A stretch of DNA of 64,000 bases from Clostridia bacterium. GTDB taxonomy: Bacteria; Bacillota; Clostridia; Oscillospirales; CAG-272. The DNA is taken from positions 1 to 64,000 of the forward strand of contig JAFVQC010000028.1 of assembly GCA_017504995.1 (NCBI GenBank), given 5' to 3'. Position 1 is the first letter of the stretch. Each line of letters begins with the position of its first letter. The notes below the pieces were generated by a model. It saw only the letters and a program-made list of their open reading frames with translations, made no database searches and was not told where the DNA came from. The position numbers and the translations under genes are program-made. Below are positions 1 to 64,000 of the stretch, piece by piece.

Positions 1-59
1 GAGGGAATTTTAATTTTCAAAAAACATTTGTGTTTTCTCAAAAAAAATTCCCAATTAAA

Positions 60-430
60 GATTAGAGGCATGTCGGGTTTTATGTGCTTTTGTTGGCTAC
101 CTATTAGAGAGAAAAATTTATTTTTTGCGATCTTGCCCTTTTGGCGTTTTTTCATCGGCTTCTACTTGAGGGCATAAAATTTTTTCGATTATTTTCAAAA
201 TTCTGTAACAGTGAAAAGTAGAGAGGGCTATTATGGAACAAAAATTTCCTCTAAACTTGCCCTTTTTGCGTCGTTTTGCTGCCTACCACTTAGAAGGACT
301 TTTAATTTCTCACGCAAAATTTTCCAAAAAAGTAATAAACGAATAGTAGGAGAATAAAAACAATTTTTGAATTTTTTCGAAAAGTGGCGGGTTTTAGTCG
401 TTCTCGCAGGCTACTACTTGAGGGGATGTT
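60..430. repeat. Degenerate interspersed repeat block
   Basis: Four related segments share a core resembling GGCTACTACTTGAGGG: 95-111, 157-173, 280-297 and 409-425. Each is preceded by about 25 related bases. Copies 1 and 4 share CGGGTTTTA and copies 2 and 3 share CTTGCCCTTTT. Between cores lie partly complementary stretches (for example AAGTAGAG near 217), so neighbouring units could fold together. The surroundings are very AT-rich and no convincing gene lies in 1-480. The block adjoins the mobilization region and probably belongs to the same element. Its role is unknown. Confidence 0.5.
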
Positions 431-484
431 TTATCGTAGGACAAATTCAGCGTTTTCGATTCGGTATATAAGTGAGCAGATATT

Positions 485-827
485 GTGTCTCAAATTGAGA
501 CACGGACGTGTGAGGCAATCATTGGGCAGTGTGGATAGCAAATTTGAATACTGCCCCCACAAATACATAATCGCTATCCGAGTGAAAGGAGGATGCGGAC
601 GGTGATAGCGACGAGAATTATTACTCGTCGTGTAGGGAGACATTCGAGCGAGTGAGAATGTCTTCAACATAAAAGCGTGGTGCAAGCGCAGATGCAACAC
701 GCGGTCTCCGAAGGTGAGCGCTTCGGAGACATAGGCTGCCACGTCAGCCTATGCCCTCGGCAGAGCGCAATGGACTTTTGATGCGAAGTGTCAAAAGTGC
801 CTTTGCGTTACTTTTGACAAAAGTAAC
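485..827. other. Cluster of nine inverted repeats, probable oriT or replication region
   Basis: Inverted repeats follow one another almost without a gap: 485-503 (9-bp arms around one base), 524-530/550-556, 532-538/573-579, 609-615/624-630, 638-645/656-663, 675-683/694-702, 704-713/721-730 (10 bp perfect), 730-738/745-753 (9 bp perfect) and 774-781/791-798, ending in a perfect palindrome at 807-827. They lie directly upstream of a MobV relaxase gene, where such plasmids and integrative elements keep the transfer origin. Assignment as oriT is inference from position and structure. No ORF here has gene-like composition. Confidence 0.55.
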
Positions 828-865
828 AAAACCGCAAGTATGCTCGTTTCACTCGCAATAAGAAT

Positions 866-2188
866 TTGAGCCAAAAAGGCAAAACGCAGGAGGTGGATTT
901 TATAGTAAGAAGTGTAAGCGCAACTTTAGGGGAAGGCTGTCTTACCCACAATGACCGCAGCTTTATCGCAGAAAACGTGGACGGAAACAGAACGCATCTG
1001 AATATCGCCTACGTCAACGAGCCGATAAAGGAGGTCTATCACAAGATCTTTGACGAGGCGCTTGAAAAGTATAACGCGAAGCAAACCCGCAATGACCGCA
1101 AGATAACAGACTACTACGAAAAGATACGAACGGGAAAGCAAGAAAAGCTGTTCCACGAGATCATCATCCAAGTAGGAAACTGTGATGATATGAGTGCCAC
1201 GGGTGATAACGCCGAGCTTGCTAAGAAGATCTTGGACGAATATTTTAGGGGCTTTCGGGAGCGCAACCATACCTTGCACGTGTTCTCCGCGCACTTGCAT
1301 ATGGACGAGGCAACGCCGCATCTGCACATTGACTTTATTCCCCTTGCCAAGAACAGTAAGCGAGGATTGGAAACGAGGGTATCACTCAAACAAGCGTTAG
1401 GTGCTCTTGGATTCTTTGGCGAAGGTCGGGAAAATACCGAGGGCAATCAATGGGCAGAAGCAGAAAAGGATCGCCTTGCCGAAGTAATGGAGCGTTACGG
1501 AGTGCAAAGAGGAACGGACAAGAACGAAAAGCGGGAGCATCTGTCCGTCCTCGATTACAAGAAACAAGAGCGAAGCCGCGAGGTCGAAGAACTTACCGAG
1601 AAGGCGGAGGCATTGGAGCAATCCAACGCCGAGGCTCAACGGGAAACTGCGGAGATACGGGAGAGTCTTGAAAAGATGAAAGCTGAGCTTTCCGAACTCA
1701 CCGAGGACAAGAACGAGATCGACCTTGAGTATAGCAAATATTTCGGGGATGGATGGGAGTTGCCCGAGCCGAGCGCGTTAATGACCGCAAAGACCTTCCG
1801 CAACAAACACGCCCTTCCGCTGATTGCAAAACTGAAAGAGGTCATCCGTAAGCTCATCGTCAACGTAGTGGAGATTACGAAGATGTGGAAACAAGCCATT
1901 ACGGAAAAGGATGACTACAAGTATGAGTGTAGAAGTCTGAGACAAGAGAATGGTGAGCTTCGCCGTGATGCAGAAGCTTTCCACATTGTACGGAGTGCTA
2001 TCGGAGAAAAGGAAACCGATAATATCCTACGCAGAGCCGAGGAAGAACGAAAACGCGCCGAGGCGGAACGGATTGCCAAGGAGCGTGCCGAGCAAGAGGC
2101 GCGGGAGCGTGAACGAGAGGAACGTCGCCTTGCTCGTCTGCAATCAAGAGGCAAAAAGAAAATCCGCGACGAGCGCGGAGATAGGTAA
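866..2188 (+). CDS. MobV-family relaxase (Mob/Pre)
   Basis: Relaxase of the Mob_Pre family, expected to nick oriT and lead strand transfer of a mobilizable element. The N-terminal third carries the family pattern: VRSVSATLGEGCLTHNDR, then HLNIAYVNE, and the metal-binding HLHMDEATPHLHIDF histidine cluster near residues 147-161. The C-terminal half is a long charged coiled coil (about 230-300 and 370-440) rich in Glu, Arg and Lys. The open frame begins with TTG at 866, but the only good ribosome site, AGGAGG at 888-893, points to an ATA at 902-904 exactly where homologues begin (V-R-S-V). The true start may be that ATA, or the original ATG may have been lost. It sits between the hairpin cluster and a recombinase stump. 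Confidence 0.88.
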   Translation: MSQKGKTQEVDFIVRSVSATLGEGCLTHNDRSFIAENVDGNRTHLNIAYVNEPIKEVYHKIFDEALEKYNAKQTRNDRKITDYYEKIRTGKQEKLFHEIIIQVGNCDDMSATGDNAELAKKILDEYFRGFRERNHTLHVFSAHLHMDEATPHLHIDFIPLAKNSKRGLETRVSLKQALGALGFFGEGRENTEGNQWAEAEKDRLAEVMERYGVQRGTDKNEKREHLSVLDYKKQERSREVEELTEKAEALEQSNAEAQRETAEIRESLEKMKAELSELTEDKNEIDLEYSKYFGDGWELPEPSALMTAKTFRNKHALPLIAKLKEVIRKLIVNVVEITKMWKQAITEKDDYKYECRSLRQENGELRRDAEAFHIVRSAIGEKETDNILRRAEEERKRAEAERIAKERAEQEAREREREERRLARLQSRGKKKIRDERGDR

Positions 2189-2351
2189 AAACGTGGATAC
2201 GGTCTTGACCGAAGAAAAACGGCATTTTTCTATTTTTATCACCTCAAAACGTATCCCATACCACAAAGGCGTTTTCTATTGGAAAATCTGCAAATTCCCA
2301 CGCTCTTGACCGAGCCTTTTTGATCAAAAAACGCCTTACTTCAAAAACTTT

Positions 2352-2642
2352 ATGAAAATAGGAGAAAAACGAATGATAACGAACAAAAAGAAAAGTGAAA
2401 AGACAACTAAGGTGGATCTTCGTGTATTCCTTGAAACTATCCGAAAGTGCACCGATATTAAGGAGCTTACTCCCGAGATCGTCAACCGACTTATAAGGCG
2501 GATAGAGGTTCATAAGAGCGCAAAGGTGGACGGAAGAAAGCGCGTACAGCTTGACGTTTACTTTACCGCAGTTGGTTTGATTAACATTCCCGATGAGAAG
2601 CAGATACTTGAAATGATAGAAGAAATCCGTAGAAGCGCATAA
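2352..2642 (+). pseudogene. C-terminal remnant of large serine recombinase (DUF4368)
   Basis: The encoded stretch from KTTKVDLRVFLETIRK through IEVHKSAKVDGRKRVQLDVYF to the end matches the C-terminal DUF4368-type tail of TnpX-like large serine recombinases, which integrate and excise mobilizable elements. The catalytic serine domain, recombinase domain and zinc ribbon are missing. The 160 bases upstream (2189-2351) contain no in-frame continuation. The piece is therefore a stump, though it could still be translated from ATG codons at 2352 or 2373. With the adjacent MobV relaxase it marks a decayed integrative mobilizable element, and the element boundary is probably just downstream of 2642. 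Confidence 0.75.
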
Positions 2643-2654
2643 GGACTAAAAAAG

Positions 2655-2698
2655 CAAGAATACGGCATATCTCTTGCGAAATATATCGTATTCTTGCA
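2655..2698. repeat. Inverted repeat at presumed element end
   Basis: GCAAGAATACG at 2655-2665 is perfectly repeated in inverse at 2688-2698, a few bases after the recombinase stump stop. There is no T-tract on either side, so it is not a standard terminator. It may be the edge of the decayed element or a transcript-end hairpin. Confidence 0.45.
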
Positions 2699-2741
2699 AA
2701 ACTGTCCTTCCGAACGACGAGCATCAACCTGTCGTTTTTTC

Positions 2742-3599
2742 TTATTCATTCGGCTTGCGAACAAACAGCACGCCGAGAGTATTTCTGCCGCAATGGGAAG
2801 AAATGGTGCAGCCCGCGCGGGTAATATGCACCTCTCTAAAGGGGGCGATCTCCTTGACCTGCTCCACACATTGCTGAATAATGGATTCCTCACAACCAGC
2901 GTGGGTCACGAAGATGCGATCCAACTCCACCCGAGAGCCGTCACCCAGCCGATCGGCAACGTATTTCTTCAAGGTAGAGGCAAAGCTGCCGCGATACTTC
3001 TTATTGACGCCCATCTTGCCGTCCTGCACCGTAATGCACGGCTTTAGCTGAAGCAGGTTCGCGCCGAACGCCGCCACGGCGGAGCAACGTCCGCCCTTGT
3101 GCAAAAATTCCAGATTATCAATAACGAAGGAAGCGTCCACCCGATCGGTCATCTCTCGACAAGCGTCTGCAATTTCCTTACCTCCCTTACCCTCGGCGAT
3201 CATTTCTCCCGCCGCCACCACCAGCAATCCGCCGCCCGTGGAAAGGTTACGGGTATCCACCGCGAACACGTTGGGATAATCCTCTGCCGCGATGCGGGCA
3301 TTGTTATAGGTTGCGGACATCTCGGAACTGATGGTAAACAACACCACCTCGTTCCCCTGCGCCGTCTGCTCGGCGAAGAAGCTCTCAAACGCCGCAATGC
3401 TGGGCGCCGCCGTTTTGGGAAGCACACCCTTTTCCTCGTAGTAGCGATAGATCATATCGGGGTCGATATCCACTCCATCCGTATATTGATTGTCTCCCAG
3501 ATTCACGGTAAGGGGGATCAAATGGACACCGTATCGCGCGATCAACTCCTCATTCAAGTCACTGGTACTATCACTTGCAAGAATTACTTTTGCACTCAT
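2742..3599 (-). CDS. DegV family fatty-acid-binding protein
   Basis: A 285-residue DegV protein. In Firmicutes these bind fatty acids and some pass them to the FakA kinase. The N-terminus has the family DSTSDL motif (residues 10-15), followed by LIPLTVNLGDNQYTDGVDI and, later, the LEFLHKGGRCS motif. Length is normal. The start at 3599 was chosen over an in-frame ATG at 3623 because it has AAAGGA at the right distance. No fakA homologue is adjacent. A promoter-like TTGAAA/TATAAT pair and a hairpin (3635-3667) lie just upstream. Confidence 0.9.
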   Translation of the reverse strand: MSAKVILASDSTSDLNEELIARYGVHLIPLTVNLGDNQYTDGVDIDPDMIYRYYEEKGVLPKTAAPSIAAFESFFAEQTAQGNEVVLFTISSEMSATYNNARIAAEDYPNVFAVDTRNLSTGGGLLVVAAGEMIAEGKGGKEIADACREMTDRVDASFVIDNLEFLHKGGRCSAVAAFGANLLQLKPCITVQDGKMGVNKKYRGSFASTLKKYVADRLGDGSRVELDRIFVTHAGCEESIIQQCVEQVKEIAPFREVHITRAGCTISSHCGRNTLGVLFVRKPNE

Positions 3600-3634
3600 C
3601 GTTATTCCTTTCCGTTTTTTCAAACGCTCTCAAA

Positions 3635-3667
3635 AATATCCTCAAAGAGAGTTCCTTTGAGGATATT
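3635..3667 (-). terminator. Hairpin between metal-binding protein gene and degV
   Basis: Perfect 13-bp arms (3635-3647 and 3655-3667, 7-base loop), followed on the minus strand by a short T run. It fits a terminator for the upstream gene ending at 3706. A TATAAT overlaps its upstream edge on the minus strand, so it would also form in the degV leader. Confidence 0.55.
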
Positions 3668-3705
3668 ATATCACAACTCAAAAAATTTTTCAAGGGGATC
3701 GTTTC

Positions 3706-3960
3706 TTATTTCACTTTCCCGAACAAGCCTTTTTTCTCATACGGCTCTTGCGTTACGCCCTCCACGCGGTAGCCTGCCGTCTCCACCACGCGGCGCAAAA
3801 GCGCCTCGTCCAGAGGGTCATGGGATAGGATCACCGTTTCCCCTTTTTCGTGAGAGGAGGTCACCTTCTTTGGCGCAAAGGCGGCTCGAACGGCATCGTT
3901 TACGTGCGCCTCGCACATACCGCACCCCATTCCGTCGATTTTTAGCACGATTCTCGTCAT
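3706..3960 (-). CDS. Heavy-metal-associated (HMA) domain protein, CopZ-like
   Basis: Small cytoplasmic metallochaperone-type protein of 84 residues. The motif GMGCGMCEAHVN near residues 10-21 is the HMA metal site, with Cys13 and Cys16 as ligands of the kind used by CopZ for copper(I). It ends with a short basic tail. The start at 3960 has AGAGGGACGG upstream; a longer frame beginning at 4044 has no ribosome site. No copper ATPase is adjacent, so the partner and even the metal are uncertain. Confidence 0.82.
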   Translation of the reverse strand: MTRIVLKIDGMGCGMCEAHVNDAVRAAFAPKKVTSSHEKGETVILSHDPLDEALLRRVVETAGYRVEGVTQEPYEKKGLFGKVK

Positions 3961-4072
3961 ATCCGTCCCTCTTTTCCCAAAAAGTTGGCGTTTGCTCGTA
4001 ATCAGTATAGCATATCCCCGCCTTTTTGTCAATCGCTTGCGCAAACTTTCGCCAAAAAATCCCCCCGAACGG

Positions 4073-4101
4073 TTGACAAAAGAAACGGAATAAGGTATAA
4101 T
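4073..4101 (+). promoter_or_regulatory. tyrS promoter
   Basis: Consensus TTGACA (4073-4078) and TATAAT (4096-4101) separated by 17 bases, about 50 bases before the tyrS start. The short leader has no room for a T-box, so tyrS here appears not to use one. Confidence 0.85.
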
Positions 4102-4151
4102 AAGGAATGTTAGTATTTTATAAATTCGCGCTTGCGCGAGGAGGACAGAAA

Positions 4152-5372
4152 ATGACGATTTATGACGAGCTGGTTGCCAGAGGACTGATCGCTCAGGTAA
4201 CCGACGAAAATGAGATCAAGGAACTGATCAACAACGGAAAAGCCGTATTTTACATTGGCTTTGACCCCACCGCGGACAGTCTGCACGTGGGACATTTCAT
4301 GGCGCTTTGTTTGATGAAGCGTCTGCAAATGGCAGGCAACAAGCCCATCGCCCTCATCGGCGGCGGCACGGCAATGATCGGCGACCCCTCGGGCAGAACC
4401 GATATGCGCCAGATGATGACCACCGAGACCATTGCTCATAACTGCGATTGCTTCAAAAAGCAGATGAGCCGCTTCATCGACTTTTCCGAGGGAAAGGCGA
4501 TCATGATCAACAACGCCGACTGGCTGCTTGATCTGAACTACGTAGAGGTATTGCGCGAGGTCGGCTCTTGCTTCTCGGTCAACAATATGTTGCGCGCCGA
4601 GTGCTACAAGCAAAGAATGGAAAAGGGACTGTCCTTCCTTGAGTTCAACTATATGATCATGCAGTCCTACGACTTTTATCATCTGTACAAGACCATGGGC
4701 TGTAATATGCAGTTCGGCGGTGATGACCAATGGTCCAATATGCTGGGCGGAACCGAGCTGATCCGCCGCAAGCTTGGCAAGGACGCCTATGCCATGACCA
4801 TCAATCTGCTCCTCAACTCCGAGGGCAAGAAGATGGGCAAGACCCAGTCGGGCGCGGTATGGCTGGATCCCGATAAAACCTCGCCTTACGATTTCTATCA
4901 GTACTGGAGAAACGTTGCCGACTCCGACGTGCTCAAGTGTATCCGCATGCTGACCTTCCTTCCCTTGGAGGAGATCGATGCCATGGATAAGTGGGAGGGC
5001 GCGCAGCTCAACCGTGCCAAGGAGATTCTTGCCTTTGAGCTGACCAAGCTGGTTCACGGCGAGGAGGAAGCGAAGAAAGCGGAAGCAAGCGCCAAAGCGC
5101 TGTTCGGTGCGGGCGCGGAAGCGGAGATCCCCATGACCGAGCTTTGCGCCGCAGACTTCACGGACGGCGTGATCGATATCGGAACGATCCTCGTCAAGGC
5201 GGGTCTCGTTCCTTCCAAGTCCGAGGCAAGGCGCGCCATCGAGCAGGGCGGCGTTTCGGTAGACAACGAAAAAGTCAAAGACGTGCGCGCCACCTTCACG
5301 ATGGACGACCTGAAGGACGGCAAGGTATTCCGCAGAGGAAAGAAAAATTTCCGTAAGGTAACCGTAAAATAA
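4152..5372 (+). CDS. tyrS: Tyrosyl-tRNA synthetase
   Basis: Class I aminoacyl-tRNA synthetase that charges tRNA-Tyr. The HIGH-type motif is HVGH at residues 45-48. The KMSKS-type loop is KMGKT near 226-230. The active-site stretch around [10 protein letters not shown] is present, and an S4 RNA-binding domain fills the last 60 residues. At 406 residues the length is normal. The start at 4152 has GAGGAGG in front; an upstream in-frame ATG at 4107 lies almost on the promoter and is rejected. The last codons and stop are duplicated 658 bp downstream by the RAYT insertion, which separated the gene from its original terminator at 6035-6069. Confidence 0.97.
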
Positions 5373-5385
5373 AGACACGCTTGCG
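5350..5385 (+). repeat. 36-bp direct repeat, left copy
   Basis: Covers the last tyrS codons, its stop and the left arm of the tyrS terminator. It is identical over 36 bases to 6008-6043. Together the copies flank the first RAYT gene. Confidence 0.9.
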
Positions 5386-5409
5386 GTCCTTCTCATAAGA
5401 ATATAAGCA

Positions 5410-5444
5410 AAAATCGGCGGAGATATTGTTTCTCCGCCGATTTT
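5410..5444 (+). promoter_or_regulatory. Hairpin and -10 element in front of RAYT 1
   Basis: Perfect 14-bp arms (5410-5423 and 5431-5444, 7-base loop, right arm ending TTTT) can act as the replacement terminator for tyrS. Immediately after lies TATAAT at 5449-5454. The right arm, the -10 box and the following ATGGGTGATG are almost the same in front of the second RAYT gene near 16364-16422. Confidence 0.65.
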
Positions 5445-5464
5445 GTGGTATAATGAGATGGGTG

Positions 5465-5980
5465 ATGGAAATGGACGAACGAAAATACAGAAAAACAACC
5501 AGATTAAAAAGTGCGGATTACGACAGCAACCAAGTCGTGTTCTTAACGATATGCACCAAGGAAAGACGCTGTATTCTTTCCCGCATTGTAGGGACCGGCG
5601 TCCTCGACGGTCCAAAAATCGAATTAACCGAATATGGAAAAATTGCAGAGAAATACATCAATCAATTAAATAATTTTTATAATGATCTTTCGGTGGAGAG
5701 TTACGTGATTATGCCCAATCACATTCATATTTTGTTATGGGTAAAGGGCAATGAAAATGGACCGTCGAGGACGCCGGTCCCTACAGTTCAGAATACAATT
5801 CCCGCGAAGTTTTTATCAACTTTTAAAAGATTTTGCAATAAAGAATGTGGAAAGAATATTTGGCAATATCGCTCCAACGATCATATTATCCGCAATCGCG
5901 AGGATTACGAAGAACATTTGCGATATATCTACGAAAATCCTACTCGTTGGTGCTATGATGAATTGTATATCGAAGAATAG
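5465..5980 (+). CDS. REP-associated tyrosine transposase (RAYT), copy 1
   Basis: Y1/HUH transposase of the IS200-like superfamily, RAYT branch, about 171 residues. It has the HUH motif in MPNHIHILLW and a downstream tyrosine in REDYEEHLRYIYENP. RAYT proteins nick single-stranded REP palindromes headed by GTAG. The start at 5465 is chosen because upstream in-frame ATG 5453 overlaps the -10 box; the ribosome site is weak. Inside the frame are two inverted 26-bp copies of a GTAG-headed hairpin (5588-5613, 5759-5784) bracketing the HUH region. The gene sits between 36-bp direct repeats in the tyrS terminator. It is closely related in layout to the gene at 15804. Confidence 0.88.
   Translation: MEMDERKYRKTTRLKSADYDSNQVVFLTICTKERRCILSRIVGTGVLDGPKIELTEYGKIAEKYINQLNNFYNDLSVESYVIMPNHIHILLWVKGNENGPSRTPVPTVQNTIPAKFLSTFKRFCNKECGKNIWQYRSNDHIIRNREDYEEHLRYIYENPTRWCYDELYIEE
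5588..5613 (+). repeat. REP-like arm inside RAYT 1 (left)
   Basis: Begins GTAG and contains the stem GGACCG/CGGTCC with a 10-base loop. It is the exact reverse complement of 5759-5784. It encodes V-G-T-G-V-L-D-G-P in frame. Confidence 0.8.
5759..5784 (-). repeat. REP-like arm inside RAYT 1 (right)
   Basis: Exact inverse copy of 5588-5613, with GTAG at its right end on the minus strand. It encodes G-P-S-R-T-P-V-P-T in frame. The pair forms a BIME-like arrangement spanning 197 bp. Confidence 0.8.
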
Positions 5981-6007
5981 AGATTAAAATTGAAAAATGC
6001 CAAAATA

Positions 6008-6043
6008 TCCGTAAGGTAACCGTAAAATAAAGACACGCTTGCG
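6008..6043 (+). repeat. 36-bp direct repeat, right copy
   Basis: Identical to 5350-5385. It is joined to the complete tyrS terminator, so it is probably the original downstream flank of tyrS. Confidence 0.9.
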
Positions 6044-6069
6044 ATGGTTTTCCGTCGCAAGCGTTTTTT
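6035..6069 (+). terminator. Original tyrS terminator, displaced
   Basis: Stem ACGCTTGCGA/TCGCAAGCGT (10 bp) followed by TTTTTT. It is now about 660 bp beyond the tyrS stop because of the RAYT insertion and serves the RAYT transcript. Confidence 0.85.
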
Positions 6070-6071
6070 GA

Positions 6072-6788
6072 TTAAAAATGATATAAATTTTGATATCCCG
6101 CCATCAAGCCGTCGCGGTACAGGTGGGCGTCATTTGAGACTTGAAGCGCTCTCGGATAAATGCGCTCCTGCGTCTCGTCAAAATGAATCACGTTCATGCA
6201 GGAATGGCTGATGTCAAAGCGGGTGCTGTATAACGGATACGGAATATCCAACACACTGCTCATAAACAGCATACCGAAGCCTTGATGGGCAAACAGAGCC
6301 ACCCGTTGAGGTGCGTCTTTGACCTTGACAAAGCAATTGTTTTCCCTGTCATGGACAAAGCCCAACTCCAAGAATAACTCGTCCACCGCTTCGTTGATCC
6401 GTTTCAATCCACGCTCAAAGGTATATTCCGAGAAATCGGGGTGTCGATACCATTCCTTCCCCATGGCAATTACCTCGGCAGAATTGAATTTTTCAATAAA
6501 GCTCTGCTTTTGAAACGCCCAACGCCCCTGTGGTGTTCCGCGATCAAAAAAGAAGTCCTTACCCGCAAGATGCTCGTTTGCCCAAGGGCAAGAAATGATC
6601 TCCTTTTTCAACAGCTCCGCCGTAGGCTGCGCCGTCATCATGGCGCGAACCGAATCGGATGCGTAAATCCGATCCAAGCCGTAGGAAACGAAGCGCTTGG
6701 CAAGCAACCGCGCCTGCTCCTGACCCAAAGGCGTCAAGCTATCGGGATGATAAATAGGGTCTCCGTGACGAACGTAAAAAAACAACAT
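6072..6788 (-). CDS. Histidine phosphatase superfamily protein
   Basis: A 238-residue protein of the phosphoglycerate mutase-like phosphatase family. The catalytic RHG triad is at residues 7-9 (FYVRHGDP), and a second histidine lies in ALFAHQGFGM in the C-terminal half. The long insert rich in aromatic residues after EIISCPW is not typical of cofactor-dependent phosphoglycerate mutase, so this is a phosphatase of unknown substrate. It ends close to the displaced tyrS terminator and starts 15 bp after the cysK stop, so it is probably co-transcribed behind cysK. Confidence 0.85.
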   Translation of the reverse strand: MLFFYVRHGDPIYHPDSLTPLGQEQARLLAKRFVSYGLDRIYASDSVRAMMTAQPTAELLKKEIISCPWANEHLAGKDFFFDRGTPQGRWAFQKQSFIEKFNSAEVIAMGKEWYRHPDFSEYTFERGLKRINEAVDELFLELGFVHDRENNCFVKVKDAPQRVALFAHQGFGMLFMSSVLDIPYPLYSTRFDISHSCMNVIHFDETQERIYPRALQVSNDAHLYRDGLMAGYQNLYHF

Positions 6789-6803
6789 GATCTTTTCTTC
6801 CTT

Positions 6804-7730
6804 TTACTCAAACAAGGGCGTGGAGAAATACCGTTCCGCCGTGTCGGGCAGAACCGTCACCACCGTTTTTCCCTTCCCTAACTTCTTCGCCAAACGCATT
6901 GCTGCGGCGACGTTGGTGCCGCTGCTAATGCCGCACATGATCCCTTCCTTCGAGGCAAGATCCTTCGATGCCTGCAGAGCTTCCTCGTCCTTGATGATAC
7001 AAACGTCATCGTAAATATTTTGATTCAGAATCACGGGGATCACGCCGTCTCCAATGCCCATCTGCACATGCGTACCGATCGAGCCGCCCGACAGGATCGC
7101 CGCGTTTTCCGGCTCTACCGCCCAGATGGTCATGTCTGGATTCTTTTCCTTCAGCGTCTCTCCGATACCCGTGATCGTACCGCCCGTGCCGATGCCCGAG
7201 CAGAAACCGTGGATCGGTCCGTCCACCTGAGAGAGGATCTCCATGCCCGTTGCCGACCGTTGAATGGCGGGATTGGCGGGGTTTTCAAACTGCTGAGGCA
7301 CGAACACCTTGGGATCTTCCGCCTTGAATTTCAGGGCGAGGTTCAGACACTCCTCGATACAAAGTCCGATATTGCCGTTATCGTGAACCAAAATCACCTC
7401 CGCACCGTAATGCTCTACCAGCTTTCTGCGCTCCTCGCTGACCGAATCGGGCATAATGATCTTCACCTTATAACCCCGAACCGCGCCTACCAACGCAAGA
7501 CCGATGCCCTGATTGCCGCTGGTCGGCTCAACGATCACCGTATCCGAATGAATGAGTCCCTTTTCCTCGGCGTCTCGGATCATATTGTAGGCAGTCCTCG
7601 TCTTGATCGAGCCCCCTACGTTCAGTCCTTCAAATTTCACAAGGATCTGCGCGTCCTCGGGACTCGTCATATGCTGCAAACGGATCATGGGCGTATTCCC
7701 GATCGCGTCTAAAATCGTATTACAAATCAT
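6804..7730 (-). CDS. cysK: Cysteine synthase (O-acetylserine sulfhydrylase)
   Basis: PLP enzyme that makes cysteine from O-acetylserine and sulfide. The PLP lysine is Lys43 in GGSIKTRTAY. The phosphate-binding glycine loop is GIGTGGTITGIG. The substrate loop reads TSGNQG (70-75) rather than the commoner TSGNTG, a change seen in some CysK-type enzymes, so a sibling reaction cannot be excluded. It has 308 residues, normal for the family. No serine acetyltransferase gene is next to it. Transcription starts from a consensus promoter at 7792-7820, with no T-box in the short leader. Confidence 0.9.
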   Translation of the reverse strand: MICNTILDAIGNTPMIRLQHMTSPEDAQILVKFEGLNVGGSIKTRTAYNMIRDAEEKGLIHSDTVIVEPTSGNQGIGLALVGAVRGYKVKIIMPDSVSEERRKLVEHYGAEVILVHDNGNIGLCIEECLNLALKFKAEDPKVFVPQQFENPANPAIQRSATGMEILSQVDGPIHGFCSGIGTGGTITGIGETLKEKNPDMTIWAVEPENAAILSGGSIGTHVQMGIGDGVIPVILNQNIYDDVCIIKDEEALQASKDLASKEGIMCGISSGTNVAAAMRLAKKLGKGKTVVTVLPDTAERYFSTPLFE

Positions 7731-7791
7731 TTTGCCGTACCTTTCTTCTTTGAGGTCATTTTATCCTATGCGACGGCGTCACACAAGGTTC

Positions 7792-7820
7792 ATTATACCA
7801 TAGAAATCTCCCTTTGTCAA
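7792..7820 (-). promoter_or_regulatory. cysK promoter
   Basis: On the minus strand TTGACA (7815-7820) and TATAAT (7792-7797) are 17 bases apart, about 60 bases before the cysK start. Confidence 0.85.
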
Positions 7821-7870
7821 TCATTCTAAAAAAATAGGAAGGATATCAGGCTCTGCGATGTAAATATACA

Positions 7871-7900
7871 AAAGGAACGGGCAAACTCGTCCGTTCCTTT
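7871..7900 (-). terminator. Terminator after CNNM/CorC pair
   Basis: Arms AAAGGAACGG and CCGTTCCTTT (7871-7880, 7891-7900) with a T-rich 3' side on the minus strand, just after the stop at 7909. Confidence 0.8.
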
Positions 7901-7908
7901 TCTATCGT

Positions 7909-9225
7909 TTATACCAATTCTTCTTCGCTATCGGGCTTTGGCTCAATGAGCACGGTGAGCTTAGTCACGCGCTCCTCCTCCATTTGCGCCACGATCACGA
8001 AAATATTTTCATAGCGGAAGCTATCTCCCACGTGGGGGTCGGCTTCCAACTGCTGAATTGCCCAACCGCCAACGGTGGAATATTCACAGTCGAAGGGCTC
8101 GGTGGAAACGAACTCGATTTCCTCAAAGAAATCTTCGATATTCATTTCACCCAACACCTCGTAGGTGTTCTCGCCCGTGGATCGGCACTCGGTCACGATC
8201 ACGTCGGTGTCGTCCCAGATATCACCAACCAGCTCCTCCAGAATATCCTCCATCGTCACCACGCCAAGCGTTCCGCCGAACTCGTCGATAACGATAGCAA
8301 GGTGCATCTTCGCATCTCTGAGCTTCGCCAGCGCCGCGGGAAGCTTCATGGTCTTATGTAGCTTACAGGGCTTGAGCATCAGCGCGCGGATATCGGGCTT
8401 TTCGGTCTCAAAGGTTGCCTTATAGTACTTGGTCAAGGAAAGAACACCGATGATTCTATCGATGCTTCCCTCGTATACGGGCAAACGGGAGAACTGTGAG
8501 GAATCTGCCAGCATAGCGGCGATATGCTCCTCGTCGTCGTCAATATCGATTGCCGTCATATCGATACGGGGGGTCATGATCTTCTCAATGGTAGTATCAC
8601 TGAACTCCAGCGTCGATTGCAACAGCTCGCCCTGCTCCTCGTTGATGACGCCCTCCTCCTCTACCGTGTCAATGATGGAAACCAGCTCTTCCTCGGTTAC
8701 CGTCGGTTCGTCACACTTTCTGTCGCTACCCCACAGCTTCCGCAGGACGAACAACAGTGCCATAACGATAAACACAATGGGACTCAAAACAATCGTCAGA
8801 ACACGGATTGGGATCGCGATGACACGAACCACCACGTCGGCGTTCTGCTTGGAAAGGATCTTAGGAAGGATCTCTCCGAAGATCAGGATCACCACCGTCA
8901 CGAGGATCGTCGCAACCGTAGAGGCAACGCCTACCATGCTTTCGCTGAAAAGGTTCATAACGATCAGCGTGGTACAGGTGGAAACGGCAATATTGGCAAG
9001 GTTGTTGCCGATGAGAATTGCCGAAAGCGCCACGGTAAACTTTTCCGTGATGCTGTACGCGGTCTTTGCCGTCAGCGACTTACATTCGGCGGCGCGGCGC
9101 AACCGCATTTTATTACAGGTATTAAAGGCGATCTCCGACGCGGAAAAGAACGCCGAGAAGCAGATCATGATGAAAATGACCAGATATGCCCACCACATAT
9201 TCGAAAAATGCTCTGCAAAGCTCAT
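7909..9225 (-). CDS. CNNM/CorC-type membrane protein, paralogue 1
   Basis: Hemolysin-family (UPF0053) protein of 438 residues. An N-terminal DUF21 domain with about four membrane segments (to residue 150) is followed by two CBS domains (roughly 205-330) and a C-terminal CorC_HlyC domain. Homologues export or sense Mg2+ or Co2+. The name hemolysin is historical. The start ATG overlaps the stop of the upstream paralogue by four bases, so the two are translationally coupled and may form a heterodimer. Confidence 0.9.
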   Translation of the reverse strand: MSFAEHFSNMWWAYLVIFIMICFSAFFSASEIAFNTCNKMRLRRAAECKSLTAKTAYSITEKFTVALSAILIGNNLANIAVSTCTTLIVMNLFSESMVGVASTVATILVTVVILIFGEILPKILSKQNADVVVRVIAIPIRVLTIVLSPIVFIVMALLFVLRKLWGSDRKCDEPTVTEEELVSIIDTVEEEGVINEEQGELLQSTLEFSDTTIEKIMTPRIDMTAIDIDDDEEHIAAMLADSSQFSRLPVYEGSIDRIIGVLSLTKYYKATFETEKPDIRALMLKPCKLHKTMKLPAALAKLRDAKMHLAIVIDEFGGTLGVVTMEDILEELVGDIWDDTDVIVTECRSTGENTYEVLGEMNIEDFFEEIEFVSTEPFDCEYSTVGGWAIQQLEADPHVGDSFRYENIFVIVAQMEEERVTKLTVLIEPKPDSEEELV

Positions 9226-10562
9226 ACTCTCAACTCCTTTCCGTCCTCTGCCGCCTGTCGCGCCATCAGATCCTCTTCGTCAAGAATATGTACGATCACC
9301 TCGGTGACCCGTCCGTCCACCACGGTCTTTCCCGTGATTTCGAGATTGCCGTACAGAAAGGCTTCGTCCTCCTCGGGCAGGTGTCCCAAGGATTCCAAAA
9401 TAAAGGAAAGCATCGGCTTCGAGGCAATGGCTTTCGGAACGGAATCCAATCCCATTCTCTCATACACCTCGGAAACCAGCATATGGGTATTGACCATGTA
9501 TTTGTTTCCGCCAAGGGCTTGGAAATTCTGGTCTACGATATCCTCCTCGTCGAAGATCTCGCCCACCAGCTCCTCCAGAATATCCTCGATGGTAACCAGT
9601 CCAACGACCTTTTTATTGTCGTCCAACACCACTGCCATTTGCAGCTTGTGCTGTCTCATGTCGTTCAACAGCTTATCAATTTTTGCTTTTTCTCGTACCA
9701 GATACGGGGGCTTCATCAAGGACCGCAGCTTCAAATTGGGATTGCGGTTATATTCCGTCAGAAACGCTCTGGTTCGTAAAATACCGACGATACGGTCCGA
9801 ATTTGCCGACTTCACGAGAATACGGGAGTGATTCGAGCACCGAATGGCATCGAGGATCTGCTCGGTAGAGTCGTTGACGTGGATAAAATCCATATCCTTT
9901 TCCATCGTCATGATCTCGTCTACCGTAGTCTTGGAAAACTCCAAGGCAGACTTCAGCATATCGCCCTGCTCCTCGTTCACCACGCCTTCCTCCTCCGCCG
10001 TGGCAATGATCTCGGTCAATTCGTCCTCCGTAATGGACGGCTCGGCTTCCTTCTTGGAAAAGAGCTTGGTCGCGCCCTTGGAGATCAAATTGAAAAACGC
10101 CGCAAAGGGGGCAAGCACCTTCATCAAAAAACGCAAAGAACCTTGAAAAAAGAGCGAGACCGTTTCGCTTCGATCATTGGCAAAGCTCTTGGGGATCATC
10201 TCGCTGAAAAGGAAAATGATCGCCGTACTCATTGCCGAGCAGATAATGGAGAAGGCAAACGAGTCCAAAAACTCCTCGGATTTGTGAAGCCCGTCACGAA
10301 AGATTTCGGTAGCGAGAATGGTAAACACCGCCGCGCCCGCGATCTTCGTCACGTTGTTTCCGATCAAAAGCGTAGTCAGCGCCTTCTCAAACTTATTGAG
10401 AATGTACATAACGCCCTTTGCTCGCTTGTTACCGTCGTCGGCAAGCGCCTTGATTTTGATCTTATTGACAGCGGAAAAGGAGCTTTCCGTTGCCGCAAAA
10501 TACGCGCCTCCGATCACACAAACAAAAAAGATACACCATAAGGGTATACTGTCACTACCCAT
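9222..10562 (-). CDS. CNNM/CorC-type membrane protein, paralogue 2
   Basis: A 446-residue protein with the same layout as its downstream neighbour: DUF21 membrane domain, CBS pair (including LVTIEDILEELVGEIFDEED, shared nearly word for word with paralogue 1) and CorC_HlyC tail. The pair arose by tandem duplication. Divalent cation transport or homeostasis at the membrane is the family-based expectation. It is driven from a consensus promoter at 10615-10643. Confidence 0.9.
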   Translation of the reverse strand: MGSDSIPLWCIFFVCVIGGAYFAATESSFSAVNKIKIKALADDGNKRAKGVMYILNKFEKALTTLLIGNNVTKIAGAAVFTILATEIFRDGLHKSEEFLDSFAFSIICSAMSTAIIFLFSEMIPKSFANDRSETVSLFFQGSLRFLMKVLAPFAAFFNLISKGATKLFSKKEAEPSITEDELTEIIATAEEEGVVNEEQGDMLKSALEFSKTTVDEIMTMEKDMDFIHVNDSTEQILDAIRCSNHSRILVKSANSDRIVGILRTRAFLTEYNRNPNLKLRSLMKPPYLVREKAKIDKLLNDMRQHKLQMAVVLDDNKKVVGLVTIEDILEELVGEIFDEEDIVDQNFQALGGNKYMVNTHMLVSEVYERMGLDSVPKAIASKPMLSFILESLGHLPEEDEAFLYGNLEITGKTVVDGRVTEVIVHILDEEDLMARQAAEDGKELRV

Positions 10563-10614
10563 AAAAAAATTGTCCTTCCTTTCTTTTTTATAATATAAAT
10601 TTTACATAAGTAAT

Positions 10615-10643
10615 ATTATATCATTTGTTTTTAGATTTGTCAA
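10615..10643 (-). promoter_or_regulatory. Promoter for CNNM pair
   Basis: Minus-strand TTGACA (10638-10643) and TATAAT (10615-10620), 17-base spacer. It diverges from the yfmF promoter. Confidence 0.85.
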
Positions 10644-10681
10644 GGAAAGAAACGCAAATAATTCATAAAAAGAGAAAAACA

Positions 10682-10706
10682 AGAGAATTTGCTTTGGAAA
10701 TTCTCT
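10682..10706. repeat. Hairpin between divergent promoters
   Basis: Arms AGAGAATTT and AAATTCTCT (10682-10690, 10698-10706) lie between two divergent promoters. It could be an operator; nothing further supports that. Confidence 0.35.
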
Positions 10707-10743
10707 GTCATGCGGAAAAATATAGATTATTAATAAATTGGTG

Positions 10744-10772
10744 TTGCAATCGTCATATTTATGTAGTATAAT
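10744..10772 (+). promoter_or_regulatory. Promoter for yfmF-yfmH-lgt-folD
   Basis: TTGCAA (10744-10749) and TATAAT (10767-10772), 17-base spacer, about 40 bases before the yfmF start. Confidence 0.8.
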
Positions 10773-10811
10773 AATTTAATAAATCATAAACTTATTCTTT
10801 ACGGAGGAAGC

Positions 10812-12113
10812 ATGACTTTAGAAAAGGTTCATGTCACCGAACATATTCATCTGTCCGCAATTCAAACGGATAAATTCAAAACGGGCGTACTGACGCTGAC
10901 TCTCCCCTTTCCTGCCGACAGAAGGAGCATGGTATTCAACTCGATCCTTCCCGACGTTCTTCGCCGCGGAACCGAACGCTATCCCGATATGGCGAGTCTC
11001 AACCGTCGGCTGGACGAGCTGTACGCATCCTGCGTGGAGCTTCGCCATACCCAGATCGGCAACCATCTTGCCCTGATTTTATCGGCAGAGGTCTTGGACG
11101 ACGCCTTCGTCACCGACGGTTGCTCGGTTCTTGACGGCGTAATAGAGGTCATGGCGCAAATGCTGTTGCATCCCCGTATGACCGACGGTTGCTTTGACAC
11201 CGACATCGTGGAGCAGGAAAAACGCTTCAAGCGAGATGCCTTGCGATCGGTGGTCAACAACACCCGCGCCCTCGCCTCGATCCGTCTTTCCGAAATGATG
11301 TTTCGGGAAAACGATACCGTTCCCACCTTGGAGGAACGGGAAAAAGGCTTGGAGGAGGTAAACGGCAAGACGTTAGCGGACTTCTGGCGCAGTCTTCTGG
11401 CAAGCGCCCCCCTGGAGGTCTTTTACGTGGGTTCGTTGTCCACGGCAGAGGTGGCTCAAAAGCTACTCGCCTTTTTCGGCGAATGGCACACAAAGCCGTC
11501 CCTTCCCATCACGCTCCCCACGGCAGAGCCAAGCACGGCGTATCTCTCCAAAACCGAACCCATGCCCGTTTCTCAAGGAAAGCTCGCCATGGGCTTCCGT
11601 ACGGGTGTGACCGTCGGAACGGAAAACGACCTCTACTACACCGCCCTCTTACTCAACGAGATCTTCGGCGGCTCTCCCGCCTCCAAGCTGTTCCTGAACG
11701 TGCGGGAACGAATGAGCCTTTGCTATTACTGCTCCTCGTCCTATAATCAGTATAACGGAATCCTTTCGGTCAGCGCGGGCATTGAGAGTTCAAACCGCGA
11801 TGTCGCCGAGAAGGCGATCTTGGGGCAATTGGAGGATATTCGCGCGGGAAAGATCAGCGACGTGGAATTTCGCGCGGCAAAGACTTCTTTGGAGAACGCC
11901 TATCGACAGATCTACGACAATCCCTTTGAGCTGCAAAGCTTTTACGGCAACCGTCAGCTGTTTGGCATCACCGAAACCATAGAGCATTGCCGCCAAAAGC
12001 TGAACGCCGTCACCAAGGATGCCGTCGTTGAGCTTGCCAAGAAGGTAATACACGACACCGTGTTTTTCATTGAAGGCACGAAAAACGGCGCGAAGGAGGA
12101 CGAAAATGAATAA
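10812..12113 (+). CDS. yfmF: M16-family protein YfmF (inactive partner)
   Basis: A 433-residue pitrilysin/insulinase-like protein lacking the zinc motif HxxEH, as is usual for the YfmF member of the YfmF/YfmH pair. In Bacillus these are linked to modification of elongation factor P. A good ribosome site (GGAGGAAG) precedes the ATG. It overlaps yfmH by 8 bases. The two proteins probably form a heterodimer in which this subunit shapes the chamber. Confidence 0.85.
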   Translation: MTLEKVHVTEHIHLSAIQTDKFKTGVLTLTLPFPADRRSMVFNSILPDVLRRGTERYPDMASLNRRLDELYASCVELRHTQIGNHLALILSAEVLDDAFVTDGCSVLDGVIEVMAQMLLHPRMTDGCFDTDIVEQEKRFKRDALRSVVNNTRALASIRLSEMMFRENDTVPTLEEREKGLEEVNGKTLADFWRSLLASAPLEVFYVGSLSTAEVAQKLLAFFGEWHTKPSLPITLPTAEPSTAYLSKTEPMPVSQGKLAMGFRTGVTVGTENDLYYTALLLNEIFGGSPASKLFLNVRERMSLCYYCSSSYNQYNGILSVSAGIESSNRDVAEKAILGQLEDIRAGKISDVEFRAAKTSLENAYRQIYDNPFELQSFYGNRQLFGITETIEHCRQKLNAVTKDAVVELAKKVIHDTVFFIEGTKNGAKEDENE

Positions 12114-13428
12114 ACCCATTCCCTCTGCCGTTTACCGAAGCGACGTCCTTCGGGAGGAATACCGCAAATACCGCCATCCTTCGGGATTGGATATTTATAT
12201 TTTTCCCAAGAAAATGACCACGACCTATGCGCTGTTCGGCACGAAATACGGCTCGATCCACAACCGATTCCGCAAGGAGACCGACCCAGACTGGATAACC
12301 GTTCCCGACGGCATCGCCCATTTTCTGGAGCATAAGCTCTTCACCTGCGAGGACGGCAGCGACGCCTTTGAACGGTTTTCCGATTACGGCGCTGACGCCA
12401 ACGCCTACACCTCGTTCAACAAGACCTGCTATCTGTTCAGCTGTACCGATCGGTTTGAGGATTCCCTCGGTGAGCTTTTGGACTTCGTCACCCACCCCTA
12501 TTTCACCCCCGAATCGGTGGCGTCGGAGCTTGGCATCATCGGAGAAGAGATCCGAATGTACGACGACAATCCCTCTGACCGTTGCTTTTACGGCATGTTA
12601 GAGGCGCTCTACGAGCATCACAGCATCCGTAGAAACATTTGCGGCTCGGCGGCATCCATCGCAAAGATCACCGCCGATCTGCTCTACGACTGCTACCGCA
12701 CCTTTTATCAGCTTTCCAATATGGCGCTGGTGGTCTGCGGAGACGTCACCGACGAGACGGTATTGCGGGTTGCCGACAAGTATCTGCCCAAGGAGAGCGA
12801 GACTACACCCGTGGTCTGCGCCAACGAAAACGAAGAGGAAAGTCCCTCGGTTTTCCTCTCCTATCGGGAACAGCGTATGCAGGTATCCAAGCCTCTGTTT
12901 AATATTGGATTCAAGGATACGAGAATTCCCAAGGACGGCGTTGCGCGTCAGCGGAAGGATGCCGCCATGGCGATCTTAAACGAAATGCTATTTTCCCGCG
13001 CGGGAAAGCTGTATAACACGCTGATCGAAAAGGACATGATCACCCCTGCCTTCTCCTACGGATATAGCATATCGGAAAGCACGGCTTACAATTCTTTGGC
13101 AGGCGAGGCGGACGATCCGCGGGCAGTTCTTAGAGAAATCCACCGTTATTTGAGGGAAACCGCCGAGACGGGACTTTCCATGGAGGATTTCCTGCGAGGC
13201 AAGCGCGTCATGTACGCTGAATTCGTCAAGTCCTTCGACTCCACCGACAGCATCGCCAACAATCTGTTTTCCTTCATTTGCGAGGACAGCGAGCTGCTCT
13301 CCTATGCGGATATCCTTTCCGAGGTGACCTTTGAGGAGGTCTCGGCGCTGATGGAAACCGCTTTTGAGGAGAATGCCACCTGCCTTTCGGTGATCCTTCC
13401 CTTGGCTAACACCGCCAACCAATCATAA
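12106..13428 (+). CDS. yfmH: M16-family zinc peptidase YfmH
   Basis: Catalytic member of the pair, 440 residues. The inverted zinc motif HFLEH is at 72-76, with further acidic ligands expected in ELGIIGEEIRMYDDNP. The start at 12106 has GGAGGA upstream and overlaps the yfmF stop; an in-frame ATG at 12070 is inside yfmF and lacks a ribosome site. It is 15 bases before lgt, and the four-gene run looks like one operon. Confidence 0.87.
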   Translation: MNKPIPSAVYRSDVLREEYRKYRHPSGLDIYIFPKKMTTTYALFGTKYGSIHNRFRKETDPDWITVPDGIAHFLEHKLFTCEDGSDAFERFSDYGADANAYTSFNKTCYLFSCTDRFEDSLGELLDFVTHPYFTPESVASELGIIGEEIRMYDDNPSDRCFYGMLEALYEHHSIRRNICGSAASIAKITADLLYDCYRTFYQLSNMALVVCGDVTDETVLRVADKYLPKESETTPVVCANENEEESPSVFLSYREQRMQVSKPLFNIGFKDTRIPKDGVARQRKDAAMAILNEMLFSRAGKLYNTLIEKDMITPAFSYGYSISESTAYNSLAGEADDPRAVLREIHRYLRETAETGLSMEDFLRGKRVMYAEFVKSFDSTDSIANNLFSFICEDSELLSYADILSEVTFEEVSALMETAFEENATCLSVILPLANTANQS

Positions 13429-13443
13429 AAAAAGGAGTATACT

Positions 13444-14511
13444 ATGGTTACCGTTTCTTTTCCCGGTCTTGGAATCGACAACTTCACTCTCAATCCCGTC
13501 GCCTTTACCCTGCCGATCTTCGGTGGCATCGAGGTTCGTTTTTACGGATTGATCATCACCCTCGGCATCATTCTTGCCTTTACCTATTGCGCCTATCGCG
13601 CAAAGCAAGAGGGGATCATTTTTGACGACCTCTTGGATATCGCCCTATTCACCATTATTTTTGCCGTCATCGGTGCGAGAGCGTATTATGTGCTGACCTC
13701 ACTGGACAAGTACGACAGCTTCGGCGAAATGATCGCCATCTGGAACGGCGGACTTGCCATATACGGCGCGATCATCGCGGGCGCGATCACCATTCTCGTG
13801 ACCTGCCGCATCAAAAAGCTTTCCGCGCTGAAAATGCTGGACGCCACCGCCCCCGCCGTTATGATCGGACAAATTCTCGGCAGATGGGGAAACTTTTTCA
13901 ACGGAGAAGCCTACGGCTCGGTCGTTCCCGAAAATAGCCCCTTGTATTTCATTCGCATGGGAATTTTCCCCAACGACATTGAGGGCGTTCGGGGCATGGC
14001 GTACGTCCACCCCACCTTCCTCTACGAATCTCTTTGGAATCTCTGCGGCTTCCTTCTGATCCACTTCCTCTATAAAAAGAAAAAATTCGACGGTCAGGTC
14101 CTTCTGATGTACGTTACGTGGTACGGCTTCGGCAGAATGTTCATTGAGGGCTTGCGCACCGATAGTTTGTACGTCGGCGTATTCCGCATCTCTCAGGTTC
14201 TCGGCTTCCTCTGCTTCGTCGTGGGAGCAATCCTGTTGATCCTGAATCTCGCGAAGGCGCGCCGAGCCGAGCTGACAGCAAAAGACTATGCTCCCGCCTA
14301 CGGAAAGATCACGGGTGCTACCGCGGCGTTCCAACAACCCCAAAACGACGAGCCGTCCGAGACAGACGAGGAAGAGACCGTCGACACGCAAGCGGACGAG
14401 CAGCAAGAAAATCCATCGGAAGAAGATCCCTTCGTCTCGGAGGGAGATGATACCGCAAGCCGAAGAATCTTCGATCTCTTTGGAAACAACAATAAAGACG
14501 AAACAAAATAA
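13444..14511 (+). CDS. lgt: Prolipoprotein diacylglyceryl transferase
   Basis: Membrane enzyme that adds diacylglycerol to the lipobox cysteine of prolipoproteins. It has about seven membrane segments, the Lgt signature GRWGNFFNGEAYG near residue 150, and HPTFLYESLWN further on. Unusual for the family is the roughly 85-residue cytoplasmic tail rich in Glu, Asp, Gln and Pro after the last membrane segment, making the protein 355 residues rather than about 270. The tail has no recognisable fold. Confidence 0.93.
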   Translation: MVTVSFPGLGIDNFTLNPVAFTLPIFGGIEVRFYGLIITLGIILAFTYCAYRAKQEGIIFDDLLDIALFTIIFAVIGARAYYVLTSLDKYDSFGEMIAIWNGGLAIYGAIIAGAITILVTCRIKKLSALKMLDATAPAVMIGQILGRWGNFFNGEAYGSVVPENSPLYFIRMGIFPNDIEGVRGMAYVHPTFLYESLWNLCGFLLIHFLYKKKKFDGQVLLMYVTWYGFGRMFIEGLRTDSLYVGVFRISQVLGFLCFVVGAILLILNLAKARRAELTAKDYAPAYGKITGATAAFQQPQNDEPSETDEEETVDTQADEQQENPSEEDPFVSEGDDTASRRIFDLFGNNNKDETK

Positions 14512-14531
14512 ATAAAAAAGGATAAACAACC

Positions 14532-15383
14532 ATGGCAAACATCATTGACGGAAAACAGATCTCGGCGGCGATCCGTGCGGAGATCAAGGAAGAAACCTTA
14601 GCATTTGAAAAAGAAAACGGCATCCGCCCGGGACTTGCCGTGATCATCGTGGGAGAGGACCCCGCCTCTCAGGTTTACGTAAGAAATAAGCGCCGCGCTT
14701 GCGACGAGGTAGGCTTCTATTCCGAAGCCTACGAGCTTCCCGCAAGCACCACGCAAGAGGAGCTGAACGCCCTTGTGGACAAGCTCAACGCAGACCCTGC
14801 CATTCACGGCATTCTCTGCCAGCTTCCCCTACCCAAGCATTTGGATGAAAACGAGGTCATCTTGCGGATCGATCCCAAAAAGGACGTGGACGCCTTCCAT
14901 CCGGCAAACGTGGGACGGATCATGATCGGAGATTATTCCTTTCTTCCCTGCACCCCCGCAGGCGTGATGGCGCTGCTTCAAAGAAGCGGCATTGACGTGA
15001 CGGGTAAGGAATGTGTGGTGGTCGGTCGCTCCAATATCGTAGGCAAGCCGCAGGCTATGCTCCTGCTTCACGCAAACGGCACGGTGACCATCTGTCACAG
15101 CCGCACCAAAAACCTCGCGGAGGTCTGCCGCCGCGCCGATATTCTGATTGCCGCCATCGGGAAAGCGGACTTCTTCACCGCCGATATGGTCAAAGAGGGC
15201 GCGGTCGTCATTGACGTGGGTATGAACCGCCGCGCAGACGGCAAGCTCACGGGTGACGTGGATTTCGCGTCGGTTGCCCCCAAGGCTTCCTACATCACCC
15301 CCGTCCCAGGCGGTGTCGGACCCATGACCATCACCATGCTCATGAAAAATACCTTAACCGCCGCAAAGGATTCGGTTCGATAA
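14532..15383 (+). CDS. folD: Bifunctional methylenetetrahydrofolate dehydrogenase/cyclohydrolase
   Basis: Makes 10-formyl-THF from 5,10-methylene-THF. The [13 protein letters not shown] motif with the catalytic lysine, [16 protein letters not shown] and the NADP-binding GRSNIVGKP are all present, ending with [16 protein letters not shown]. It has 283 residues, normal for FolD. Last gene of the yfmF operon and followed by two hairpins. Confidence 0.96.
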
Positions 15384-15392
15384 CAAAAAAAC

Positions 15393-15458
15393 AGCCGTAA
15401 AAATCACGGCTTCTCATAAAAAAATTAATACCCCGACAGATATGAAAATCTGTCGGGG
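15393..15458. terminator. folD terminators, bidirectional
   Basis: A weak hairpin AGCCGT/ACGGCT (15393-15411) is followed by a strong one (CCCCGACAGAT at 15431-15441 with its inverse at 15448-15458), flanked by A-rich and T-rich stretches. The second can serve both folD and the convergent gene at 15468. Confidence 0.8.
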
Positions 15459-15467
15459 CGTTAATTT

Positions 15468-15710
15468 TTACAGCTTTTTTAAGTTATCAATTCTTTCAGG
15501 GTTCTCGGACGATGCCCATTCTTTCAACATATCGCAAGGAAATTGTGAGCATTTTCCACAATGGTCTTGTTTCTTTTGAGAATTACACTTATACAAATCG
15601 CATTCACCCCAAAATACTTTTCCATCAATAGTTTTGCAACCCTTGCAATTTTGTTCCGTTTTGAATTTGCAAGTGTCACAATCAATTCCACAAATACTAT
15701 AGTTTGCCAT
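15468..15710 (-). CDS. Cysteine-rich DUF3795-type protein
   Basis: An 80-residue protein with cysteines in CGIDCDTCKF, CKGCKT, CDLYKC and CGKCSQFPC, the pattern of DUF3795 proteins, which probably bind a metal or iron-sulfur cluster. The shorter-than-usual length suggests a minimal member. The ribosome site is weak. It lies between the folD terminator and the second RAYT gene. Function unknown. Confidence 0.75.
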   Translation of the reverse strand: MANYSICGIDCDTCKFKTEQNCKGCKTIDGKVFWGECDLYKCNSQKKQDHCGKCSQFPCDMLKEWASSENPERIDNLKKL

Positions 15711-15803
15711 ATTACACTTTCCCCCACAGATTTTTATTTGTCGTTCTGTTTTGTCACAAGCTTCGAATTTTTATTACAAATACACGACACTTAGTCCAAT
15801 CAC

Positions 15804-16370
15804 CTATTTTTCTATATTCAAACGATTATAGTACCACCGCTTGGGATTCTCATAAATGTATTTTCTACGGGTTTCATAATCCTCTCTGTCACGAACGATA
15901 TGCTCGGCAAACGAGCGTTGGAACATTTTCTCTACCCCATATTGTTGCTTACAACTACGCGACGTCAACGATTTAAACGCGCAGATTACATCATCCAAGG
16001 TAGGGGAGGGGCTTGCTCCTCCCGCCTTTTCGTGCAAGAATATAATTACATGAATATGGTCAGGCATAATGACATATTCCTCAATCGTAACACTTGGAAA
16101 ACGGGTTTCAATCAACCGTAATTGTTCTTTTACGATCTCACCGCAGGGTTTTAATTTAACCGTAATTTCGGGAGGAGCAAGCCCCTCCCCTACCGCGGGA
16201 TAGGTTGTTTTGCCAGTAGCCGTGAGATCTGCTTTAACTATTTCGGATAAAATATGCATTCTGTCCCGTATGCATATCGTAACAAAGTATGCGCCCGCTG
16301 AGCTGTAATCATAATTCTTTAATCTTGTTGATTTTCTTTTCGGCAAATCATTTTCTTTATCCATTTTCAT
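15804..16370 (-). CDS. REP-associated tyrosine transposase (RAYT), copy 2
   Basis: About 188 residues, with the same order as copy 1: VTICIRDRMHIL, MPDHIHVIIFL (HUH motif) and REDYETRRKYIYENPKRWYY with the candidate nucleophilic tyrosine. It has an extra stretch ATGKTTYPAVGEGLAPP compared with copy 1. The start at 16370 is preferred because ATG 16382 overlaps the -10 box. A 25-bp GTAG-headed hairpin occurs twice in inverse inside the gene (16000-16024, 16169-16193), again around the HUH region. No TnpB or other IS605 gene is near. Confidence 0.88.
   Translation of the reverse strand: MKMDKENDLPKRKSTRLKNYDYSSAGAYFVTICIRDRMHILSEIVKADLTATGKTTYPAVGEGLAPPEITVKLKPCGEIVKEQLRLIETRFPSVTIEEYVIMPDHIHVIIFLHEKAGGASPSPTLDDVICAFKSLTSRSCKQQYGVEKMFQRSFAEHIVRDREDYETRRKYIYENPKRWYYNRLNIEK
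16000..16024 (+). repeat. REP-like arm inside RAYT 2 (left)
   Basis: Begins GTAG with stem GGGAGG/CCTCCC and an 8-base loop. It is the exact inverse of 16169-16193. Read on the minus strand it encodes the G-G-A-S-P-S-P-T stretch. Confidence 0.8.
16169..16193 (-). repeat. REP-like arm inside RAYT 2 (right)
   Basis: Inverse copy of 16000-16024. On the minus strand it begins GTA GGG in frame and encodes V-G-E-G-L-A-P-P. The pair spans 194 bp, against 197 in copy 1. Confidence 0.8.
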
Positions 16371-16380
16371 CACCCATATC

Positions 16381-16422
16381 ATTATAACACAAAATCGGCA
16401 GAAAGAAAAGTCCTTCTGCCGA
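16381..16422 (-). promoter_or_regulatory. Hairpin and -10 element in front of RAYT 2
   Basis: Arms 16395-16403 and 16414-16422 form TCGGCAGAA/TTCTGCCGA. On the minus strand the hairpin runs directly into ATTTTGTG and TATAAT (16381-16386), matching the region before RAYT 1 almost base for base. Confidence 0.65.
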
Positions 16423-16468
16423 AATTTGCAACCATCCTTACGAGAAGCCGCCTTTTGCACGGCTATTT

Positions 16469-16912
16469 TTAGTCGCCTTTCAATTGCTTCAGCTCCGCAA
16501 GGAAGGTTTCGATATCCTTGAACTCACGGTAAACCGAGGCGAAGCGAACGTACGCCACCTCGTCTCTTGCCTTCAGGTGATCCATCACCATCTCACCGAT
16601 CTGGGTGGTGGTGACCTCGTTGGTCAAGGAGTTTTGCAATTCATTCTCGATCTCGCTGACGATCTCCTCCGCATTGACGGGGCGCTTCTGACAAGCCTTC
16701 AACAAACCCGAAAGCAGCTTCGTGCGGTCAAACAGCTCCTTCGAGCCGTCTTTTTTCAGAACGATGATCTGAACGGTCTCCAGCACCTCAAAGGTGGTAA
16801 ACCGCTTTTGGCAAGCCAAGCACTCTCTGCGGCGGCGAATGCTGTTCCCTTCCTCCACGGGACGGGAATCGATCACCTTACTATCTCCAAAACCGCATGC
16901 GGGACATTTCAT
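16469..16912 (-). CDS. nrdR: Transcriptional repressor NrdR
   Basis: Represses ribonucleotide reductase genes when dATP/ATP is bound. The zinc ribbon has CPAC at residues 3-6 and CLAC at 31-34. An ATP-cone follows from about residue 49 ([20 protein letters not shown]). At 147 residues it is the standard size. The start at 16912 begins with the universal MKCPxC; a longer frame reaching 17071 covers the promoter and is rejected. A small AGCCG hairpin after the stop may terminate it. Confidence 0.96.
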
Positions 16913-17115
16913 ATCTTTTCCTCCGATAAACGTAGCCTTATTTTGTATCCATTGATCTCTTATATTATAACATAAAACCATCGATAAGTAAAGTGTTTTC
17001 AGGGAAATCTTTCCTTTGTATGCCAATATTTCTTTTCCTTCCGTCGATCCACTATTGACGGCACGGCACAAATGCGATAAAATAAAGACAAAAAGAAAAT
17101 CAGGAGGAGATACGC

Positions 17116-17364
17116 ATGAAAAAACGACAACAAAAAAGCCAATATTCCGTCAGTATCCCTTCCCGCCTTTGTCTCGTCTTTGGACTGTTCGCGATCCTCT
17201 GCCAGCTCTGCTTTCTGTATCTGTGGATATCGATCGAGTCTCCCACTGTGTCTGCCGACGTCCTCGCCCATACCTTCGCGCCACTTTTGGAATATCCCCT
17301 CATGAGCCTCACACTCCTGCTCGGCGGTACATTATTGATTGAATACATACTGCGAAAGCTGTAA
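17116..17364 (+). CDS. Small two-segment membrane protein
   Basis: An 82-residue protein with a basic N-terminus (MKKRQQKSQ), two hydrophobic segments (about 18-38 and 60-80) joined by a mildly acidic loop, and a basic end (RKL). AGGAGGAGA lies in front of the ATG, and a TTGACG/TAAAAT pair (about 17056-17090) could drive it. No recognisable family. It reads toward the regulator gene at 17421 and shares its terminator. Confidence 0.65.
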
Positions 17365-17372
17365 AAAGCATA

Positions 17373-17403
17373 AATCCCCTGACAAACACCCTGTCAGGGG
17401 ATT
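17373..17403. terminator. Bidirectional terminator
   Basis: Arms AATCCCCTGACA (17373-17384) and its perfect inverse (17392-17403) between two convergent genes. Confidence 0.85.
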
Positions 17404-17420
17404 CTTTGCAATATGAGCAA

Positions 17421-18080
17421 TTATTTTTCGATTTCCTTTGCAATCACCCTCGCGTCAAGGCGGTATCCCTTGCCGCGCTCGGCTTTGATCAAACGGATAC
17501 CGAAGGGTTCTTCCAGCTTCCGACGAAGATGGCAAATATACACCTCCGTGAGATTTCCCTCGCCGTTGCTAAGCTCCTCATTGAGACGTTCACGGGGAAC
17601 AATCGCCCCCGCCCCTTTTCCAAGACAGAGCAACAACGCCCATTCCTTTGGGGTCAATCGAATCTTGCGATTGCGATAGATCAGCAAACGGTCTTTCTCG
17701 GAAAGCAATCGAATCGTCGGGATTTGCTCCTGTCGATACAATACCGTCTCGGCTTTGGGGCATTCTTCCGTCACGCCACTCTCATACAGCCGACGCACCT
17801 TCCGCACCGATACGGGCCAAAGCCAACAAGGCTTTGGCGACAAGGCGAGAGCCTCCTCCTCCGAATCGCAAACGATCACCACTCTGCGATCCTTCTGCTC
17901 GAAAAGCGAGTCCGCCGCCTCACGATCCGCGACGATCCAGTCAAATGCCGTCAGATCCTGCGGCAGAGATGAAAAGACCTCCACGGGACAATCGCACGCC
18001 TCGGCTTCCCACGCAAAAAAATTCCGAAAGGCGTCTCGGCTTGATACGACGGCTATTCTGTTTTTCGACTGCTTCGTCAT
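17421..18080 (-). CDS. OmpR-type DNA-binding protein with degenerate receiver
   Basis: A 219-residue protein. The C-terminal 100 residues are a winged-helix Trans_reg_C domain (IRLTPKEWALLLCLGKGAG, then TEVYICHLRRKLEEPFGIRLIKAERGKGYRL). The N-terminal 110 residues have receiver-like alternation, but the usual conserved lysine-proline pair is replaced by CWLWPVS and the acidic pocket is poorly kept. It is probably an atypical response regulator working without phosphorylation. No kinase is adjacent. Target genes unknown. Confidence 0.75.
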   Translation of the reverse strand: MTKQSKNRIAVVSSRDAFRNFFAWEAEACDCPVEVFSSLPQDLTAFDWIVADREAADSLFEQKDRRVVIVCDSEEEALALSPKPCWLWPVSVRKVRRLYESGVTEECPKAETVLYRQEQIPTIRLLSEKDRLLIYRNRKIRLTPKEWALLLCLGKGAGAIVPRERLNEELSNGEGNLTEVYICHLRRKLEEPFGIRLIKAERGKGYRLDARVIAKEIEK

Positions 18081-18098
18081 ATGCTTCTCCTCCGCGCG

Positions 18099-19124
18099 CT
18101 ATCCTTCGTTTCTTTGCGCCAAGTCCGACAAAATCGTCCGAATTTCCTCTGCCGATTGGGCGTTCATAATAGCAGAGCGAGCCGCCGCCGCGCCGTGTAC
18201 GCCTGCGACGTACCACGCCATGTGCTTTTTCGCCTCTGCCAAGCCCACGCGCGCTCCTTTATGAGCAATCATACCGTCCAGATGTCTTTTGGCGGTTTCC
18301 ATTCGTTCGGGTAAGGCTGGCGCTTCGTAAGAGTTTCCTTCCAACGCCGCTGCGATCTGACGGAAGATCCACGGATTTCCCATCGCGCCCCGTCCGATCA
18401 TCACACCGTCACAGCCCGTTTCCCTCATCATGCGGATCGCGGATTCCGCCGAGTTCACGTCTCCGTTACCGATCACGGGAATCCCAACCGCCCGCTTTAC
18501 CGCCTCGATCACGCCGAGATCGATCCCGGGCGCATACAACTGTTCTCTCGTTCTCGCGTGCACACAGACAAGACTTGCCCCCGCCTGCTCCGCGATCTTC
18601 GCTACCTCGGGGGCATTGACGGACGAAGCGTCCCAGCCCGCGCGGATCTTCACCGTAACGGGAAGGCTCGTCGCCCTCACTACCTCGGAAACGATCTGCC
18701 CGATCAGCTTCGGATTTTTCATCAAAGCGCTGCCTTCGCCGTTTCCCGTCACCTTTCGGACGGGACAACCCATGTTGATGTCAATGGCAACAGGGGGCAC
18801 AGCAGAGGTACAGCCACGATATTCCCCGCTTTGAAGAAGCCGCGCCGCCTCTGCCATAAAGGAAGGCTCTCTACCGAAGATCTGCACCGCCATGGGCGCT
18901 TCCCCTTCGGTAATTGCCGCCAAGGGGGCAGTCCCCAAGGTTGCGGATTCCTTGCGTTTTCCCTTTTGCTCATAGCAAAGCGCCTTTGCCGATACCATCT
19001 CGCTGACCAGATATTCCGCCCCCCATTCCCTGCAAAGCAGACGGAAGGTGCGGTCACTCACCCCTGCCATGGGCGCTAAAAACAATCCGTGCCGAAGATC
19101 AGCTGTTCCGATTTTGATACTCAT
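18099..19124 (-). CDS. dusB: tRNA-dihydrouridine synthase
   Basis: FMN enzyme that reduces uridines in tRNA. The N-terminal LAPMAGVSDRTFR, the catalytic cysteine in INMGCPVRKV, the FMN site VIGNGDVNS and GVMIGRGAMGNPWIF are present, followed by a helical RNA-binding tail. It has 341 residues, normal for the DusB type. It is 22 bases after the stop of the YdcF gene and probably in one transcript with it and the Mrp gene. Confidence 0.93.
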   Translation of the reverse strand: MSIKIGTADLRHGLFLAPMAGVSDRTFRLLCREWGAEYLVSEMVSAKALCYEQKGKRKESATLGTAPLAAITEGEAPMAVQIFGREPSFMAEAARLLQSGEYRGCTSAVPPVAIDINMGCPVRKVTGNGEGSALMKNPKLIGQIVSEVVRATSLPVTVKIRAGWDASSVNAPEVAKIAEQAGASLVCVHARTREQLYAPGIDLGVIEAVKRAVGIPVIGNGDVNSAESAIRMMRETGCDGVMIGRGAMGNPWIFRQIAAALEGNSYEAPALPERMETAKRHLDGMIAHKGARVGLAEAKKHMAWYVAGVHGAAAARSAIMNAQSAEEIRTILSDLAQRNEG

Positions 19125-19146
19125 TGATTCTCCTTTTCGGGCAGCT

Positions 19147-19755
19147 CTACGCGGAAAACGCCGCCATAAAAAAGTCCTTTACTCTTGCTACGATCTCCCG
19201 CGCATCCCGCGCCCATTGACCGCGATAAGTGTGATAATCCGCGGCAAAGCCGTCGGCTTCCATTCCCATGTGATCTGCCAGATACAGCGCCCGATACAGA
19301 TGATATTCCTGCGTCACGATAACGATCCGCCCATAGCATCCTTCCTCTTTTGCGTTTTTTACGCTCTCATAGGTAGAATAGCCTCGGTCGTCCCGAATCA
19401 AGGCGTCTTGCGGAATCCCCTGTGACAGACAGTAGGCTTCCATTGCCCCCACCTCGTCGTAGGACTCCCCCGAACGGTCTCCACTCAATAAAATACGCTC
19501 CGAGACACCTTGCCGATACAGCTCAACCGCGCCGCGCAGACGATCCCGAAGCATATCCGAGGGAGATCCGTCGGCGCGAAGCCCCGCGCCAAGCACTAAA
19601 ATGCAATCGTACTTCCCTTTTTCGCTAAAATCCGTCTCAATGGAATCGCCCCGACGAAGGACGATCCCATTGAGAACGAAGATCACGCCAAGCACGCCTG
19701 CAAGCACGCAGATGGCGATGATCAAAAGCAATTTTCTGCTTTTACTTTGCCGCAT
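19147..19755 (-). CDS. YdcF/SanA-type (DUF218) membrane-anchored protein
   Basis: A 202-residue protein with one N-terminal membrane segment (about 8-30) and a DUF218 domain: ILVLGAGLRADGSPSDMLRDRL, ILLSGDRSGESYDEVGAM and IVTQEYHLYRALYLAD. Members act at the envelope; SanA affects vancomycin resistance in enterics, but the reaction is unproven. The start overlaps the end of the Mrp gene by 14 bases. Confidence 0.85.
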   Translation of the reverse strand: MRQSKSRKLLLIIAICVLAGVLGVIFVLNGIVLRRGDSIETDFSEKGKYDCILVLGAGLRADGSPSDMLRDRLRGAVELYRQGVSERILLSGDRSGESYDEVGAMEAYCLSQGIPQDALIRDDRGYSTYESVKNAKEEGCYGRIVIVTQEYHLYRALYLADHMGMEADGFAADYHTYRGQWARDAREIVARVKDFFMAAFSA

Positions 19756-20590
19756 CTTGACCCTTGGTTCTTCTGACCAAAACCTCAGCCGCGGACTCCA
19801 GATAGTTGTTGTCCATCATTTCGATCCAGCCCTTGTCCACCAAAGCCGTCAGCTTGGGATCCATGGGGATCTGCGCCAGCAAATCGTAACCGAACTTCTC
19901 TGCGATCTCGTCGATATGGCTCTCACCGAACACCTTGATCTCCTTGCCGCAATCGGGACACTTCACGTAGCTCATGTTTTCTACGAGTCCGTAAACGGGA
20001 ATGTTCATCATCTGCGCCATATTTGCCGCCTTGGAAACGATCATGGAAACCAACTCCTGAGGACTGCTGACGATCACCACGCCATCGATCGGAATGGATT
20101 GGAAGATCGTCAGAGGCACGTCACCCGTTCCGGGAGGGCAGTCGATAAACATATAGTCAATATCGTGCCAGATGGTATCGGTCCAGAACTGCTTCACTGC
20201 CCCCGCGATAACGGGTCCTCTCCAGATCACGGGACGGGATTCGTCCTCCAGCATCAGATTCACCGACATAATATCGATGCCCGAGGTGGTAGAGGGGGGG
20301 ATCATACCCTTGTCGTCTCCTTCAATCGGCTTCTTCAAGCCAAACGCCTTGGGAATAGACGGTCCCGTAATATCCGCGTCCAGAATCGCGGTCTTATAAC
20401 CAAGTCTCTGCATATTCACCGCCAGCATCGAGGTCACGAGAGATTTGCCCACGCCGCCCTTTCCGCTGACCACGGCGATAATATGCTTCACGCTGCTAAG
20501 CTCATGAGGCTGTTCCATCAAGCTGTTTTTTTCCTTTGACGAGCAATTGCTGCTGCACGTAGAACAATTGTGAGTACATTCTTCTGCCAT
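19742..20590 (-). CDS. mrp: Mrp/NBP35 family iron-sulfur carrier ATPase
   Basis: P-loop ATPase of 282 residues that carries Fe-S clusters to target enzymes. A deviant Walker A, GKGGVGKS, lies near residues 43-50. The cluster-bridging pair is CPDC in the C-terminal part. The N-terminus has four extra cysteines (CTHNCSTCSSNC), as in the Nbp35 subfamily. It has its own promoter at 20642-20670 and leads a short operon with ydcF and dusB. Confidence 0.92.
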   Translation of the reverse strand: MAEECTHNCSTCSSNCSSKEKNSLMEQPHELSSVKHIIAVVSGKGGVGKSLVTSMLAVNMQRLGYKTAILDADITGPSIPKAFGLKKPIEGDDKGMIPPSTTSGIDIMSVNLMLEDESRPVIWRGPVIAGAVKQFWTDTIWHDIDYMFIDCPPGTGDVPLTIFQSIPIDGVVIVSSPQELVSMIVSKAANMAQMMNIPVYGLVENMSYVKCPDCGKEIKVFGESHIDEIAEKFGYDLLAQIPMDPKLTALVDKGWIEMMDNNYLESAAEVLVRRTKGQDAAK

Positions 20591-20641
20591 TTTATTTTTC
20601 CTTTCTTCAAGCGGGATCTCTCCCGATATTCACACGATTAT

Positions 20642-20670
20642 ATTATACACCTTTTCTTGACCGATTGCAA
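20642..20670 (-). promoter_or_regulatory. mrp promoter
   Basis: Minus-strand TTGCAA (20665-20670) and TATAAT (20642-20647) with a 17-base spacer. Confidence 0.75.
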
Positions 20671-20711
20671 GTCTTTTGCCGATTTTCCGCGAAACTCTTG
20701 TAAAATTTTCA

Positions 20712-20745
20712 AAACGCTTATGACCGATTCCGATCATAAGCGTTT
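20712..20745 (-). terminator. trpB terminator
   Basis: Perfect 12-bp arms AAACGCTTATGA (20712-20723) and inverse (20734-20745) just past the trpB stop. Four tandem CGTTT units fill the gap between stop and stem. Confidence 0.75.
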
Positions 20746-20759
20746 CGTTTCGTTTCGTT

Positions 20760-21980
20760 TTACCGAATTCCGTATTTTTCGATGACGTAGTCCATGTCCT
20801 TATCGCCTCTGCCCGACAGATTGATCAGAACCGAGCCGTGATCCATGGTCTTGGCAAGCTTCATGCCGAACGCCACCGCGTGAGAGCTTTCGATGGCGGG
20901 AATGATTCCCTCCAAACGGGAAAGCTTGTAGAAGGCATCAATGGTCTCCTCGTCATCGATCACGTCGTACTTCACTCTGCCGATCTCCTGCAGGAAGGCG
21001 TGCTCGGGTCCCGAGGAAGGATAGTCCAAACCGCTGGCAACCGAATACACGGGAGCAGGCTCGCCGTTCTCGTCCTTCAGCATAATGCTGTTGAAGCCGT
21101 GCATGATGCCCTCCGTACCGTATTTTAAGCTGGCAGCGTGATCGCCCAGCTTCGGTCCTCTTCCCAAAGGCTCGATTCCGTAAATATCCACGGGATCGTT
21201 CAAAAAGCCCGCAAACAGTCCTGCCGCGTTGGAGCCGCCGCCCACGCACGCCACGATAGCGCTGGGCAGATGTCCCGTCATATCGATAAACTGCTCTCTC
21301 GCCTCAATACCGACTACACTCTGGAAGTCGCGAACCATCATGGGGAACGGATGGGGCCCCAGTACCGATCCGATGCAGTAGATCGAATCCTTGTATTCCT
21401 TACTATACGCCTCAAACGCCGCGTCAACCGCTTCCTTCAAGGTCTGCAAACCGTGAGTAACCTCCACCACGTTCGCGCCGAGGATCTTCATTCTCGCCAC
21501 GTTGGGCGCTTGCTTTTTGATATCCACCGTACCCATGTAGATATCACATTCCAGACCAAAATACGCCGCCGCCGTGGCAAGAGCAACACCGTGCTGTCCC
21601 GCGCCCGTCTCGGCAATTACCTTTTTCTTGCCCATGTACTTGGCAAGAAGCGCCTCACCCATGCAATGGTTCAGCTTGTGCGCGCCCGAATGGTTCAGAT
21701 CCTCTCGCTTGGCGTAGAGCTGTACCTTTCCGCCAAGAGAGTCGGACAAGCGCTCCAGATGAGTCACGGGCGTGGGTCTGCCCTGAAATTCCTTGCGGAT
21801 TCTGCGAAGCTCCGCAATGAATTTTCTGGACTGGCAAATGGAGTAATACGCCTCGGTAATTTCCGCCATTGCCGCCTTCAGCTTGTCGTCAATATACACG
21901 CCGCCGTATTTCCCGAAGTATCCGTTCTTATCGGGGTAATTGTTAAAATACGTATCAAAATCAACACCGTTCAGTTTCAT
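20760..21980 (-). CDS. trpB: Tryptophan synthase beta chain
   Basis: PLP enzyme joining indole and serine. The PLP lysine is in the [15 protein letters not shown] motif near residue 99. The glycine loop [10 protein letters not shown] and the C-terminal [11 protein letters not shown] are intact. At 406 residues it is a standard TrpB1. No trpA or other trp gene is in the window, so here it stands alone and may salvage indole or work with a distant alpha subunit. A Trp-specific T-box lies directly upstream. Confidence 0.96.
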
Positions 21981-22094
21981 TGTTATCCTCCAAAAATCTT
22001 TGTTTCTTTTATTTTTTCATTGGTTTTATTCCGACAGTCAAGAACAGCCTCGCCATCGCTTCTTCAAGATCAACATTTTATTTTCTCCCCAAAA

Positions 22095-22356
22095 ACAAAA
22101 AACTGCCCCCAAGCTCAGGGACAGGAAATCCTGCGGTACCACCCGTGATTGATGCGCTCGCATCCTCTTTGCGTCGCCCAAAAGAGCAACTCCGAAGGGT
22201 AACGGCTTCGGCTTCCGTCGGGTACTACTAAAGCAAAAACGCTCGTTCGACCGCCCTCATAAGTCCATTCACTGAAGTTACGATGCCGCATTTCCACCCT
22301 CGGCGGCTCTCTGTGATCGATCCGATCAGCTACTCCTCTTAATCATAGGTTTCTAA
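22095..22356 (-). promoter_or_regulatory. T-box riboswitch, tryptophan specifier
   Basis: The T-box core GGGTGGTACCGCAG is at 22131-22144. Stem I carries the AG motif (AGAGAGCCG) and a specifier loop GAATGGACTTATGAG in which TGG (22265-22267, Trp) is the specifier. The terminator stem is CTGTCCC/GGGGCAG (22103-22124), followed by a long T run. Uncharged tRNA-Trp should favour read-through into trpB. Confidence 0.93.
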
Positions 22357-22361
22357 CGAAA

Positions 22362-22390
22362 ATTATACTCAAAAACGCATTTCTTGTCAA
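22362..22390 (-). promoter_or_regulatory. Promoter of trpB T-box
   Basis: Minus-strand TTGACA (22385-22390) and TATAAT (22362-22367), 17 bases apart. Confidence 0.85.
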
Positions 22391-22393
22391 GAC

Positions 22394-22426
22394 AAAATGC
22401 CGTATTTTCAAAAAATACGGCATTTT
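22394..22426 (-). terminator. argF operon terminator
   Basis: Perfect 15-bp arms (22394-22408, 22412-22426) with a 3-base loop, ending TTTT on the minus strand. It abuts the trpB promoter. Confidence 0.85.
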
Positions 22427-22477
22427 AAACAATATTTGTCGTTCTGAAATATTAATTATAGACAAATTGATTGCGGT

Positions 22478-23380
22478 TTACGACAGACACTTGACGAGAA
22501 CCGCCTTTTGCGCATGGAGTCTGTTCTCTGCCTCGTCAAAGATCTCGTCGGCGTGGGCTTCAAAGACCTCCGCGGTAATCTCCTCCTCACGGTGCGCGGG
22601 CAGACAATGCAACACCATGGCATCACTCTTGGCAACCGCCATTACGTCAGCGTTGATCTGATAGCCGCGGAAGATCTGCTTCCGCGCCTCTGCCTCTGCT
22701 TCCTGACCCATGGATGCCCATACGTCGGTACAAAGCACGTCCGCGTCCTTTGCCGCCTCCAGCACGTCGTCGGTGCAGGTAAAGCGACCCGTTTCCGACG
22801 CCCACTTCATGATCTCGGCATCTGGCTCGTAGCCCTTGGGACAAGCAGCGGATACCGTCATACCCATCTTGATACCGCCGACGATTAAGGAATTGGTCAT
22901 GTTATTGCCGTCGCCGATATAGCACAGCTTGTTGCCCTTGATCACACCCTTATGCTCCCGAATGGTCATCAGGTCGGCAAGAACCTGACAGGGGTGACAG
23001 TAGTCGGTCAGTCCGTTGATGATCGGAATCGAGCCGCACTCTGCCAGCTTCTCCACCTCTTCCTGCGCAAAGGTACGGATCATAATGCCGTCCAGATAGC
23101 GAGACAGCACTCTTGCGGTATCCTCCACAGGCTCGCCCCGTCCGATCTGCAGATCGCGGGAGCTGAGAAACAACGCAGAGCCGCCCAGATCGTACATACC
23201 GACTTCAAAGGACACACGGGTTCTGGTGGAGGATTTCTCAAAGATCATACCCAGCGTTTTCCCCTTCAGAATGTGGTGCTTGATTCCGTTTTTCTTTTCA
23301 TATTTCAGCTGATCCGCCAGATTCAGCACGTCGGTGATCTCCTTTTCGGACCAGTCCATCAGCTTCAGTAAATGCTTCAT
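22478..23380 (-). CDS. argF: Ornithine carbamoyltransferase
   Basis: Makes citrulline from ornithine and carbamoyl phosphate. The carbamoyl-phosphate site STRTR is near residue 53 and the ornithine loop HCLPAHR is in the C-terminal half. 300 residues. The start at 23380 overlaps the argD stop as ATGA; an upstream ATG at 23389 falls too close to AGGAGG. Last gene of the leftward arg operon. Confidence 0.96.
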   Translation of the reverse strand: MKHLLKLMDWSEKEITDVLNLADQLKYEKKNGIKHHILKGKTLGMIFEKSSTRTRVSFEVGMYDLGGSALFLSSRDLQIGRGEPVEDTARVLSRYLDGIMIRTFAQEEVEKLAECGSIPIINGLTDYCHPCQVLADLMTIREHKGVIKGNKLCYIGDGNNMTNSLIVGGIKMGMTVSAACPKGYEPDAEIMKWASETGRFTCTDDVLEAAKDADVLCTDVWASMGQEAEAEARKQIFRGYQINADVMAVAKSDAMVLHCLPAHREEEITAEVFEAHADEIFDEAENRLHAQKAVLVKCLS

Positions 23381-24540
23381 TTCGCGCATACCTCCTTCAA
23401 AATCGCAATCGCTTGCTTCAATTCTTCCATATCAATGTTCAGCGCAGGCAACAGTCTGACCTTGTGCTTTGCCTTGATCACCAGCACGCCTTTCTCACGG
23501 CACTCGTCGATGACCTCGGAAGCGGGTCTTTCACATTCAATGCCGATCATCAGTCCAAGTCCCGTTACACTACGGATTCCCTTGGCATCGGTCAGCTCGT
23601 CAAAAACATATCGGCTTCTTTCCGTCACACCCGCAAGAAGCGCGTCGTCAATGCGGGACAGAATATTCAACGCCCCCGCCGAGCAGACGGGATTACCGCC
23701 AAAGGTCGAGCCGTGCATACCCGCGCCGAGAATATCGGCAACCTTTTCACCGAGCAGGGTCGCGCCGATGGGCAAGCCTCCTCCAAGCCCCTTTGCGGTG
23801 CTGACGACGTCGGGAAGAATATCAAAATTCATATAGCCGTACAGCTTACCCGTCCGTCCGTTGCCCGTTTGCACCTCGTCGGCGATGAGCAACAGATCCT
23901 TTTCCTTGGCGATGGCTTCCACATCTTTGAGGAACTCTTTCGTCAAAGGACGAACGCCGCCCTCTCCCTGCACCACCTCAAACATCACGGCGCAACAAGG
24001 ATATTTCTCCGCCAGGCGTCTGACCTCCTGCGCATTGTTTGCCTCGGCGTATACGAAGCCCTCGGTCAAAGGAAGGAAGTCCTTGTGAAACACCTCCTGA
24101 CCCGTTGCCGCCAGCGTGGTAATCGTCCTTCCGTGGAAGCTGTCCCGAAGGGTAATGATGGTGGTATACTCCGCCCCCTTCTTAGATTCTCCGTATTTTC
24201 TCGCCACCTTAATGGCGCATTCATTCGCCTCCGCGCCCGAATTGGAGAAAAACACTCGCTTCATCCCCGTCCGCAGACAAAGCTGCTCGGCAAGACGGGC
24301 GCAAGGCTCGCTGTAATAGAGATTCGAGGTGTGCTGGATCTTGCTCAGCTGCTCGGTCACGGCGGCGATCCATTCCTCATCCGCCACACCGAAGCCGTTG
24401 ACCGCGATTCCCGTTCCCAGATCGATATATTCTTTTCCGTTTTCATCTACGACCTTCGAGCCCTTCCCTGCCACAAGGCAAAGGGGAAAGCGCGCGTAGG
24501 TCGGGGCAACGTACTGCCCGTCAAGCTTTTTTACGTCCAT
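23377..24540 (-). CDS. argD: Acetylornithine aminotransferase
   Basis: PLP transaminase converting N-acetylglutamate semialdehyde to N-acetylornithine. LLIADEVQTGNGRTGK and the PLP lysine in STAKGLGGGLPIGA are present. 387 residues. The start at 24540 is inside the argB end (20-base overlap), with CGGGG as ribosome site. Coupled to argF downstream. Confidence 0.95.
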   Translation of the reverse strand: MDVKKLDGQYVAPTYARFPLCLVAGKGSKVVDENGKEYIDLGTGIAVNGFGVADEEWIAAVTEQLSKIQHTSNLYYSEPCARLAEQLCLRTGMKRVFFSNSGAEANECAIKVARKYGESKKGAEYTTIITLRDSFHGRTITTLAATGQEVFHKDFLPLTEGFVYAEANNAQEVRRLAEKYPCCAVMFEVVQGEGGVRPLTKEFLKDVEAIAKEKDLLLIADEVQTGNGRTGKLYGYMNFDILPDVVSTAKGLGGGLPIGATLLGEKVADILGAGMHGSTFGGNPVCSAGALNILSRIDDALLAGVTERSRYVFDELTDAKGIRSVTGLGLMIGIECERPASEVIDECREKGVLVIKAKHKVRLLPALNIDMEELKQAIAILKEVCAK

Positions 24541-25402
24541 AATGATTCCCCGATACAAACATTGTTCCGATTCCTTCGTCGGTCAGCGTCTCGATCAAGA
24601 TCGCGTGAGGAATTCGTCCGTCGATGACGAATACCTTCCGAACACCCTGACGGATCGCCTCGATACAGCAGTTGATCTTGGGGATCATACCGCCGCCGAT
24701 CACACCCTCGCGAATGAGCTGAGGCGCGTCGCTGACGTGGATCTTGGAGATCAAGGTAGAGGGATCGTTCTTATCCCGCAAAATACCGTCGATGTCGGTC
24801 ATGGAGATCAGACTTTCGCACTGAAGCGCGCCTGCGATCCGAGCCGCCGCCGTATCCGCGTTGATGTTGTAGGTGTTGCCGTCTTTATCGTATCCCACCG
24901 TGGAAACCACGGGAATATAGCCCTTTTCCAGCACGTCCAGAATGGGCTGTACGTTGACGTCCGTGATCTCTCCCACGTAGCCCAGACGCTCGTCCATCTG
25001 CTCCGCCTTGATCATATGTCCGTCCACACCGCAAAGACCGATCGCCTTTCCGCCCTTGTTCTGGAGCAGATTCACAAGGTTCTTGTTGATCTTGCCCGCA
25101 AGCACCATCTGCACGATATCCATGGATTCCTGATCGGTCACGCGCAGACCGTTGACGAATTCGCTCTTTTTGTTGATCTTTCCCAGCATCTCCGTGATCT
25201 CGGGACCGCCGCCGTGTACCAGAACCACCTTGATTCCGATGAGAGAAAGCAAAACGATATCTCCCATCACGGCTTCCTTCAGATCGTCGTTGATCATGGC
25301 GTTTCCGCCGTACTTCACCACAATGATCTTATCGTAATATTTTTGAATATAGGGTAGCGCCTCAACGAGAATTTGGGCGCGTTGTGCGTTATTGATTTCC
25401 AT
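24521..25402 (-). CDS. argB: Acetylglutamate kinase
   Basis: Phosphorylates N-acetylglutamate. KYGGNAM near the N-terminus, VLVHGGGPEI, and the C-terminal GGGMIPK are all present. 293 residues. An N-terminal helix (INNAQRAQILVEALPYIQKYY) resembles that of arginine-inhibited hexameric enzymes, so feedback inhibition is likely. The start ATG at 25402 follows AGGAGGG, 11 bases after the argJ stop. Confidence 0.95.
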   Translation of the reverse strand: MEINNAQRAQILVEALPYIQKYYDKIIVVKYGGNAMINDDLKEAVMGDIVLLSLIGIKVVLVHGGGPEITEMLGKINKKSEFVNGLRVTDQESMDIVQMVLAGKINKNLVNLLQNKGGKAIGLCGVDGHMIKAEQMDERLGYVGEITDVNVQPILDVLEKGYIPVVSTVGYDKDGNTYNINADTAAARIAGALQCESLISMTDIDGILRDKNDPSTLISKIHVSDAPQLIREGVIGGGMIPKINCCIEAIRQGVRKVFVIDGRIPHAILIETLTDEGIGTMFVSGNHYGRKKA

Positions 25403-25413
25403 AAGCCCTCCTA

Positions 25414-26625
25414 TCACGTTCTGTAATCGCCGTTGATCTTGACGTAATCATAGGTCAGATCACAACCCCAAGCGGTTGCCGTTCCGTTGCCGCTATTCAG
25501 CTCAATGAGGATCTGAATTTCACTCTCCAAAAGAATTTCCTTCGCCACCTCCTCGGAGAACGGAACGCCTGCACCATTCTTGCAAACGGCGATCTCGCCC
25601 TTGGCGGAACGGAACGCCACGTCTACCGCGTGGATATCTACGTCCGCGCCGCTGTAACCGATGGCGCAAAGCACCCGTCCCCAGTTGGCATCCGCGCCGA
25701 ACATTGCTGCCTTGAACAAAGAGGAGCAAATGACCGACTTTGCAACGATTCTCGCGTTTTGCTCGTCCACGCCGCCCGTCACTACACATTCAAGAAGCTT
25801 GGTCGCGCCCTCACCGTCCCCCGCGATCATACGGCACAAATACGCCGTCACGCCGTGGAGCGCCTCGCAGAAGGCATCAAAGGCCTCTCCCTCGCTCTCG
25901 ATCACCGCATTGCCTGCCTTGCCGTTCGCCATGATCGAAACCATGTCATTGGTGGAGGTGTCTCCGTCCACGCTGACCATGTTAAACGAGGTCTTTACGT
26001 CCTCCTTCAGCGCCTTTTCCAGCATCGCAGAGGAAATGGCGCAGTCGGTGGTCACGAATACCAGCATCGTCGCCATGTTGGGATGGATCATACCGCTTCC
26101 CTTGGCAATGCCGCCGATACGACAGGTCACACCGTCGATCTCAAAGGAAAAAGCAATTTCCTTGGGTTTCGTATCGGTGGTCATGATTCCCTCGCAGGCG
26201 TAGTCGCTGTGATCGCCAAGTCCCGCAACCAAGGGCGGAATTCCCTCGGCAATGGGGGTAATATTCAAAGGCTGACCGATCACACCCGTGGACGCGACGA
26301 TCACGTCCTTGGGCGAAATCTTCAGCTCCTTCGCCAAAAGCTCGCTCATCTGCTCCGCGATCTCAATGCCGTTGGCATTGCAGGTGTTGGCGTTTCCGCT
26401 GTTACAGATCATCGCCTGCGCGCGACCGTCGGCAAGATGCGCCTTGGTCACCGTCAAGGGCGCGCCCTTAACCAGATTCTGCGTATACACCGCCGTCGCA
26501 GAGGCGGGCACTTCACTATAGATCAGCGCAAGATCGCGCTTGGTTTTGTTCTTGCGAATGCCGCAATGCAGTCCGTTCGCCGAAAATCCCTTTGCGGCGC
26601 AAACGCCGCCCGTGATTTGTTTCAT
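25414..26625 (-). CDS. argJ: Glutamate N-acetyltransferase / amino-acid acetyltransferase
   Basis: Autoprocessing Ntn-type enzyme that recycles the acetyl group from acetylornithine to glutamate. The self-cleavage site is in the KGSGMIHPNMATMLVF region, where the threonine becomes the nucleophile. 403 residues. No argA or argE-type gene is in the operon, which fits the cyclic pathway run by ArgJ. Whether it is mono- or bifunctional cannot be read from sequence alone. Confidence 0.95.
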   Translation of the reverse strand: MKQITGGVCAAKGFSANGLHCGIRKNKTKRDLALIYSEVPASATAVYTQNLVKGAPLTVTKAHLADGRAQAMICNSGNANTCNANGIEIAEQMSELLAKELKISPKDVIVASTGVIGQPLNITPIAEGIPPLVAGLGDHSDYACEGIMTTDTKPKEIAFSFEIDGVTCRIGGIAKGSGMIHPNMATMLVFVTTDCAISSAMLEKALKEDVKTSFNMVSVDGDTSTNDMVSIMANGKAGNAVIESEGEAFDAFCEALHGVTAYLCRMIAGDGEGATKLLECVVTGGVDEQNARIVAKSVICSSLFKAAMFGADANWGRVLCAIGYSGADVDIHAVDVAFRSAKGEIAVCKNGAGVPFSEEVAKEILLESEIQILIELNSGNGTATAWGCDLTYDYVKINGDYRT

Positions 26626-26644
26626 TCTTTTTTCCTCTCGTCCT

Positions 26645-27574
26645 TTATAATTCCAGTCCCGTTTCGGGCGATACCCCCAAAACCGTATTCATGCATTCGA
26701 CAGCCGCGCCCGACGCGCCCTTGCCAAGATTGTCGTACATGGCAACCAGCAAAATTCTGTCCTCGTTGCCCGCAACGGTGATCTTCATCGAATCCTTCTC
26801 TGCCACGGCGTGGGCGGAAAGGAAGCCGCCCTCGTCACCGTTCTCTACGTAGGAAACGATCTTGCCCGTATATTTCTTGCGATAGACCTCTCGGATCTCC
26901 TCGATGCCGCCCTTTTGGAGATCGGAGGCAAACAGAGGAACCGTCACCGTCATACCGCTATAGAAATTGGAAACGATGGGGCAGAAGATCGGCTCATGCT
27001 CAAGTCCCGTGATCGCCTTCATTTCCTTCAGATGCTTATGCTGCTGGGTCAAGCCGTACTGTCTGGGAGCTTGCAGCAAAAAGTCCAACTCGTCATCCTC
27101 ATACTCGGCAATCATTTTCTTACCGCCGCCGCTATATCCCGTAATGGAATGGCAGGTCAGCTTCGTCTCGGGAGAAAGAATACCCGCCTCGATCAAGGGA
27201 TACACCAAGGAGATAAATCCGCTGGCGTGACAGCCGGGAACGGCGATCCGCTTCGCCTTGGGCAAAGCCGCCGCAATCGTATCGGATAATTCGGGGAAGC
27301 CGTAGCACCAGCCCGCATTGGTTCGATGCGCGGTAGATGCGTCGATCACCGTCACTTCGGGATTTTCGATCATGCTTACCGCCTCCATCGCCGCGGGGTC
27401 GGGCAGACAAAGAAAGGCGATATCACAGGAATTCAAGGCTTTCCTTCTCGCCTCGGGATTCTTCCTTTCTTCCTCGGGAAGAAGCATCAGCTCCACGTCG
27501 GAACGGTTGGCAAGACGTTCGTAGATCCGCAAGCCCGTCGTTCCCGCGCTGCCGTCAATAAATACCTTTTTCAT
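26645..27574 (-). CDS. argC: N-acetyl-gamma-glutamyl-phosphate reductase (type 2)
   Basis: NADPH-dependent reductase of the arginine pathway. The nucleotide loop is GSAGTTGLRIYERL. The catalytic cysteine is in IAVPGCHASGF. At 309 residues and with this sequence it belongs to the shorter type 2 AGPR group. The ATG overlaps the argH stop by four bases. Confidence 0.93.
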   Translation of the reverse strand: MKKVFIDGSAGTTGLRIYERLANRSDVELMLLPEEERKNPEARRKALNSCDIAFLCLPDPAAMEAVSMIENPEVTVIDASTAHRTNAGWCYGFPELSDTIAAALPKAKRIAVPGCHASGFISLVYPLIEAGILSPETKLTCHSITGYSGGGKKMIAEYEDDELDFLLQAPRQYGLTQQHKHLKEMKAITGLEHEPIFCPIVSNFYSGMTVTVPLFASDLQKGGIEEIREVYRKKYTGKIVSYVENGDEGGFLSAHAVAEKDSMKITVAGNEDRILLVAMYDNLGKGASGAAVECMNTVLGVSPETGLEL

Positions 27575-28947
27575 GCCATCAATTCCTTTCTTACAAAATC
27601 GATCTGCGCTTCTACCGATTCGACGGACGTACCGCCCTCCGAGATCCGCTTGCCCACGCAGGTTTCGAGGGAAATCTCGCCGTACAGATCCCTCTCAAAT
27701 AGCTCGGTGTATTTGCGGTATTCCTCGATGGGAAGATCGTCCAATACACAGTTCTTCTCAATACATTCGGCTACGATCTGTCCCGTGATCTTGTACGCGC
27801 TTCGGAAGGGCATTCCCTTTCTCGTCAGGTAATCCGCAAGATCGGTAGCGTTGATAAAGCCCTCCTGCGCCGCGCGATACATATTGTCCGCCTTCACCCG
27901 CATGGTGCGGATCATGGGCGCAAAGATATCCAGACACATCTTCACCGTCTCAATGGCGTCAAAGAGCGCTTCCTTGTCCTCCTGCATATCCTTGTTGTAT
28001 GCCAGGGGCAAGCCCTTCATCAGGGTCAGAAGCGTCACGAGATCGCCGTATACTCTGCCCGTTTTACCCCGAACCAGCTCCGCCATATCCGAATTTTTCT
28101 TCTGAGGCATGATCGACGAGCCAGTGGTAAAGGAGTCGTCCAGCTCCACAAAACGAAATTCCCAGCTCGACCACAGAATGATCTCCTCGGACAGACGGGA
28201 AAGGTGCATCATAATCAAGGAAAACGCGCTGAGAAACTCAATGCAGAAATCCCGATCGGACACGCCGTCAATGCTATTTCTCGTAATGCCGTCAAAGCCA
28301 AGCCTCGCTGCCGCAAGCCGACGGTTTGTGGGATAGGTCGTTCCCGCCAAGGCGCAAGAGCCGAGAGGAGAGAAATTCATTCTCGCGGCGGCGTCACGCA
28401 ACCGTCCCACGTCCCGCAGAAGCATCATGGCGTACGCCATCAGATGGTGCCCGAAGGTAATGGGCTGCGCCCGTTGCAGATGGGTATACCCCGGGACGAT
28501 CACCGCCCGATTTTCCTCTGCCTTGTCCACGATGTCGGCGATCAGCTGCTTCAAAAGCGCCGTGATCTCCTCTGCCTCATCCCGTAGATACATTCTCACG
28601 TCCACCGCAACCTGATCATTGCGGCTTCTCGCCGTGTGCAACCGCTTTCCCGCATCACCGATCCGTCTGGTCAGCTCCGCCTCCACGAACATATGAATGT
28701 CCTCACAGCTCATGTCAAAGTCGAGCGCGCCCGTCTCCAGATCCTCAAGGATGCCGCAAAGACCGCCTACGATCTGCTCGCAATCCGCCTCATCGAGAAT
28801 CCCCTGCGCAGCCAGCATCTCGGCGTGCGCGATCGAACCCTTAATATCCTGTTTATACATCTTGCAGTCAAAGCGAATCGAGGAATTGAAATCGTCCGCC
28901 TTGCTGTCAAGCGCCTTGGCAAACCTGCCTGCCCACATTTTTTCCAT
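27571..28947 (-). CDS. argH: Argininosuccinate lyase
   Basis: Splits argininosuccinate into arginine and fumarate. The superfamily signature GSSIMPQKKNSD is near residue 280, and HTARSRNDQVA is present. 458 residues. The start MEKMWAGRF at 28947 matches homologues; a longer frame to 29031 crosses the argG-argH hairpin. The ribosome site is weak, so expression may depend on coupling or on the hairpin. Confidence 0.96.
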   Translation of the reverse strand: MEKMWAGRFAKALDSKADDFNSSIRFDCKMYKQDIKGSIAHAEMLAAQGILDEADCEQIVGGLCGILEDLETGALDFDMSCEDIHMFVEAELTRRIGDAGKRLHTARSRNDQVAVDVRMYLRDEAEEITALLKQLIADIVDKAEENRAVIVPGYTHLQRAQPITFGHHLMAYAMMLLRDVGRLRDAAARMNFSPLGSCALAGTTYPTNRRLAAARLGFDGITRNSIDGVSDRDFCIEFLSAFSLIMMHLSRLSEEIILWSSWEFRFVELDDSFTTGSSIMPQKKNSDMAELVRGKTGRVYGDLVTLLTLMKGLPLAYNKDMQEDKEALFDAIETVKMCLDIFAPMIRTMRVKADNMYRAAQEGFINATDLADYLTRKGMPFRSAYKITGQIVAECIEKNCVLDDLPIEEYRKYTELFERDLYGEISLETCVGKRISEGGTSVESVEAQIDFVRKELMA

Positions 28948-28983
28948 ACCGTATTTACCCGTTTTCGATCTCTTTTTTATGCA

Positions 28984-29019
28984 GGTTTTGCCTGTCGTCT
29001 TTCGGCGGCAGGCAAAACC
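28984..29019 (-). other. Hairpin in argG-argH gap
   Basis: Arms GGTTTTGCCTG (28984-28994) and inverse (29009-29019) with no T run. It is probably an RNA processing or stability element rather than a full terminator. Confidence 0.5.
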
Positions 29020-29031
29020 ATTTCTATCCAA

Positions 29032-30261
29032 TTAGTTCTTCGCGTTTTTCTCGTTGACCTGCGCCTGCACCTTGATGGGCAATCCGAACAGGTTGATAAA
29101 GCCCGTCGCGTCTGCCTGATTGTAGACGTGATCCTCACCAAAGGTTGCGATCTCCTCGGAGTACAGGGAGTAATCACTCCATGCGCCCGCCTTGATGATG
29201 TTACCCTTATACAGCTTCAGCTTGACCTTCCCCGTTACGTTCTCCTGCGTCTTGTCAACGAAAGCGGAAAGCGCTTCGCGCAAGGGCGTAAACCACTGAC
29301 CGTTGTATACCAGATCCGCAAATGTCACGGCAAGCTCCGCCTTCTTGTGCATCACGTACTTGTCAAGGCAAAGAGTCTCCAGATAGCTGTGCGCCGCGTA
29401 GAGGATCTCTCCGCCGGGAGTCTCGTAAACACCGCGGCACTTCATGCCGACCAGACGGTTCTCCACGATGTCGAGCAGTCCGATGCCGTTCTCTCCGCCC
29501 ACCTTGTTCAGGTTGAGAATGATGTCCTTTGCGCTCATTTTCTCACCGTTGAAGGCAACGGGACGACCCTGCTCAAAGTCCAGCGTAATGTAGGTAGGAG
29601 CGTCGGGAGCGTCGATGGGAGAAACCCCCATCTCCAAGAATCCCTTCTTCTCGTACAAGGGTTCGTTGCCCGCATCCTCCAGATCCAAGCCCTCGTGGCT
29701 CAAGTGCCACAGATTCTTGTCCTTGGAATAGTTGGTCTCGCGGTTGATCTTCAGAGGAACGTTGTGCGCCTCCGCGTACTCGATCTCCTCCTCGCGGGAC
29801 TTGATGCTCCACTCACGCCAAGGAGCGATAATGGGCATATCGGGAGCAAACGCCTTGATGGTCAGCTCGAAACGAACCTGATCGTTTCCCTTACCCGTAC
29901 AGCCGTGGCAGATCGCGTCCGCGCCCTCCGCCTTGGCGATCTCAACGATACGCTTCGCGATCACGGGACGGGCAAAGGAAGTACCCAGCAGATACTCCTC
30001 GTACTTCGCGCCCGCCATCATGGTGGGAATCACGTAATCGTCTACGAACTCGTCGGTCAGATCCTCAATATAGATCTTGGACGCACCCGTTTTGATGGCT
30101 TTTTCCTCCAAGCCTTCCAGCTCGTCACTCTGTCCTACGTTTCCGCTGACGGCAATGACCTCACAATTGTTATAGTTTTCCTTCAACCACGGAATGATGA
30201 TAGAGGTATCCAAACCACCCGAGTATGCCAGTACAACCTTTTTGATATCTTTCTTTTCCAT
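29032..30261 (-). CDS. argG: Argininosuccinate synthase
   Basis: ATP-dependent joining of citrulline and aspartate. The N-terminal [11 protein letters not shown] is the PP-loop, and [14 protein letters not shown] binds citrulline/aspartate. 409 residues. The start at 30261 has AGGAGG in front; an in-frame extension to 30357 runs into the promoter and operator. First gene of the argGHCJBDF operon, consistent with an ArgR-controlled biosynthetic unit. Confidence 0.97.
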
Positions 30262-30322
30262 TTTTCTTTCCTCCTGCCCAAGGCACGTAAAATTCTTTCT
30301 CAATCTCTCCTTGCGGATTGAT

Positions 30323-30335
30323 TGAATAATATTCA
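30323..30335 (-). promoter_or_regulatory. ARG-box-like operator 1
   Basis: TGAATAATATTCA lies between the argG promoter and start codon. It resembles the ArgR/AhrC half-sites TGAAT and ATTCA with a 3-base centre. Confidence 0.65.
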
Positions 30336-30348
30336 TTGATTTGTGTAT

Positions 30349-30377
30349 ATTATACACCTAAATCCCGTCGTTGTCAA
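30349..30377 (-). promoter_or_regulatory. argG operon promoter
   Basis: Minus-strand TTGACA (30372-30377) and TATAAT (30349-30354), 17-base spacer. Confidence 0.88.
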
Positions 30378-30439
30378 TAGCCCGTCGTAACAATAATTCC
30401 AAGCATTTCAGCCATTTTTCCAGACATTCTGCACAACTT

Positions 30440-30452
30440 TGAATATTATTCA
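30440..30452 (-). promoter_or_regulatory. ARG-box-like operator 2
   Basis: TGAATATTATTCA, the exact reverse complement of operator 1, lies 117 bp upstream of it. Two spaced sites fit ArgR hexamer looping across the promoter. Confidence 0.6.
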
Positions 30453-30523
30453 CGATTTTATGCAATAAATCTTGCATTTTTATACAACCTTGCTCTGCAT
30501 ATATGCACAGCTATGAATTCGCG

Positions 30524-30558
30524 CGTATGGTCGCAGACAGATTGTCTGCGACCATACG
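30524..30558 (-). other. Strong hairpin after ilvE
   Basis: Perfect 16-bp arms (30524-30539, 30543-30558) with a 3-base loop and no T run. It marks the 3' end of the ilvD-leu-ilvE transcript, perhaps as a stability hairpin. The rest of 30262-30571 holds the arg control region. Confidence 0.6.
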
Positions 30559-30571
30559 AAAGATTTTGAAA

Positions 30572-31642
30572 TCAGTCTACGGAAACCGTCCAACCGAAGG
30601 TATCCTCTACTCTTCCCCACTGAATGCCCGTCAGGGTATCGTAAAGCTTCTGCGCGACCTCTCCGATCTCACCGCCGTTGATCTCCATCTTCATATCCTC
30701 GGTATCCAGCAAGCCCATGGGGGAAACCACAGCCGCCGTACCCGTACCGAACGCCTCGTTCAGCGTTCCGTTCTTGTAAGCGTCGATCACCTCGGCGAGC
30801 GCAAGCTTCCTCTCCTCTACGGTATAGCCAAAGCTCCGCAGCAGCTGAATACAGGAAGCGCGGGTCACACCGGGCAGAATATTTCCTTCCTCCAGCGCGG
30901 GCGTGACCACCTTACCGTCGATGACGAAGAACACGTTCATCGCGCCGACCTCATCAATGTATTTATGCTCGATTCCGTCCAGCCAAAGCACCTGAGAATA
31001 TCCCATCTGCTCCGCCTTCTGCTGACCGATCAGGGAGCAGGCGTAGTTTCCGCCCACCTTGGCAAAGCCCGTGCCGCCCTTTACTGCTCTGACGTATTCT
31101 CTTTCCACGAAGATCTTCACAGGCTTGATTCCCTCGGGATAGTAAGAGCCAACGGGGCTGAGAATGATCATAAACTTATAGCTCTTAGAGGGATGTACGC
31201 CGAGTTGAACGTCGGTAGCGATGATAAAGGGACGAATGTACAGCGACGTTCCCTCCTTCACAGGTACCCATTCCTTCTCCACCGAAACCAGAGCCTTGAG
31301 GGCATCCAGTACGTCATCGGGATTCAGATGAGGAATACACAAACGGGTATTGGTGTTGTTCATACGCTCAATGTTCTTGTCGGGGCGGAACAGCTGAACC
31401 GATCCGTCGGGCTTGCGATACGCCTTCAGACCCTCAAACATCTCCTGCGCGTAATGGAATACCATGCAGGCAGGATCAAGAGAAAGGTTCTGATACGGAA
31501 CGATCCGCGCGTCGTGCCAGCCCTGACCCTCGTGATAGTCCATGATAAACATATGATCGGTAAAATATTTTCCAAAGCCGAGATGATCCCAATCGGGTTT
31601 TGCCTTTCTCTCGGTCACCAATTCGTACTTGATTTGAAGCAT
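30572..31642 (-). CDS. ilvE: Branched-chain amino acid aminotransferase
   Basis: Class IV PLP transaminase, 356 residues, last step to Leu, Ile and Val. Features include GQGWHDARIVPYQNLSLDPA, VGGNYACSLIGQQKAEQMGYSQVLWLDG around the PLP lysine (in the KVGGNYA region), and GTGTAAVVSPMG near the end. It closes the leftward ilvD-leuACDB-ilvE operon. A good ribosome site precedes the ATG. Confidence 0.95.
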   Translation of the reverse strand: MLQIKYELVTERKAKPDWDHLGFGKYFTDHMFIMDYHEGQGWHDARIVPYQNLSLDPACMVFHYAQEMFEGLKAYRKPDGSVQLFRPDKNIERMNNTNTRLCIPHLNPDDVLDALKALVSVEKEWVPVKEGTSLYIRPFIIATDVQLGVHPSKSYKFMIILSPVGSYYPEGIKPVKIFVEREYVRAVKGGTGFAKVGGNYACSLIGQQKAEQMGYSQVLWLDGIEHKYIDEVGAMNVFFVIDGKVVTPALEEGNILPGVTRASCIQLLRSFGYTVEERKLALAEVIDAYKNGTLNEAFGTGTAAVVSPMGLLDTEDMKMEINGGEIGEVAQKLYDTLTGIQWGRVEDTFGWTVSVD

Positions 31643-31656
31643 CTTTTTCTCCTTCC

Positions 31657-32727
31657 TTACAGACGGGCAGCCACAGCCGCGCCCATCTCCTTACAACCAA
31701 CCTTCTTGAAGCCTTCCTTCCAGATGTCTGCCGTGCGGTATCCATCGTCCAAGGTTCGGTTCACCGCCGCCTCAATGGCGTCCGCTTCCTCCGTCATGTC
31801 AAAGGAATAACGGAGCATCATTGCCGCGGACAGGATCGTTCCGATAGGGTTCGCCAAATCCATTCCCGCGATATCGGGCGCAGAACCGTGAATCGGCTCA
31901 TACATACCCAGCGTCGTAGAGGAAAGACTTGCCGAGGGCATCATACCGATGGACCCCGTCAACATGCTTGCCTCGTCGGACAGAATATCGCCAAACATGT
32001 TCTCGGTGACGATCACGTCAAACTGCGAGGGATTCTTAATGAGCTGCATCGCGGTGTTGTCCACCAGAATATCGGAATATTCCACGTCGGTGTATTCCTC
32101 GGAAAGGCGGTGCATCACAGCTCTCCAAAGGCGAGAGGAATCCAGCACGTTCGCCTTATCCACAGACGCGAGCCGCTTGCCTCTCTTGCGGGCGCTCTCA
32201 AACGCCACCCGTCCGATTCGCTCCACCTCGTGCTCGCTATAGGTCATCTCGTCGGTGGCAACCTTTTCGCCGCCCACGACCTCGGTTCTTCTCTTCCCGA
32301 AATAAATACCGCCCGTCAGCTCGCGAACGATCATCAGATCGATGCCGTCTCCCACGATGCTATCCTTGAGGGGAGAAGCGTCAGCCAACTGTGAAAACAG
32401 CTTGGTAGGACGAAGATTGGCGAAGAGTCCAAGCTCCTTGCGCACGGCAAGCAACGCCTTTTCGGGTCGAATAGAGGGATCGACACCGTCCCACTTCGGA
32501 CCGCCCACAGCCCCCAGAAGCACGCTGTCGGAAGCCTTACATTTTGCCATACCCTCCTCGGTGATCGGCACGCCGTGCTTGTCAATGCTACAGCCACCGA
32601 TATCCACCTCGGTATAAACAAATGTATGACCGTATTTTTTTGCCACCTCGTTCAAAACCAGAATGGCTTGCTCCACGATCTCGGGACCGATTCCGTCCCC
32701 TCTCAAAACCGTAATATTCTTTTTCAT
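31657..32727 (-). CDS. leuB: 3-isopropylmalate dehydrogenase
   Basis: NAD-dependent oxidative decarboxylase of leucine synthesis. GDGIGPEI is at the start, the substrate region [10 protein letters not shown] and the metal/NAD region [15 protein letters not shown] follow, then [11 protein letters not shown]. 356 residues from the ATG at 32727, five bases after the leuD stop. Confidence 0.96.
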
Positions 32728-32731
32728 GCTC

Positions 32732-33217
32732 TCACCGCTTTCCAATGGAATTCATGAGTCCGTCTGCCCGAATGATATCCTTGATAAACTCGGGAAACGG
32801 CTCTGCCTGATAGGTCTCGTTTTTCGTCAGATTGGTGATCACACCCGTGTCAAAATCCACCGAGACCTCGTCGCCGTTCTCAATACGCTCGCTTGCCTCG
32901 GGACACTCCAGAATGGCAAGTCCGATGTTGATGGCATTGCGGAAAAAGATTCTCGCAAAGGTCTTTGCGATCACGCAGGAGATTCCCGAATGCTTGATGG
33001 CAATGGGCGCGTGCTCACGGGACGAGCCGCAACCGAAGTTTGCGCCGCCTACCATGATATCTCCCGCCTTGACCTTCTTCGTAAAGTCAGCGTCGATATC
33101 CTCCATGCAATGAGAGGCAAGCTCCTTGTGGTCTGCCGTGTTCAGATATCTTGCGGGGATAATCACGTCGGTATCCACGTTGTCATCGTATTTATGTATC
33201 CGTCCGTTTACGTTCAT
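32732..33217 (-). CDS. leuD: 3-isopropylmalate dehydratase small subunit
   Basis: Swivelling-domain subunit of isopropylmalate isomerase, 161 residues. [16 protein letters not shown] and the [15 protein letters not shown] substrate loop are present. It partners LeuC, whose gene ends 14 bases upstream. Confidence 0.96.
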
Positions 33218-33230
33218 GTTCTGTTCCCCC

Positions 33231-34493
33231 TTATTTCAAATCTCTCGGATCGCAGATCTTGCCCACGATCGCCGTTGCCGCCGCCACCTCGGGGCTGGCA
33301 AGATAGATCTTCGACGTAATATGTCCCATTCTGCCAACGAAATTTCGGTTGGTAGTCGCCACCGCGATCTCATCCTCGGCAAGAATTCCCATGTAACCGC
33401 CAAGACAAGGTCCGCAGGTCGGAGTGGAGACCACACAGCCCGCGTCGATAAAGGTATCGATATAGCCGCGCTTGATGCACTCCTTGTAGATGGTCTGGGT
33501 TGCGGGGATCACGATACAGCGCACGCCCTTGGCAATATGCTTGCCCTGCATGATCTCTGCCGCCGCCTTCATATCGGACAGCCGTCCGTTGGTACAAGAG
33601 CCGATCACCACCTGATCGGGAACGATCTCGGAAAGCTCTCTTGCCATCTTGGTGTTTTCGGGCAGATGGGGGCACGCCACCGTAGGCTCGATTGCCGAAA
33701 GATCGATCACGTATTCCTCGTCGTATTCCGCGTCCTCGTCGGCGGAGTAAACGGTAAAGGGACGGTTGACCCGATCCTTGACGTAGTCAAGCGTTACCTG
33801 ATCTACCTCAAAAATGCCGTTTTTCGCGCCTGCCTCGATCGCCATATTCGCCATACACAGACGGTCGTCCATGGAGAGAGATGCCAAGCCCTCGCCCGAG
33901 AACTCCATAGAACGGTAAAGCGCGCCGTCCACACCGATCATACCGATGATGTGAAGGATCACGTCCTTACCCGAAACCATGGGATTGAGCTTGCCCACAA
34001 GACGGAAGCGAATGGCAGAAGGAACCTTGAACCAAGCCTTGCCCGTCGCCATACCCGCCGCCATATCGGTGCTTCCCACACCCGTGGAGAACGCGCCAAG
34101 TGCGCCGTAGGTACAGGTATGAGAATCCGCGCCGATGATACACTCACCGGGGCCTACCAAGCCCTTTTCGGGCAGAAGCGCGTGCTCGATTCCCATATCG
34201 CCTACGTCATAATAGTTGGTAATGGAGAAGCACTTCGCAAAGGTGCGGCATTGCTTGCACTGCTGCGCCGCCTTGATGTCCTTATTGGGCACGAAGTGAT
34301 CCATGACCAAAGAAATTTTATCCTTGTCAAACACGCTGTCAAAGCCGTTTTTGTAGAACTCGTTGATAGCAACGGGAGAGGTAATGTCGTTTCCCAATAC
34401 CATATCCAGATTTGCCATGATCAACTGTCCCGCCTTTACCGATTCCAGCCCCGCGTGCGCCGCCAGAATCTTCTGCGTCATTGTCATTCCCAT
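33231..34493 (-). CDS. leuC: 3-isopropylmalate dehydratase large subunit
   Basis: Aconitase-family subunit, 420 residues, with the 4Fe-4S cysteines in IGSCTNGR and CGPCLGG. It belongs to the shorter LeuC type found with separate LeuD in Clostridia and archaea. [19 protein letters not shown] is conserved. Confidence 0.95.
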
Positions 34494-34528
34494 AATGATT
34501 TCCTCTTTCTATCGATGGATTGTTCCGT

Positions 34529-36196
34529 TCACTCGGCAGACAGCTTGCGGTTGATCGCCGAGATCAGCGCGCAGATGGATGCCGTAATAATATCGTCGTT
34601 CACGCCCGCGCCCCAAGAGACCTTGCCGTCCTTGAAGGTAATGCTGACGTAGGTAACCGCCTCGGAGGTGGACTCCTTGGAGAGCGCGTGCTCGGTATAG
34701 GTCAGATTGGAATACTCAATGCCAAGATGCTGCTTGATGGCGTTGCTGACCGCGTCCAAGCGTCCGTTTCCTTCCGCGGAAATGTCTCTCGTCTCGCCGT
34801 TCTGTGAGATCGTCACGATCGCCTTCATGGCGTCGGGCTTGCGGATAAAGTGATAATCCTCAAGCGCAATGGGCGTGTTGATGTTGACGTATTCCTTCTT
34901 GAAGATATCCAGCACCTCTGCGGGAGAAAGCTCCTTGTGAGAATGATCCGAATAGCTCTTGACGGTGTATCCCACGTCCTCCCGCATCTTGGGGGGAAGC
35001 ACGTAGCCGTAGTTGTGCTCCAACAGATAGCCGATTCCGCCCTTGCCCGACTGGGAGTTGATCCGAATCACGTCGGTCTCGTATTCCCTTCCCACGTCCT
35101 TGGGATCGATGGGCAAATAGGGTACGGTCCAGTAGCGGCAGGTGTGATCCTCACGCCACTTCATGCCCTTTGCAATCGCGTCCTGATGGGAGCCAGAGAA
35201 CGCCGCAAACACAAGCTTGCCCGCATAAGGCGTGCGGTCGTAGACCTGCATTCTCGTCACACGCTCGTAAAGCTCGGTGATGGCGGGCAGATCGGAAAGA
35301 TCCAGCTTGGGGTCCACACCCTGGGCGTACATATTCAACGCCATAGTAATGATATCCACGTTACCCGTTCTCTCGCCGTTTCCGAAGAGCGTGCCCTCGA
35401 TTCGGTCACCGCCCGCAAGCAGCCCCATCTCGGCGTCCGCCACCGCGCAGCCGCGGTCGTTGTGCGGATGGAGCGAAATGATGACGTTCTCGCGGTATTT
35501 GAGATTGTCGTTCATATATTCTACCTGATTGGCATAAACGTGAGGCATGGAAACCTGTACGGTTACGGGCAGATTGATGATCACAGGACGCTCACGGGTG
35601 GGCTTCCACACGTCAAGCACCGCGTTGGAGATTTCCAGCGCAAACTCGGGTTCTGTTCCCGTAAAGGACTCGGGAGAATATTCGTAACGGTAGTTGACGC
35701 CCATTTCCTCGCTGTAGCGGTTAAACAGCTTCGCGCCCTTCACCGCAATATCGATGATCTCCTGCTTGGATTTCTTGAACACCTGCTCTCTCTGCGCCAC
35801 GGAGGTGGAGTTATACAGATGCACGATGGCATTCTTGACACCCTTCAGACTCTCAAAGGTCTTTTTGATGATATGCTCTCTGGACTGGGTCAGCACCTGA
35901 ACCGTCACGTCGTCGGGAATGAGATTTTCCTCGATCAGCGTACGCAGGAACTGATATTCGGTCTCGGAAGCGGCAGGAAAGCCTACCTCAATTTCCTTAA
36001 AGCCGATCTTCACCAACAGCTGAAAGAAATCCAGCTTCTCCTCCAGACTCATGGGAATGATCAGAGACTGGTTTCCGTCTCTGAGGTCAACCGAGCACCA
36101 GATCGGAGGCGCGCTAATATAATTTTTCTTCGCCCATCTCGCTTCCGCGTTGGGCGCGGGAAAATACTGTCTTGTATATTTGGTCGCGTTTTCCAT
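34529..36196 (-). CDS. leuA: 2-isopropylmalate synthase (LeuA type 2)
   Basis: Condenses acetyl-CoA with 2-ketoisovalerate. The TIM barrel has SVDLRDGNQSL and the metal site SLHPHNDRGCAVADAE. The C-terminal LeuA allosteric domain (about 430-555) suggests leucine feedback. 555 residues, the longer actinobacterial/clostridial subtype. The start at 36196 was chosen over a frame to 36289 that overlaps ilvD. Confidence 0.95.
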   Translation of the reverse strand: MENATKYTRQYFPAPNAEARWAKKNYISAPPIWCSVDLRDGNQSLIIPMSLEEKLDFFQLLVKIGFKEIEVGFPAASETEYQFLRTLIEENLIPDDVTVQVLTQSREHIIKKTFESLKGVKNAIVHLYNSTSVAQREQVFKKSKQEIIDIAVKGAKLFNRYSEEMGVNYRYEYSPESFTGTEPEFALEISNAVLDVWKPTRERPVIINLPVTVQVSMPHVYANQVEYMNDNLKYRENVIISLHPHNDRGCAVADAEMGLLAGGDRIEGTLFGNGERTGNVDIITMALNMYAQGVDPKLDLSDLPAITELYERVTRMQVYDRTPYAGKLVFAAFSGSHQDAIAKGMKWREDHTCRYWTVPYLPIDPKDVGREYETDVIRINSQSGKGGIGYLLEHNYGYVLPPKMREDVGYTVKSYSDHSHKELSPAEVLDIFKKEYVNINTPIALEDYHFIRKPDAMKAIVTISQNGETRDISAEGNGRLDAVSNAIKQHLGIEYSNLTYTEHALSKESTSEAVTYVSITFKDGKVSWGAGVNDDIITASICALISAINRKLSAE

Positions 36197-36228
36197 AATT
36201 CCGTTCTGTATTCCTTTCCGACTGTTGC

Positions 36229-37893
36229 TTATTTCATGATCGCGCCCTGATCCGCGCCGCTGACAAGGCGAGCGTATCTGGCAAGCCAACCCGATTTCAC
36301 GTTTGGCTCGGGAGCAACGTGCGCCGCGCGGCGCTCTGCCAAGATCTCGTCGCTGACCTTCACGTTGATGGATGCAGCGGGAATATCGATCTCAATGATA
36401 TCTCCCTCTTCGATCAGGGCAATGTTGCCGCCGTCCGCCGCCTCGGGGCTTACGTGTCCGATGGATGCGCCTCGGCTTGCGCCCGAGAACCGTCCGTCGG
36501 TGATCAGCGCAACGGTTTTATCCAGCTTCATACCCGCAAGGGCGCTTGTGGGATTGAGCATTTCTCTCATACCGGGTCCGCCCTTGGGTCCCTCGTAACG
36601 GATCACCACCACGTCGCCGTCCACGATCTTGCCTGCGTAAATAGCGGCGATCGCCTGCTCCTCGGAATTAAATACCCGCGCAGGACCGCTGTGACAAAGC
36701 ATTTCGGGCGCAACCGCGCTCCGCTTGACCACGCATCCGTTCTGCGCGATATTCCCCCAAAGGATCTGAATACCGCCCGTCGCGCTGTACGGATCGTCAA
36801 TGGGACGAATGGATCTCGTATCCTTGATATACGCGCCCTTTACGTTTTCTCCCACGCTCTTTCCAGTAACCGTGAGCACGTCCGCGTCAAGCAAGCCCTT
36901 CTTTAGCAGCTCTGCCTGAACCGCGGGGATTCCGCCAGCCGCATCCAAGTCCTGCATATGGGTTGCACCCGCAGGAGCAAGGTGACAGAGATTGGGTACG
37001 CGCTCGCTCATTTCATTAAAGAGCTTCAGATCCAACGGTACGCCTGCCTCGTTGGCAATCGCCAACAGATGGAGTACGCTGTTTGAGCTACAGCCCAGCG
37101 CCATATCGCACGCCAAAGCGTTTTTGATGGAACGCTCGTTGATGATATCTCTCGCGCATACGTTGTTGCGAACCAGCTCCATGATCGCCATGCCCGCGTG
37201 CTTTGCGAGAATGGTTCTCTTGTTGCTCACGGCAGGGATCGTTCCGTTGCCGGGAAGCGCAATGCCGATGGCTTCGCACAGACAGTTCATGCTGTTCGCG
37301 GTATACATACCAGCGCAGCTGCCGCAACCGGGACAAGCTCCCGTTTCACACTCCTGAAGCTGACAGTCGTTGATCATGCCCGCCTTATACGCACCAACCG
37401 CTTCAAACATTTTAGAAAGACTGACCTCTTCCCCATTATACGTTCCCGCCAGCATCGGTCCGCCGCTACAAACGATCGCGGGCACGTTCATACGAACCGC
37501 CGCCATCACCATACCCGGAACGATCTTGTCGCAGTTGGGAATGAGCACCAAGCCGTCCAGCTGATGCGCCATGGTCATGGTCTCCACGCTGTCGCAGATC
37601 AGCTCGCGGCTGGCAAGAGAATATTTCATTCCGATGTGACCCATAGCGATTCCGTCGCACACACCGATGGCTGGGATCAGAATCGGCGTACCGCCTGCCA
37701 TGCGAATACCCGCCTTCACAGCATCGGCGATCTTGTCCAGATGGAAGTGACCGGGAACGATCTCGCTATGAGCGCTGACCACACCGATCAGGGGACGCTC
37801 CAGCTCCTCCTTGGTGTAACCCATGGCGTAAAACAAGCTTCTGTTCGGCGCGCGCTCCGCGCCCTTTGTTACGTTATCGGAACGAAGTGACAT
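36229..37893 (-). CDS. ilvD: Dihydroxy-acid dehydratase
   Basis: Fe-S dehydratase shared by the Ile and Val branches, 554 residues. Cluster cysteines occur in [13 protein letters not shown] and [19 protein letters not shown], and [14 protein letters not shown] is near the end. AGGAG precedes the ATG. Only 24 bases separate it from the upstream ECF gene, so both share the structured leader near 38.6 kb. Confidence 0.96.
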
Positions 37894-37917
37894 AATTTTT
37901 CTCCTAAAATAATGATT

Positions 37918-38535
37918 TTATCTTTTTTTCACAATGTCCACAATTCTGACGATTGCGGGCGTAAGAATAATATTGATCAAAAACTCAACAAGGAAATTCA
38001 ATCCGGCAAGACCCAACAGTATGTAAGTGATTACACCTGTTCCACCCGCCCAAGCATACAGCGTATCCTTAAAGAATAACAGCATACCGCATACGAACAG
38101 ACCCGTATTGATAACGGGCGCGGAAAGCGCGGCAACCATTGCGCCAGCGTATTTTCTGCCGTTCGTTACCGTTGCCTCTTTCCCTCTGACCAGTCCGTAA
38201 AAGATCGCGGGGAAAAAGCCTGCCGCAATTCCTTTGACAAGACAGATCAATGCCGTACAAAAAGGATTGACTCCCCACAAAATGTTTCCACCCGGATCGA
38301 GTGCCGTGATACAGTTGATCATCACGATCAAACCGAAAGCAAATCCAAGGACAGCTCCGCCCTTTTTGCCAAACAGAATGGCTCCGACCACAACGGGAAC
38401 CAAGGTCAGGGTAATGGATACCATGCCGCCGATGGGAGGGATCATGGCGCTGACGATCTGAAGCACGACCACAAGCGCGATCAGCATGGAAATCTCAACC
38501 ATGCGAAGAATACTCTGATTTTGATTTCTTTTCAT
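37918..38535 (-). CDS. ECF transporter S-component, possibly for pantothenate
   Basis: A 205-residue integral membrane protein with about six hydrophobic segments, fitting the ECF_trnsprt S-component family that binds a vitamin and docks on the shared EcfAAT module. No EcfA or EcfT gene is near, normal for group II S-components. Its place just after coaX (pantothenate kinase) suggests pantothenate. The alternative is a link to the ilvD-leu genes it leads. GGAGG precedes the ATG. The substrate is inference. Confidence 0.75.
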   Translation of the reverse strand: MKRNQNQSILRMVEISMLIALVVVLQIVSAMIPPIGGMVSITLTLVPVVVGAILFGKKGGAVLGFAFGLIVMINCITALDPGGNILWGVNPFCTALICLVKGIAAGFFPAIFYGLVRGKEATVTNGRKYAGAMVAALSAPVINTGLFVCGMLLFFKDTLYAWAGGTGVITYILLGLAGLNFLVEFLINIILTPAIVRIVDIVKKR

Positions 38536-38574
38536 CTCGCCACCTCCAAGGTCATCCGTACAGCCCTCTGTGCT

Positions 38575-38670
38575 GTCTCAAAAAAAATATTGGTGAACAT
38601 AACCGTTCCTTTCTTCGGGACTTTCACCCGATGCTGCCGTCCGACAAACGGTACGGCGCGTAAAATTATA
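38575..38670 (-). promoter_or_regulatory. Structured leader with intrinsic terminator, candidate riboswitch
   Basis: On the minus strand a TATAAT (38665-38670) is followed by about 90 structured bases. Mutually exclusive pairings are visible: CGGG/CCCG (38616-38630) against GGTGAA/TTCACC (38623-38628 with 38592-38597), the latter followed by AATA and eight T (38580-38587) as a terminator. A long-range ACCGTT/AACGGT pairing (38647-38652 with 38602-38607) could be a pseudoknot. I cannot match it to a named class. It should control the ECF gene and the ilvD-leuACDB-ilvE genes. Confidence 0.55.
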
Positions 38671-38688
38671 ACAACGGCAAAGCCGATA

Positions 38689-39486
38689 TTATTCCACAGT
38701 GTTTTGATAAAGGAAATACAGTCCCTTCAAGGTCAGATCCCCGTCATACGAAAATCGGTATCTGCACCCTTCCTTTACGGCGTTTGCATATTCTCCCGTT
38801 ACAAACAGAGCAAGCTCCTCTGCCTTGATCTTCATTTCCTTGGCGATCCGTCCCACGAATCCGTCCAACGCCATTGCCGTTCCAAGAATAACACCCGAAC
38901 GAACCGCGTCCTGAGAATTTTTTCCCAACACCTTCGTCGGGGCGGACAGCATCACGTTCGGAAGCTGTGCGGTCTCGCCGTGAAGCAGATCCAAGGAGGT
39001 CCGAACCCCCGCAAAGATCGCGCACCCGATATACTCTCCCGACCGACTCACCGCGGAAACCGTCGTCACCGTTCCCACGTCCGCAATCACGGCAGGAACT
39101 TGACGCCTTCCTTCTTCCTTCAAGATATGCAACACCGCGGCTGTGTTGGCAACCATATCTCCCCCCAATTCCGAGGGAGAATCGATCTTAATGGGAAAGC
39201 CCGTTTTCACACCGGGACCCACAAGTAGCGGTTCTTTTCCCGAAAAGACGCGCAAGGCATCGCAAACCGTCTCGGTCAACTGAGGCACGACGGAGGAAAG
39301 GATCACTCCACTCGCCGATTGATCGGCAAGCATCTCACTCCCAAGCGCCCGAATCAGAACGAGGTATTCGTCGGAGGTCTTGTTGATATCAGTAGATATC
39401 TGAAATTTCAGGCGCAGATCCTCTGCGCTCTCACCGAAAAAACCGAAAGAAATTCTGGAATTTCCGATATTTACCGCCATCAACAT
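38689..39486 (-). CDS. coaX: Type III pantothenate kinase
   Basis: First step of coenzyme A synthesis. ASKHA fold with VNIGNSRISFG at the N-terminus, then a GPGVKTGFPI motif and DVGTVTTVSAVS. 265 residues. AGGAGGG precedes the ATG. It follows ilvC across a hairpin without T run, so it may be read through from ilvBNC. Confidence 0.93.
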   Translation of the reverse strand: MLMAVNIGNSRISFGFFGESAEDLRLKFQISTDINKTSDEYLVLIRALGSEMLADQSASGVILSSVVPQLTETVCDALRVFSGKEPLLVGPGVKTGFPIKIDSPSELGGDMVANTAAVLHILKEEGRRQVPAVIADVGTVTTVSAVSRSGEYIGCAIFAGVRTSLDLLHGETAQLPNVMLSAPTKVLGKNSQDAVRSGVILGTAMALDGFVGRIAKEMKIKAEELALFVTGEYANAVKEGCRYRFSYDGDLTLKGLYFLYQNTVE

Positions 39487-39509
39487 AAAAGCACCCTCCT
39501 CTTTTATTT

Positions 39510-39539
39510 GGAATTGTGGAGCAAACGCTCCACAATTCC
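39510..39539 (-). other. Hairpin between ilvC and coaX
   Basis: Perfect 13-bp arms (39510-39522, 39527-39539) and a 4-base loop without a T run. Partial terminator or processing site. Confidence 0.5.
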
Positions 39540-39550
39540 ATAAAAAGCAA

Positions 39551-40600
<1,050 letters not shown>

Positions 40601-41101
40601 TTAACCGTTGATATCATAGGCAACGATGCCCTTTTCCATCGCGATCGCGCCCGAACGGCACATCTCGATCTGCTCAAATCCTTTCGTCGCCTCCAGAAAA
40701 TCGTCGATCTTCTGGCTGGAGGCGGAAAGCTCCACAACGAAGCAACCGTTCGTTACGTCGATAATACCCGCATCAAAGTCCTCGATAATTCCCTTCAGGG
40801 CTTCCGCATCGTCACGCTTGGCAGAGAACTTCACCAAAAGAAGCTCGCGAATGAGACTAAAGGACGGCTCGACGGAAAAGATCATTTTCGTCTCGATCAG
40901 CTTTGCCGTCTGCTTGAGGATCTGACTGAAATTTTTCTGATCTCCCGTGGTCATCACCGTAATACGGGAAATTTTGGGATTTTCCGTAGAAGAAACGGTC
41001 AGCGAATCGATATTAAATCCCCGTTGCATAAACAGCGAAGAAACTCTCGCCAACACACCCGCATTATTTTCAACGAGGATCACCATGCATTGCTTTTTCA
41101 T
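40601..41101 (-). CDS. ilvN: Acetolactate synthase small (regulatory) subunit
   Basis: A 166-residue protein with an N-terminal ACT domain (VILVENNAGVLARVSSLFMQRGFNIDSLTV) for valine sensing and a C-terminal ALS_ss_C domain. Partner of IlvB, whose stop is 12 bases upstream. Also known as ilvH. Confidence 0.95.
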   Translation of the reverse strand: MKKQCMVILVENNAGVLARVSSLFMQRGFNIDSLTVSSTENPKISRITVMTTGDQKNFSQILKQTAKLIETKMIFSVEPSFSLIRELLLVKFSAKRDDAEALKGIIEDFDAGIIDVTNGCFVVELSASSQKIDDFLEATKGFEQIEMCRSGAIAMEKGIVAYDING

Positions 41102-41113
41102 CTCTTTTCCTCC

Positions 41114-42775
41114 TTAGTTGAAAATGGTATCGTGAACCGTACCGCCTGCGGGGATCATGGGAAGCACCTTTTCCTCCCGATCGATCTCACATTCGATCCA
41201 AACGGGTCCCTTTGCCGCCAGTGCCTTGCGCATTGCCGCTTCAAATTCGGCAGGTGTCTTGCAACGGTAACCCGTACCGCCAAACGCCTCGGCGACCTTT
41301 ACGTAATCGGTCACGCGCTCAGGCTCACTGGAAGAAAACCGTCTGCCGTAGAACACGCCCTGCCATTGACGAACCATGCCAAGCACCGCGTTGTTCAGAA
41401 TGACCGTGATCACGGGCACCTTGTAGCTTACCGCCGTACAGATCTCGTTCATATTCATATGAAGTGAGCCGTCCGAGGTAAAGTGAACCACGGGAACGTC
41501 GGGATTGGCGATCTGCGCGCCAATGGCAGCGCCGTAGCCGTAGCCCATCGTTCCCAAGCCGCCGCTGGTCAGGAAGCTCAGGGGCTTCACGTGATGGAGA
41601 TATTGAGCCGCCCACATCTGATGCTGACCCACGTCAGTCACGAAGATCGCATCCTCTCCCGCGATCTCGCACGCCGTCTCAATGACTTGATGGGGGCGCA
41701 GATGGGTCTCGGAATCCTCGGGACGGTAGTCCTCTTCACGCCACTTTTCGATCTTGGCAAACCACTCGTCGTGTGTCGCCGGCTTGATATACCGCATCAA
41801 ACGGTTCAAGACCGCCTTCACATCGCCTACGATGCTGTAATCGGCAATGACGTTTTTATTGATCTCGCCCGAATCGATATCGATATGTACGATCTTGGCG
41901 TTGTGCCCGAACTTATTGGTGTTGAGCGCCACGCGGTCACTAAAGCGCGTTCCGATGGCGATCATCACGTCGGCGCGGTTTGCCGCGCAGTTGGCAGAGT
42001 AACAACCGTGCATTCCCATCAAACCGAGATTGTGCTTCTCGCCGTATCTCAGCGCGCCTGCCGCCATCAAGGTATACGCCGCGGGAATGTCTGCCGTGAG
42101 TAACAGCTTTCTCAATTCCTCGGATGCTCCCGACAAACGAACGCCGCCGCCGAAATACACGAAGGGACGCTCCGCGCGATTGATCAACTCGGCGATCTCC
42201 TCCACGTTGCCCACCACCTCGGTGGTGCGCTCGTGAGTATCCGCCTTTGGGGCGGGAGTATAAGTAGTCCTGTCCGCAGTCACGTCCTTGGGCACGTCCA
42301 CAAGCACGGGACCGGGTCTGCCGCTGGAAGCAATACGGAACGCCTCTCGCAGGGTGTCTGCCAGATCGTCTACCTTCCGCACCACGAAGTTGTGCTTGGT
42401 GATCGGCATGGTAATGCCTGTGATATAGACCTCCTGAAAGCTGTCGCAACCGATCAGCGGCGTGGATACGTTACCCGTAATGGCTACCATGGGAACGCTG
42501 TCCATATACGCCGTCGCGATACCCGTAACCAAATTGGTAGCGCCCGGACCGCTGGTGGCGATCACCACGCCCGTTTTACCCGTAGAACGGGCGTAGCCGT
42601 CCGCGGCGTGCGCCGCGCCCTGCTCGTGGGCGGTCATGTAATGGTGGATTTTATCGCTATACTTATACAGCGCGTCGTAAATATTCAACACAGCGCCGCC
42701 CGGATAGCCGAACACGGTATCCACGCCCTGCTCCAAAAGAACGTTTACGAGAATTTCCGAACCGTTTAAAATCAT
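41114..42775 (-). CDS. ilvB: Acetolactate synthase large subunit
   Basis: ThDP enzyme making acetolactate or acetohydroxybutyrate. The catalytic glutamate is in MTAHEQGAAHAADGYARS near residue 48. The ThDP motif GDG/NN appears as TSDGSLHMNMNEI. The FAD-binding middle domain is present. 553 residues from the ATG at 42775 with GGGAGG; the frame to 42814 runs into the leader. First gene after the Leu T-box. Confidence 0.96.
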   Translation of the reverse strand: MILNGSEILVNVLLEQGVDTVFGYPGGAVLNIYDALYKYSDKIHHYMTAHEQGAAHAADGYARSTGKTGVVIATSGPGATNLVTGIATAYMDSVPMVAITGNVSTPLIGCDSFQEVYITGITMPITKHNFVVRKVDDLADTLREAFRIASSGRPGPVLVDVPKDVTADRTTYTPAPKADTHERTTEVVGNVEEIAELINRAERPFVYFGGGVRLSGASEELRKLLLTADIPAAYTLMAAGALRYGEKHNLGLMGMHGCYSANCAANRADVMIAIGTRFSDRVALNTNKFGHNAKIVHIDIDSGEINKNVIADYSIVGDVKAVLNRLMRYIKPATHDEWFAKIEKWREEDYRPEDSETHLRPHQVIETACEIAGEDAIFVTDVGQHQMWAAQYLHHVKPLSFLTSGGLGTMGYGYGAAIGAQIANPDVPVVHFTSDGSLHMNMNEICTAVSYKVPVITVILNNAVLGMVRQWQGVFYGRRFSSSEPERVTDYVKVAEAFGGTGYRCKTPAEFEAAMRKALAAKGPVWIECEIDREEKVLPMIPAGGTVHDTIFN

Positions 42776-42839
42776 CGTTACCTCCCTTCTTCGACAACGT
42801 CGAAGATTTTTCATTCCTGTTTTTTTACTCCAAAAAAAT

Positions 42840-43118
42840 CAAAAAGACCTTTATCTCTCAAAACAAAGAGACAAAGGTCATCTGTATCCTCTGCGGTACC
42901 ACTCTTATTGCCGAATAAATCAGCCACTTATGCCCTACCAATCAGTAAAGCTGTCCATGATAACGGAGACACTCCGTCCGCGTCTACGCAACCGAGTCGG
43001 TCTTCAAGCGGAAGCTCGGGGAGGAGTTTCATAGGCTCGCGTTACCGATTTCCATCACCCATCGGCTTTCTGTAAGCGCCCACACTATTACTGATTCCCT
43101 TTATCGCTTATGAATTAT
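42840..43118 (-). promoter_or_regulatory. T-box riboswitch, leucine specifier
   Basis: T-box core GAGTGGTACCGCAG at 42891-42904. Stem I specifier loop TATGAAACTCCTCCCCGAG places CTC (43024-43026, Leu) nine bases before GAG, the same register as in the other two T-boxes here. The terminator (42846-42879, GACCTTT arms) is followed by a T run. Controls ilvBNC by tRNA-Leu charging. Confidence 0.9.
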
Positions 43119-43124
43119 GTGGAT

Positions 43125-43153
43125 ATTTTATCACGAAACGATTTTTTTGTCAA
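43125..43153 (-). promoter_or_regulatory. Promoter of ilvB T-box
   Basis: Minus-strand TTGACA (43148-43153) and TAAAAT (43125-43130), 17-base spacer. Confidence 0.82.
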
Positions 43154-43206
43154 GAGAAATTTTTAAATTATTATGTTTTCTTTTTATTTTCTATAATATG
43201 CACATT

Positions 43207-43230
43207 TTTTTGCTCCCGCAAGAGCAAAAA
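43207..43230 (-). terminator. ridA terminator
   Basis: Arms TTTTTGCTC (43207-43215) and GAGCAAAAA (43222-43230); T-rich on the 3' side in minus orientation. Confidence 0.75.
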
Positions 43231-43257
43231 TCATGCACTTCACCATAATAAAGCGCC

Positions 43258-43629
43258 TTACAGCTCGGCAATGACTTCCACTTCCACCAAAACGTTTTTG
43301 GGAAGCGCCTTCGCCGCTACGCAGGATCTGGCAGGCTTTCCTACGAAGTACGAGCCGTATACGGCGTTAAACGCCGCAAAATCCGCCATGTCTGCCAAAA
43401 AGCACGTAGTCTTGACTGCCTTTTCGATGCTCGTTCCCGCCGCCTTCAGCACCTCACAAAGATTGCGGCAAACCTGCTCGGTCTGCTCCTCAATGGTGGT
43501 AGCGTGTACCTGTCCGTCCGCGGGATCGATGGCGATCTGCCCCGAGGTAAATACCAGTCCGCCCGCAATGACTGCCTGAGAGTAAGGTCCGATTGCCTCA
43601 GGCGCATTTTTCGTGTATACTTTTTCCAT
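43258..43629 (-). CDS. ridA: RidA family enamine/imine deaminase
   Basis: A 123-residue YjgF/UK114 protein that hydrolyses the 2-aminocrotonate released by threonine dehydratase. The signature arginine is in GKPARSCVAAKALPKNVLVEVEV. The N-terminal APEAIGPYSQAV is typical. Placed directly after ilvA, so the two steps are co-produced. Confidence 0.95.
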   Translation of the reverse strand: MEKVYTKNAPEAIGPYSQAVIAGGLVFTSGQIAIDPADGQVHATTIEEQTEQVCRNLCEVLKAAGTSIEKAVKTTCFLADMADFAAFNAVYGSYFVGKPARSCVAAKALPKNVLVEVEVIAEL

Positions 43630-43650
43630 GTTTTTTCTCCTTTTATTTTA

Positions 43651-44850
43651 TTAGTTTACCAAATGGAAGCCTGCGGCTACCAACGCCGCCGTAATATGTT
43701 CAATATGTTCGTAGTTCTTGGTTTCCAGAACCATACGCAAGAAGCAACCGTTGATATCCGTGGTCTCGCTGGCTCTCTCGTGGTGAACCGAGATCACGTT
43801 TCCGCCAAGCGCCGCAATGATGGTGGATACCTCCTGCAGCTGTCCTGGCTTATCCATCAGCTCAATGCAAAGATTACAGGTTCTTCCCGATTTTAGCAGA
43901 CCTCTCTCCATCACGCGGGACAAAATAGTCACGTCGATGTTACCGCCCGAAATGACGCAGGCAACGTTCTTCCCTGCCAAGGGAAGCTTGTCAAACATTA
44001 CCGCCGCCACAGAAACCGCGCCCGCGCCCTCCGCGATCATTTTGTGCTGCTCTACCAATGTCAGGATCGCCGAGGAAATCTCGTCCTCCGTCACCGTTAC
44101 GATCTCGTCCACGTATTGGGAAACCAGAGAGAAGGTATTGGCCCCCGGCTCCTTGACCGCAATACCGTCGGCAATGGTGGAAACAGAGGGAAGTCGTCCG
44201 ATCTTTCCATTCTTGATGGAGTTGAACATGCTGGGCGCGCCCGCCGCCTGTACGCCGTATACCTTGATATGGGGCGCCAGATGCTTGATGACGTACGCGA
44301 TACCCGAAATCAGACCGCCGCCGCCAACGGGAACTACCACCGCATCCAGATCCGCGCACTGATTCAACAGCTCAAGACCGATGGTTCCCTGACCCGCGAT
44401 CACGTTGTCGTCATCGAAGGGATGCACGAATGTGTAGCCCATCTCGTCTCTGAGCTTCAGGGCGTGCTTGTAGGCATCGTCGTATACGCCCTTGACCATC
44501 ACCACCTCCGCACCGTAGCTCTTGGTTGCCTCCACCTTGGAGATGGGCGCACCCTCGGGCAGACAGATGATGGAACGGATTCCGTATTTGGCGGAAGCCA
44601 GCGCCACACCCTGCGCGTGGTTTCCCGCAGAGCAGGCGATCACGCCTCTCGCCTTTTCCTCCTCGGTCAGCTGAGAGATCATATATCCCGCGCCTCTGAC
44701 CTTAAACGAACCCGTCAATTGAAGATTCTCGGTTTTCAGATAGACGTTCTTGCAGGCGGGATTGATCTTGGGGGAATGGGTCAGATCGGTCTCCCTCACC
44801 ACGTTTTTCAGCATAAAAGCCGCATGATAAACCTTATCCAAAGTAAGCAT
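43651..44850 (-). CDS. ilvA: Threonine ammonia-lyase
   Basis: PLP enzyme giving 2-oxobutanoate for isoleucine. The PLP lysine is in TGSFKVRGAGYM near residue 50, and the glycine loop is VPVGGGGLISG. At 399 residues with a single C-terminal ACT domain (from about 325) it is the shorter type, which in some species is catabolic. The Ile-specific T-box upstream argues for the biosynthetic role. Confidence 0.94.
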   Translation of the reverse strand: MLTLDKVYHAAFMLKNVVRETDLTHSPKINPACKNVYLKTENLQLTGSFKVRGAGYMISQLTEEEKARGVIACSAGNHAQGVALASAKYGIRSIICLPEGAPISKVEATKSYGAEVVMVKGVYDDAYKHALKLRDEMGYTFVHPFDDDNVIAGQGTIGLELLNQCADLDAVVVPVGGGGLISGIAYVIKHLAPHIKVYGVQAAGAPSMFNSIKNGKIGRLPSVSTIADGIAVKEPGANTFSLVSQYVDEIVTVTEDEISSAILTLVEQHKMIAEGAGAVSVAAVMFDKLPLAGKNVACVISGGNIDVTILSRVMERGLLKSGRTCNLCIELMDKPGQLQEVSTIIAALGGNVISVHHERASETTDINGCFLRMVLETKNYEHIEHITAALVAAGFHLVN

Positions 44851-44884
44851 AGTCGTGTCCTTCCTTCTTTAACAATCAAAAAAT

Positions 44885-45138
44885 CAAAAAGCCTTCGTCT
44901 CTTTTTTGAAAGAGACGAAGGCAATGCTCCGCGGTACCACTCTTTTTGTTCTTGCGAACCACTCATGTACGAAAAATACAATATTCTTTAACGCAGAAAT
45001 ACGCGCTGTTCTACCTGTGCGAGCACCATCGACAGCGTACTCAAGGGTGATTTAGCAAAAGAGACGCTTGCCGTTTCACACCAACCAACGGCTCTCTGAA
45101 AAGCGCGCATCCCGCCGCTCCCTATCATCGTAAATAAT
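44885..45138 (-). promoter_or_regulatory. T-box riboswitch, isoleucine specifier
   Basis: T-box core GAGTGGTACCGCGGAG at 44927-44942. AG motif CAGAGAGCCG and the distal GTTGGTTGGTG motif are clear. The specifier loop GCTAAATCACCCTTGAG gives ATC (45049-45051, Ile). A perfect 14-bp terminator (44891-44904, 44909-44922) is followed by TTTTTG. Controls ilvA-ridA. Confidence 0.92.
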
Positions 45139-45144
45139 ACTAAT

Positions 45145-45173
45145 ATATTACACTCTTTTTTCAAAAATGTCAA
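45145..45173 (-). promoter_or_regulatory. Promoter of ilvA T-box
   Basis: Minus-strand TTGACA (45168-45173) and TAATAT (45145-45150), 17 bases apart. Confidence 0.82.
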
Positions 45174-45227
45174 TACTCAAATTCAACAACAAACAAAAGC
45201 GCGTTTTATATTTTTTTGTCGAATTTG

Positions 45228-47462
45228 TTACATTTCAAGGATATCAAGTAGCTCTTTGATCCGTTCTACCGCCTCGGGAAGGTTCAACCGATCCACCGCG
45301 TAGGCATGCCGCAACAGCTCCGCGGGGATATATTCGTCATATTTTTCAAAAACGGGAAGCTCCTTGGGGCTGACCAAGGAAAGCGGGGTCGCGTCGGGCG
45401 CGCCGTAGCTTTGCAGCAAACGCCGAAACAATGCCTCTCCACTTCCGTGCTCCATGCGGAAGGTCATATAATTACAGCCTTCAAAATCCATTCCCGAAAT
45501 GCCGAACTCAGCGCTGACCGCACCGATCATCTTCCGAAGGGTTCGGAAGGATCTTGTCCCCAGCCACGGGAACAAACACCACGTATATCCACCAAGATAT
45601 ACGAAAGGTCGCTCGTTCATGCCCGCGTTTTTCGCCACGCGCCGCGCCATCTCCAAGCGCCTCACGGCATTCCCCTTTAAATAGGGATATACGGTATCCT
45701 CCTGCAAGACCCGACGCATCCGTTCCAATATCCTCGTATGGATCTCTCCGTATTCTCCGGGCCATGAGACCTCCATTTTCCCTTCTACACCCTTGACGAA
45801 TACCAACCGTCGCGCGGCATCCAGCTCCAACACCTCCCAGACCCGTCCCGCCAAAGCGAACCGATCGCCTACGGGAGGCGGCGTGGTGATCGTCCCCAGC
45901 TCCTCCGACTCACATCGAACCGTAAAATCCTCGCTGTCGTTGAACACCGCGTAGAACTTGAAGCTGTTCAGCAAGCGCTCTCCCGCAAGCCCTACGATCA
46001 AGCCCTTTTCCTCGGTCATTTCCAGAAAATCGTGGTTGAGCATCGACACAAGCAGCGCGCGATAGGTTTCCTTGGAAACCGCCGAAAAGGGAGAAAGCGA
46101 AAGCATTCGTTCGGCAAGCGCCGCCGCGCTCAATTCTCCGCAGGATGCCAGCATACTAAGCGTCTGATGGAACAAGAGACTCAACGGCTCTTTCTTTCTT
46201 GACGGCGGCTCGACGAATCGCTCCTCTATATACAGCTGAACGATGGCAATGGCGCGGATCAAGCCCCATGGGATCAACTGGGGTAGAGGCGCGTTCGGCA
46301 AAGGCTCTTCCTCACGGAACACCATCATCATCTCGGGGGGCTGACCGCGCCGTCCCGACCGCCCAAGCCGTTGCAGAAAGGACGAAACCGAGTTGGGGGA
46401 ATCCATTTGCAAGATACGCTCCAACCGTCCGATATCGATTCCAAGCTCCATGGTCACCGTAGCACAGGTCACCGCAAAGACCTCGTCGTTCTTCATCTTC
46501 AGCTCGGCTTCCTCCCGCAGCGAGGCGGAGAGATTGCCGTGATGAATCAGAAATACGTCGGGATCGTTCCGCTTTGCGGCGATCTGCCGAAGGGTGGCGC
46601 AAACGTATTCGGTCTCCTCTCTGGAATTGGAAAAAACCAAAGATTTCTTCTGTCTGACACACTCGTAAAGATATTCGTATCCCGCATCCATCAACGCCCT
46701 CGCGGATTTCTCCCCCGAAACGGCGAGTACGGTCTGATCGAAATTCGGATTCTGAATAAAGAAATGCTCCAGCCCCAACCGCCAACGGATCTTTTCCTCC
46801 TTAAAAAGCGGTACGTCAACTCCGCGGTCAGTCCCCGCGCAAAGCCACTCTGCCGTCCGATTGGGATCGCCCACCGTAGCGGACAACCCTACCCGCCTCG
46901 GAGAATGTCCGATCAACCGTTCCAGACGCGCAAGCTGGCAAAGGATCTGATTGCCTCGGTCACTTCCCGTCAGCGTGTGGATCTCGTCAAGCACGATAAA
47001 TCTCAAATCCGAAAACAGCCTTGGGATATCGTTGGAGCGATTGATAAGCATCGCCTCCAAGGATTCGGGCGTGATCTGCAAGATTCCCTCGGGGTGCGCG
47101 AGGAGCTTTTTCTTCCTCGATTGCGCCACGTCGCCGTGCCAATGGGTCACGGGAATACCGCTTTCCTCAAGAAGCTCTTCCATACGGGCAAACTGATCGT
47201 TGATCAAGCTTTTCAAGGGTGCGATATACAGCACAGAAATGCCCGTGGCGGGCATCTCGGAAAGACTCGTCAAAATCGGGAAAAACGCCGCCTCGGTCTT
47301 ACCGCTTGCGGTGGACGAGGTCAGAAGCAAATGACGGTCGGTCTCAAGGATCGTCCTTGCCGCCTCGATCTGTACGGCGCGCAGGCTTTCCCAGGAATGA
47401 GAATAGATATATTCCCGAATAAATACGGGAAATCGCTCAAAAATTCTGTCCGCCTCGGTCAT
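45228..47462 (-). CDS. Lhr-like SF2 DEAD/DEAH helicase (defence-type)
   Basis: A 744-residue helicase. Walker A is TASGKT (51-56), motif II DEIH (159-162), motif III SAT (194-196), motif VI QRLGRSGRRG (364-373). The Lhr-type C-terminal half resembles helicases found beside BREX type 2 and TerB proteins. The start at 47462 has GGAGGAAG; a TTG at 47486 overlaps the upstream stop but lacks spacing for a ribosome site. Third gene of a coupled unit. It probably unwinds or remodels nucleic acid under control of the ATPase upstream. Confidence 0.85.
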   Translation of the reverse strand: MTEADRIFERFPVFIREYIYSHSWESLRAVQIEAARTILETDRHLLLTSSTASGKTEAAFFPILTSLSEMPATGISVLYIAPLKSLINDQFARMEELLEESGIPVTHWHGDVAQSRKKKLLAHPEGILQITPESLEAMLINRSNDIPRLFSDLRFIVLDEIHTLTGSDRGNQILCQLARLERLIGHSPRRVGLSATVGDPNRTAEWLCAGTDRGVDVPLFKEEKIRWRLGLEHFFIQNPNFDQTVLAVSGEKSARALMDAGYEYLYECVRQKKSLVFSNSREETEYVCATLRQIAAKRNDPDVFLIHHGNLSASLREEAELKMKNDEVFAVTCATVTMELGIDIGRLERILQMDSPNSVSSFLQRLGRSGRRGQPPEMMMVFREEEPLPNAPLPQLIPWGLIRAIAIVQLYIEERFVEPPSRKKEPLSLLFHQTLSMLASCGELSAAALAERMLSLSPFSAVSKETYRALLVSMLNHDFLEMTEEKGLIVGLAGERLLNSFKFYAVFNDSEDFTVRCESEELGTITTPPPVGDRFALAGRVWEVLELDAARRLVFVKGVEGKMEVSWPGEYGEIHTRILERMRRVLQEDTVYPYLKGNAVRRLEMARRVAKNAGMNERPFVYLGGYTWCLFPWLGTRSFRTLRKMIGAVSAEFGISGMDFEGCNYMTFRMEHGSGEALFRRLLQSYGAPDATPLSLVSPKELPVFEKYDEYIPAELLRHAYAVDRLNLPEAVERIKELLDILEM

Positions 47463-47482
47463 CTCACTTCCTCCTTCCGTCG

Positions 47483-48838
47483 TCAAAATTCAATATCCTC
47501 CGCCGAATATACGGCTCTCCCTTTTTCTTCGGTTGCATCGGCGGCAGAGGCGGCTTCCGTTCCGCCAAACGCCCCCCCCACGACCCGATCAAAGGTTACC
47601 GTATCGTTCTGCATCAAAATGTTCAACACCGTCATGTAATCTCTGAGCATCTCACGGGGCGTGATCATGCTGTCCGCCCCCGCGCGGGAGAGAGACAGCT
47701 CCAAAAAGCGAACCATCTCCGCCTCGGTGATCCGCGGCTCTTTGCCGTAATTCACCGCATACAGCTTGGTAACGCGAGAGATCAGCGCAAACAGCTCGTC
47801 GTCGCTCAACCGCTTCAGACGGATCACGGGACCGATCAGATTCCGATATTCCTCCGACGCGAATCGGCTGTCGCACAAACGGCTTCTCAGCGCCTCGTAG
47901 CTAAACAGTCCTCGCCTCGGATCGTCCATAAATTGGGGCGTTCCCCCAAGAATCAAGCCAAGTCCCTCGGCGCGTCCCTGCAAGGTGTCGTTAAACATGG
48001 ACAGGATCTTTTCATAGTTGTTTTCACGGCTGACCCGATGATTGATCTTATACAGATTCACACATTCGTCGATAAAAACGATCAGACCGCGATAGCCAAT
48101 AAAGCGAACGAGGATTGCCCAGAGCTTGATAAAATCGTACCAGTTCTCGTCGTCCACGATCACCGAAACGGGAAAACCAAGGGCGCTTCGCGCTTCGGTC
48201 TTGGTGGCGAATTCTCCTCTTAACCAACGCAAGCAGGCGCTTCGCTTTTCGTCGTTTCCCTCGGAGGATGCCCGATAATATTCGGTAATCACCCGAGAAA
48301 AATCAAAGCCGCCCACCATAAACTCCACCTCACGGAGCTTTTGCGCCACCCGCGCGTTCAGGCTTGATACAAAGCGCTCGCTTTCGGGATCGAGTCCCTC
48401 CGCCAGCAGCTCCGCTTTCATACCGTCGATCCACCGCGCGATCATCTTCGGCAACGCGCCGCCATCGGGCGAGGTCTTGGACGCCATGTTTTTCATCAGC
48501 TCACGATAGGTGGCAACGCCGCTTCCCGACGCGCCGTACAAGCGTCTCTCGGGGGAAAGATCGGCATCCGCCGTAATAAAATTTCGCTCCAGCGCGTAGC
48601 CTCGGATCAGCTGCATCAAAAAGCTCTTACCGCTTCCGTAGCGTCCAACGATAAAGCGCATCGTCCCGCACCCCTCGTTGACCTGCTCCAGATCGGACAG
48701 AAGCGCGCCGATCTCGTCCTTTCGTCCAATGGCAATATAAGGCGCGCCGATTCTCGGAACGACCCCCGCCGAAACCGAGATCAGAAGCGAGTTCAGTACC
48801 CGCTTCGGTATTTTTTGAAGATCTGCCGTATGATTCAT
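47483..48838 (-). CDS. BrxD-like P-loop ATPase (DUF2791)
   Basis: A 451-residue AAA-type ATPase. Walker A is GRYGSGKS (65-72) and Walker B GLIVFIDECV with Asp257-Glu258. The sensor stretch GGTPQFMDDPRRGLFSYEALRSRL-like segment near 299-322 is the hallmark of the BrxD/DUF2791 family seen in BREX type 2 and in TerB-linked operons. Start and stop overlap both neighbours by about four bases. It is probably the motor or switch of the three-gene system. No methylase, PglZ or BrxC gene is near. Confidence 0.83.
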   Translation of the reverse strand: MNHTADLQKIPKRVLNSLLISVSAGVVPRIGAPYIAIGRKDEIGALLSDLEQVNEGCGTMRFIVGRYGSGKSFLMQLIRGYALERNFITADADLSPERRLYGASGSGVATYRELMKNMASKTSPDGGALPKMIARWIDGMKAELLAEGLDPESERFVSSLNARVAQKLREVEFMVGGFDFSRVITEYYRASSEGNDEKRSACLRWLRGEFATKTEARSALGFPVSVIVDDENWYDFIKLWAILVRFIGYRGLIVFIDECVNLYKINHRVSRENNYEKILSMFNDTLQGRAEGLGLILGGTPQFMDDPRRGLFSYEALRSRLCDSRFASEEYRNLIGPVIRLKRLSDDELFALISRVTKLYAVNYGKEPRITEAEMVRFLELSLSRAGADSMITPREMLRDYMTVLNILMQNDTVTFDRVVGGAFGGTEAASAADATEEKGRAVYSAEDIEF

Positions 48839-50469
48839 GATCCGCCTTCCTCTCCCTTCATTTCTTTTAACACTTCTTCCCGATATTCCTCAACGATCCC
48901 ATAGCCACCCTCACCTTCCTCGATCAGCGCGTCACCAAATTCGTCAAAGGCAATCTCGTTGATTTGCTCTGCCAAGGAATCCACAAGTATTCCAAGCCGC
49001 CGCGCCTCTCGGATCAGTACCGAATCGCTCCCCTCCAGTAAGGCGAGAAGGATCTCCCGATACCGAGCAAGACCGCTTTCTTCTTCGGGCACGGACACTT
49101 CGGGTGTCTCGATGGACAAACCCGCTTCTTCCGTCGCCTCCCCTTCTTCAAACGCCTCGATCAGATCGTAAGTGATATCCCACGACTCCCTCTCGATCCT
49201 TGCGGCGTCAGAGAGGGAAAGAGGCTTGATGGGATTTTCGTAAAGCGCCTCGTACGCCGCCGTTGCCGCAGGCGCTTTTCGCCGCTTGTTCGGCAACGCC
49301 TCCGCAAAATAAGCGTCCAGAATATCTCTTACCTCGTTGGGCAAGGAATACACCGTCATTTTCGACTTGATCCCAAGATGCGTCCTCAGCTTATTTTCCG
49401 CGTATTTCACGATATCCCCCACCAGAAAGCGAAGCTCGTTGGAACGGGAAAAGGAGCAATAGTCCACCTCGATCCGATACCGCGCCTCCGACGAACAGAT
49501 TGCCCCCGCGTATGCGTCCCGCGCAAGAGTACTGTCGTTGAAGGAGATCCCCGAAAGCAACCGTCCGTCGGCGGAATAATACCGCACAGCCCGCACAAGA
49601 GCCTCAAAAATATGGGTATCAAACAGCTCCTCGTTCTCCCCCGCGTAAAATTTGCTGCCCCGATAGTCGTAGGAGCTGCAAAAGCGAAGCAAGGAACGGG
49701 CGCAGCCACGCATATCCCCCCGAGGCATGGCAATATAAAATTCTTTTAGAGCAAGCACTCGCGACGCCAATTTGCTCCCACCCTCCACAGGGGGCGGCAG
49801 GCGGTGAAGAAGGGAAAAATCGCAGATCCAATCCGCAAGCTTTCCCGCAATGGCAGGAAAACGCTCGTGATATTCTCTCCACAACGCCACCAGCATCCGT
49901 TGCGATGCCTTGGCATCTTGATAGCCGCCCAGATTGATCAGCTCGTAAATATAAAGCAGAACGTAACAATACTCTGTCTCGATCCACCGACCGCTTCTCG
50001 CGTTTTGGCGAAACCAGAAATAGTGGGCAAGCTGATCGTCGTTCATTTGATTGTATTGGGGCGCATAGGAGAAAAACGGAACGCACGGGCAGGGCGAACC
50101 CTCTCGGTGAACGTACCGTACCGCATCCTCCAAAAACTCCCCGTAATAGCGATACGCGCTTTTTTTCTTTTTCAGAGCCACCCGATGTAAAAGCGAGTCC
50201 TCGGGGAAATAGGTCTGCTCCGAGTCCCACTCCTCCTTGGCGAAAGAAAGCGCGCCCTCGGCGGAATGAGGAGGAATATATCGGATAAGGACCGTGCCGT
50301 CCGAGGAACTGCCATACTTGGCGGGAACGGTTGCCGCGCCTTGAATTTCCCTTGCCGAACAGTCCTTCGGCACGCCGAAGGAGGACTCCCGTTTCGGGAT
50401 CAAGGCTTCAATATCCCAAAAGGAATCGGTCTCGTCCTTTCCCGTCTTTTTTTCGTCCGTTCCACTCAC
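48835..50469 (-). CDS. TerB_N / TerB_C domain protein
   Basis: A 544-residue protein starting with GTG. The segment SFWDIEALIPKR is typical of TerB_N proteins. The middle (about 100-330) is the TerB_N domain, a helical region rich in Tyr and Trp, followed by a region containing SMTVYSLPNEVRDILDAYF-like helices and a C-terminal TerB_C-like acidic part. Tellurite-resistance-like names are historical; comparative genomics links these to DNA-processing and phage response. First gene of the coupled trio. Confidence 0.78.
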   Translation of the reverse strand: MSGTDEKKTGKDETDSFWDIEALIPKRESSFGVPKDCSAREIQGAATVPAKYGSSSDGTVLIRYIPPHSAEGALSFAKEEWDSEQTYFPEDSLLHRVALKKKKSAYRYYGEFLEDAVRYVHREGSPCPCVPFFSYAPQYNQMNDDQLAHYFWFRQNARSGRWIETEYCYVLLYIYELINLGGYQDAKASQRMLVALWREYHERFPAIAGKLADWICDFSLLHRLPPPVEGGSKLASRVLALKEFYIAMPRGDMRGCARSLLRFCSSYDYRGSKFYAGENEELFDTHIFEALVRAVRYYSADGRLLSGISFNDSTLARDAYAGAICSSEARYRIEVDYCSFSRSNELRFLVGDIVKYAENKLRTHLGIKSKMTVYSLPNEVRDILDAYFAEALPNKRRKAPAATAAYEALYENPIKPLSLSDAARIERESWDITYDLIEAFEEGEATEEAGLSIETPEVSVPEEESGLARYREILLALLEGSDSVLIREARRLGILVDSLAEQINEIAFDEFGDALIEEGEGGYGIVEEYREEVLKEMKGEEGGS

Positions 50470-50655
50470 GCTCTCGCCCTCCTTTCCGATTTTGCTTATT
50501 ATAATATTGTACCATGTTTTTTCTTCTCTGTCAATCCAAGGGCAAAAAAATCAAAAAAATTCACGAAAACGGCAAGATTTTTTGAATATCCACTTGAAAA
50601 ATTTTCTATTTGGGGGTATACTATATAAGATCGAATTTATTTTTTGGAGGTTTAT

Positions 50656-52311
<1,656 letters not shown>

Positions 52312-52328
52312 AGAACCCAATAAAAACC

Positions 52329-52367
52329 GACGGGTGCTTGCGGCAATGATTGCCGCAAGCACCCGTC
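52329..52367. terminator. gpmI terminator
   Basis: Perfect 17-bp arms (52329-52345, 52351-52367) with a 5-base loop, then ATTGTTTG. It may serve both strands. Confidence 0.85.
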
Positions 52368-52392
52368 ATTGTTTGTAATATCCTTATATTTC

Positions 52393-52533
52393 TCACCAAT
52401 CCCAATTGTCACCGTCACCGGATTCCGTCGGGATCAGCTCCTCGGGATAGTTCGAGGAAGCCGAAAGGATCTCCTCGGTATTCAGGCAAACCCACGTCAG
52501 ACGCGGAGACTCGTAACTCTTCTTTTCCTTCAT
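52393..52533 (-). CDS. 46-residue peptide coupled to secreted-protein gene
   Basis: ATG at 52533 to TGA at 52393-52395. AGGAG overlaps the stop of the upstream gene, which ends 12 bases earlier, so translation is coupled. The product starts MKEKKSYESPRLTWV, has EEILSASS in the middle and ends acidic with GDGDNWDW. Similar short peptides with a YxxPxL-x-EDI-x-S layout are common beside exported-protein genes in gut Clostridia, but no function is known. It has no signal peptide. Confidence 0.6.
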   Translation of the reverse strand: MKEKKSYESPRLTWVCLNTEEILSASSNYPEELIPTESGDGDNWDW

Positions 52534-52545
52534 CGCCGTCTCCTT

Positions 52546-54087
52546 TCATTGCATGAGATCATCGGTGTTCAGGGTGAACCGTCTGATCTCTCCGTCCACG
52601 ATTTTTTGTCCGCCCCTCACGTGATAGGTCGCCACCTCAAAGGTGATCTCCCCCGCGTTCAAGGGAATATTGTTGATATTCAACGCAAATATATACGCGC
52701 CGCCCAGCTCCTTCGCCGTATACTGGATCACCGTTCCGTCCGTCTCTCCCAGCAAGGAGGAATATACCGTGGTACTGCTCTTGTCCGTACTCTTCGTTCC
52801 GATTTGCTCGCCGTGCGCGTTCACCGAAAATCCAATGGCAGCATACCGCAAGGAATCCACCACCGCCACAAGACGCAGCCGAACCGTTCCGTTCTCTCCC
52901 TTCGCCGTCTGATATCCAACCAGCTTCGTACAAAAGTCAAATTCGCTTTCCGATTCTCCTTCTCCCTTCAAAAGACCTATCGGCAAAATCACTCCGTCCA
53001 GCACCGCGCGCCAGCCACTCCAGCCGTATCGACTCAAAACAGCCATTGCTTCGCTTCCCCGAAGAGACGCCGACTCCACAAGGGCGTACTTCCCTGCCTC
53101 GGTTTGAGACGACGCATTGGGAATCGGAGAAAGCTCCTCGTGGGTATATAACAAATTTTCAAGAGTCACCGTACCCGTTGCCTTGCCGTAAAACGCAAAT
53201 GCCGTCGCTCCCTCGCAAAAGCGCTCTCCGTCCGATACGCTTCTCGTGATCGAAAGTGAACCCGTGCAAGCGCCAATCATTCCGCCCACATCACCCGAGC
53301 TTGCCTGCAACGAACCGAATACGCCGCTGTCGCTCACCGTGATCGCGCCGGTAGAATATCCGATTACTCCTCCCATGCCGCTGCTCGTCCCCTCGGCAGA
53401 AAGATTGCCCGTAACGACGCAGGAATCTACGAACAAAGGAACGCCCCTCAGCCGTCCCACCAAGCCGCCAAGGCTATCGGGCGTTCCCTCGCAAATCACG
53501 TCCGCATCCACGTACAGATTTCGCAGCGTCAAGCCCTTTCCGCAGTTCGAGCCGTTTCCGAATAATACGCCGACACGGCAATTGGAATCGGCTACCTCTA
53601 TGCGGCAATTGACGATGGATAGATCCACCACCGATGCCTGCTGATCCACACCGCCCGCCACGTTCCCGAATAAACCGACGTAATTGTAAGGCGCGGGATA
53701 ATAAATCCCCGAGATCGTATGTCCCTGCCCGTCAATCGTCCCTTGAAACGTACTTTGATTGATGGCAGGCCAGCGGAGCAGCAATTCCTTTTCTTCTTCC
53801 TTCACCGAGGATAGCTCCACGTCATTGACCGTAATATCCGCCCCAAGCTTCACCGTCTGTTCCGCAAAGGAGCTTCCCTTTCCCAACAGCGTCGCAAAGC
53901 CAAGCAACTGAGCAGACGTGGAAATACAGTATTCCGATAACGAAGGATCCTCGGTGTACCACGACGTGTCCACCGCTGCCTGTACTGTACCCGCGTCAGC
54001 CTTTACCGCCTCGCCAAAGCACGGTATGCTTGCGCTCAATAAAAAAATAACAGCCACACAGGTTGCCGTCCATCTCTTTATTTTCAT
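52546..54087 (-). CDS. Secreted protein with GLUG-like beta repeats
   Basis: A 513-residue exported protein. The signal peptide is about residues 1-30 (basic KIKR, then AVIFLLSASIPCFG). Residues 110-320 hold repeats of the type GGLVGRL, GGVIGYS, GGMIGAC and VGLFGNV, as in GLUG and right-handed beta-helix surface proteins. The C-terminal 150 residues form a separate domain (RLRLVAVVDSLRYAAIGF...). No cell-wall anchor is seen. Probably an adhesin or sugar-binding surface protein; substrate unknown. Confidence 0.72.
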   Translation of the reverse strand: MKIKRWTATCVAVIFLLSASIPCFGEAVKADAGTVQAAVDTSWYTEDPSLSEYCISTSAQLLGFATLLGKGSSFAEQTVKLGADITVNDVELSSVKEEEKELLLRWPAINQSTFQGTIDGQGHTISGIYYPAPYNYVGLFGNVAGGVDQQASVVDLSIVNCRIEVADSNCRVGVLFGNGSNCGKGLTLRNLYVDADVICEGTPDSLGGLVGRLRGVPLFVDSCVVTGNLSAEGTSSGMGGVIGYSTGAITVSDSGVFGSLQASSGDVGGMIGACTGSLSITRSVSDGERFCEGATAFAFYGKATGTVTLENLLYTHEELSPIPNASSQTEAGKYALVESASLRGSEAMAVLSRYGWSGWRAVLDGVILPIGLLKGEGESESEFDFCTKLVGYQTAKGENGTVRLRLVAVVDSLRYAAIGFSVNAHGEQIGTKSTDKSSTTVYSSLLGETDGTVIQYTAKELGGAYIFALNINNIPLNAGEITFEVATYHVRGGQKIVDGEIRRFTLNTDDLMQ

Positions 54088-54233
54088 GTAATGCTCCCTG
54101 TCGTCTCTTGGACTTCCTCAAAATAATATGTGTATACTATACCATATCCGACACACTTCGTCAATCCCTTTTTTCCATTTTCTTTGTTTTTGGGAAACAT
54201 TTTTTGTTTTTTTATAAGATTTTATGATGTTTT

Positions 54234-54425
54234 TTGCTTTTTATTCCCTTTTTTGTAACTTTCTTACAGATTGCACTCAAAACGCTTGCAAATGGAATAT
54301 GCACAACGATGATTCAGGATTGGCTCGGACACTCGGATATGTCGACTACGGCGAATATTTATAGCCATATTGATAGTACGAGCAAAAAGGAAACGGCACA
54401 GGCGATTGGAGAGTTGCTGGGGTGA
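54234..54425 (+). pseudogene. C-terminal fragment of tyrosine-recombinase integrase
   Basis: From LQIALKTLANGICTTMIQDWLGHSDMSTTANIYSHIDS the sequence matches the end of phage/ICE integrases, including the LGHS box and the catalytic tyrosine in ANIYSH. The N-terminal domains and the first catalytic Arg are missing, replaced by AT-rich sequence. A hairpin terminator (54437-54480) follows. Remnant of an element once integrated near tRNA-Ser. Confidence 0.82.
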
Positions 54426-54436
54426 GGAAATGAGAA

Positions 54437-54486
54437 AGGGCTGAACCATTTGCTTAATTAAAAGCTTTGACTCAGCCCCTTCTTTT
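54437..54486 (+). terminator. Terminator after integrase remnant
   Basis: AGGGCTGA (54437-54444) pairs with TCAGCCCCT (54472-54480), followed by TCTTTTT. Confidence 0.65.
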
Positions 54487-54556
54487 TGCCTTAAGCGTGA
54501 TAAAAGGTGTCTAAACAGGAGTGAAAGCGAACAAAAGGTGTATGCCAATTTAAAGA

Positions 54557-55003
54557 TTACATCCAATCGTATGTAACCTTTGTAGCATCCAGACTTATTT
54601 CCACTTCCCAATATTTATTGTGTAAGCACCTATCTTTTCTCGGTTTTCTTATGTCAAAACTCAAGGTTATTTCGTTAAAACAATCGACAGAATACTTGTA
54701 TGACATAAATATACAACCGTTTGTCAATTTGTTAAATGCATCGAGTTGTTCTTGCAAATCAATGATTTTATAGTTGTTTTTTCCATAATACAATTTTCCA
54801 TCACAGAAGGAATCGAATTCATACTTTACAACTAAGCGGTTATATTTATAATAGGGAGACCCATCAGCATTTTGAACACCCTTATCAAGATCGTCGTATG
54901 TAATGATCAGTATGTTATTTTCCAACTGTATCTTCGAAGCATTTGAATCATGCATAGGATCCATTTCCATAAAGTTGTCCTTAGAATATATCTGTGTGTT
55001 CAT
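54557..55003 (-). CDS. Hypothetical protein of the tRNA-Ser island
   Basis: A 148-residue soluble protein rich in Asp, Tyr and Lys (for example YDDLDKGVQNADGSPYYKYN and LYYGKNNYKIIDL), lacking a signal peptide. No family recognised. It is more AT-rich than the neighbouring housekeeping genes and lies between an integrase remnant and a degenerate tRNA end, so it is probably cargo. Small proteins of this size in such islands are often immunity or anti-phage components, but nothing here proves it. Confidence 0.6.
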   Translation of the reverse strand: MNTQIYSKDNFMEMDPMHDSNASKIQLENNILIITYDDLDKGVQNADGSPYYKYNRLVVKYEFDSFCDGKLYYGKNNYKIIDLQEQLDAFNKLTNGCIFMSYKYSVDCFNEITLSFDIRKPRKDRCLHNKYWEVEISLDATKVTYDWM

Positions 55004-55096
55004 AATTTCACCGCCTTTTTTGTTTCATTATATCACACTTTCAAAGATAAATCAAGGCGTGACCTTTATATGTTGGTAGACAAAAGTGCGTTTTTG

Positions 55097-55121
55097 TTGG
55101 TGGAGAGAGAGGGATTCGTTC
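55097..55121 (+). repeat. Degenerate copy of tRNA-Ser 3' end
   Basis: Twenty of 25 bases match 55291-55315 (the 3' end of tRNA-Ser on the other strand). Probably an old attachment-site half. Confidence 0.5.
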
Positions 55122-55124
55122 TTG

Positions 55125-55174
55125 ATTTTTGCCCGACGTTTCGAATCTTGTCTTTTGTTACGTCGGGCAAAAAT
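55125..55174. repeat. Inverted repeat in island flank
   Basis: Perfect 14-bp arms (55125-55138 and 55161-55174). A second one with 9-bp arms (ACAAAACAA and inverse) follows near 55190-55216. T-loop-like TTCGAATC stretches lie nearby. The rest of 55004-55292 contains no gene. Confidence 0.6.
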
Positions 55175-55292
55175 CTTCGGTCACCGTTCACAAAACAACT
55201 CACTGGGTTGTTTTGTTCACTGCGTTCGAATCCTGTTTATATTCTCGCAAAAAAACAAGAAGCACCCTCCAAAGAGGATGCTTCTCATTTTT

Positions 55293-55381
55293 TGGCGGAG
55301 AGGGCGGGATTCGAACCCGCGTGCGATTGCTCGCAAACTGATTTCGAGTCAGCCCCGTTATGACCACTTCGATACCTCTCC
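55293..55381 (-). tRNA. tRNA-Ser (anticodon CGA)
   Basis: Acceptor stem GGAGAGG/CCTCTCC, G discriminator and encoded CCA. The anticodon loop CTCGAAA gives CGA, reading UCG. A long variable arm is present, as required for serine. The T-loop is GGTTCGAATCC. The 3' end is echoed at 55097, suggesting it served as an integration site. Confidence 0.95.
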
Positions 55382-55476
55382 GTATGAACTTTGATTGACC
55401 ACGATATTATATCACATCTCTTTCAAAAAATCAAGAGCTTTTGAAAAATATTTTTCAAAAAAGAAAATATTATAAT

Positions 55477-55510
55477 TTTGCGGTGGAAAAGCCTCGTTTC
55501 CCACCGCAAA
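55477..55510 (-). terminator. Terminator of ABC exporter operon
   Basis: Arms TTTGCGGTGG (55477-55486) and inverse (55501-55510), AT-rich beyond on the minus strand. Confidence 0.7.
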
Positions 55511-55521
55511 TTTTTCTGTTC

Positions 55522-56421
55522 TCAAGCGTTGCGCTTCTTTTGCCAAATATTCAACAACACGTAGACACCTAACAGAACCGCGATACTGACACCCAGAATC
55601 AGATACATTGTCGATACGGAAACCTGTTTTTCAAAAAAGTACAGATTACAGTCCACCACGTCCCGAAGCTCCTCGACCGCCTCGACGGGCATTCCCTGCT
55701 CTTTCATTTGTTCGAGCGCCCCTCTCATGGCGTGATTCCGAAGCAACGACGTGCCGTAAGTCCCGGGCAAAAAGGAAATGACCTTTTGCAGTCCCTCGGG
55801 AAATTGAGAAATCGGCATATACGCGCCGCAAAGAAAGCCGTAACCCGAGCTGACGATGGTTCCCACCGCGGAGATCTGACCTTGTGAAGAAAGGAAAAAA
55901 TTCACGATGGACGAAAGTGCCGTACCAAAGAGCACGAGCAACACCACGTCAAGAATCAAGAAAAAAATATCCGCGCCACTCAAGCACCACCCGGTCGCGG
56001 CAAGATAGATCATACCTCCCCCAAGGGCAACGAAGCTAATCAGCAAGGTTACCGCCAAGGTAGAGAGATAGTACCCGAACGCCAACGCTGAACCTTTTAC
56101 CGGTGTCATTGCCATATCCCGTCTCGCTCCCGTGATCTTATCCTGCACCATCAGCATATTGGCGCAGAAGGAAACCGTCACGCAACAGACCGCAAGCAGA
56201 GAGGACACCAACTGCCCCCCCACCGCCGCGTCAAGCACCCTCTCGGGAAGCTCCATTCCCACGGGCACGGATAGCGCAAAGCTGTCGCGATATACCTTTT
56301 CCAAAAAGGTAACGTACAGCACCAACAGAATCATAGGCGTGATGAGCGCGGTAAAAAACAAGCCCTTATCCTTGAAAAACAGCTTCGTATTTCTTTTGAT
56401 CAATTGTGCCGTCGTTTTCAT
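55522..56421 (-). CDS. ABC-2 type transporter permease
   Basis: A 299-residue membrane protein with about six hydrophobic segments. The N-terminal cytoplasmic KRNTKLFFKDKG and the ABC-2 region with FLPGTYGTSLLRNHAMRG are typical of drug or lipid exporters. It overlaps the ATPase gene by four bases. Substrate unknown. Confidence 0.88.
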   Translation of the reverse strand: MKTTAQLIKRNTKLFFKDKGLFFTALITPMILLVLYVTFLEKVYRDSFALSVPVGMELPERVLDAAVGGQLVSSLLAVCCVTVSFCANMLMVQDKITGARRDMAMTPVKGSALAFGYYLSTLAVTLLISFVALGGGMIYLAATGWCLSGADIFFLILDVVLLVLFGTALSSIVNFFLSSQGQISAVGTIVSSGYGFLCGAYMPISQFPEGLQKVISFLPGTYGTSLLRNHAMRGALEQMKEQGMPVEAVEELRDVVDCNLYFFEKQVSVSTMYLILGVSIAVLLGVYVLLNIWQKKRNA

Positions 56422-57359
56422 CTCCGCTTCCCTCCCCTTTTCTTTTCTTCGTCGACATCATTCAGCGCCTTTCCCGTGACGGACAAAAACACGTCGTCCA
56501 TTTTCCCCTTGGTGATCTCATAGTCGAAAAACACGTCTGGATAGGAAAGGATCAACCGAGTCGCCGCGGCGGGATTCGGCACGCGAACGCGCCATGCGTC
56601 GGGAATCTTCTCGCAGGGATATCCCAAGCCCTTCGCCTGTTCCTCCGTCACTCCGTAAAGGGTAATAAAATCTCCCGTATATCGGTTTTTCAGCTCCAAG
56701 GGCGTTCCCTCGGCAACTACCTGTCCGTTATCTAAAATCACCACGAAGTCCGCCTCTGCCGCCTCCTCCATATAATGGGTCGTCAAAAGCACCGTCATAT
56801 TCTCGGTCTTGCGCAGATGCTCGATCACCCCCCAGACGGTCTTTCTGGTTTGAGGATCCAGACCCGTGGTCGGCTCGTCAAGGATCAACAGCTTCGGGCG
56901 GTGCAACAGCGCGCGCGCAATATCGATTTTCCGCCGCTGTCCTCCCGACAGCTTCCCCAAGGGACGCTCCAGTAGCTCCTTCAATCCGAACAACTCGTCC
57001 AATTCCTTCAAACGGTTCTCAAAGTCCTCTCCGCACAGCCCATATAAAGCGGCTCGGCTCTCCAGATTTTCTCTGACCGAAAGCGGACGGTCCAACACCG
57101 ATTGCTGGAAAACCACCCCGAGCAGCCGTTTCAGTCGGTCAGCGTCCTGCTCCATCGGCGTGCCGTCGATGAAAATACTGCCTCCGTCCTTTTTCAATTC
57201 TCCGCAGATCATGGAGATCGTCGTGCTTTTCCCTGCTCCGTTGACACCGAGGAAGGCAAACAGCTCTCCTGCCTTTACGGAAAAGCTGACGTCGCGAACC
57301 GCCCGAAGCGTTCCAAAGCTTTTGTTTAATTCTTTGATTTCAAGGATCGTTTTAGCCAT
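56418..57359 (-). CDS. ABC transporter ATP-binding protein (DrrA-like)
   Basis: A 313-residue ATPase with Walker A GVNGAGKST, signature LSGGQRRKIDIARAL, Walker B LLILDEPTTGLD and switch TTHYMEEA. The C-terminal extension is typical of the DrrA group, which exports drugs or daunorubicin-like compounds. Works with the downstream permease. Confidence 0.93.
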   Translation of the reverse strand: MAKTILEIKELNKSFGTLRAVRDVSFSVKAGELFAFLGVNGAGKSTTISMICGELKKDGGSIFIDGTPMEQDADRLKRLLGVVFQQSVLDRPLSVRENLESRAALYGLCGEDFENRLKELDELFGLKELLERPLGKLSGGQRRKIDIARALLHRPKLLILDEPTTGLDPQTRKTVWGVIEHLRKTENMTVLLTTHYMEEAAEADFVVILDNGQVVAEGTPLELKNRYTGDFITLYGVTEEQAKGLGYPCEKIPDAWRVRVPNPAAATRLILSYPDVFFDYEITKGKMDDVFLSVTGKALNDVDEEKKRGGKRR

Positions 57360-57918
57360 TCTTCTTCTCCTTTCGATTCTCCCGCAAGCCGCTGAACACG
57401 TCGGTCAGCATTTCGCTGATTTCTTCTTCGTTAAAATCCATCGTTCCGAGAACGATCATGGTCGCGATTCCGTGGACGAAGATCCACATCTCCCGCAGTA
57501 CCCGTTGCCCTTCCTCGTCAGATCCGCCCATCACCGATGACGCTACGGAATCAATCGAGCTTTGGTTGGGGTCGGCGCGTGGCACCTCGACGTAAGTCCC
57601 CGCAGGGGTCATATAAAACAACTGAAAGAGCTGCGGTTCTTCTCTGGCAAAACGGATATACGCCATACCGAGTCCCTTAAAGGGCAACGGTTCTTCCAAC
57701 CCTTGGCGAACGTATGCGTGATAGCACTCCAACGCCCGCCCCACCGCCGCCCGTCTTAGCTCCTCCATGGTGGAAAATTCCCGAAAGATCGGCATGGTGG
57801 AGCACCCAAGACGATCCGCGAGAGCCCTTGCGTTCAAGGCCGCCATTCCCCCCGCGCGAAGCAGTCCAAAGGCGCAGTCTGTGATTTCTTCTTTCGTCAG
57901 TTTTTTCTTGGGCGGCAT
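57352..57918 (-). CDS. TetR/AcrR-family regulator
   Basis: A 188-residue repressor with an N-terminal HTH (LTKEEITDCAFGLLRAGGMAALNARALADRLGCSTMPIFREF) and a helical ligand domain. It leads the exporter operon and overlaps the ATPase gene by 8 bases. It very probably represses itself and the exporter through the twin palindromes at 57930-57957. Confidence 0.9.
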   Translation of the reverse strand: MPPKKKLTKEEITDCAFGLLRAGGMAALNARALADRLGCSTMPIFREFSTMEELRRAAVGRALECYHAYVRQGLEEPLPFKGLGMAYIRFAREEPQLFQLFYMTPAGTYVEVPRADPNQSSIDSVASSVMGGSDEEGQRVLREMWIFVHGIATMIVLGTMDFNEEEISEMLTDVFSGLRENRKEKKNG

Positions 57919-57929
57919 GCTTACCTCCT

Positions 57930-57957
57930 ATAACATTCGTTATATAACATATGTTAT
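57930..57957. promoter_or_regulatory. Twin TetR operator palindromes
   Basis: Two 14-bp palindromes of the form ATAACATNNGTTAT abut exactly: 57930-57943 and 57944-57957. They lie between the -10 box and the start of the TetR gene. Confidence 0.75.
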
Positions 57958-57984
57958 TATACACCGCAACAAAGAAAAAGTCAA
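57956..57984 (-). promoter_or_regulatory. Promoter of TetR-exporter operon
   Basis: Minus-strand TTGACT (57979-57984) and TATAAT (57956-57961), 17-base spacer. The -10 box touches the second operator. Confidence 0.8.
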
Positions 57985-58011
57985 GTCTTTTTTGAAAAAA
58001 ACTTGACTTTT
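57976..58011 (-). terminator. Terminator of PRK06851-type gene
   Basis: Perfect 11-bp arms (57976-57986, 58001-58011), overlapping the -35 box of the next promoter. T-rich on the minus strand. Confidence 0.7.
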
Positions 58012-58026
58012 TAGCGATGATCTTAC

Positions 58027-59124
58027 TTATCGGATTTTTTGACAAAAGGAACGAATGAATTTTCGTTGGGATTCAAAATCCATACACGCGCCGTAGATCC
58101 GTTCCAATTCAAAATGATGCCGTCCCGCTTCCGCCAACGCCTCCTTGGCAGAATCCAACAACGCCTCGTACAATCTGCGATTGATCCGATATTCCGCCTT
58201 GATCGCGCCCAACGCATCCGCCGACACGAACCGCTTCATATTGATGCGACCGTCTGCTTCTCTATGGCTATGCTCCCCGAGAACGAAGCCAACGCCGCTT
58301 TCCGAGAAAAGCAGAGCGTCCGGTCGGGTCGGGATCAGCGGATGATAGGAGATCCGAACCGCACACCCCTTCCTTGTCGCCTCCTCCAGCATTGCCGCCA
58401 AAAACAACCAGCCTGTTTCGTAATAATCGTCAACGAGATACAGCTTCTTTGCCTGCCTCTCGTAGGTATCCATGCGCACGCTTCCCTTCATACCGATGGA
58501 ATCCGCCAAGCCCACCGTTACGCGAAATTCTTCCCCGTTGGGGACCGCGCGCAGAAGCCTCGTCACCGCCCCTCTCATTTTCTCCTCTCGGACAAAGGGA
58601 CGAACCAAGGCGAAATTCACCTCTGCCACCTCTGACGCCGCCGAAAGGAAACGATACGCCTTTCGATAGCAATCGCTCTTTCTTCCACTCAGGGCTACGA
58701 TCTCGTCGTATCGCTCCCCCAGCTTCTCCGCGTCCCAGAACTCCCCCAGATTCACGATCTCGTCTCGCGCCCCCGGCAGCTCGGTATCCATGGCGTGGGG
58801 AGCGGTTCCGTCCAGTACGGCAATGCCGCCGAGCGTTCCCTCGATCACGATCCCGTCCAGAGAATCGGGGTCAGAGGAGCAGCGATAGTAGGAAACCGCC
58901 ATTCCCCGCGCCTCGGCATCGGCGGCGATCGCCTTCATAAAGCTGCTTTTTCCCGTACCGGGACCGCCCTTGACGATATATCTTTTTTTGAAGGTATCCT
59001 TGCCAAAGACCGAATCGTAAAAGCTGACGAAGCCACCGCCGCTGTTTGCGGCGGCAAACAGCGCGCGCGTCTCCTCTTTTTCTTCGGCAATCCCGTTTTC
59101 CACCAAATCCCTGCGTTCCTTCAT
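58027..59124 (-). CDS. PRK06851-type P-loop ATPase
   Basis: A 365-residue protein with Walker A KGGPGTGKSS near residue 52 and the conserved YYRCSSDPDSLDGIVIEGTLGGIAVLDGTAPH-type region that marks this clostridial family. Role unknown; often near sporulation genes, as here next to spoIIIAH. The start at 59124 has AGGAGG nine bases upstream. Confidence 0.8.
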   Translation of the reverse strand: MKERRDLVENGIAEEKEETRALFAAANSGGGFVSFYDSVFGKDTFKKRYIVKGGPGTGKSSFMKAIAADAEARGMAVSYYRCSSDPDSLDGIVIEGTLGGIAVLDGTAPHAMDTELPGARDEIVNLGEFWDAEKLGERYDEIVALSGRKSDCYRKAYRFLSAASEVAEVNFALVRPFVREEKMRGAVTRLLRAVPNGEEFRVTVGLADSIGMKGSVRMDTYERQAKKLYLVDDYYETGWLFLAAMLEEATRKGCAVRISYHPLIPTRPDALLFSESGVGFVLGEHSHREADGRINMKRFVSADALGAIKAEYRINRRLYEALLDSAKEALAEAGRHHFELERIYGACMDFESQRKFIRSFCQKIR

Positions 59125-59224
59125 AGGCATATCCCTCCTGTCAGCGTTTTTCCATGCAATATAGCATATGCCTATAAACGATCCATGGTGCGTACGTTTT
59201 CAATCAGGCAAAAACGCCTCGTCA

Positions 59225-59797
59225 TTACCGTTCAATGATCGTAATATTGACGGGACGAATGCCTGCCTCACTGTAAACGATCTCGTTGATCTGAGCGATC
59301 TGCGCCGCGTTCAAGCCGTCGCTCTTGACAACGATGCTGGCATCCTCGCCGCTGATGACAGCCACGCACTCCTCAAACCCCTTTGCCACGATGAGGGTCT
59401 CGATGTTCGCCTCGGTCGCCATGATGGTCGCCAGCTTGTTGATCTCCGCCAACGCCTCGTTCTTGGCGGTTTCGGTAGAGGAGGCATTGTCTACCACGCT
59501 CTGCAATACCTCGATCGCCTCGTCTCGCGTACGCTGACGGCTGACCTGCACACCCGAGAAATAGGAGTCCACGGATGCCTCGGTATTGGCGTTGCTTCCC
59601 GTATCCGCCGTTCCGTCGGCAGACATTCCCGCGGACTGATCGTAATCGTAGCCGTCATCGTCCGCCTTCGCGAAAATCACCACGTTCACGGTTACTGCCG
59701 CCGCGATCAAAAGCACCGCGCCAAAAATAATAAAATTGCGCTTCCCTACCCTGTGACAAAAATTCTTAATTTTCTCTTTGCATTGTTCCAGCTTCAT
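59225..59797 (-). CDS. spoIIIAH: Stage III sporulation protein AH
   Basis: A 190-residue protein with one N-terminal membrane segment and a YscJ-like ring domain. In the mother cell it binds SpoIIQ across the intermembrane space and forms part of the feeding-tube channel. RDEAIEVLQSVVDNASSTETAKNEAL matches the conserved helix. The start at 59797 has GGAGGAG. Confidence 0.93.
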   Translation of the reverse strand: MKLEQCKEKIKNFCHRVGKRNFIIFGAVLLIAAAVTVNVVIFAKADDDGYDYDQSAGMSADGTADTGSNANTEASVDSYFSGVQVSRQRTRDEAIEVLQSVVDNASSTETAKNEALAEINKLATIMATEANIETLIVAKGFEECVAVISGEDASIVVKSDGLNAAQIAQINEIVYSEAGIRPVNITIIER

Positions 59798-59862
59798 GAT
59801 TCGCTCCTCCGATTTTTTTGTTACGCTACATATATATGGATATCGTTCTTCGTTTATGACAG

Positions 59863-60372
59863 TCAACCTGCCGCAATATAAATTTTGTTGGTCTTTACGT
59901 CAAAGGCGGCGGCTACCAGCGAAAGGATCGCTTCCCGTACTTTGGGATCGTCTCCCCCACCGCACACGATGCCGATCCCCGAAATTTCGGGATTTTCATA
60001 ACAGATCAGAACCGCCTCCTCCGATGAGCCGCTTCCGATCAGCACCGTACTGTTCTGAAAGCCCCCCGACGAGGATCGGGAATCGATGGCGTATACTGCC
60101 CGATATCCACCCTTTAAGGTCACCACGGCGTGTACCGTTCCCGCCCCCTCCACACGGGCGCAGATCGCCTCTACCCGCCTCTCCACCTCTTCCGCATACG
60201 ACTCGGGATCCAACGCATTCTCTACCGCAATCGGATTTTCCGCCTCAGACCTTTCCGCGTCCTTTTCGCCAAGGCTTCCGTACACCAACAAAACCACCCC
60301 CAGAATTGCTCCCGCCGCAAGAAGCAACAGCTTCCGATCTTTTTTCTTTGATCGCCCTTCCTCTGCCGCCAT
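59863..60372 (-). CDS. spoIIIAG: Stage III sporulation protein AG
   Basis: A 169-residue ring-forming protein with one membrane segment (about 14-32). VEAICARVEGAGTVHAVVTLKGG and the C-terminal EISGIGIVCGGGDDPKVREAILSLVAAAF match the family. It forms the large ring of the SpoIIIA channel. Confidence 0.93.
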   Translation of the reverse strand: MAAEEGRSKKKDRKLLLLAAGAILGVVLLVYGSLGEKDAERSEAENPIAVENALDPESYAEEVERRVEAICARVEGAGTVHAVVTLKGGYRAVYAIDSRSSSGGFQNSTVLIGSGSSEEAVLICYENPEISGIGIVCGGGDDPKVREAILSLVAAAFDVKTNKIYIAAG

Positions 60373-60388
60373 TCTCCCTCTCCTTCCG

Positions 60389-60853
60389 TTAATCGTAAAT
60401 CACCGTACAATCACACCCGTAGCTTTCTTGAATATAAGATATGATCTCCTTAGGGTCGGCAAAAATCGCCGCGTCCCGTAAGGTCACCGTAACCGACGCT
60501 TTTTCCTCTCCGCCCCGCACCGTTACCTCAAAGGAATCCTCGCCCAAATTGAATTTCCGCGCAATCTCCCCCTTCAACCTTTCCGCCGCGTAGCGTTCGC
60601 TTCCCGACAAAAGCATATCCTCGTAAAGCGCCTCGTAGGACTCACTTGTATCCGTGTCCTCTCCTTGCCAAAGTCCGTCAAGCCGCCAGTCAGTCTCCGA
60701 AAGGAAGGAAAAAATCGGTTGAGCAATGGCGCAGATCAAGCAAAGCGCCCCCACCAGCCGCACGTATTTTTTCAATCCCCCCTCGGGAGACAGCATACCA
60801 ACGATCCCGTTCAGAAGCGCCACACCCATCAAGGTCAACAAATACTCTTTCAT
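60389..60853 (-). CDS. spoIIIAF: Stage III sporulation protein AF
   Basis: A 154-residue protein with two N-terminal membrane segments and a small ring-building-like soluble domain (DSFEVTVRGGEEKASVTVTLRD). The ribosome site is weak. Confidence 0.88.
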   Translation of the reverse strand: MKEYLLTLMGVALLNGIVGMLSPEGGLKKYVRLVGALCLICAIAQPIFSFLSETDWRLDGLWQGEDTDTSESYEALYEDMLLSGSERYAAERLKGEIARKFNLGEDSFEVTVRGGEEKASVTVTLRDAAIFADPKEIISYIQESYGCDCTVIYD

Positions 60854-60892
60854 TTTACTTCTTCACTCTTCACTATTACCTTTTCCCTATTC

Positions 60893-62074
60893 CTATCCTG
60901 CCGCCACCACGGTTTTCACGAAAATATTCAATCCGAGAATAAACATAACCGCGCTCATGGCAACCACTGCGATCATGCAGCCGTAAACCGTCCCAAGCTC
61001 CGACAGAAGCTTCGATTCTCCGTCGCACCCCAACAGATCCGCCACTCCCGTTCCCAACAAAAAGGCAAGACGGGTCATCAGCAAGGAAAGCAGAATGGGC
61101 AACACCAGCAAAATCAGCATCACGATTCCCCCGATCCCGATGACGCTTTTCAGATATTGCACCCCCGCCGCCACCGTTCGAAGCGTATCTCCCACCGATC
61201 CGCCCACCACGGGGATCACCCCTGCGGACACCGCCTTTGCCGCCCGCGCCGCGGTACTGTCGGCGGCAGAGGTCAGAACGGTGGTAGAGTGAAGACAGGT
61301 GGTCAGAACCGTCATAATCAGCCCCAAAGAAAAGGTGTAGACTTTTTTGATCGCGCCCGCGAACCGCCCCATTCCCAGATCGGGAGATAACGTATTGCAA
61401 AGCGCCAATGCGGTACATAGAATACAGACGGGCAGAACGGTTTTAGCGCAAAGATTCTCGCAAACGGTCAAAAAAACGGACAAAGTAGCCGTACCCGAGG
61501 AAGCGGTGCTGATATTTCCCCCCATTGCCCATACCGCCCCCGTCAAGGGGATCATGGCGTTCATCAAGGACGAAAGTCTCTCAAAATATCTTGCCACACC
61601 CTGAAGATGATCGATCTGTAAGGAAATGATGGCGGCAAAGATCACCGAGGTGGTACAAAACCGAAACGCGCCCGACATAGACTCCGAGCCAAGGGAATTG
61701 CGCAGGGCGGAAAAAATCGCGGACAGAAGAAGCAGGCAGCAAAGCCGCGCGAATAATCCCATCGCCCGTCCAAGCTCCACCCCCGAAAGCTCTCCGAGTA
61801 CCCTCAAAAGATACTCTGCTCCCGCCATCTCCTCTACCGCTTGTCCCACCGCCTCGGGATCGTCGGACGTCATTCCGTCCGCAAGCAGATCCTCTGCCTC
61901 CTCGGGAAGCGCCGAAATCAAATCCTCATACCCATCGGGCATACGGTCAAGCGCTCCCACTCGCTCCTCCTCAGCACAAACCGAGAAAGAAAGGCTTCCG
62001 ACCAAAAAGATCAAAAAACAAAGAGCTGCCGCCGTCCTTTTCCTCCGCCTTCTTTTTCCCCCGTTTTCTTTCAC
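60893..62074 (-). CDS. spoIIIAE: Stage III sporulation protein AE
   Basis: A 393-residue polytopic membrane protein of the SpoIIIA channel. Signal-like segment, then about seven membrane helices. The start is taken as GTG at 62074, with GAGGGGAG upstream; a longer frame to 62224 overlaps spoIIIAD. Confidence 0.92.
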   Translation of the reverse strand: MKENGGKRRRRKRTAAALCFLIFLVGSLSFSVCAEEERVGALDRMPDGYEDLISALPEEAEDLLADGMTSDDPEAVGQAVEEMAGAEYLLRVLGELSGVELGRAMGLFARLCCLLLLSAIFSALRNSLGSESMSGAFRFCTTSVIFAAIISLQIDHLQGVARYFERLSSLMNAMIPLTGAVWAMGGNISTASSGTATLSVFLTVCENLCAKTVLPVCILCTALALCNTLSPDLGMGRFAGAIKKVYTFSLGLIMTVLTTCLHSTTVLTSAADSTAARAAKAVSAGVIPVVGGSVGDTLRTVAAGVQYLKSVIGIGGIVMLILLVLPILLSLLMTRLAFLLGTGVADLLGCDGESKLLSELGTVYGCMIAVVAMSAVMFILGLNIFVKTVVAAG

Positions 62075-62097
62075 CGTCTGCTCCCCTCTTTTCTCCG

Positions 62098-62499
62098 TTA
62101 TTCTACCAGCGCCAACATCTCCCTCGCATATCCGATAATCTCTTGAAGCAACGGGAAACAAAGCAAAAGAATGGCGAGCTTGCCTGCCATCTCCACCCCC
62201 GTGGCGATCATGCCTTCTCCGCACTCACGGCAAATATCGGCGCAAATGCGGCACAAAAACGCCAGCCCCAGCGCGCGAAGCATCACTTCCGCGTAAAGAT
62301 ACGCTTCCCGATTTTCTACCAAAAGCCCCGTCTGCTCCAAGACATCTCCAAGCAAGGGCAGAAAAAGCGAAAAAATCAGAACACCGCCGCCCAGCCGAAG
62401 CAGTCCGCCAAGCTCACCCTTGATCTGCCGAAGCAGGACCCCTGCGATCGCGCAAAGAATGGCGACCCCGCAGATCCGCCCAAGCGCCCCCGCCATCAA
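62098..62499 (-). CDS. spoIIIAD: Stage III sporulation protein AD
   Basis: A 133-residue four-helix membrane protein, overlapping spoIIIAC by four bases. Confidence 0.92.
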   Translation of the reverse strand: MMAGALGRICGVAILCAIAGVLLRQIKGELGGLLRLGGGVLIFSLFLPLLGDVLEQTGLLVENREAYLYAEVMLRALGLAFLCRICADICRECGEGMIATGVEMAGKLAILLLCFPLLQEIIGYAREMLALVE

Positions 62500-62690
62500 A
62501 ATCCAAACACCGACTGTACGGTTTCAAACAACGCGCCGATCTCTCCCACCAGCATCAGCATCACCACGATGATGCCTGCCAAGGTCACCAGCATCGCCTG
62601 CTCGTCTCTCCCCGATTTGTTGAGAATTGACGACGAAACCGACACCAATATTCCCACGCCCGCGATCTTTAAAATCAATCCCACATCCAT
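62496..62690 (-). CDS. spoIIIAC: Stage III sporulation protein AC
   Basis: A 64-residue two-helix membrane protein. The start MDVGLILKIAGVGILV at 62690 has AGAGGGCGG; the longer frame begins in the AT-rich repeat gap. Confidence 0.92.
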   Translation of the reverse strand: MDVGLILKIAGVGILVSVSSSILNKSGRDEQAMLVTLAGIIVVMLMLVGEIGALFETVQSVFGF

Positions 62691-62720
62691 ATTTTCCGCC
62701 CTCTTGCTTCTCTTTTTTTG

Positions 62721-62774
62721 TGACGATTTTTTATATTCGACAAATTTTTCTGTTTTTTGACGATTTTTTATATT
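62721..62774. repeat. 17-bp direct repeat between spoIIIAB and spoIIIAC
   Basis: TGACGATTTTTTATATT occurs at 62721-62737 and 62758-62774 in an unusually AT-rich 100-bp gap of an otherwise tight operon. Confidence 0.7.
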
Positions 62775-62793
62775 AAAATAATTGATATACAAT

Positions 62794-63270
62794 TTACAAA
62801 AACAATATTATGACAGCAATAACAATCGAAATGCACAACGTAGAGCGAAGCTTTCTTTGAATCGGCACCTGTTTTTTCAGAGATTCCTTGTGTTCATTTA
62901 ACATCGAAAAATAATATTCACAGCTGTGAAGCTGCTCGTCCCGATATCCCTTTCCAAAATCCTCCGAAAAGCCTCCGAGAATTCGCTCGGTTTCGGCATC
63001 CAGTCCGTCACATTTCGCAAGAAGCTCCTCAAACTGTTCGGGAACGCGCTCACCCACATAACCGCATCTTCGCAAAAGTTTCTCGTCGCATTGCTTCAAT
63101 ATCGTAGGCGCAGGCAAAGAAAAGCACTCCACCCGAAGCTTCACGAATCGCAAAAAAGACAGCCACGCCTCCGCGCGCTCCAGCGCAACGGAAGAACGAA
63201 GGTTCAACCGATACGCCACGCCGATACCGCTACCCACCAAAATCAGCACACCAAGCAGTCTGAATATCAC
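62794..63270 (-). CDS. spoIIIAB: Stage III sporulation protein AB
   Basis: A 158-residue protein related to type II secretion GspF, with hydrophobic ends (IFRLLGVLILVGSGIGVAY and the C-terminal SIVIAVIILFL). It overlaps spoIIIAA by 41 bases. Confidence 0.92.
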   Translation of the reverse strand: MIFRLLGVLILVGSGIGVAYRLNLRSSVALERAEAWLSFLRFVKLRVECFSLPAPTILKQCDEKLLRRCGYVGERVPEQFEELLAKCDGLDAETERILGGFSEDFGKGYRDEQLHSCEYYFSMLNEHKESLKKQVPIQRKLRSTLCISIVIAVIILFL

Positions 63271-64000
63271 GCTCCGCCTCCTCCCACTTCGTTACCGTAT
63301 AATGAAATTCTCCGCCTTCCCTCCTGCGGCGAATGCCCACGTAAGCGCCAAATACCCCCGCCTCGTGCAAACGGCGAATGCCCGTCCGTTGAAGCAGCCC
63401 CGAAACGCTGTCGGCATGGGCGGAGGCAACGAAGGGTACGCCGCAATTTTGCGCGGCAAGGATCGCCTCCGCCTCCCCTGTCTCACCGATCTCGTCACAA
63501 ACGATCAGCTGGGCGTTCATGGTGCGGGTGGCGATCTCAATACCAAGCCCCCGCGGATATCCCGTCAGCAGATCGATACACAGCGTCCGATCCTCCAAAA
63601 ACGCGCCAAGCTCGCCCCTTGTGTCGATCACCGCCACGCGAACGGGGGACTGTCCCGACGCCATTTGAGCCGCCACACACCGAAGCAAGGTAGTTTTCCC
63701 TTCCCCCGGCGGCGCGTAGATCAAAACGCCTCTCCCCATATTCTGTTCTCGAAAAAGCTTGCAGATGGGTTCGCCCAAACCCGTGATCTTCATGGGGAAA
63801 CGAAAATTCAACGCGCTCAGGTCATATACGCCGATCACCCGTCCATCCTCGGTTGCCGCCCTGCCGCAAAGCCCTACGCGGATTCCACCCTCCATTGTCA
63901 AATACCCCGAGGCGATGGAATCGCGATGGGCATACAGCGAGCCTTGACAAAGCTCCACGAGAATCCCGTCCATTTCGGCTTGATCCAAAACGGTATTCAA
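63230..64000 (-). CDS. spoIIIAA: Stage III sporulation protein AA (partial)
   Basis: AAA ATPase that drives the SpoIIIA channel. Walker A APPGEGKTTLLR is in the visible part. The 5' end lies beyond the window; the first codon here (TTG at 64000) is internal. About 256 residues are visible, so roughly 50-60 N-terminal residues are missing. Confidence 0.92.
   Translation of the reverse strand: MNTVLDQAEMDGILVELCQGSLYAHRDSIASGYLTMEGGIRVGLCGRAATEDGRVIGVYDLSALNFRFPMKITGLGEPICKLFREQNMGRGVLIYAPPGEGKTTLLRCVAAQMASGQSPVRVAVIDTRGELGAFLEDRTLCIDLLTGYPRGLGIEIATRTMNAQLIVCDEIGETGEAEAILAAQNCGVPFVASAHADSVSGLLQRTGIRRLHEAGVFGAYVGIRRRREGGEFHYTVTKWEEAERDIQTAWCADFGG

Follow-up and report, generated by a model that had tools for sequence, protein, structure and literature searches.

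The window analyzed here is a whole 64-kb stretch from the 1.62-Mb draft genome (121 contigs, 77% complete) of a gut bacterium. It carries two transposase genes, gene 1 and gene 2. Gene 2 codes for a Y1/HUH transposase of the RAYT/TnpA-REP type with an inverted pair of GTAG-headed repeats inside its reading frame, and gene 1 is a paralog with a different REP type. Eight matches to the RAYT family were found in this genome. The features at the two loci are as follows:

15804–16370, minus strand: gene 2, Y1/HUH transposase of the RAYT/TnpA-REP type (open reading frame; start codon inferred)
16169–16194, minus strand: 5' REP arm of gene 2, coding sense GGTAGGGGAGGGGCTTGCTCCTCCCG, encoding VGEGLAPP in a predicted loop before the first helix
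16050–16061, minus strand: HUH motif D-H-I-H of gene 2, between both arms (translation of the open reading frame)
15999–16024, minus strand: 3' REP arm of gene 2, an exact inverted copy of the 5' arm, encoding GGASPSPT between the predicted HUH strand and the next helix
16381–16422, minus strand: hairpin followed by TATAAT upstream of gene 2, a putative promoter (sequence scan)
5465–5977, plus strand: gene 1, a RAYT paralog of gene 2 with another REP type (start codon inferred)
5587–5614, plus strand: 5' REP arm of gene 1, 28 nt, perfect with the 3' arm
5758–5785, plus strand: 3' REP arm of gene 1, inverted, 28 nt, perfect

The gene 2 protein matches Pfam family PF01797 (Transposase IS200 like) with 25.1 bits against a cut-off of 23; a Pfam search at E 1e-3 with gene 1 and two paralogs returned no match. 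NF047646 (REP_Tyr_transpos) is the top NCBIfam family for all three proteins tried, with scores below the curated cut-off of 80 (67.3 bits for gene 2, 54.8 for gene 1, and 64.8 for the third). The nearest solved structure by sequence profile is 4er8 (E 5.6e-13), which is E. coli TnpArep (PMC6006769). Across 36 aligned family rows, H104, H106, and Y170, the HUH histidines and single catalytic tyrosine of the IS200/IS605 type, are invariant. V59-G60 and P122-T123, encoded by the arm ends, show no variation in these rows, and Q150, H156, and R159 are also invariant. By spacing, the last three correspond to residues reported to contact GTAG in E. coli; the E. coli residues are listed in PMC6006769, and the mapping onto gene 2 was made here. 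An AlphaFold2 model built with 36 family sequences (mean pLDDT 84.4, pTM 0.78) places the 5' arm peptide in and just after a loop at residues 53–64 (pLDDT < 50), before strand 68–72 and helix 74–89. The 3' arm peptide is modeled in the loop between the HUH strand (104–111) and helix 124–143. Both arms of gene 2 sit in protein loops in this model.

The inverted pair that a preliminary description had identified in gene 2 is real, and its perfect complementarity covers 26 nt, one base more at each outer end than had been claimed. The arms are 144 nt apart. The GTAG-to-CTAC span is 194 nt in gene 2 versus 197 nt in gene 1, and both pairs surround the HUH motif in the same reading phase, the 5' arm beginning with GTA GGG (V-G) and the 3' arm ending in P-T, all as previously stated. 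The observation that the cores differ between the two genes yet are identical within each was likewise confirmed. In the window, the gene 2 repeat has only two sites (≤3 mismatches), and none were found in 100 dinucleotide shuffles, so the pair is not expected by chance.

Gene 1 lies between the copies of a 51-nt direct repeat (90%; 5344–5394 and 6002–6052, 658 bp apart), the right copy of which continues into a terminator-like inverted repeat. This looks as if a RAYT unit had inserted and the end of the upstream gene had been duplicated in the process. A further copy in the genome is the C39 pseudogene (G000:C39:12758-13083; L006, L007), a truncated RAYT with the rest diverged or missing. Compared to gene 2, it has kept 52 of 52 arm bases and matches at 115 of 144 inter-arm bases.

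The arms recur throughout their own genome. The 20-nt core of the gene-2 arm type has 33 sites (≤3 mismatches), compared to one for a reversed control pattern, and the gene-1/L003 arm type has 105 sites, compared to none. Twenty of the 33 gene-2-type sites form 10 pairs in opposite orientation with starts 121–126 nt apart, a fixed, REPIN-like spacing. Another four belong to the arm pairs of gene 2 and the C39 pseudogene, and nine are not paired at REPIN spacing. Exact gene-2-type copies are preceded by GGTA at the 30 loci fetched, except for one at a contig end. Of the 60 own-genome REP sites examined (from 138), eight are within open frames of at least 150 codons, and two of those are the gene 2 arms. 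Judged from these sequences, both arms of gene 2 are genuine REPs of their own genome. Paired gene-2-type REPs in this genome point GTAG inward, and the gene arms point outward. A general rule that gene arms and REPINs are oppositely oriented was dropped, as pairs 98 nt apart in genome G070 face outward. Another genome of the same genus (G136) has 20 gene-2-type REP sites, and no RAYT was found in it at the family search threshold; it holds either orphan REPs or a missed RAYT gene, and on the former reading REPs persist without the gene.

The distribution of the HUH-bracketing pair was surveyed using loci from the best 80 of 205 relatives (species genomes), 30 family-search loci, and 60 further stretches; the family search matched 71 of 146 genomes. 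An inverted pair around HUH (score ≥15) is present in 133 of 146 distinct family RAYT ORFs, compared to 24 of 146 in a partner-swapped control in which the downstream part of the ORF was taken from another gene. The other 13 have no good pair (score <15), so genes can do without the pair, at least temporarily. An in-frame GTAGG or GTGGG lies ahead of HUH in all but 3 of 105 ORFs. The search of the order matched 41 of 197 genomes (own genome and five of its family included), and 43 loci were scanned, five of which had no ORF by our filter (L279, L281, L288, L292, and L303). In the order's other families, 31 of 38 RAYT ORFs have the pair, and swapping lowers this to 3 of 38. The phylum sample, in which 20 of 398 genomes matched (E 1e-20, own genome included), yielded 21 ORFs with one clear pair (L247) and two weak GTAG-headed pairs. 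Three plasmid records matched, and the two examined, from Bacteroidota and Chloroflexota, are armless. Armless homologs exist in the phylum and on plasmids, and pairing, on the counts above, is the rule in this RAYT branch. These genes do not show the classical flanking pair: a same-core REP lies 0.4–1.4 kb from HUH in only 3 of 58 genes (≤2 mismatches), and the pair is internal. Five RAYT genes (L237, L295, L309, L312, and L317) have unlike stems in the two arms, compensated in L237 and self-paired by eye in the other four. These are candidates for one-arm replacement.

The hairpin upstream of gene 2 has a counterpart at the gene 1 locus (5410–5454, plus strand). A perfect 9–14 bp hairpin followed by a -10-like box, usually TGTGNTATAAT, was found upstream of 34 of 114 RAYT genes and of none of 114 shuffled sequences. 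The stems vary between RAYT genes but stay paired, and the loop in many loci has TTGTT at a possible -35 position. This element may be a hairpin promoter or a terminator that insulates the RAYT gene.

The preliminary description had proposed checking whether each RAYT matches the REPs of its own genome. Five arm types were counted outside RAYT genes in 44 genomes (34 with a RAYT found, 10 without), and RAYT genomes carrying a type were compared to RAYT genomes in which the type was not seen. Median copy numbers, deduplicated by context with a few undercounted (G121 has 4, counted as 3) and with not every RAYT per genome fetched, were 9 versus 0 for the first type (P = 3e-5), 4.5 versus 0 for the second (P = 0.006), 9 versus 0 for the third (P = 0.001), and 3 versus 0 for the fifth (P = 5e-4). 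The difference for the GGGCGGGGG type was not significant (4.5 versus 1, P = 0.11). The match was thus positive for four of the five types, and a flank test agrees: at 60 named loci, own cores account for 11 hits in 62 cells and foreign cores for 34 in 1,618, with 9 the largest own-core value in 2,000 permutations. In genome G068, 26 of 39 sites, the two arms among them, have a variant ending in CCCGCA. Genome G136, with its gene-2-type REPs and no RAYT found, speaks against the match. No further copy of the arm type was found in 4 of 44 genome/type pairs (G006, G091, G038, and G048), in genomes that are mostly drafts and can lose REP copies at contig breaks. A REP pool therefore seems not to be needed for keeping the arms alike.

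Changes in the two arms were followed on a tree of 132 proteins with the arm residues removed. The set comprises the 146 ORFs minus the 13 scoring <15 and one without GTAGG in either arm; the tree was built with a quick method, and 63 of its 129 inner branches have support below 80. Parsimony gave 37 changes for the 5' stem label, 30 for the 3' label, and 39 for the combined label. For the 109 genes whose two arms share a stem label (20 types), about 28 joint changes are required, compared to a minimum of 70 in 200 label shuffles. These counts indicate that arm types track the protein clade and that most changes affect both arms. Two genes carry variants of their own. The 5' arm of L157 (genome G006, 98% complete) has three tandem REP units and the 3' arm has two, with the same junction. 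This junction occurs three times in the draft genome (≤3 mismatches), every time inside the L157 gene. Because the two arms have it in common and it was not found elsewhere in the draft genome, it points to copying from arm to arm. In genome G115 (76% complete), a tail variant is present in three of the seven sites listed, all in the arms of one RAYT, which was equated with L080 by contig coordinates. A private change found in both arms and nowhere else in the genome is thus seen in the sequence of the G006 gene, and probably in that of the G115 gene.

One explanation is passive insertion, in which the RAYT scatters REPs, some of which end up in tolerant loops of its own gene, and the arms are alike because both were drawn from a common genomic pool. 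This fits the modeled position of both arms in loops and the many copies of the type that genomes usually hold. It would also cover L005, the arms of which are two REP subtypes that are both present in the pool, and it agrees with Quentin et al. 2018, who read internal REPs as tolerable loop insertions that may have little impact on activity (PMC6006769). Chance landings, however, leave unexplained why the same two sides of HUH, the opposite orientations, and the frame recur across the family and the order. A common pool is also at odds with the private G006 junction and with the four genome/type pairs in which no other copy was found. We regard passive insertion as doubtful.

The same 132 pairs were compared position by position. 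Each arm forms a hairpin in all 132 pairs, and the arms are identical over the hairpin in 82; the rest differ at 91 positions. Thirty-four of these are in the loop (489 loop cells), and 42 are stem positions with a compensating change in the same arm. A further three stem positions stay paired via wobble, two swap an unpaired G-A (L005), and three are in the GTAG head (L095, L187, and L235). Stem pairs are broken in only 7 of 2,228 stem cells (L195, six; L236, one). L005 has an intact hairpin in its 5' arm, belonging to a REP subtype that carries A-G in place of the unpaired stem G-A. Twelve genes forming one clade have retained unlike arms, GGGGCGAA on the 5' side and GGGGCGAC on the 3' side. 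A constraint that each arm be a REP hairpin of the right type fits these data better than one that the arms equal each other. TnpA-REP recognizes GTAG, the stem, and the bulge in single strands (PMC8266576), and the pattern in the arms is what would be expected of REPs if stem and GTAG must be recognized in each. The preliminary description had attributed the likeness of the arms to gene conversion or to selection for arm identity. Copying between arms is indicated in G006 and G115; selection for identity was not supported, given the loop differences, the compensated changes, and the clade with two REPs.

These positions also bear on whether mutation alone, through template switching during replication, equalizes the arms without selection. 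Template switching is reported to homogenize inverted-repeat arms in yeast coding DNA (PMC8604942) and to be stimulated by DNA-protein crosslinks in E. coli (PMC6357072), and the private variants of G006 and G115 are what it could produce. Such a process should level loop and stem equally, whereas loops differ at 34 of 489 cells, stems are broken at 7 of 2,228, and 42 changes are compensated. The 12-gene clade with two different arms and the match to genome REPs would have no explanation either, and we consider purely mutational homogenization improbable. It is still harder to credit that the arms form an mRNA structure limiting RAYT expression. They can pair over 26 bp, and they are paired in the computed fold of a 210-nt segment (-91.3 kcal/mol); yet one clade has non-matching stems between the arms with each local hairpin kept, and a general brake would not need the REP type of the genome.

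The likeness of the arms was also compared to what the encoded protein requires. Each arm was anchored without using its partner, which worked in 95 of 105 ORFs. The mean identity between independently anchored arms is 22.8 of 24, and 56 pairs are perfect. Ten thousand partner shuffles gave a mean arm identity of 14.2 and a maximum of 16.2 of 24. Synonymous codon resampling of the 3' arm (300 draws per gene) gave a mean of 16.3 and reached the observed identity in 6 of 95 genes. Among genes sharing an arm type (four types, 57 genes), identity at third codon positions is 97.5%–100% in either arm and 45%–51% in the HUH block; types were assigned from the 5' arm, which makes the 3' value the cleaner of the two. 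Conservation of amino acids as the full explanation of the arm sequences is refuted by the resampling and the near-invariant third positions, and we give it almost no weight: the invariance of V59-G60 and P122-T123 speaks for it, but the two arms encode different peptides and armless homologs do without them. The earlier claim that the arms are not explained by amino-acid conservation is borne out by the same two tests, which together with the tree also uphold the claim of joint, DNA-level change in the two arms. From these comparisons, the GTAG head and the stem emerge as constrained as DNA, and they follow the protein clade.

We think it probable that gene 2 is a RAYT with its own inverted REP pair in frame, the hairpins of which are kept as cognate target and homogenized by copying. 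By analogy with the family, the arms would be retained because the RAYT of the surrounding gene targets them as single-strand hairpins, and enzyme and target would be inherited as one unit. A change could be carried from arm to arm by template switching at the inverted repeat, or by RAYT-made nicks and strand transfer. Since template switching acts at inverted repeats (PMC8604942) and is stimulated by DNA-protein crosslinks in E. coli (PMC6357072), the enzyme's own covalent Tyr-DNA intermediate might, hypothetically, trigger the copying. The RAYT gene could then preserve, over the long term, a reference copy of the REP type spread by its enzyme. A more speculative extension makes the gene both source and self-target, the coding REPs allowing the enzyme to act on the gene that encodes it. 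Arm copying would fix new REP variants there before the enzyme exports them, so that REP families would be born inside the gene and inherited along with it; we hold this to be unlikely.

In-frame REPs within tnpAREP genes have been known since 2018. Quentin et al. 2018 (PMC6006769) describe them in subclass 2.4 of TnpA-Y1, generally between HuH and Y, and this subclass is reported to be abundant in Cyanobacteria and Bacteroidota. Their in-frame, GTAG-headed hairpin between HuH and Y resembles the 3' arm here, but in the account given there these are insertions besides flanking REPs, whereas here the arms lie on either side of HUH and co-vary. Nunvar et al. 2010 (PMC2817692) state that RAYTs are always flanked by two inverted REPs, which change yet remain palindromic. 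The classical RAYT/REPtron of that paper thus shares with the present genes an inverted REP pair that matches the genome REPs, differs among orthologs, and stays palindromic; its pair flanks the gene, however, whereas the pair described here is embedded in the coding sequence and brackets the catalytic motif. Palindromic repeats within open reading frames also include intragenic GTAG REPs and Rickettsia palindromic elements (Di Nocera et al. 2013, PMC3733652). Unlike the arms here, these are mostly at varied sites in unrelated genes, and the relevant passages of that paper describe no paired sites around a catalytic motif. The coding palindromes of Nematomorpha mitochondria (PMC6649704) are perfect inverted repeats in genes with both arms coding, but they are not described there as mobile repeats and do not lie inside a nuclease gene acting on such repeats. 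No description of paired, inverted, HUH-bracketing REPs was found in the literature searched, which included few subscription papers and no supplements, and within that literature this layout is new.

This layout bears on the way REPs remain matched to a low-copy, domesticated transposase and on the route by which a REP family acquires a new stem. Here, enzyme and target are one piece of DNA, and a change of stem needs coordinated substitutions in two arms. Those substitutions can be counted on trees and tested with synonymous recoding. The RAYT genes described here provide a clear example from nature of an inverted repeat in coding DNA that evolves in concert.
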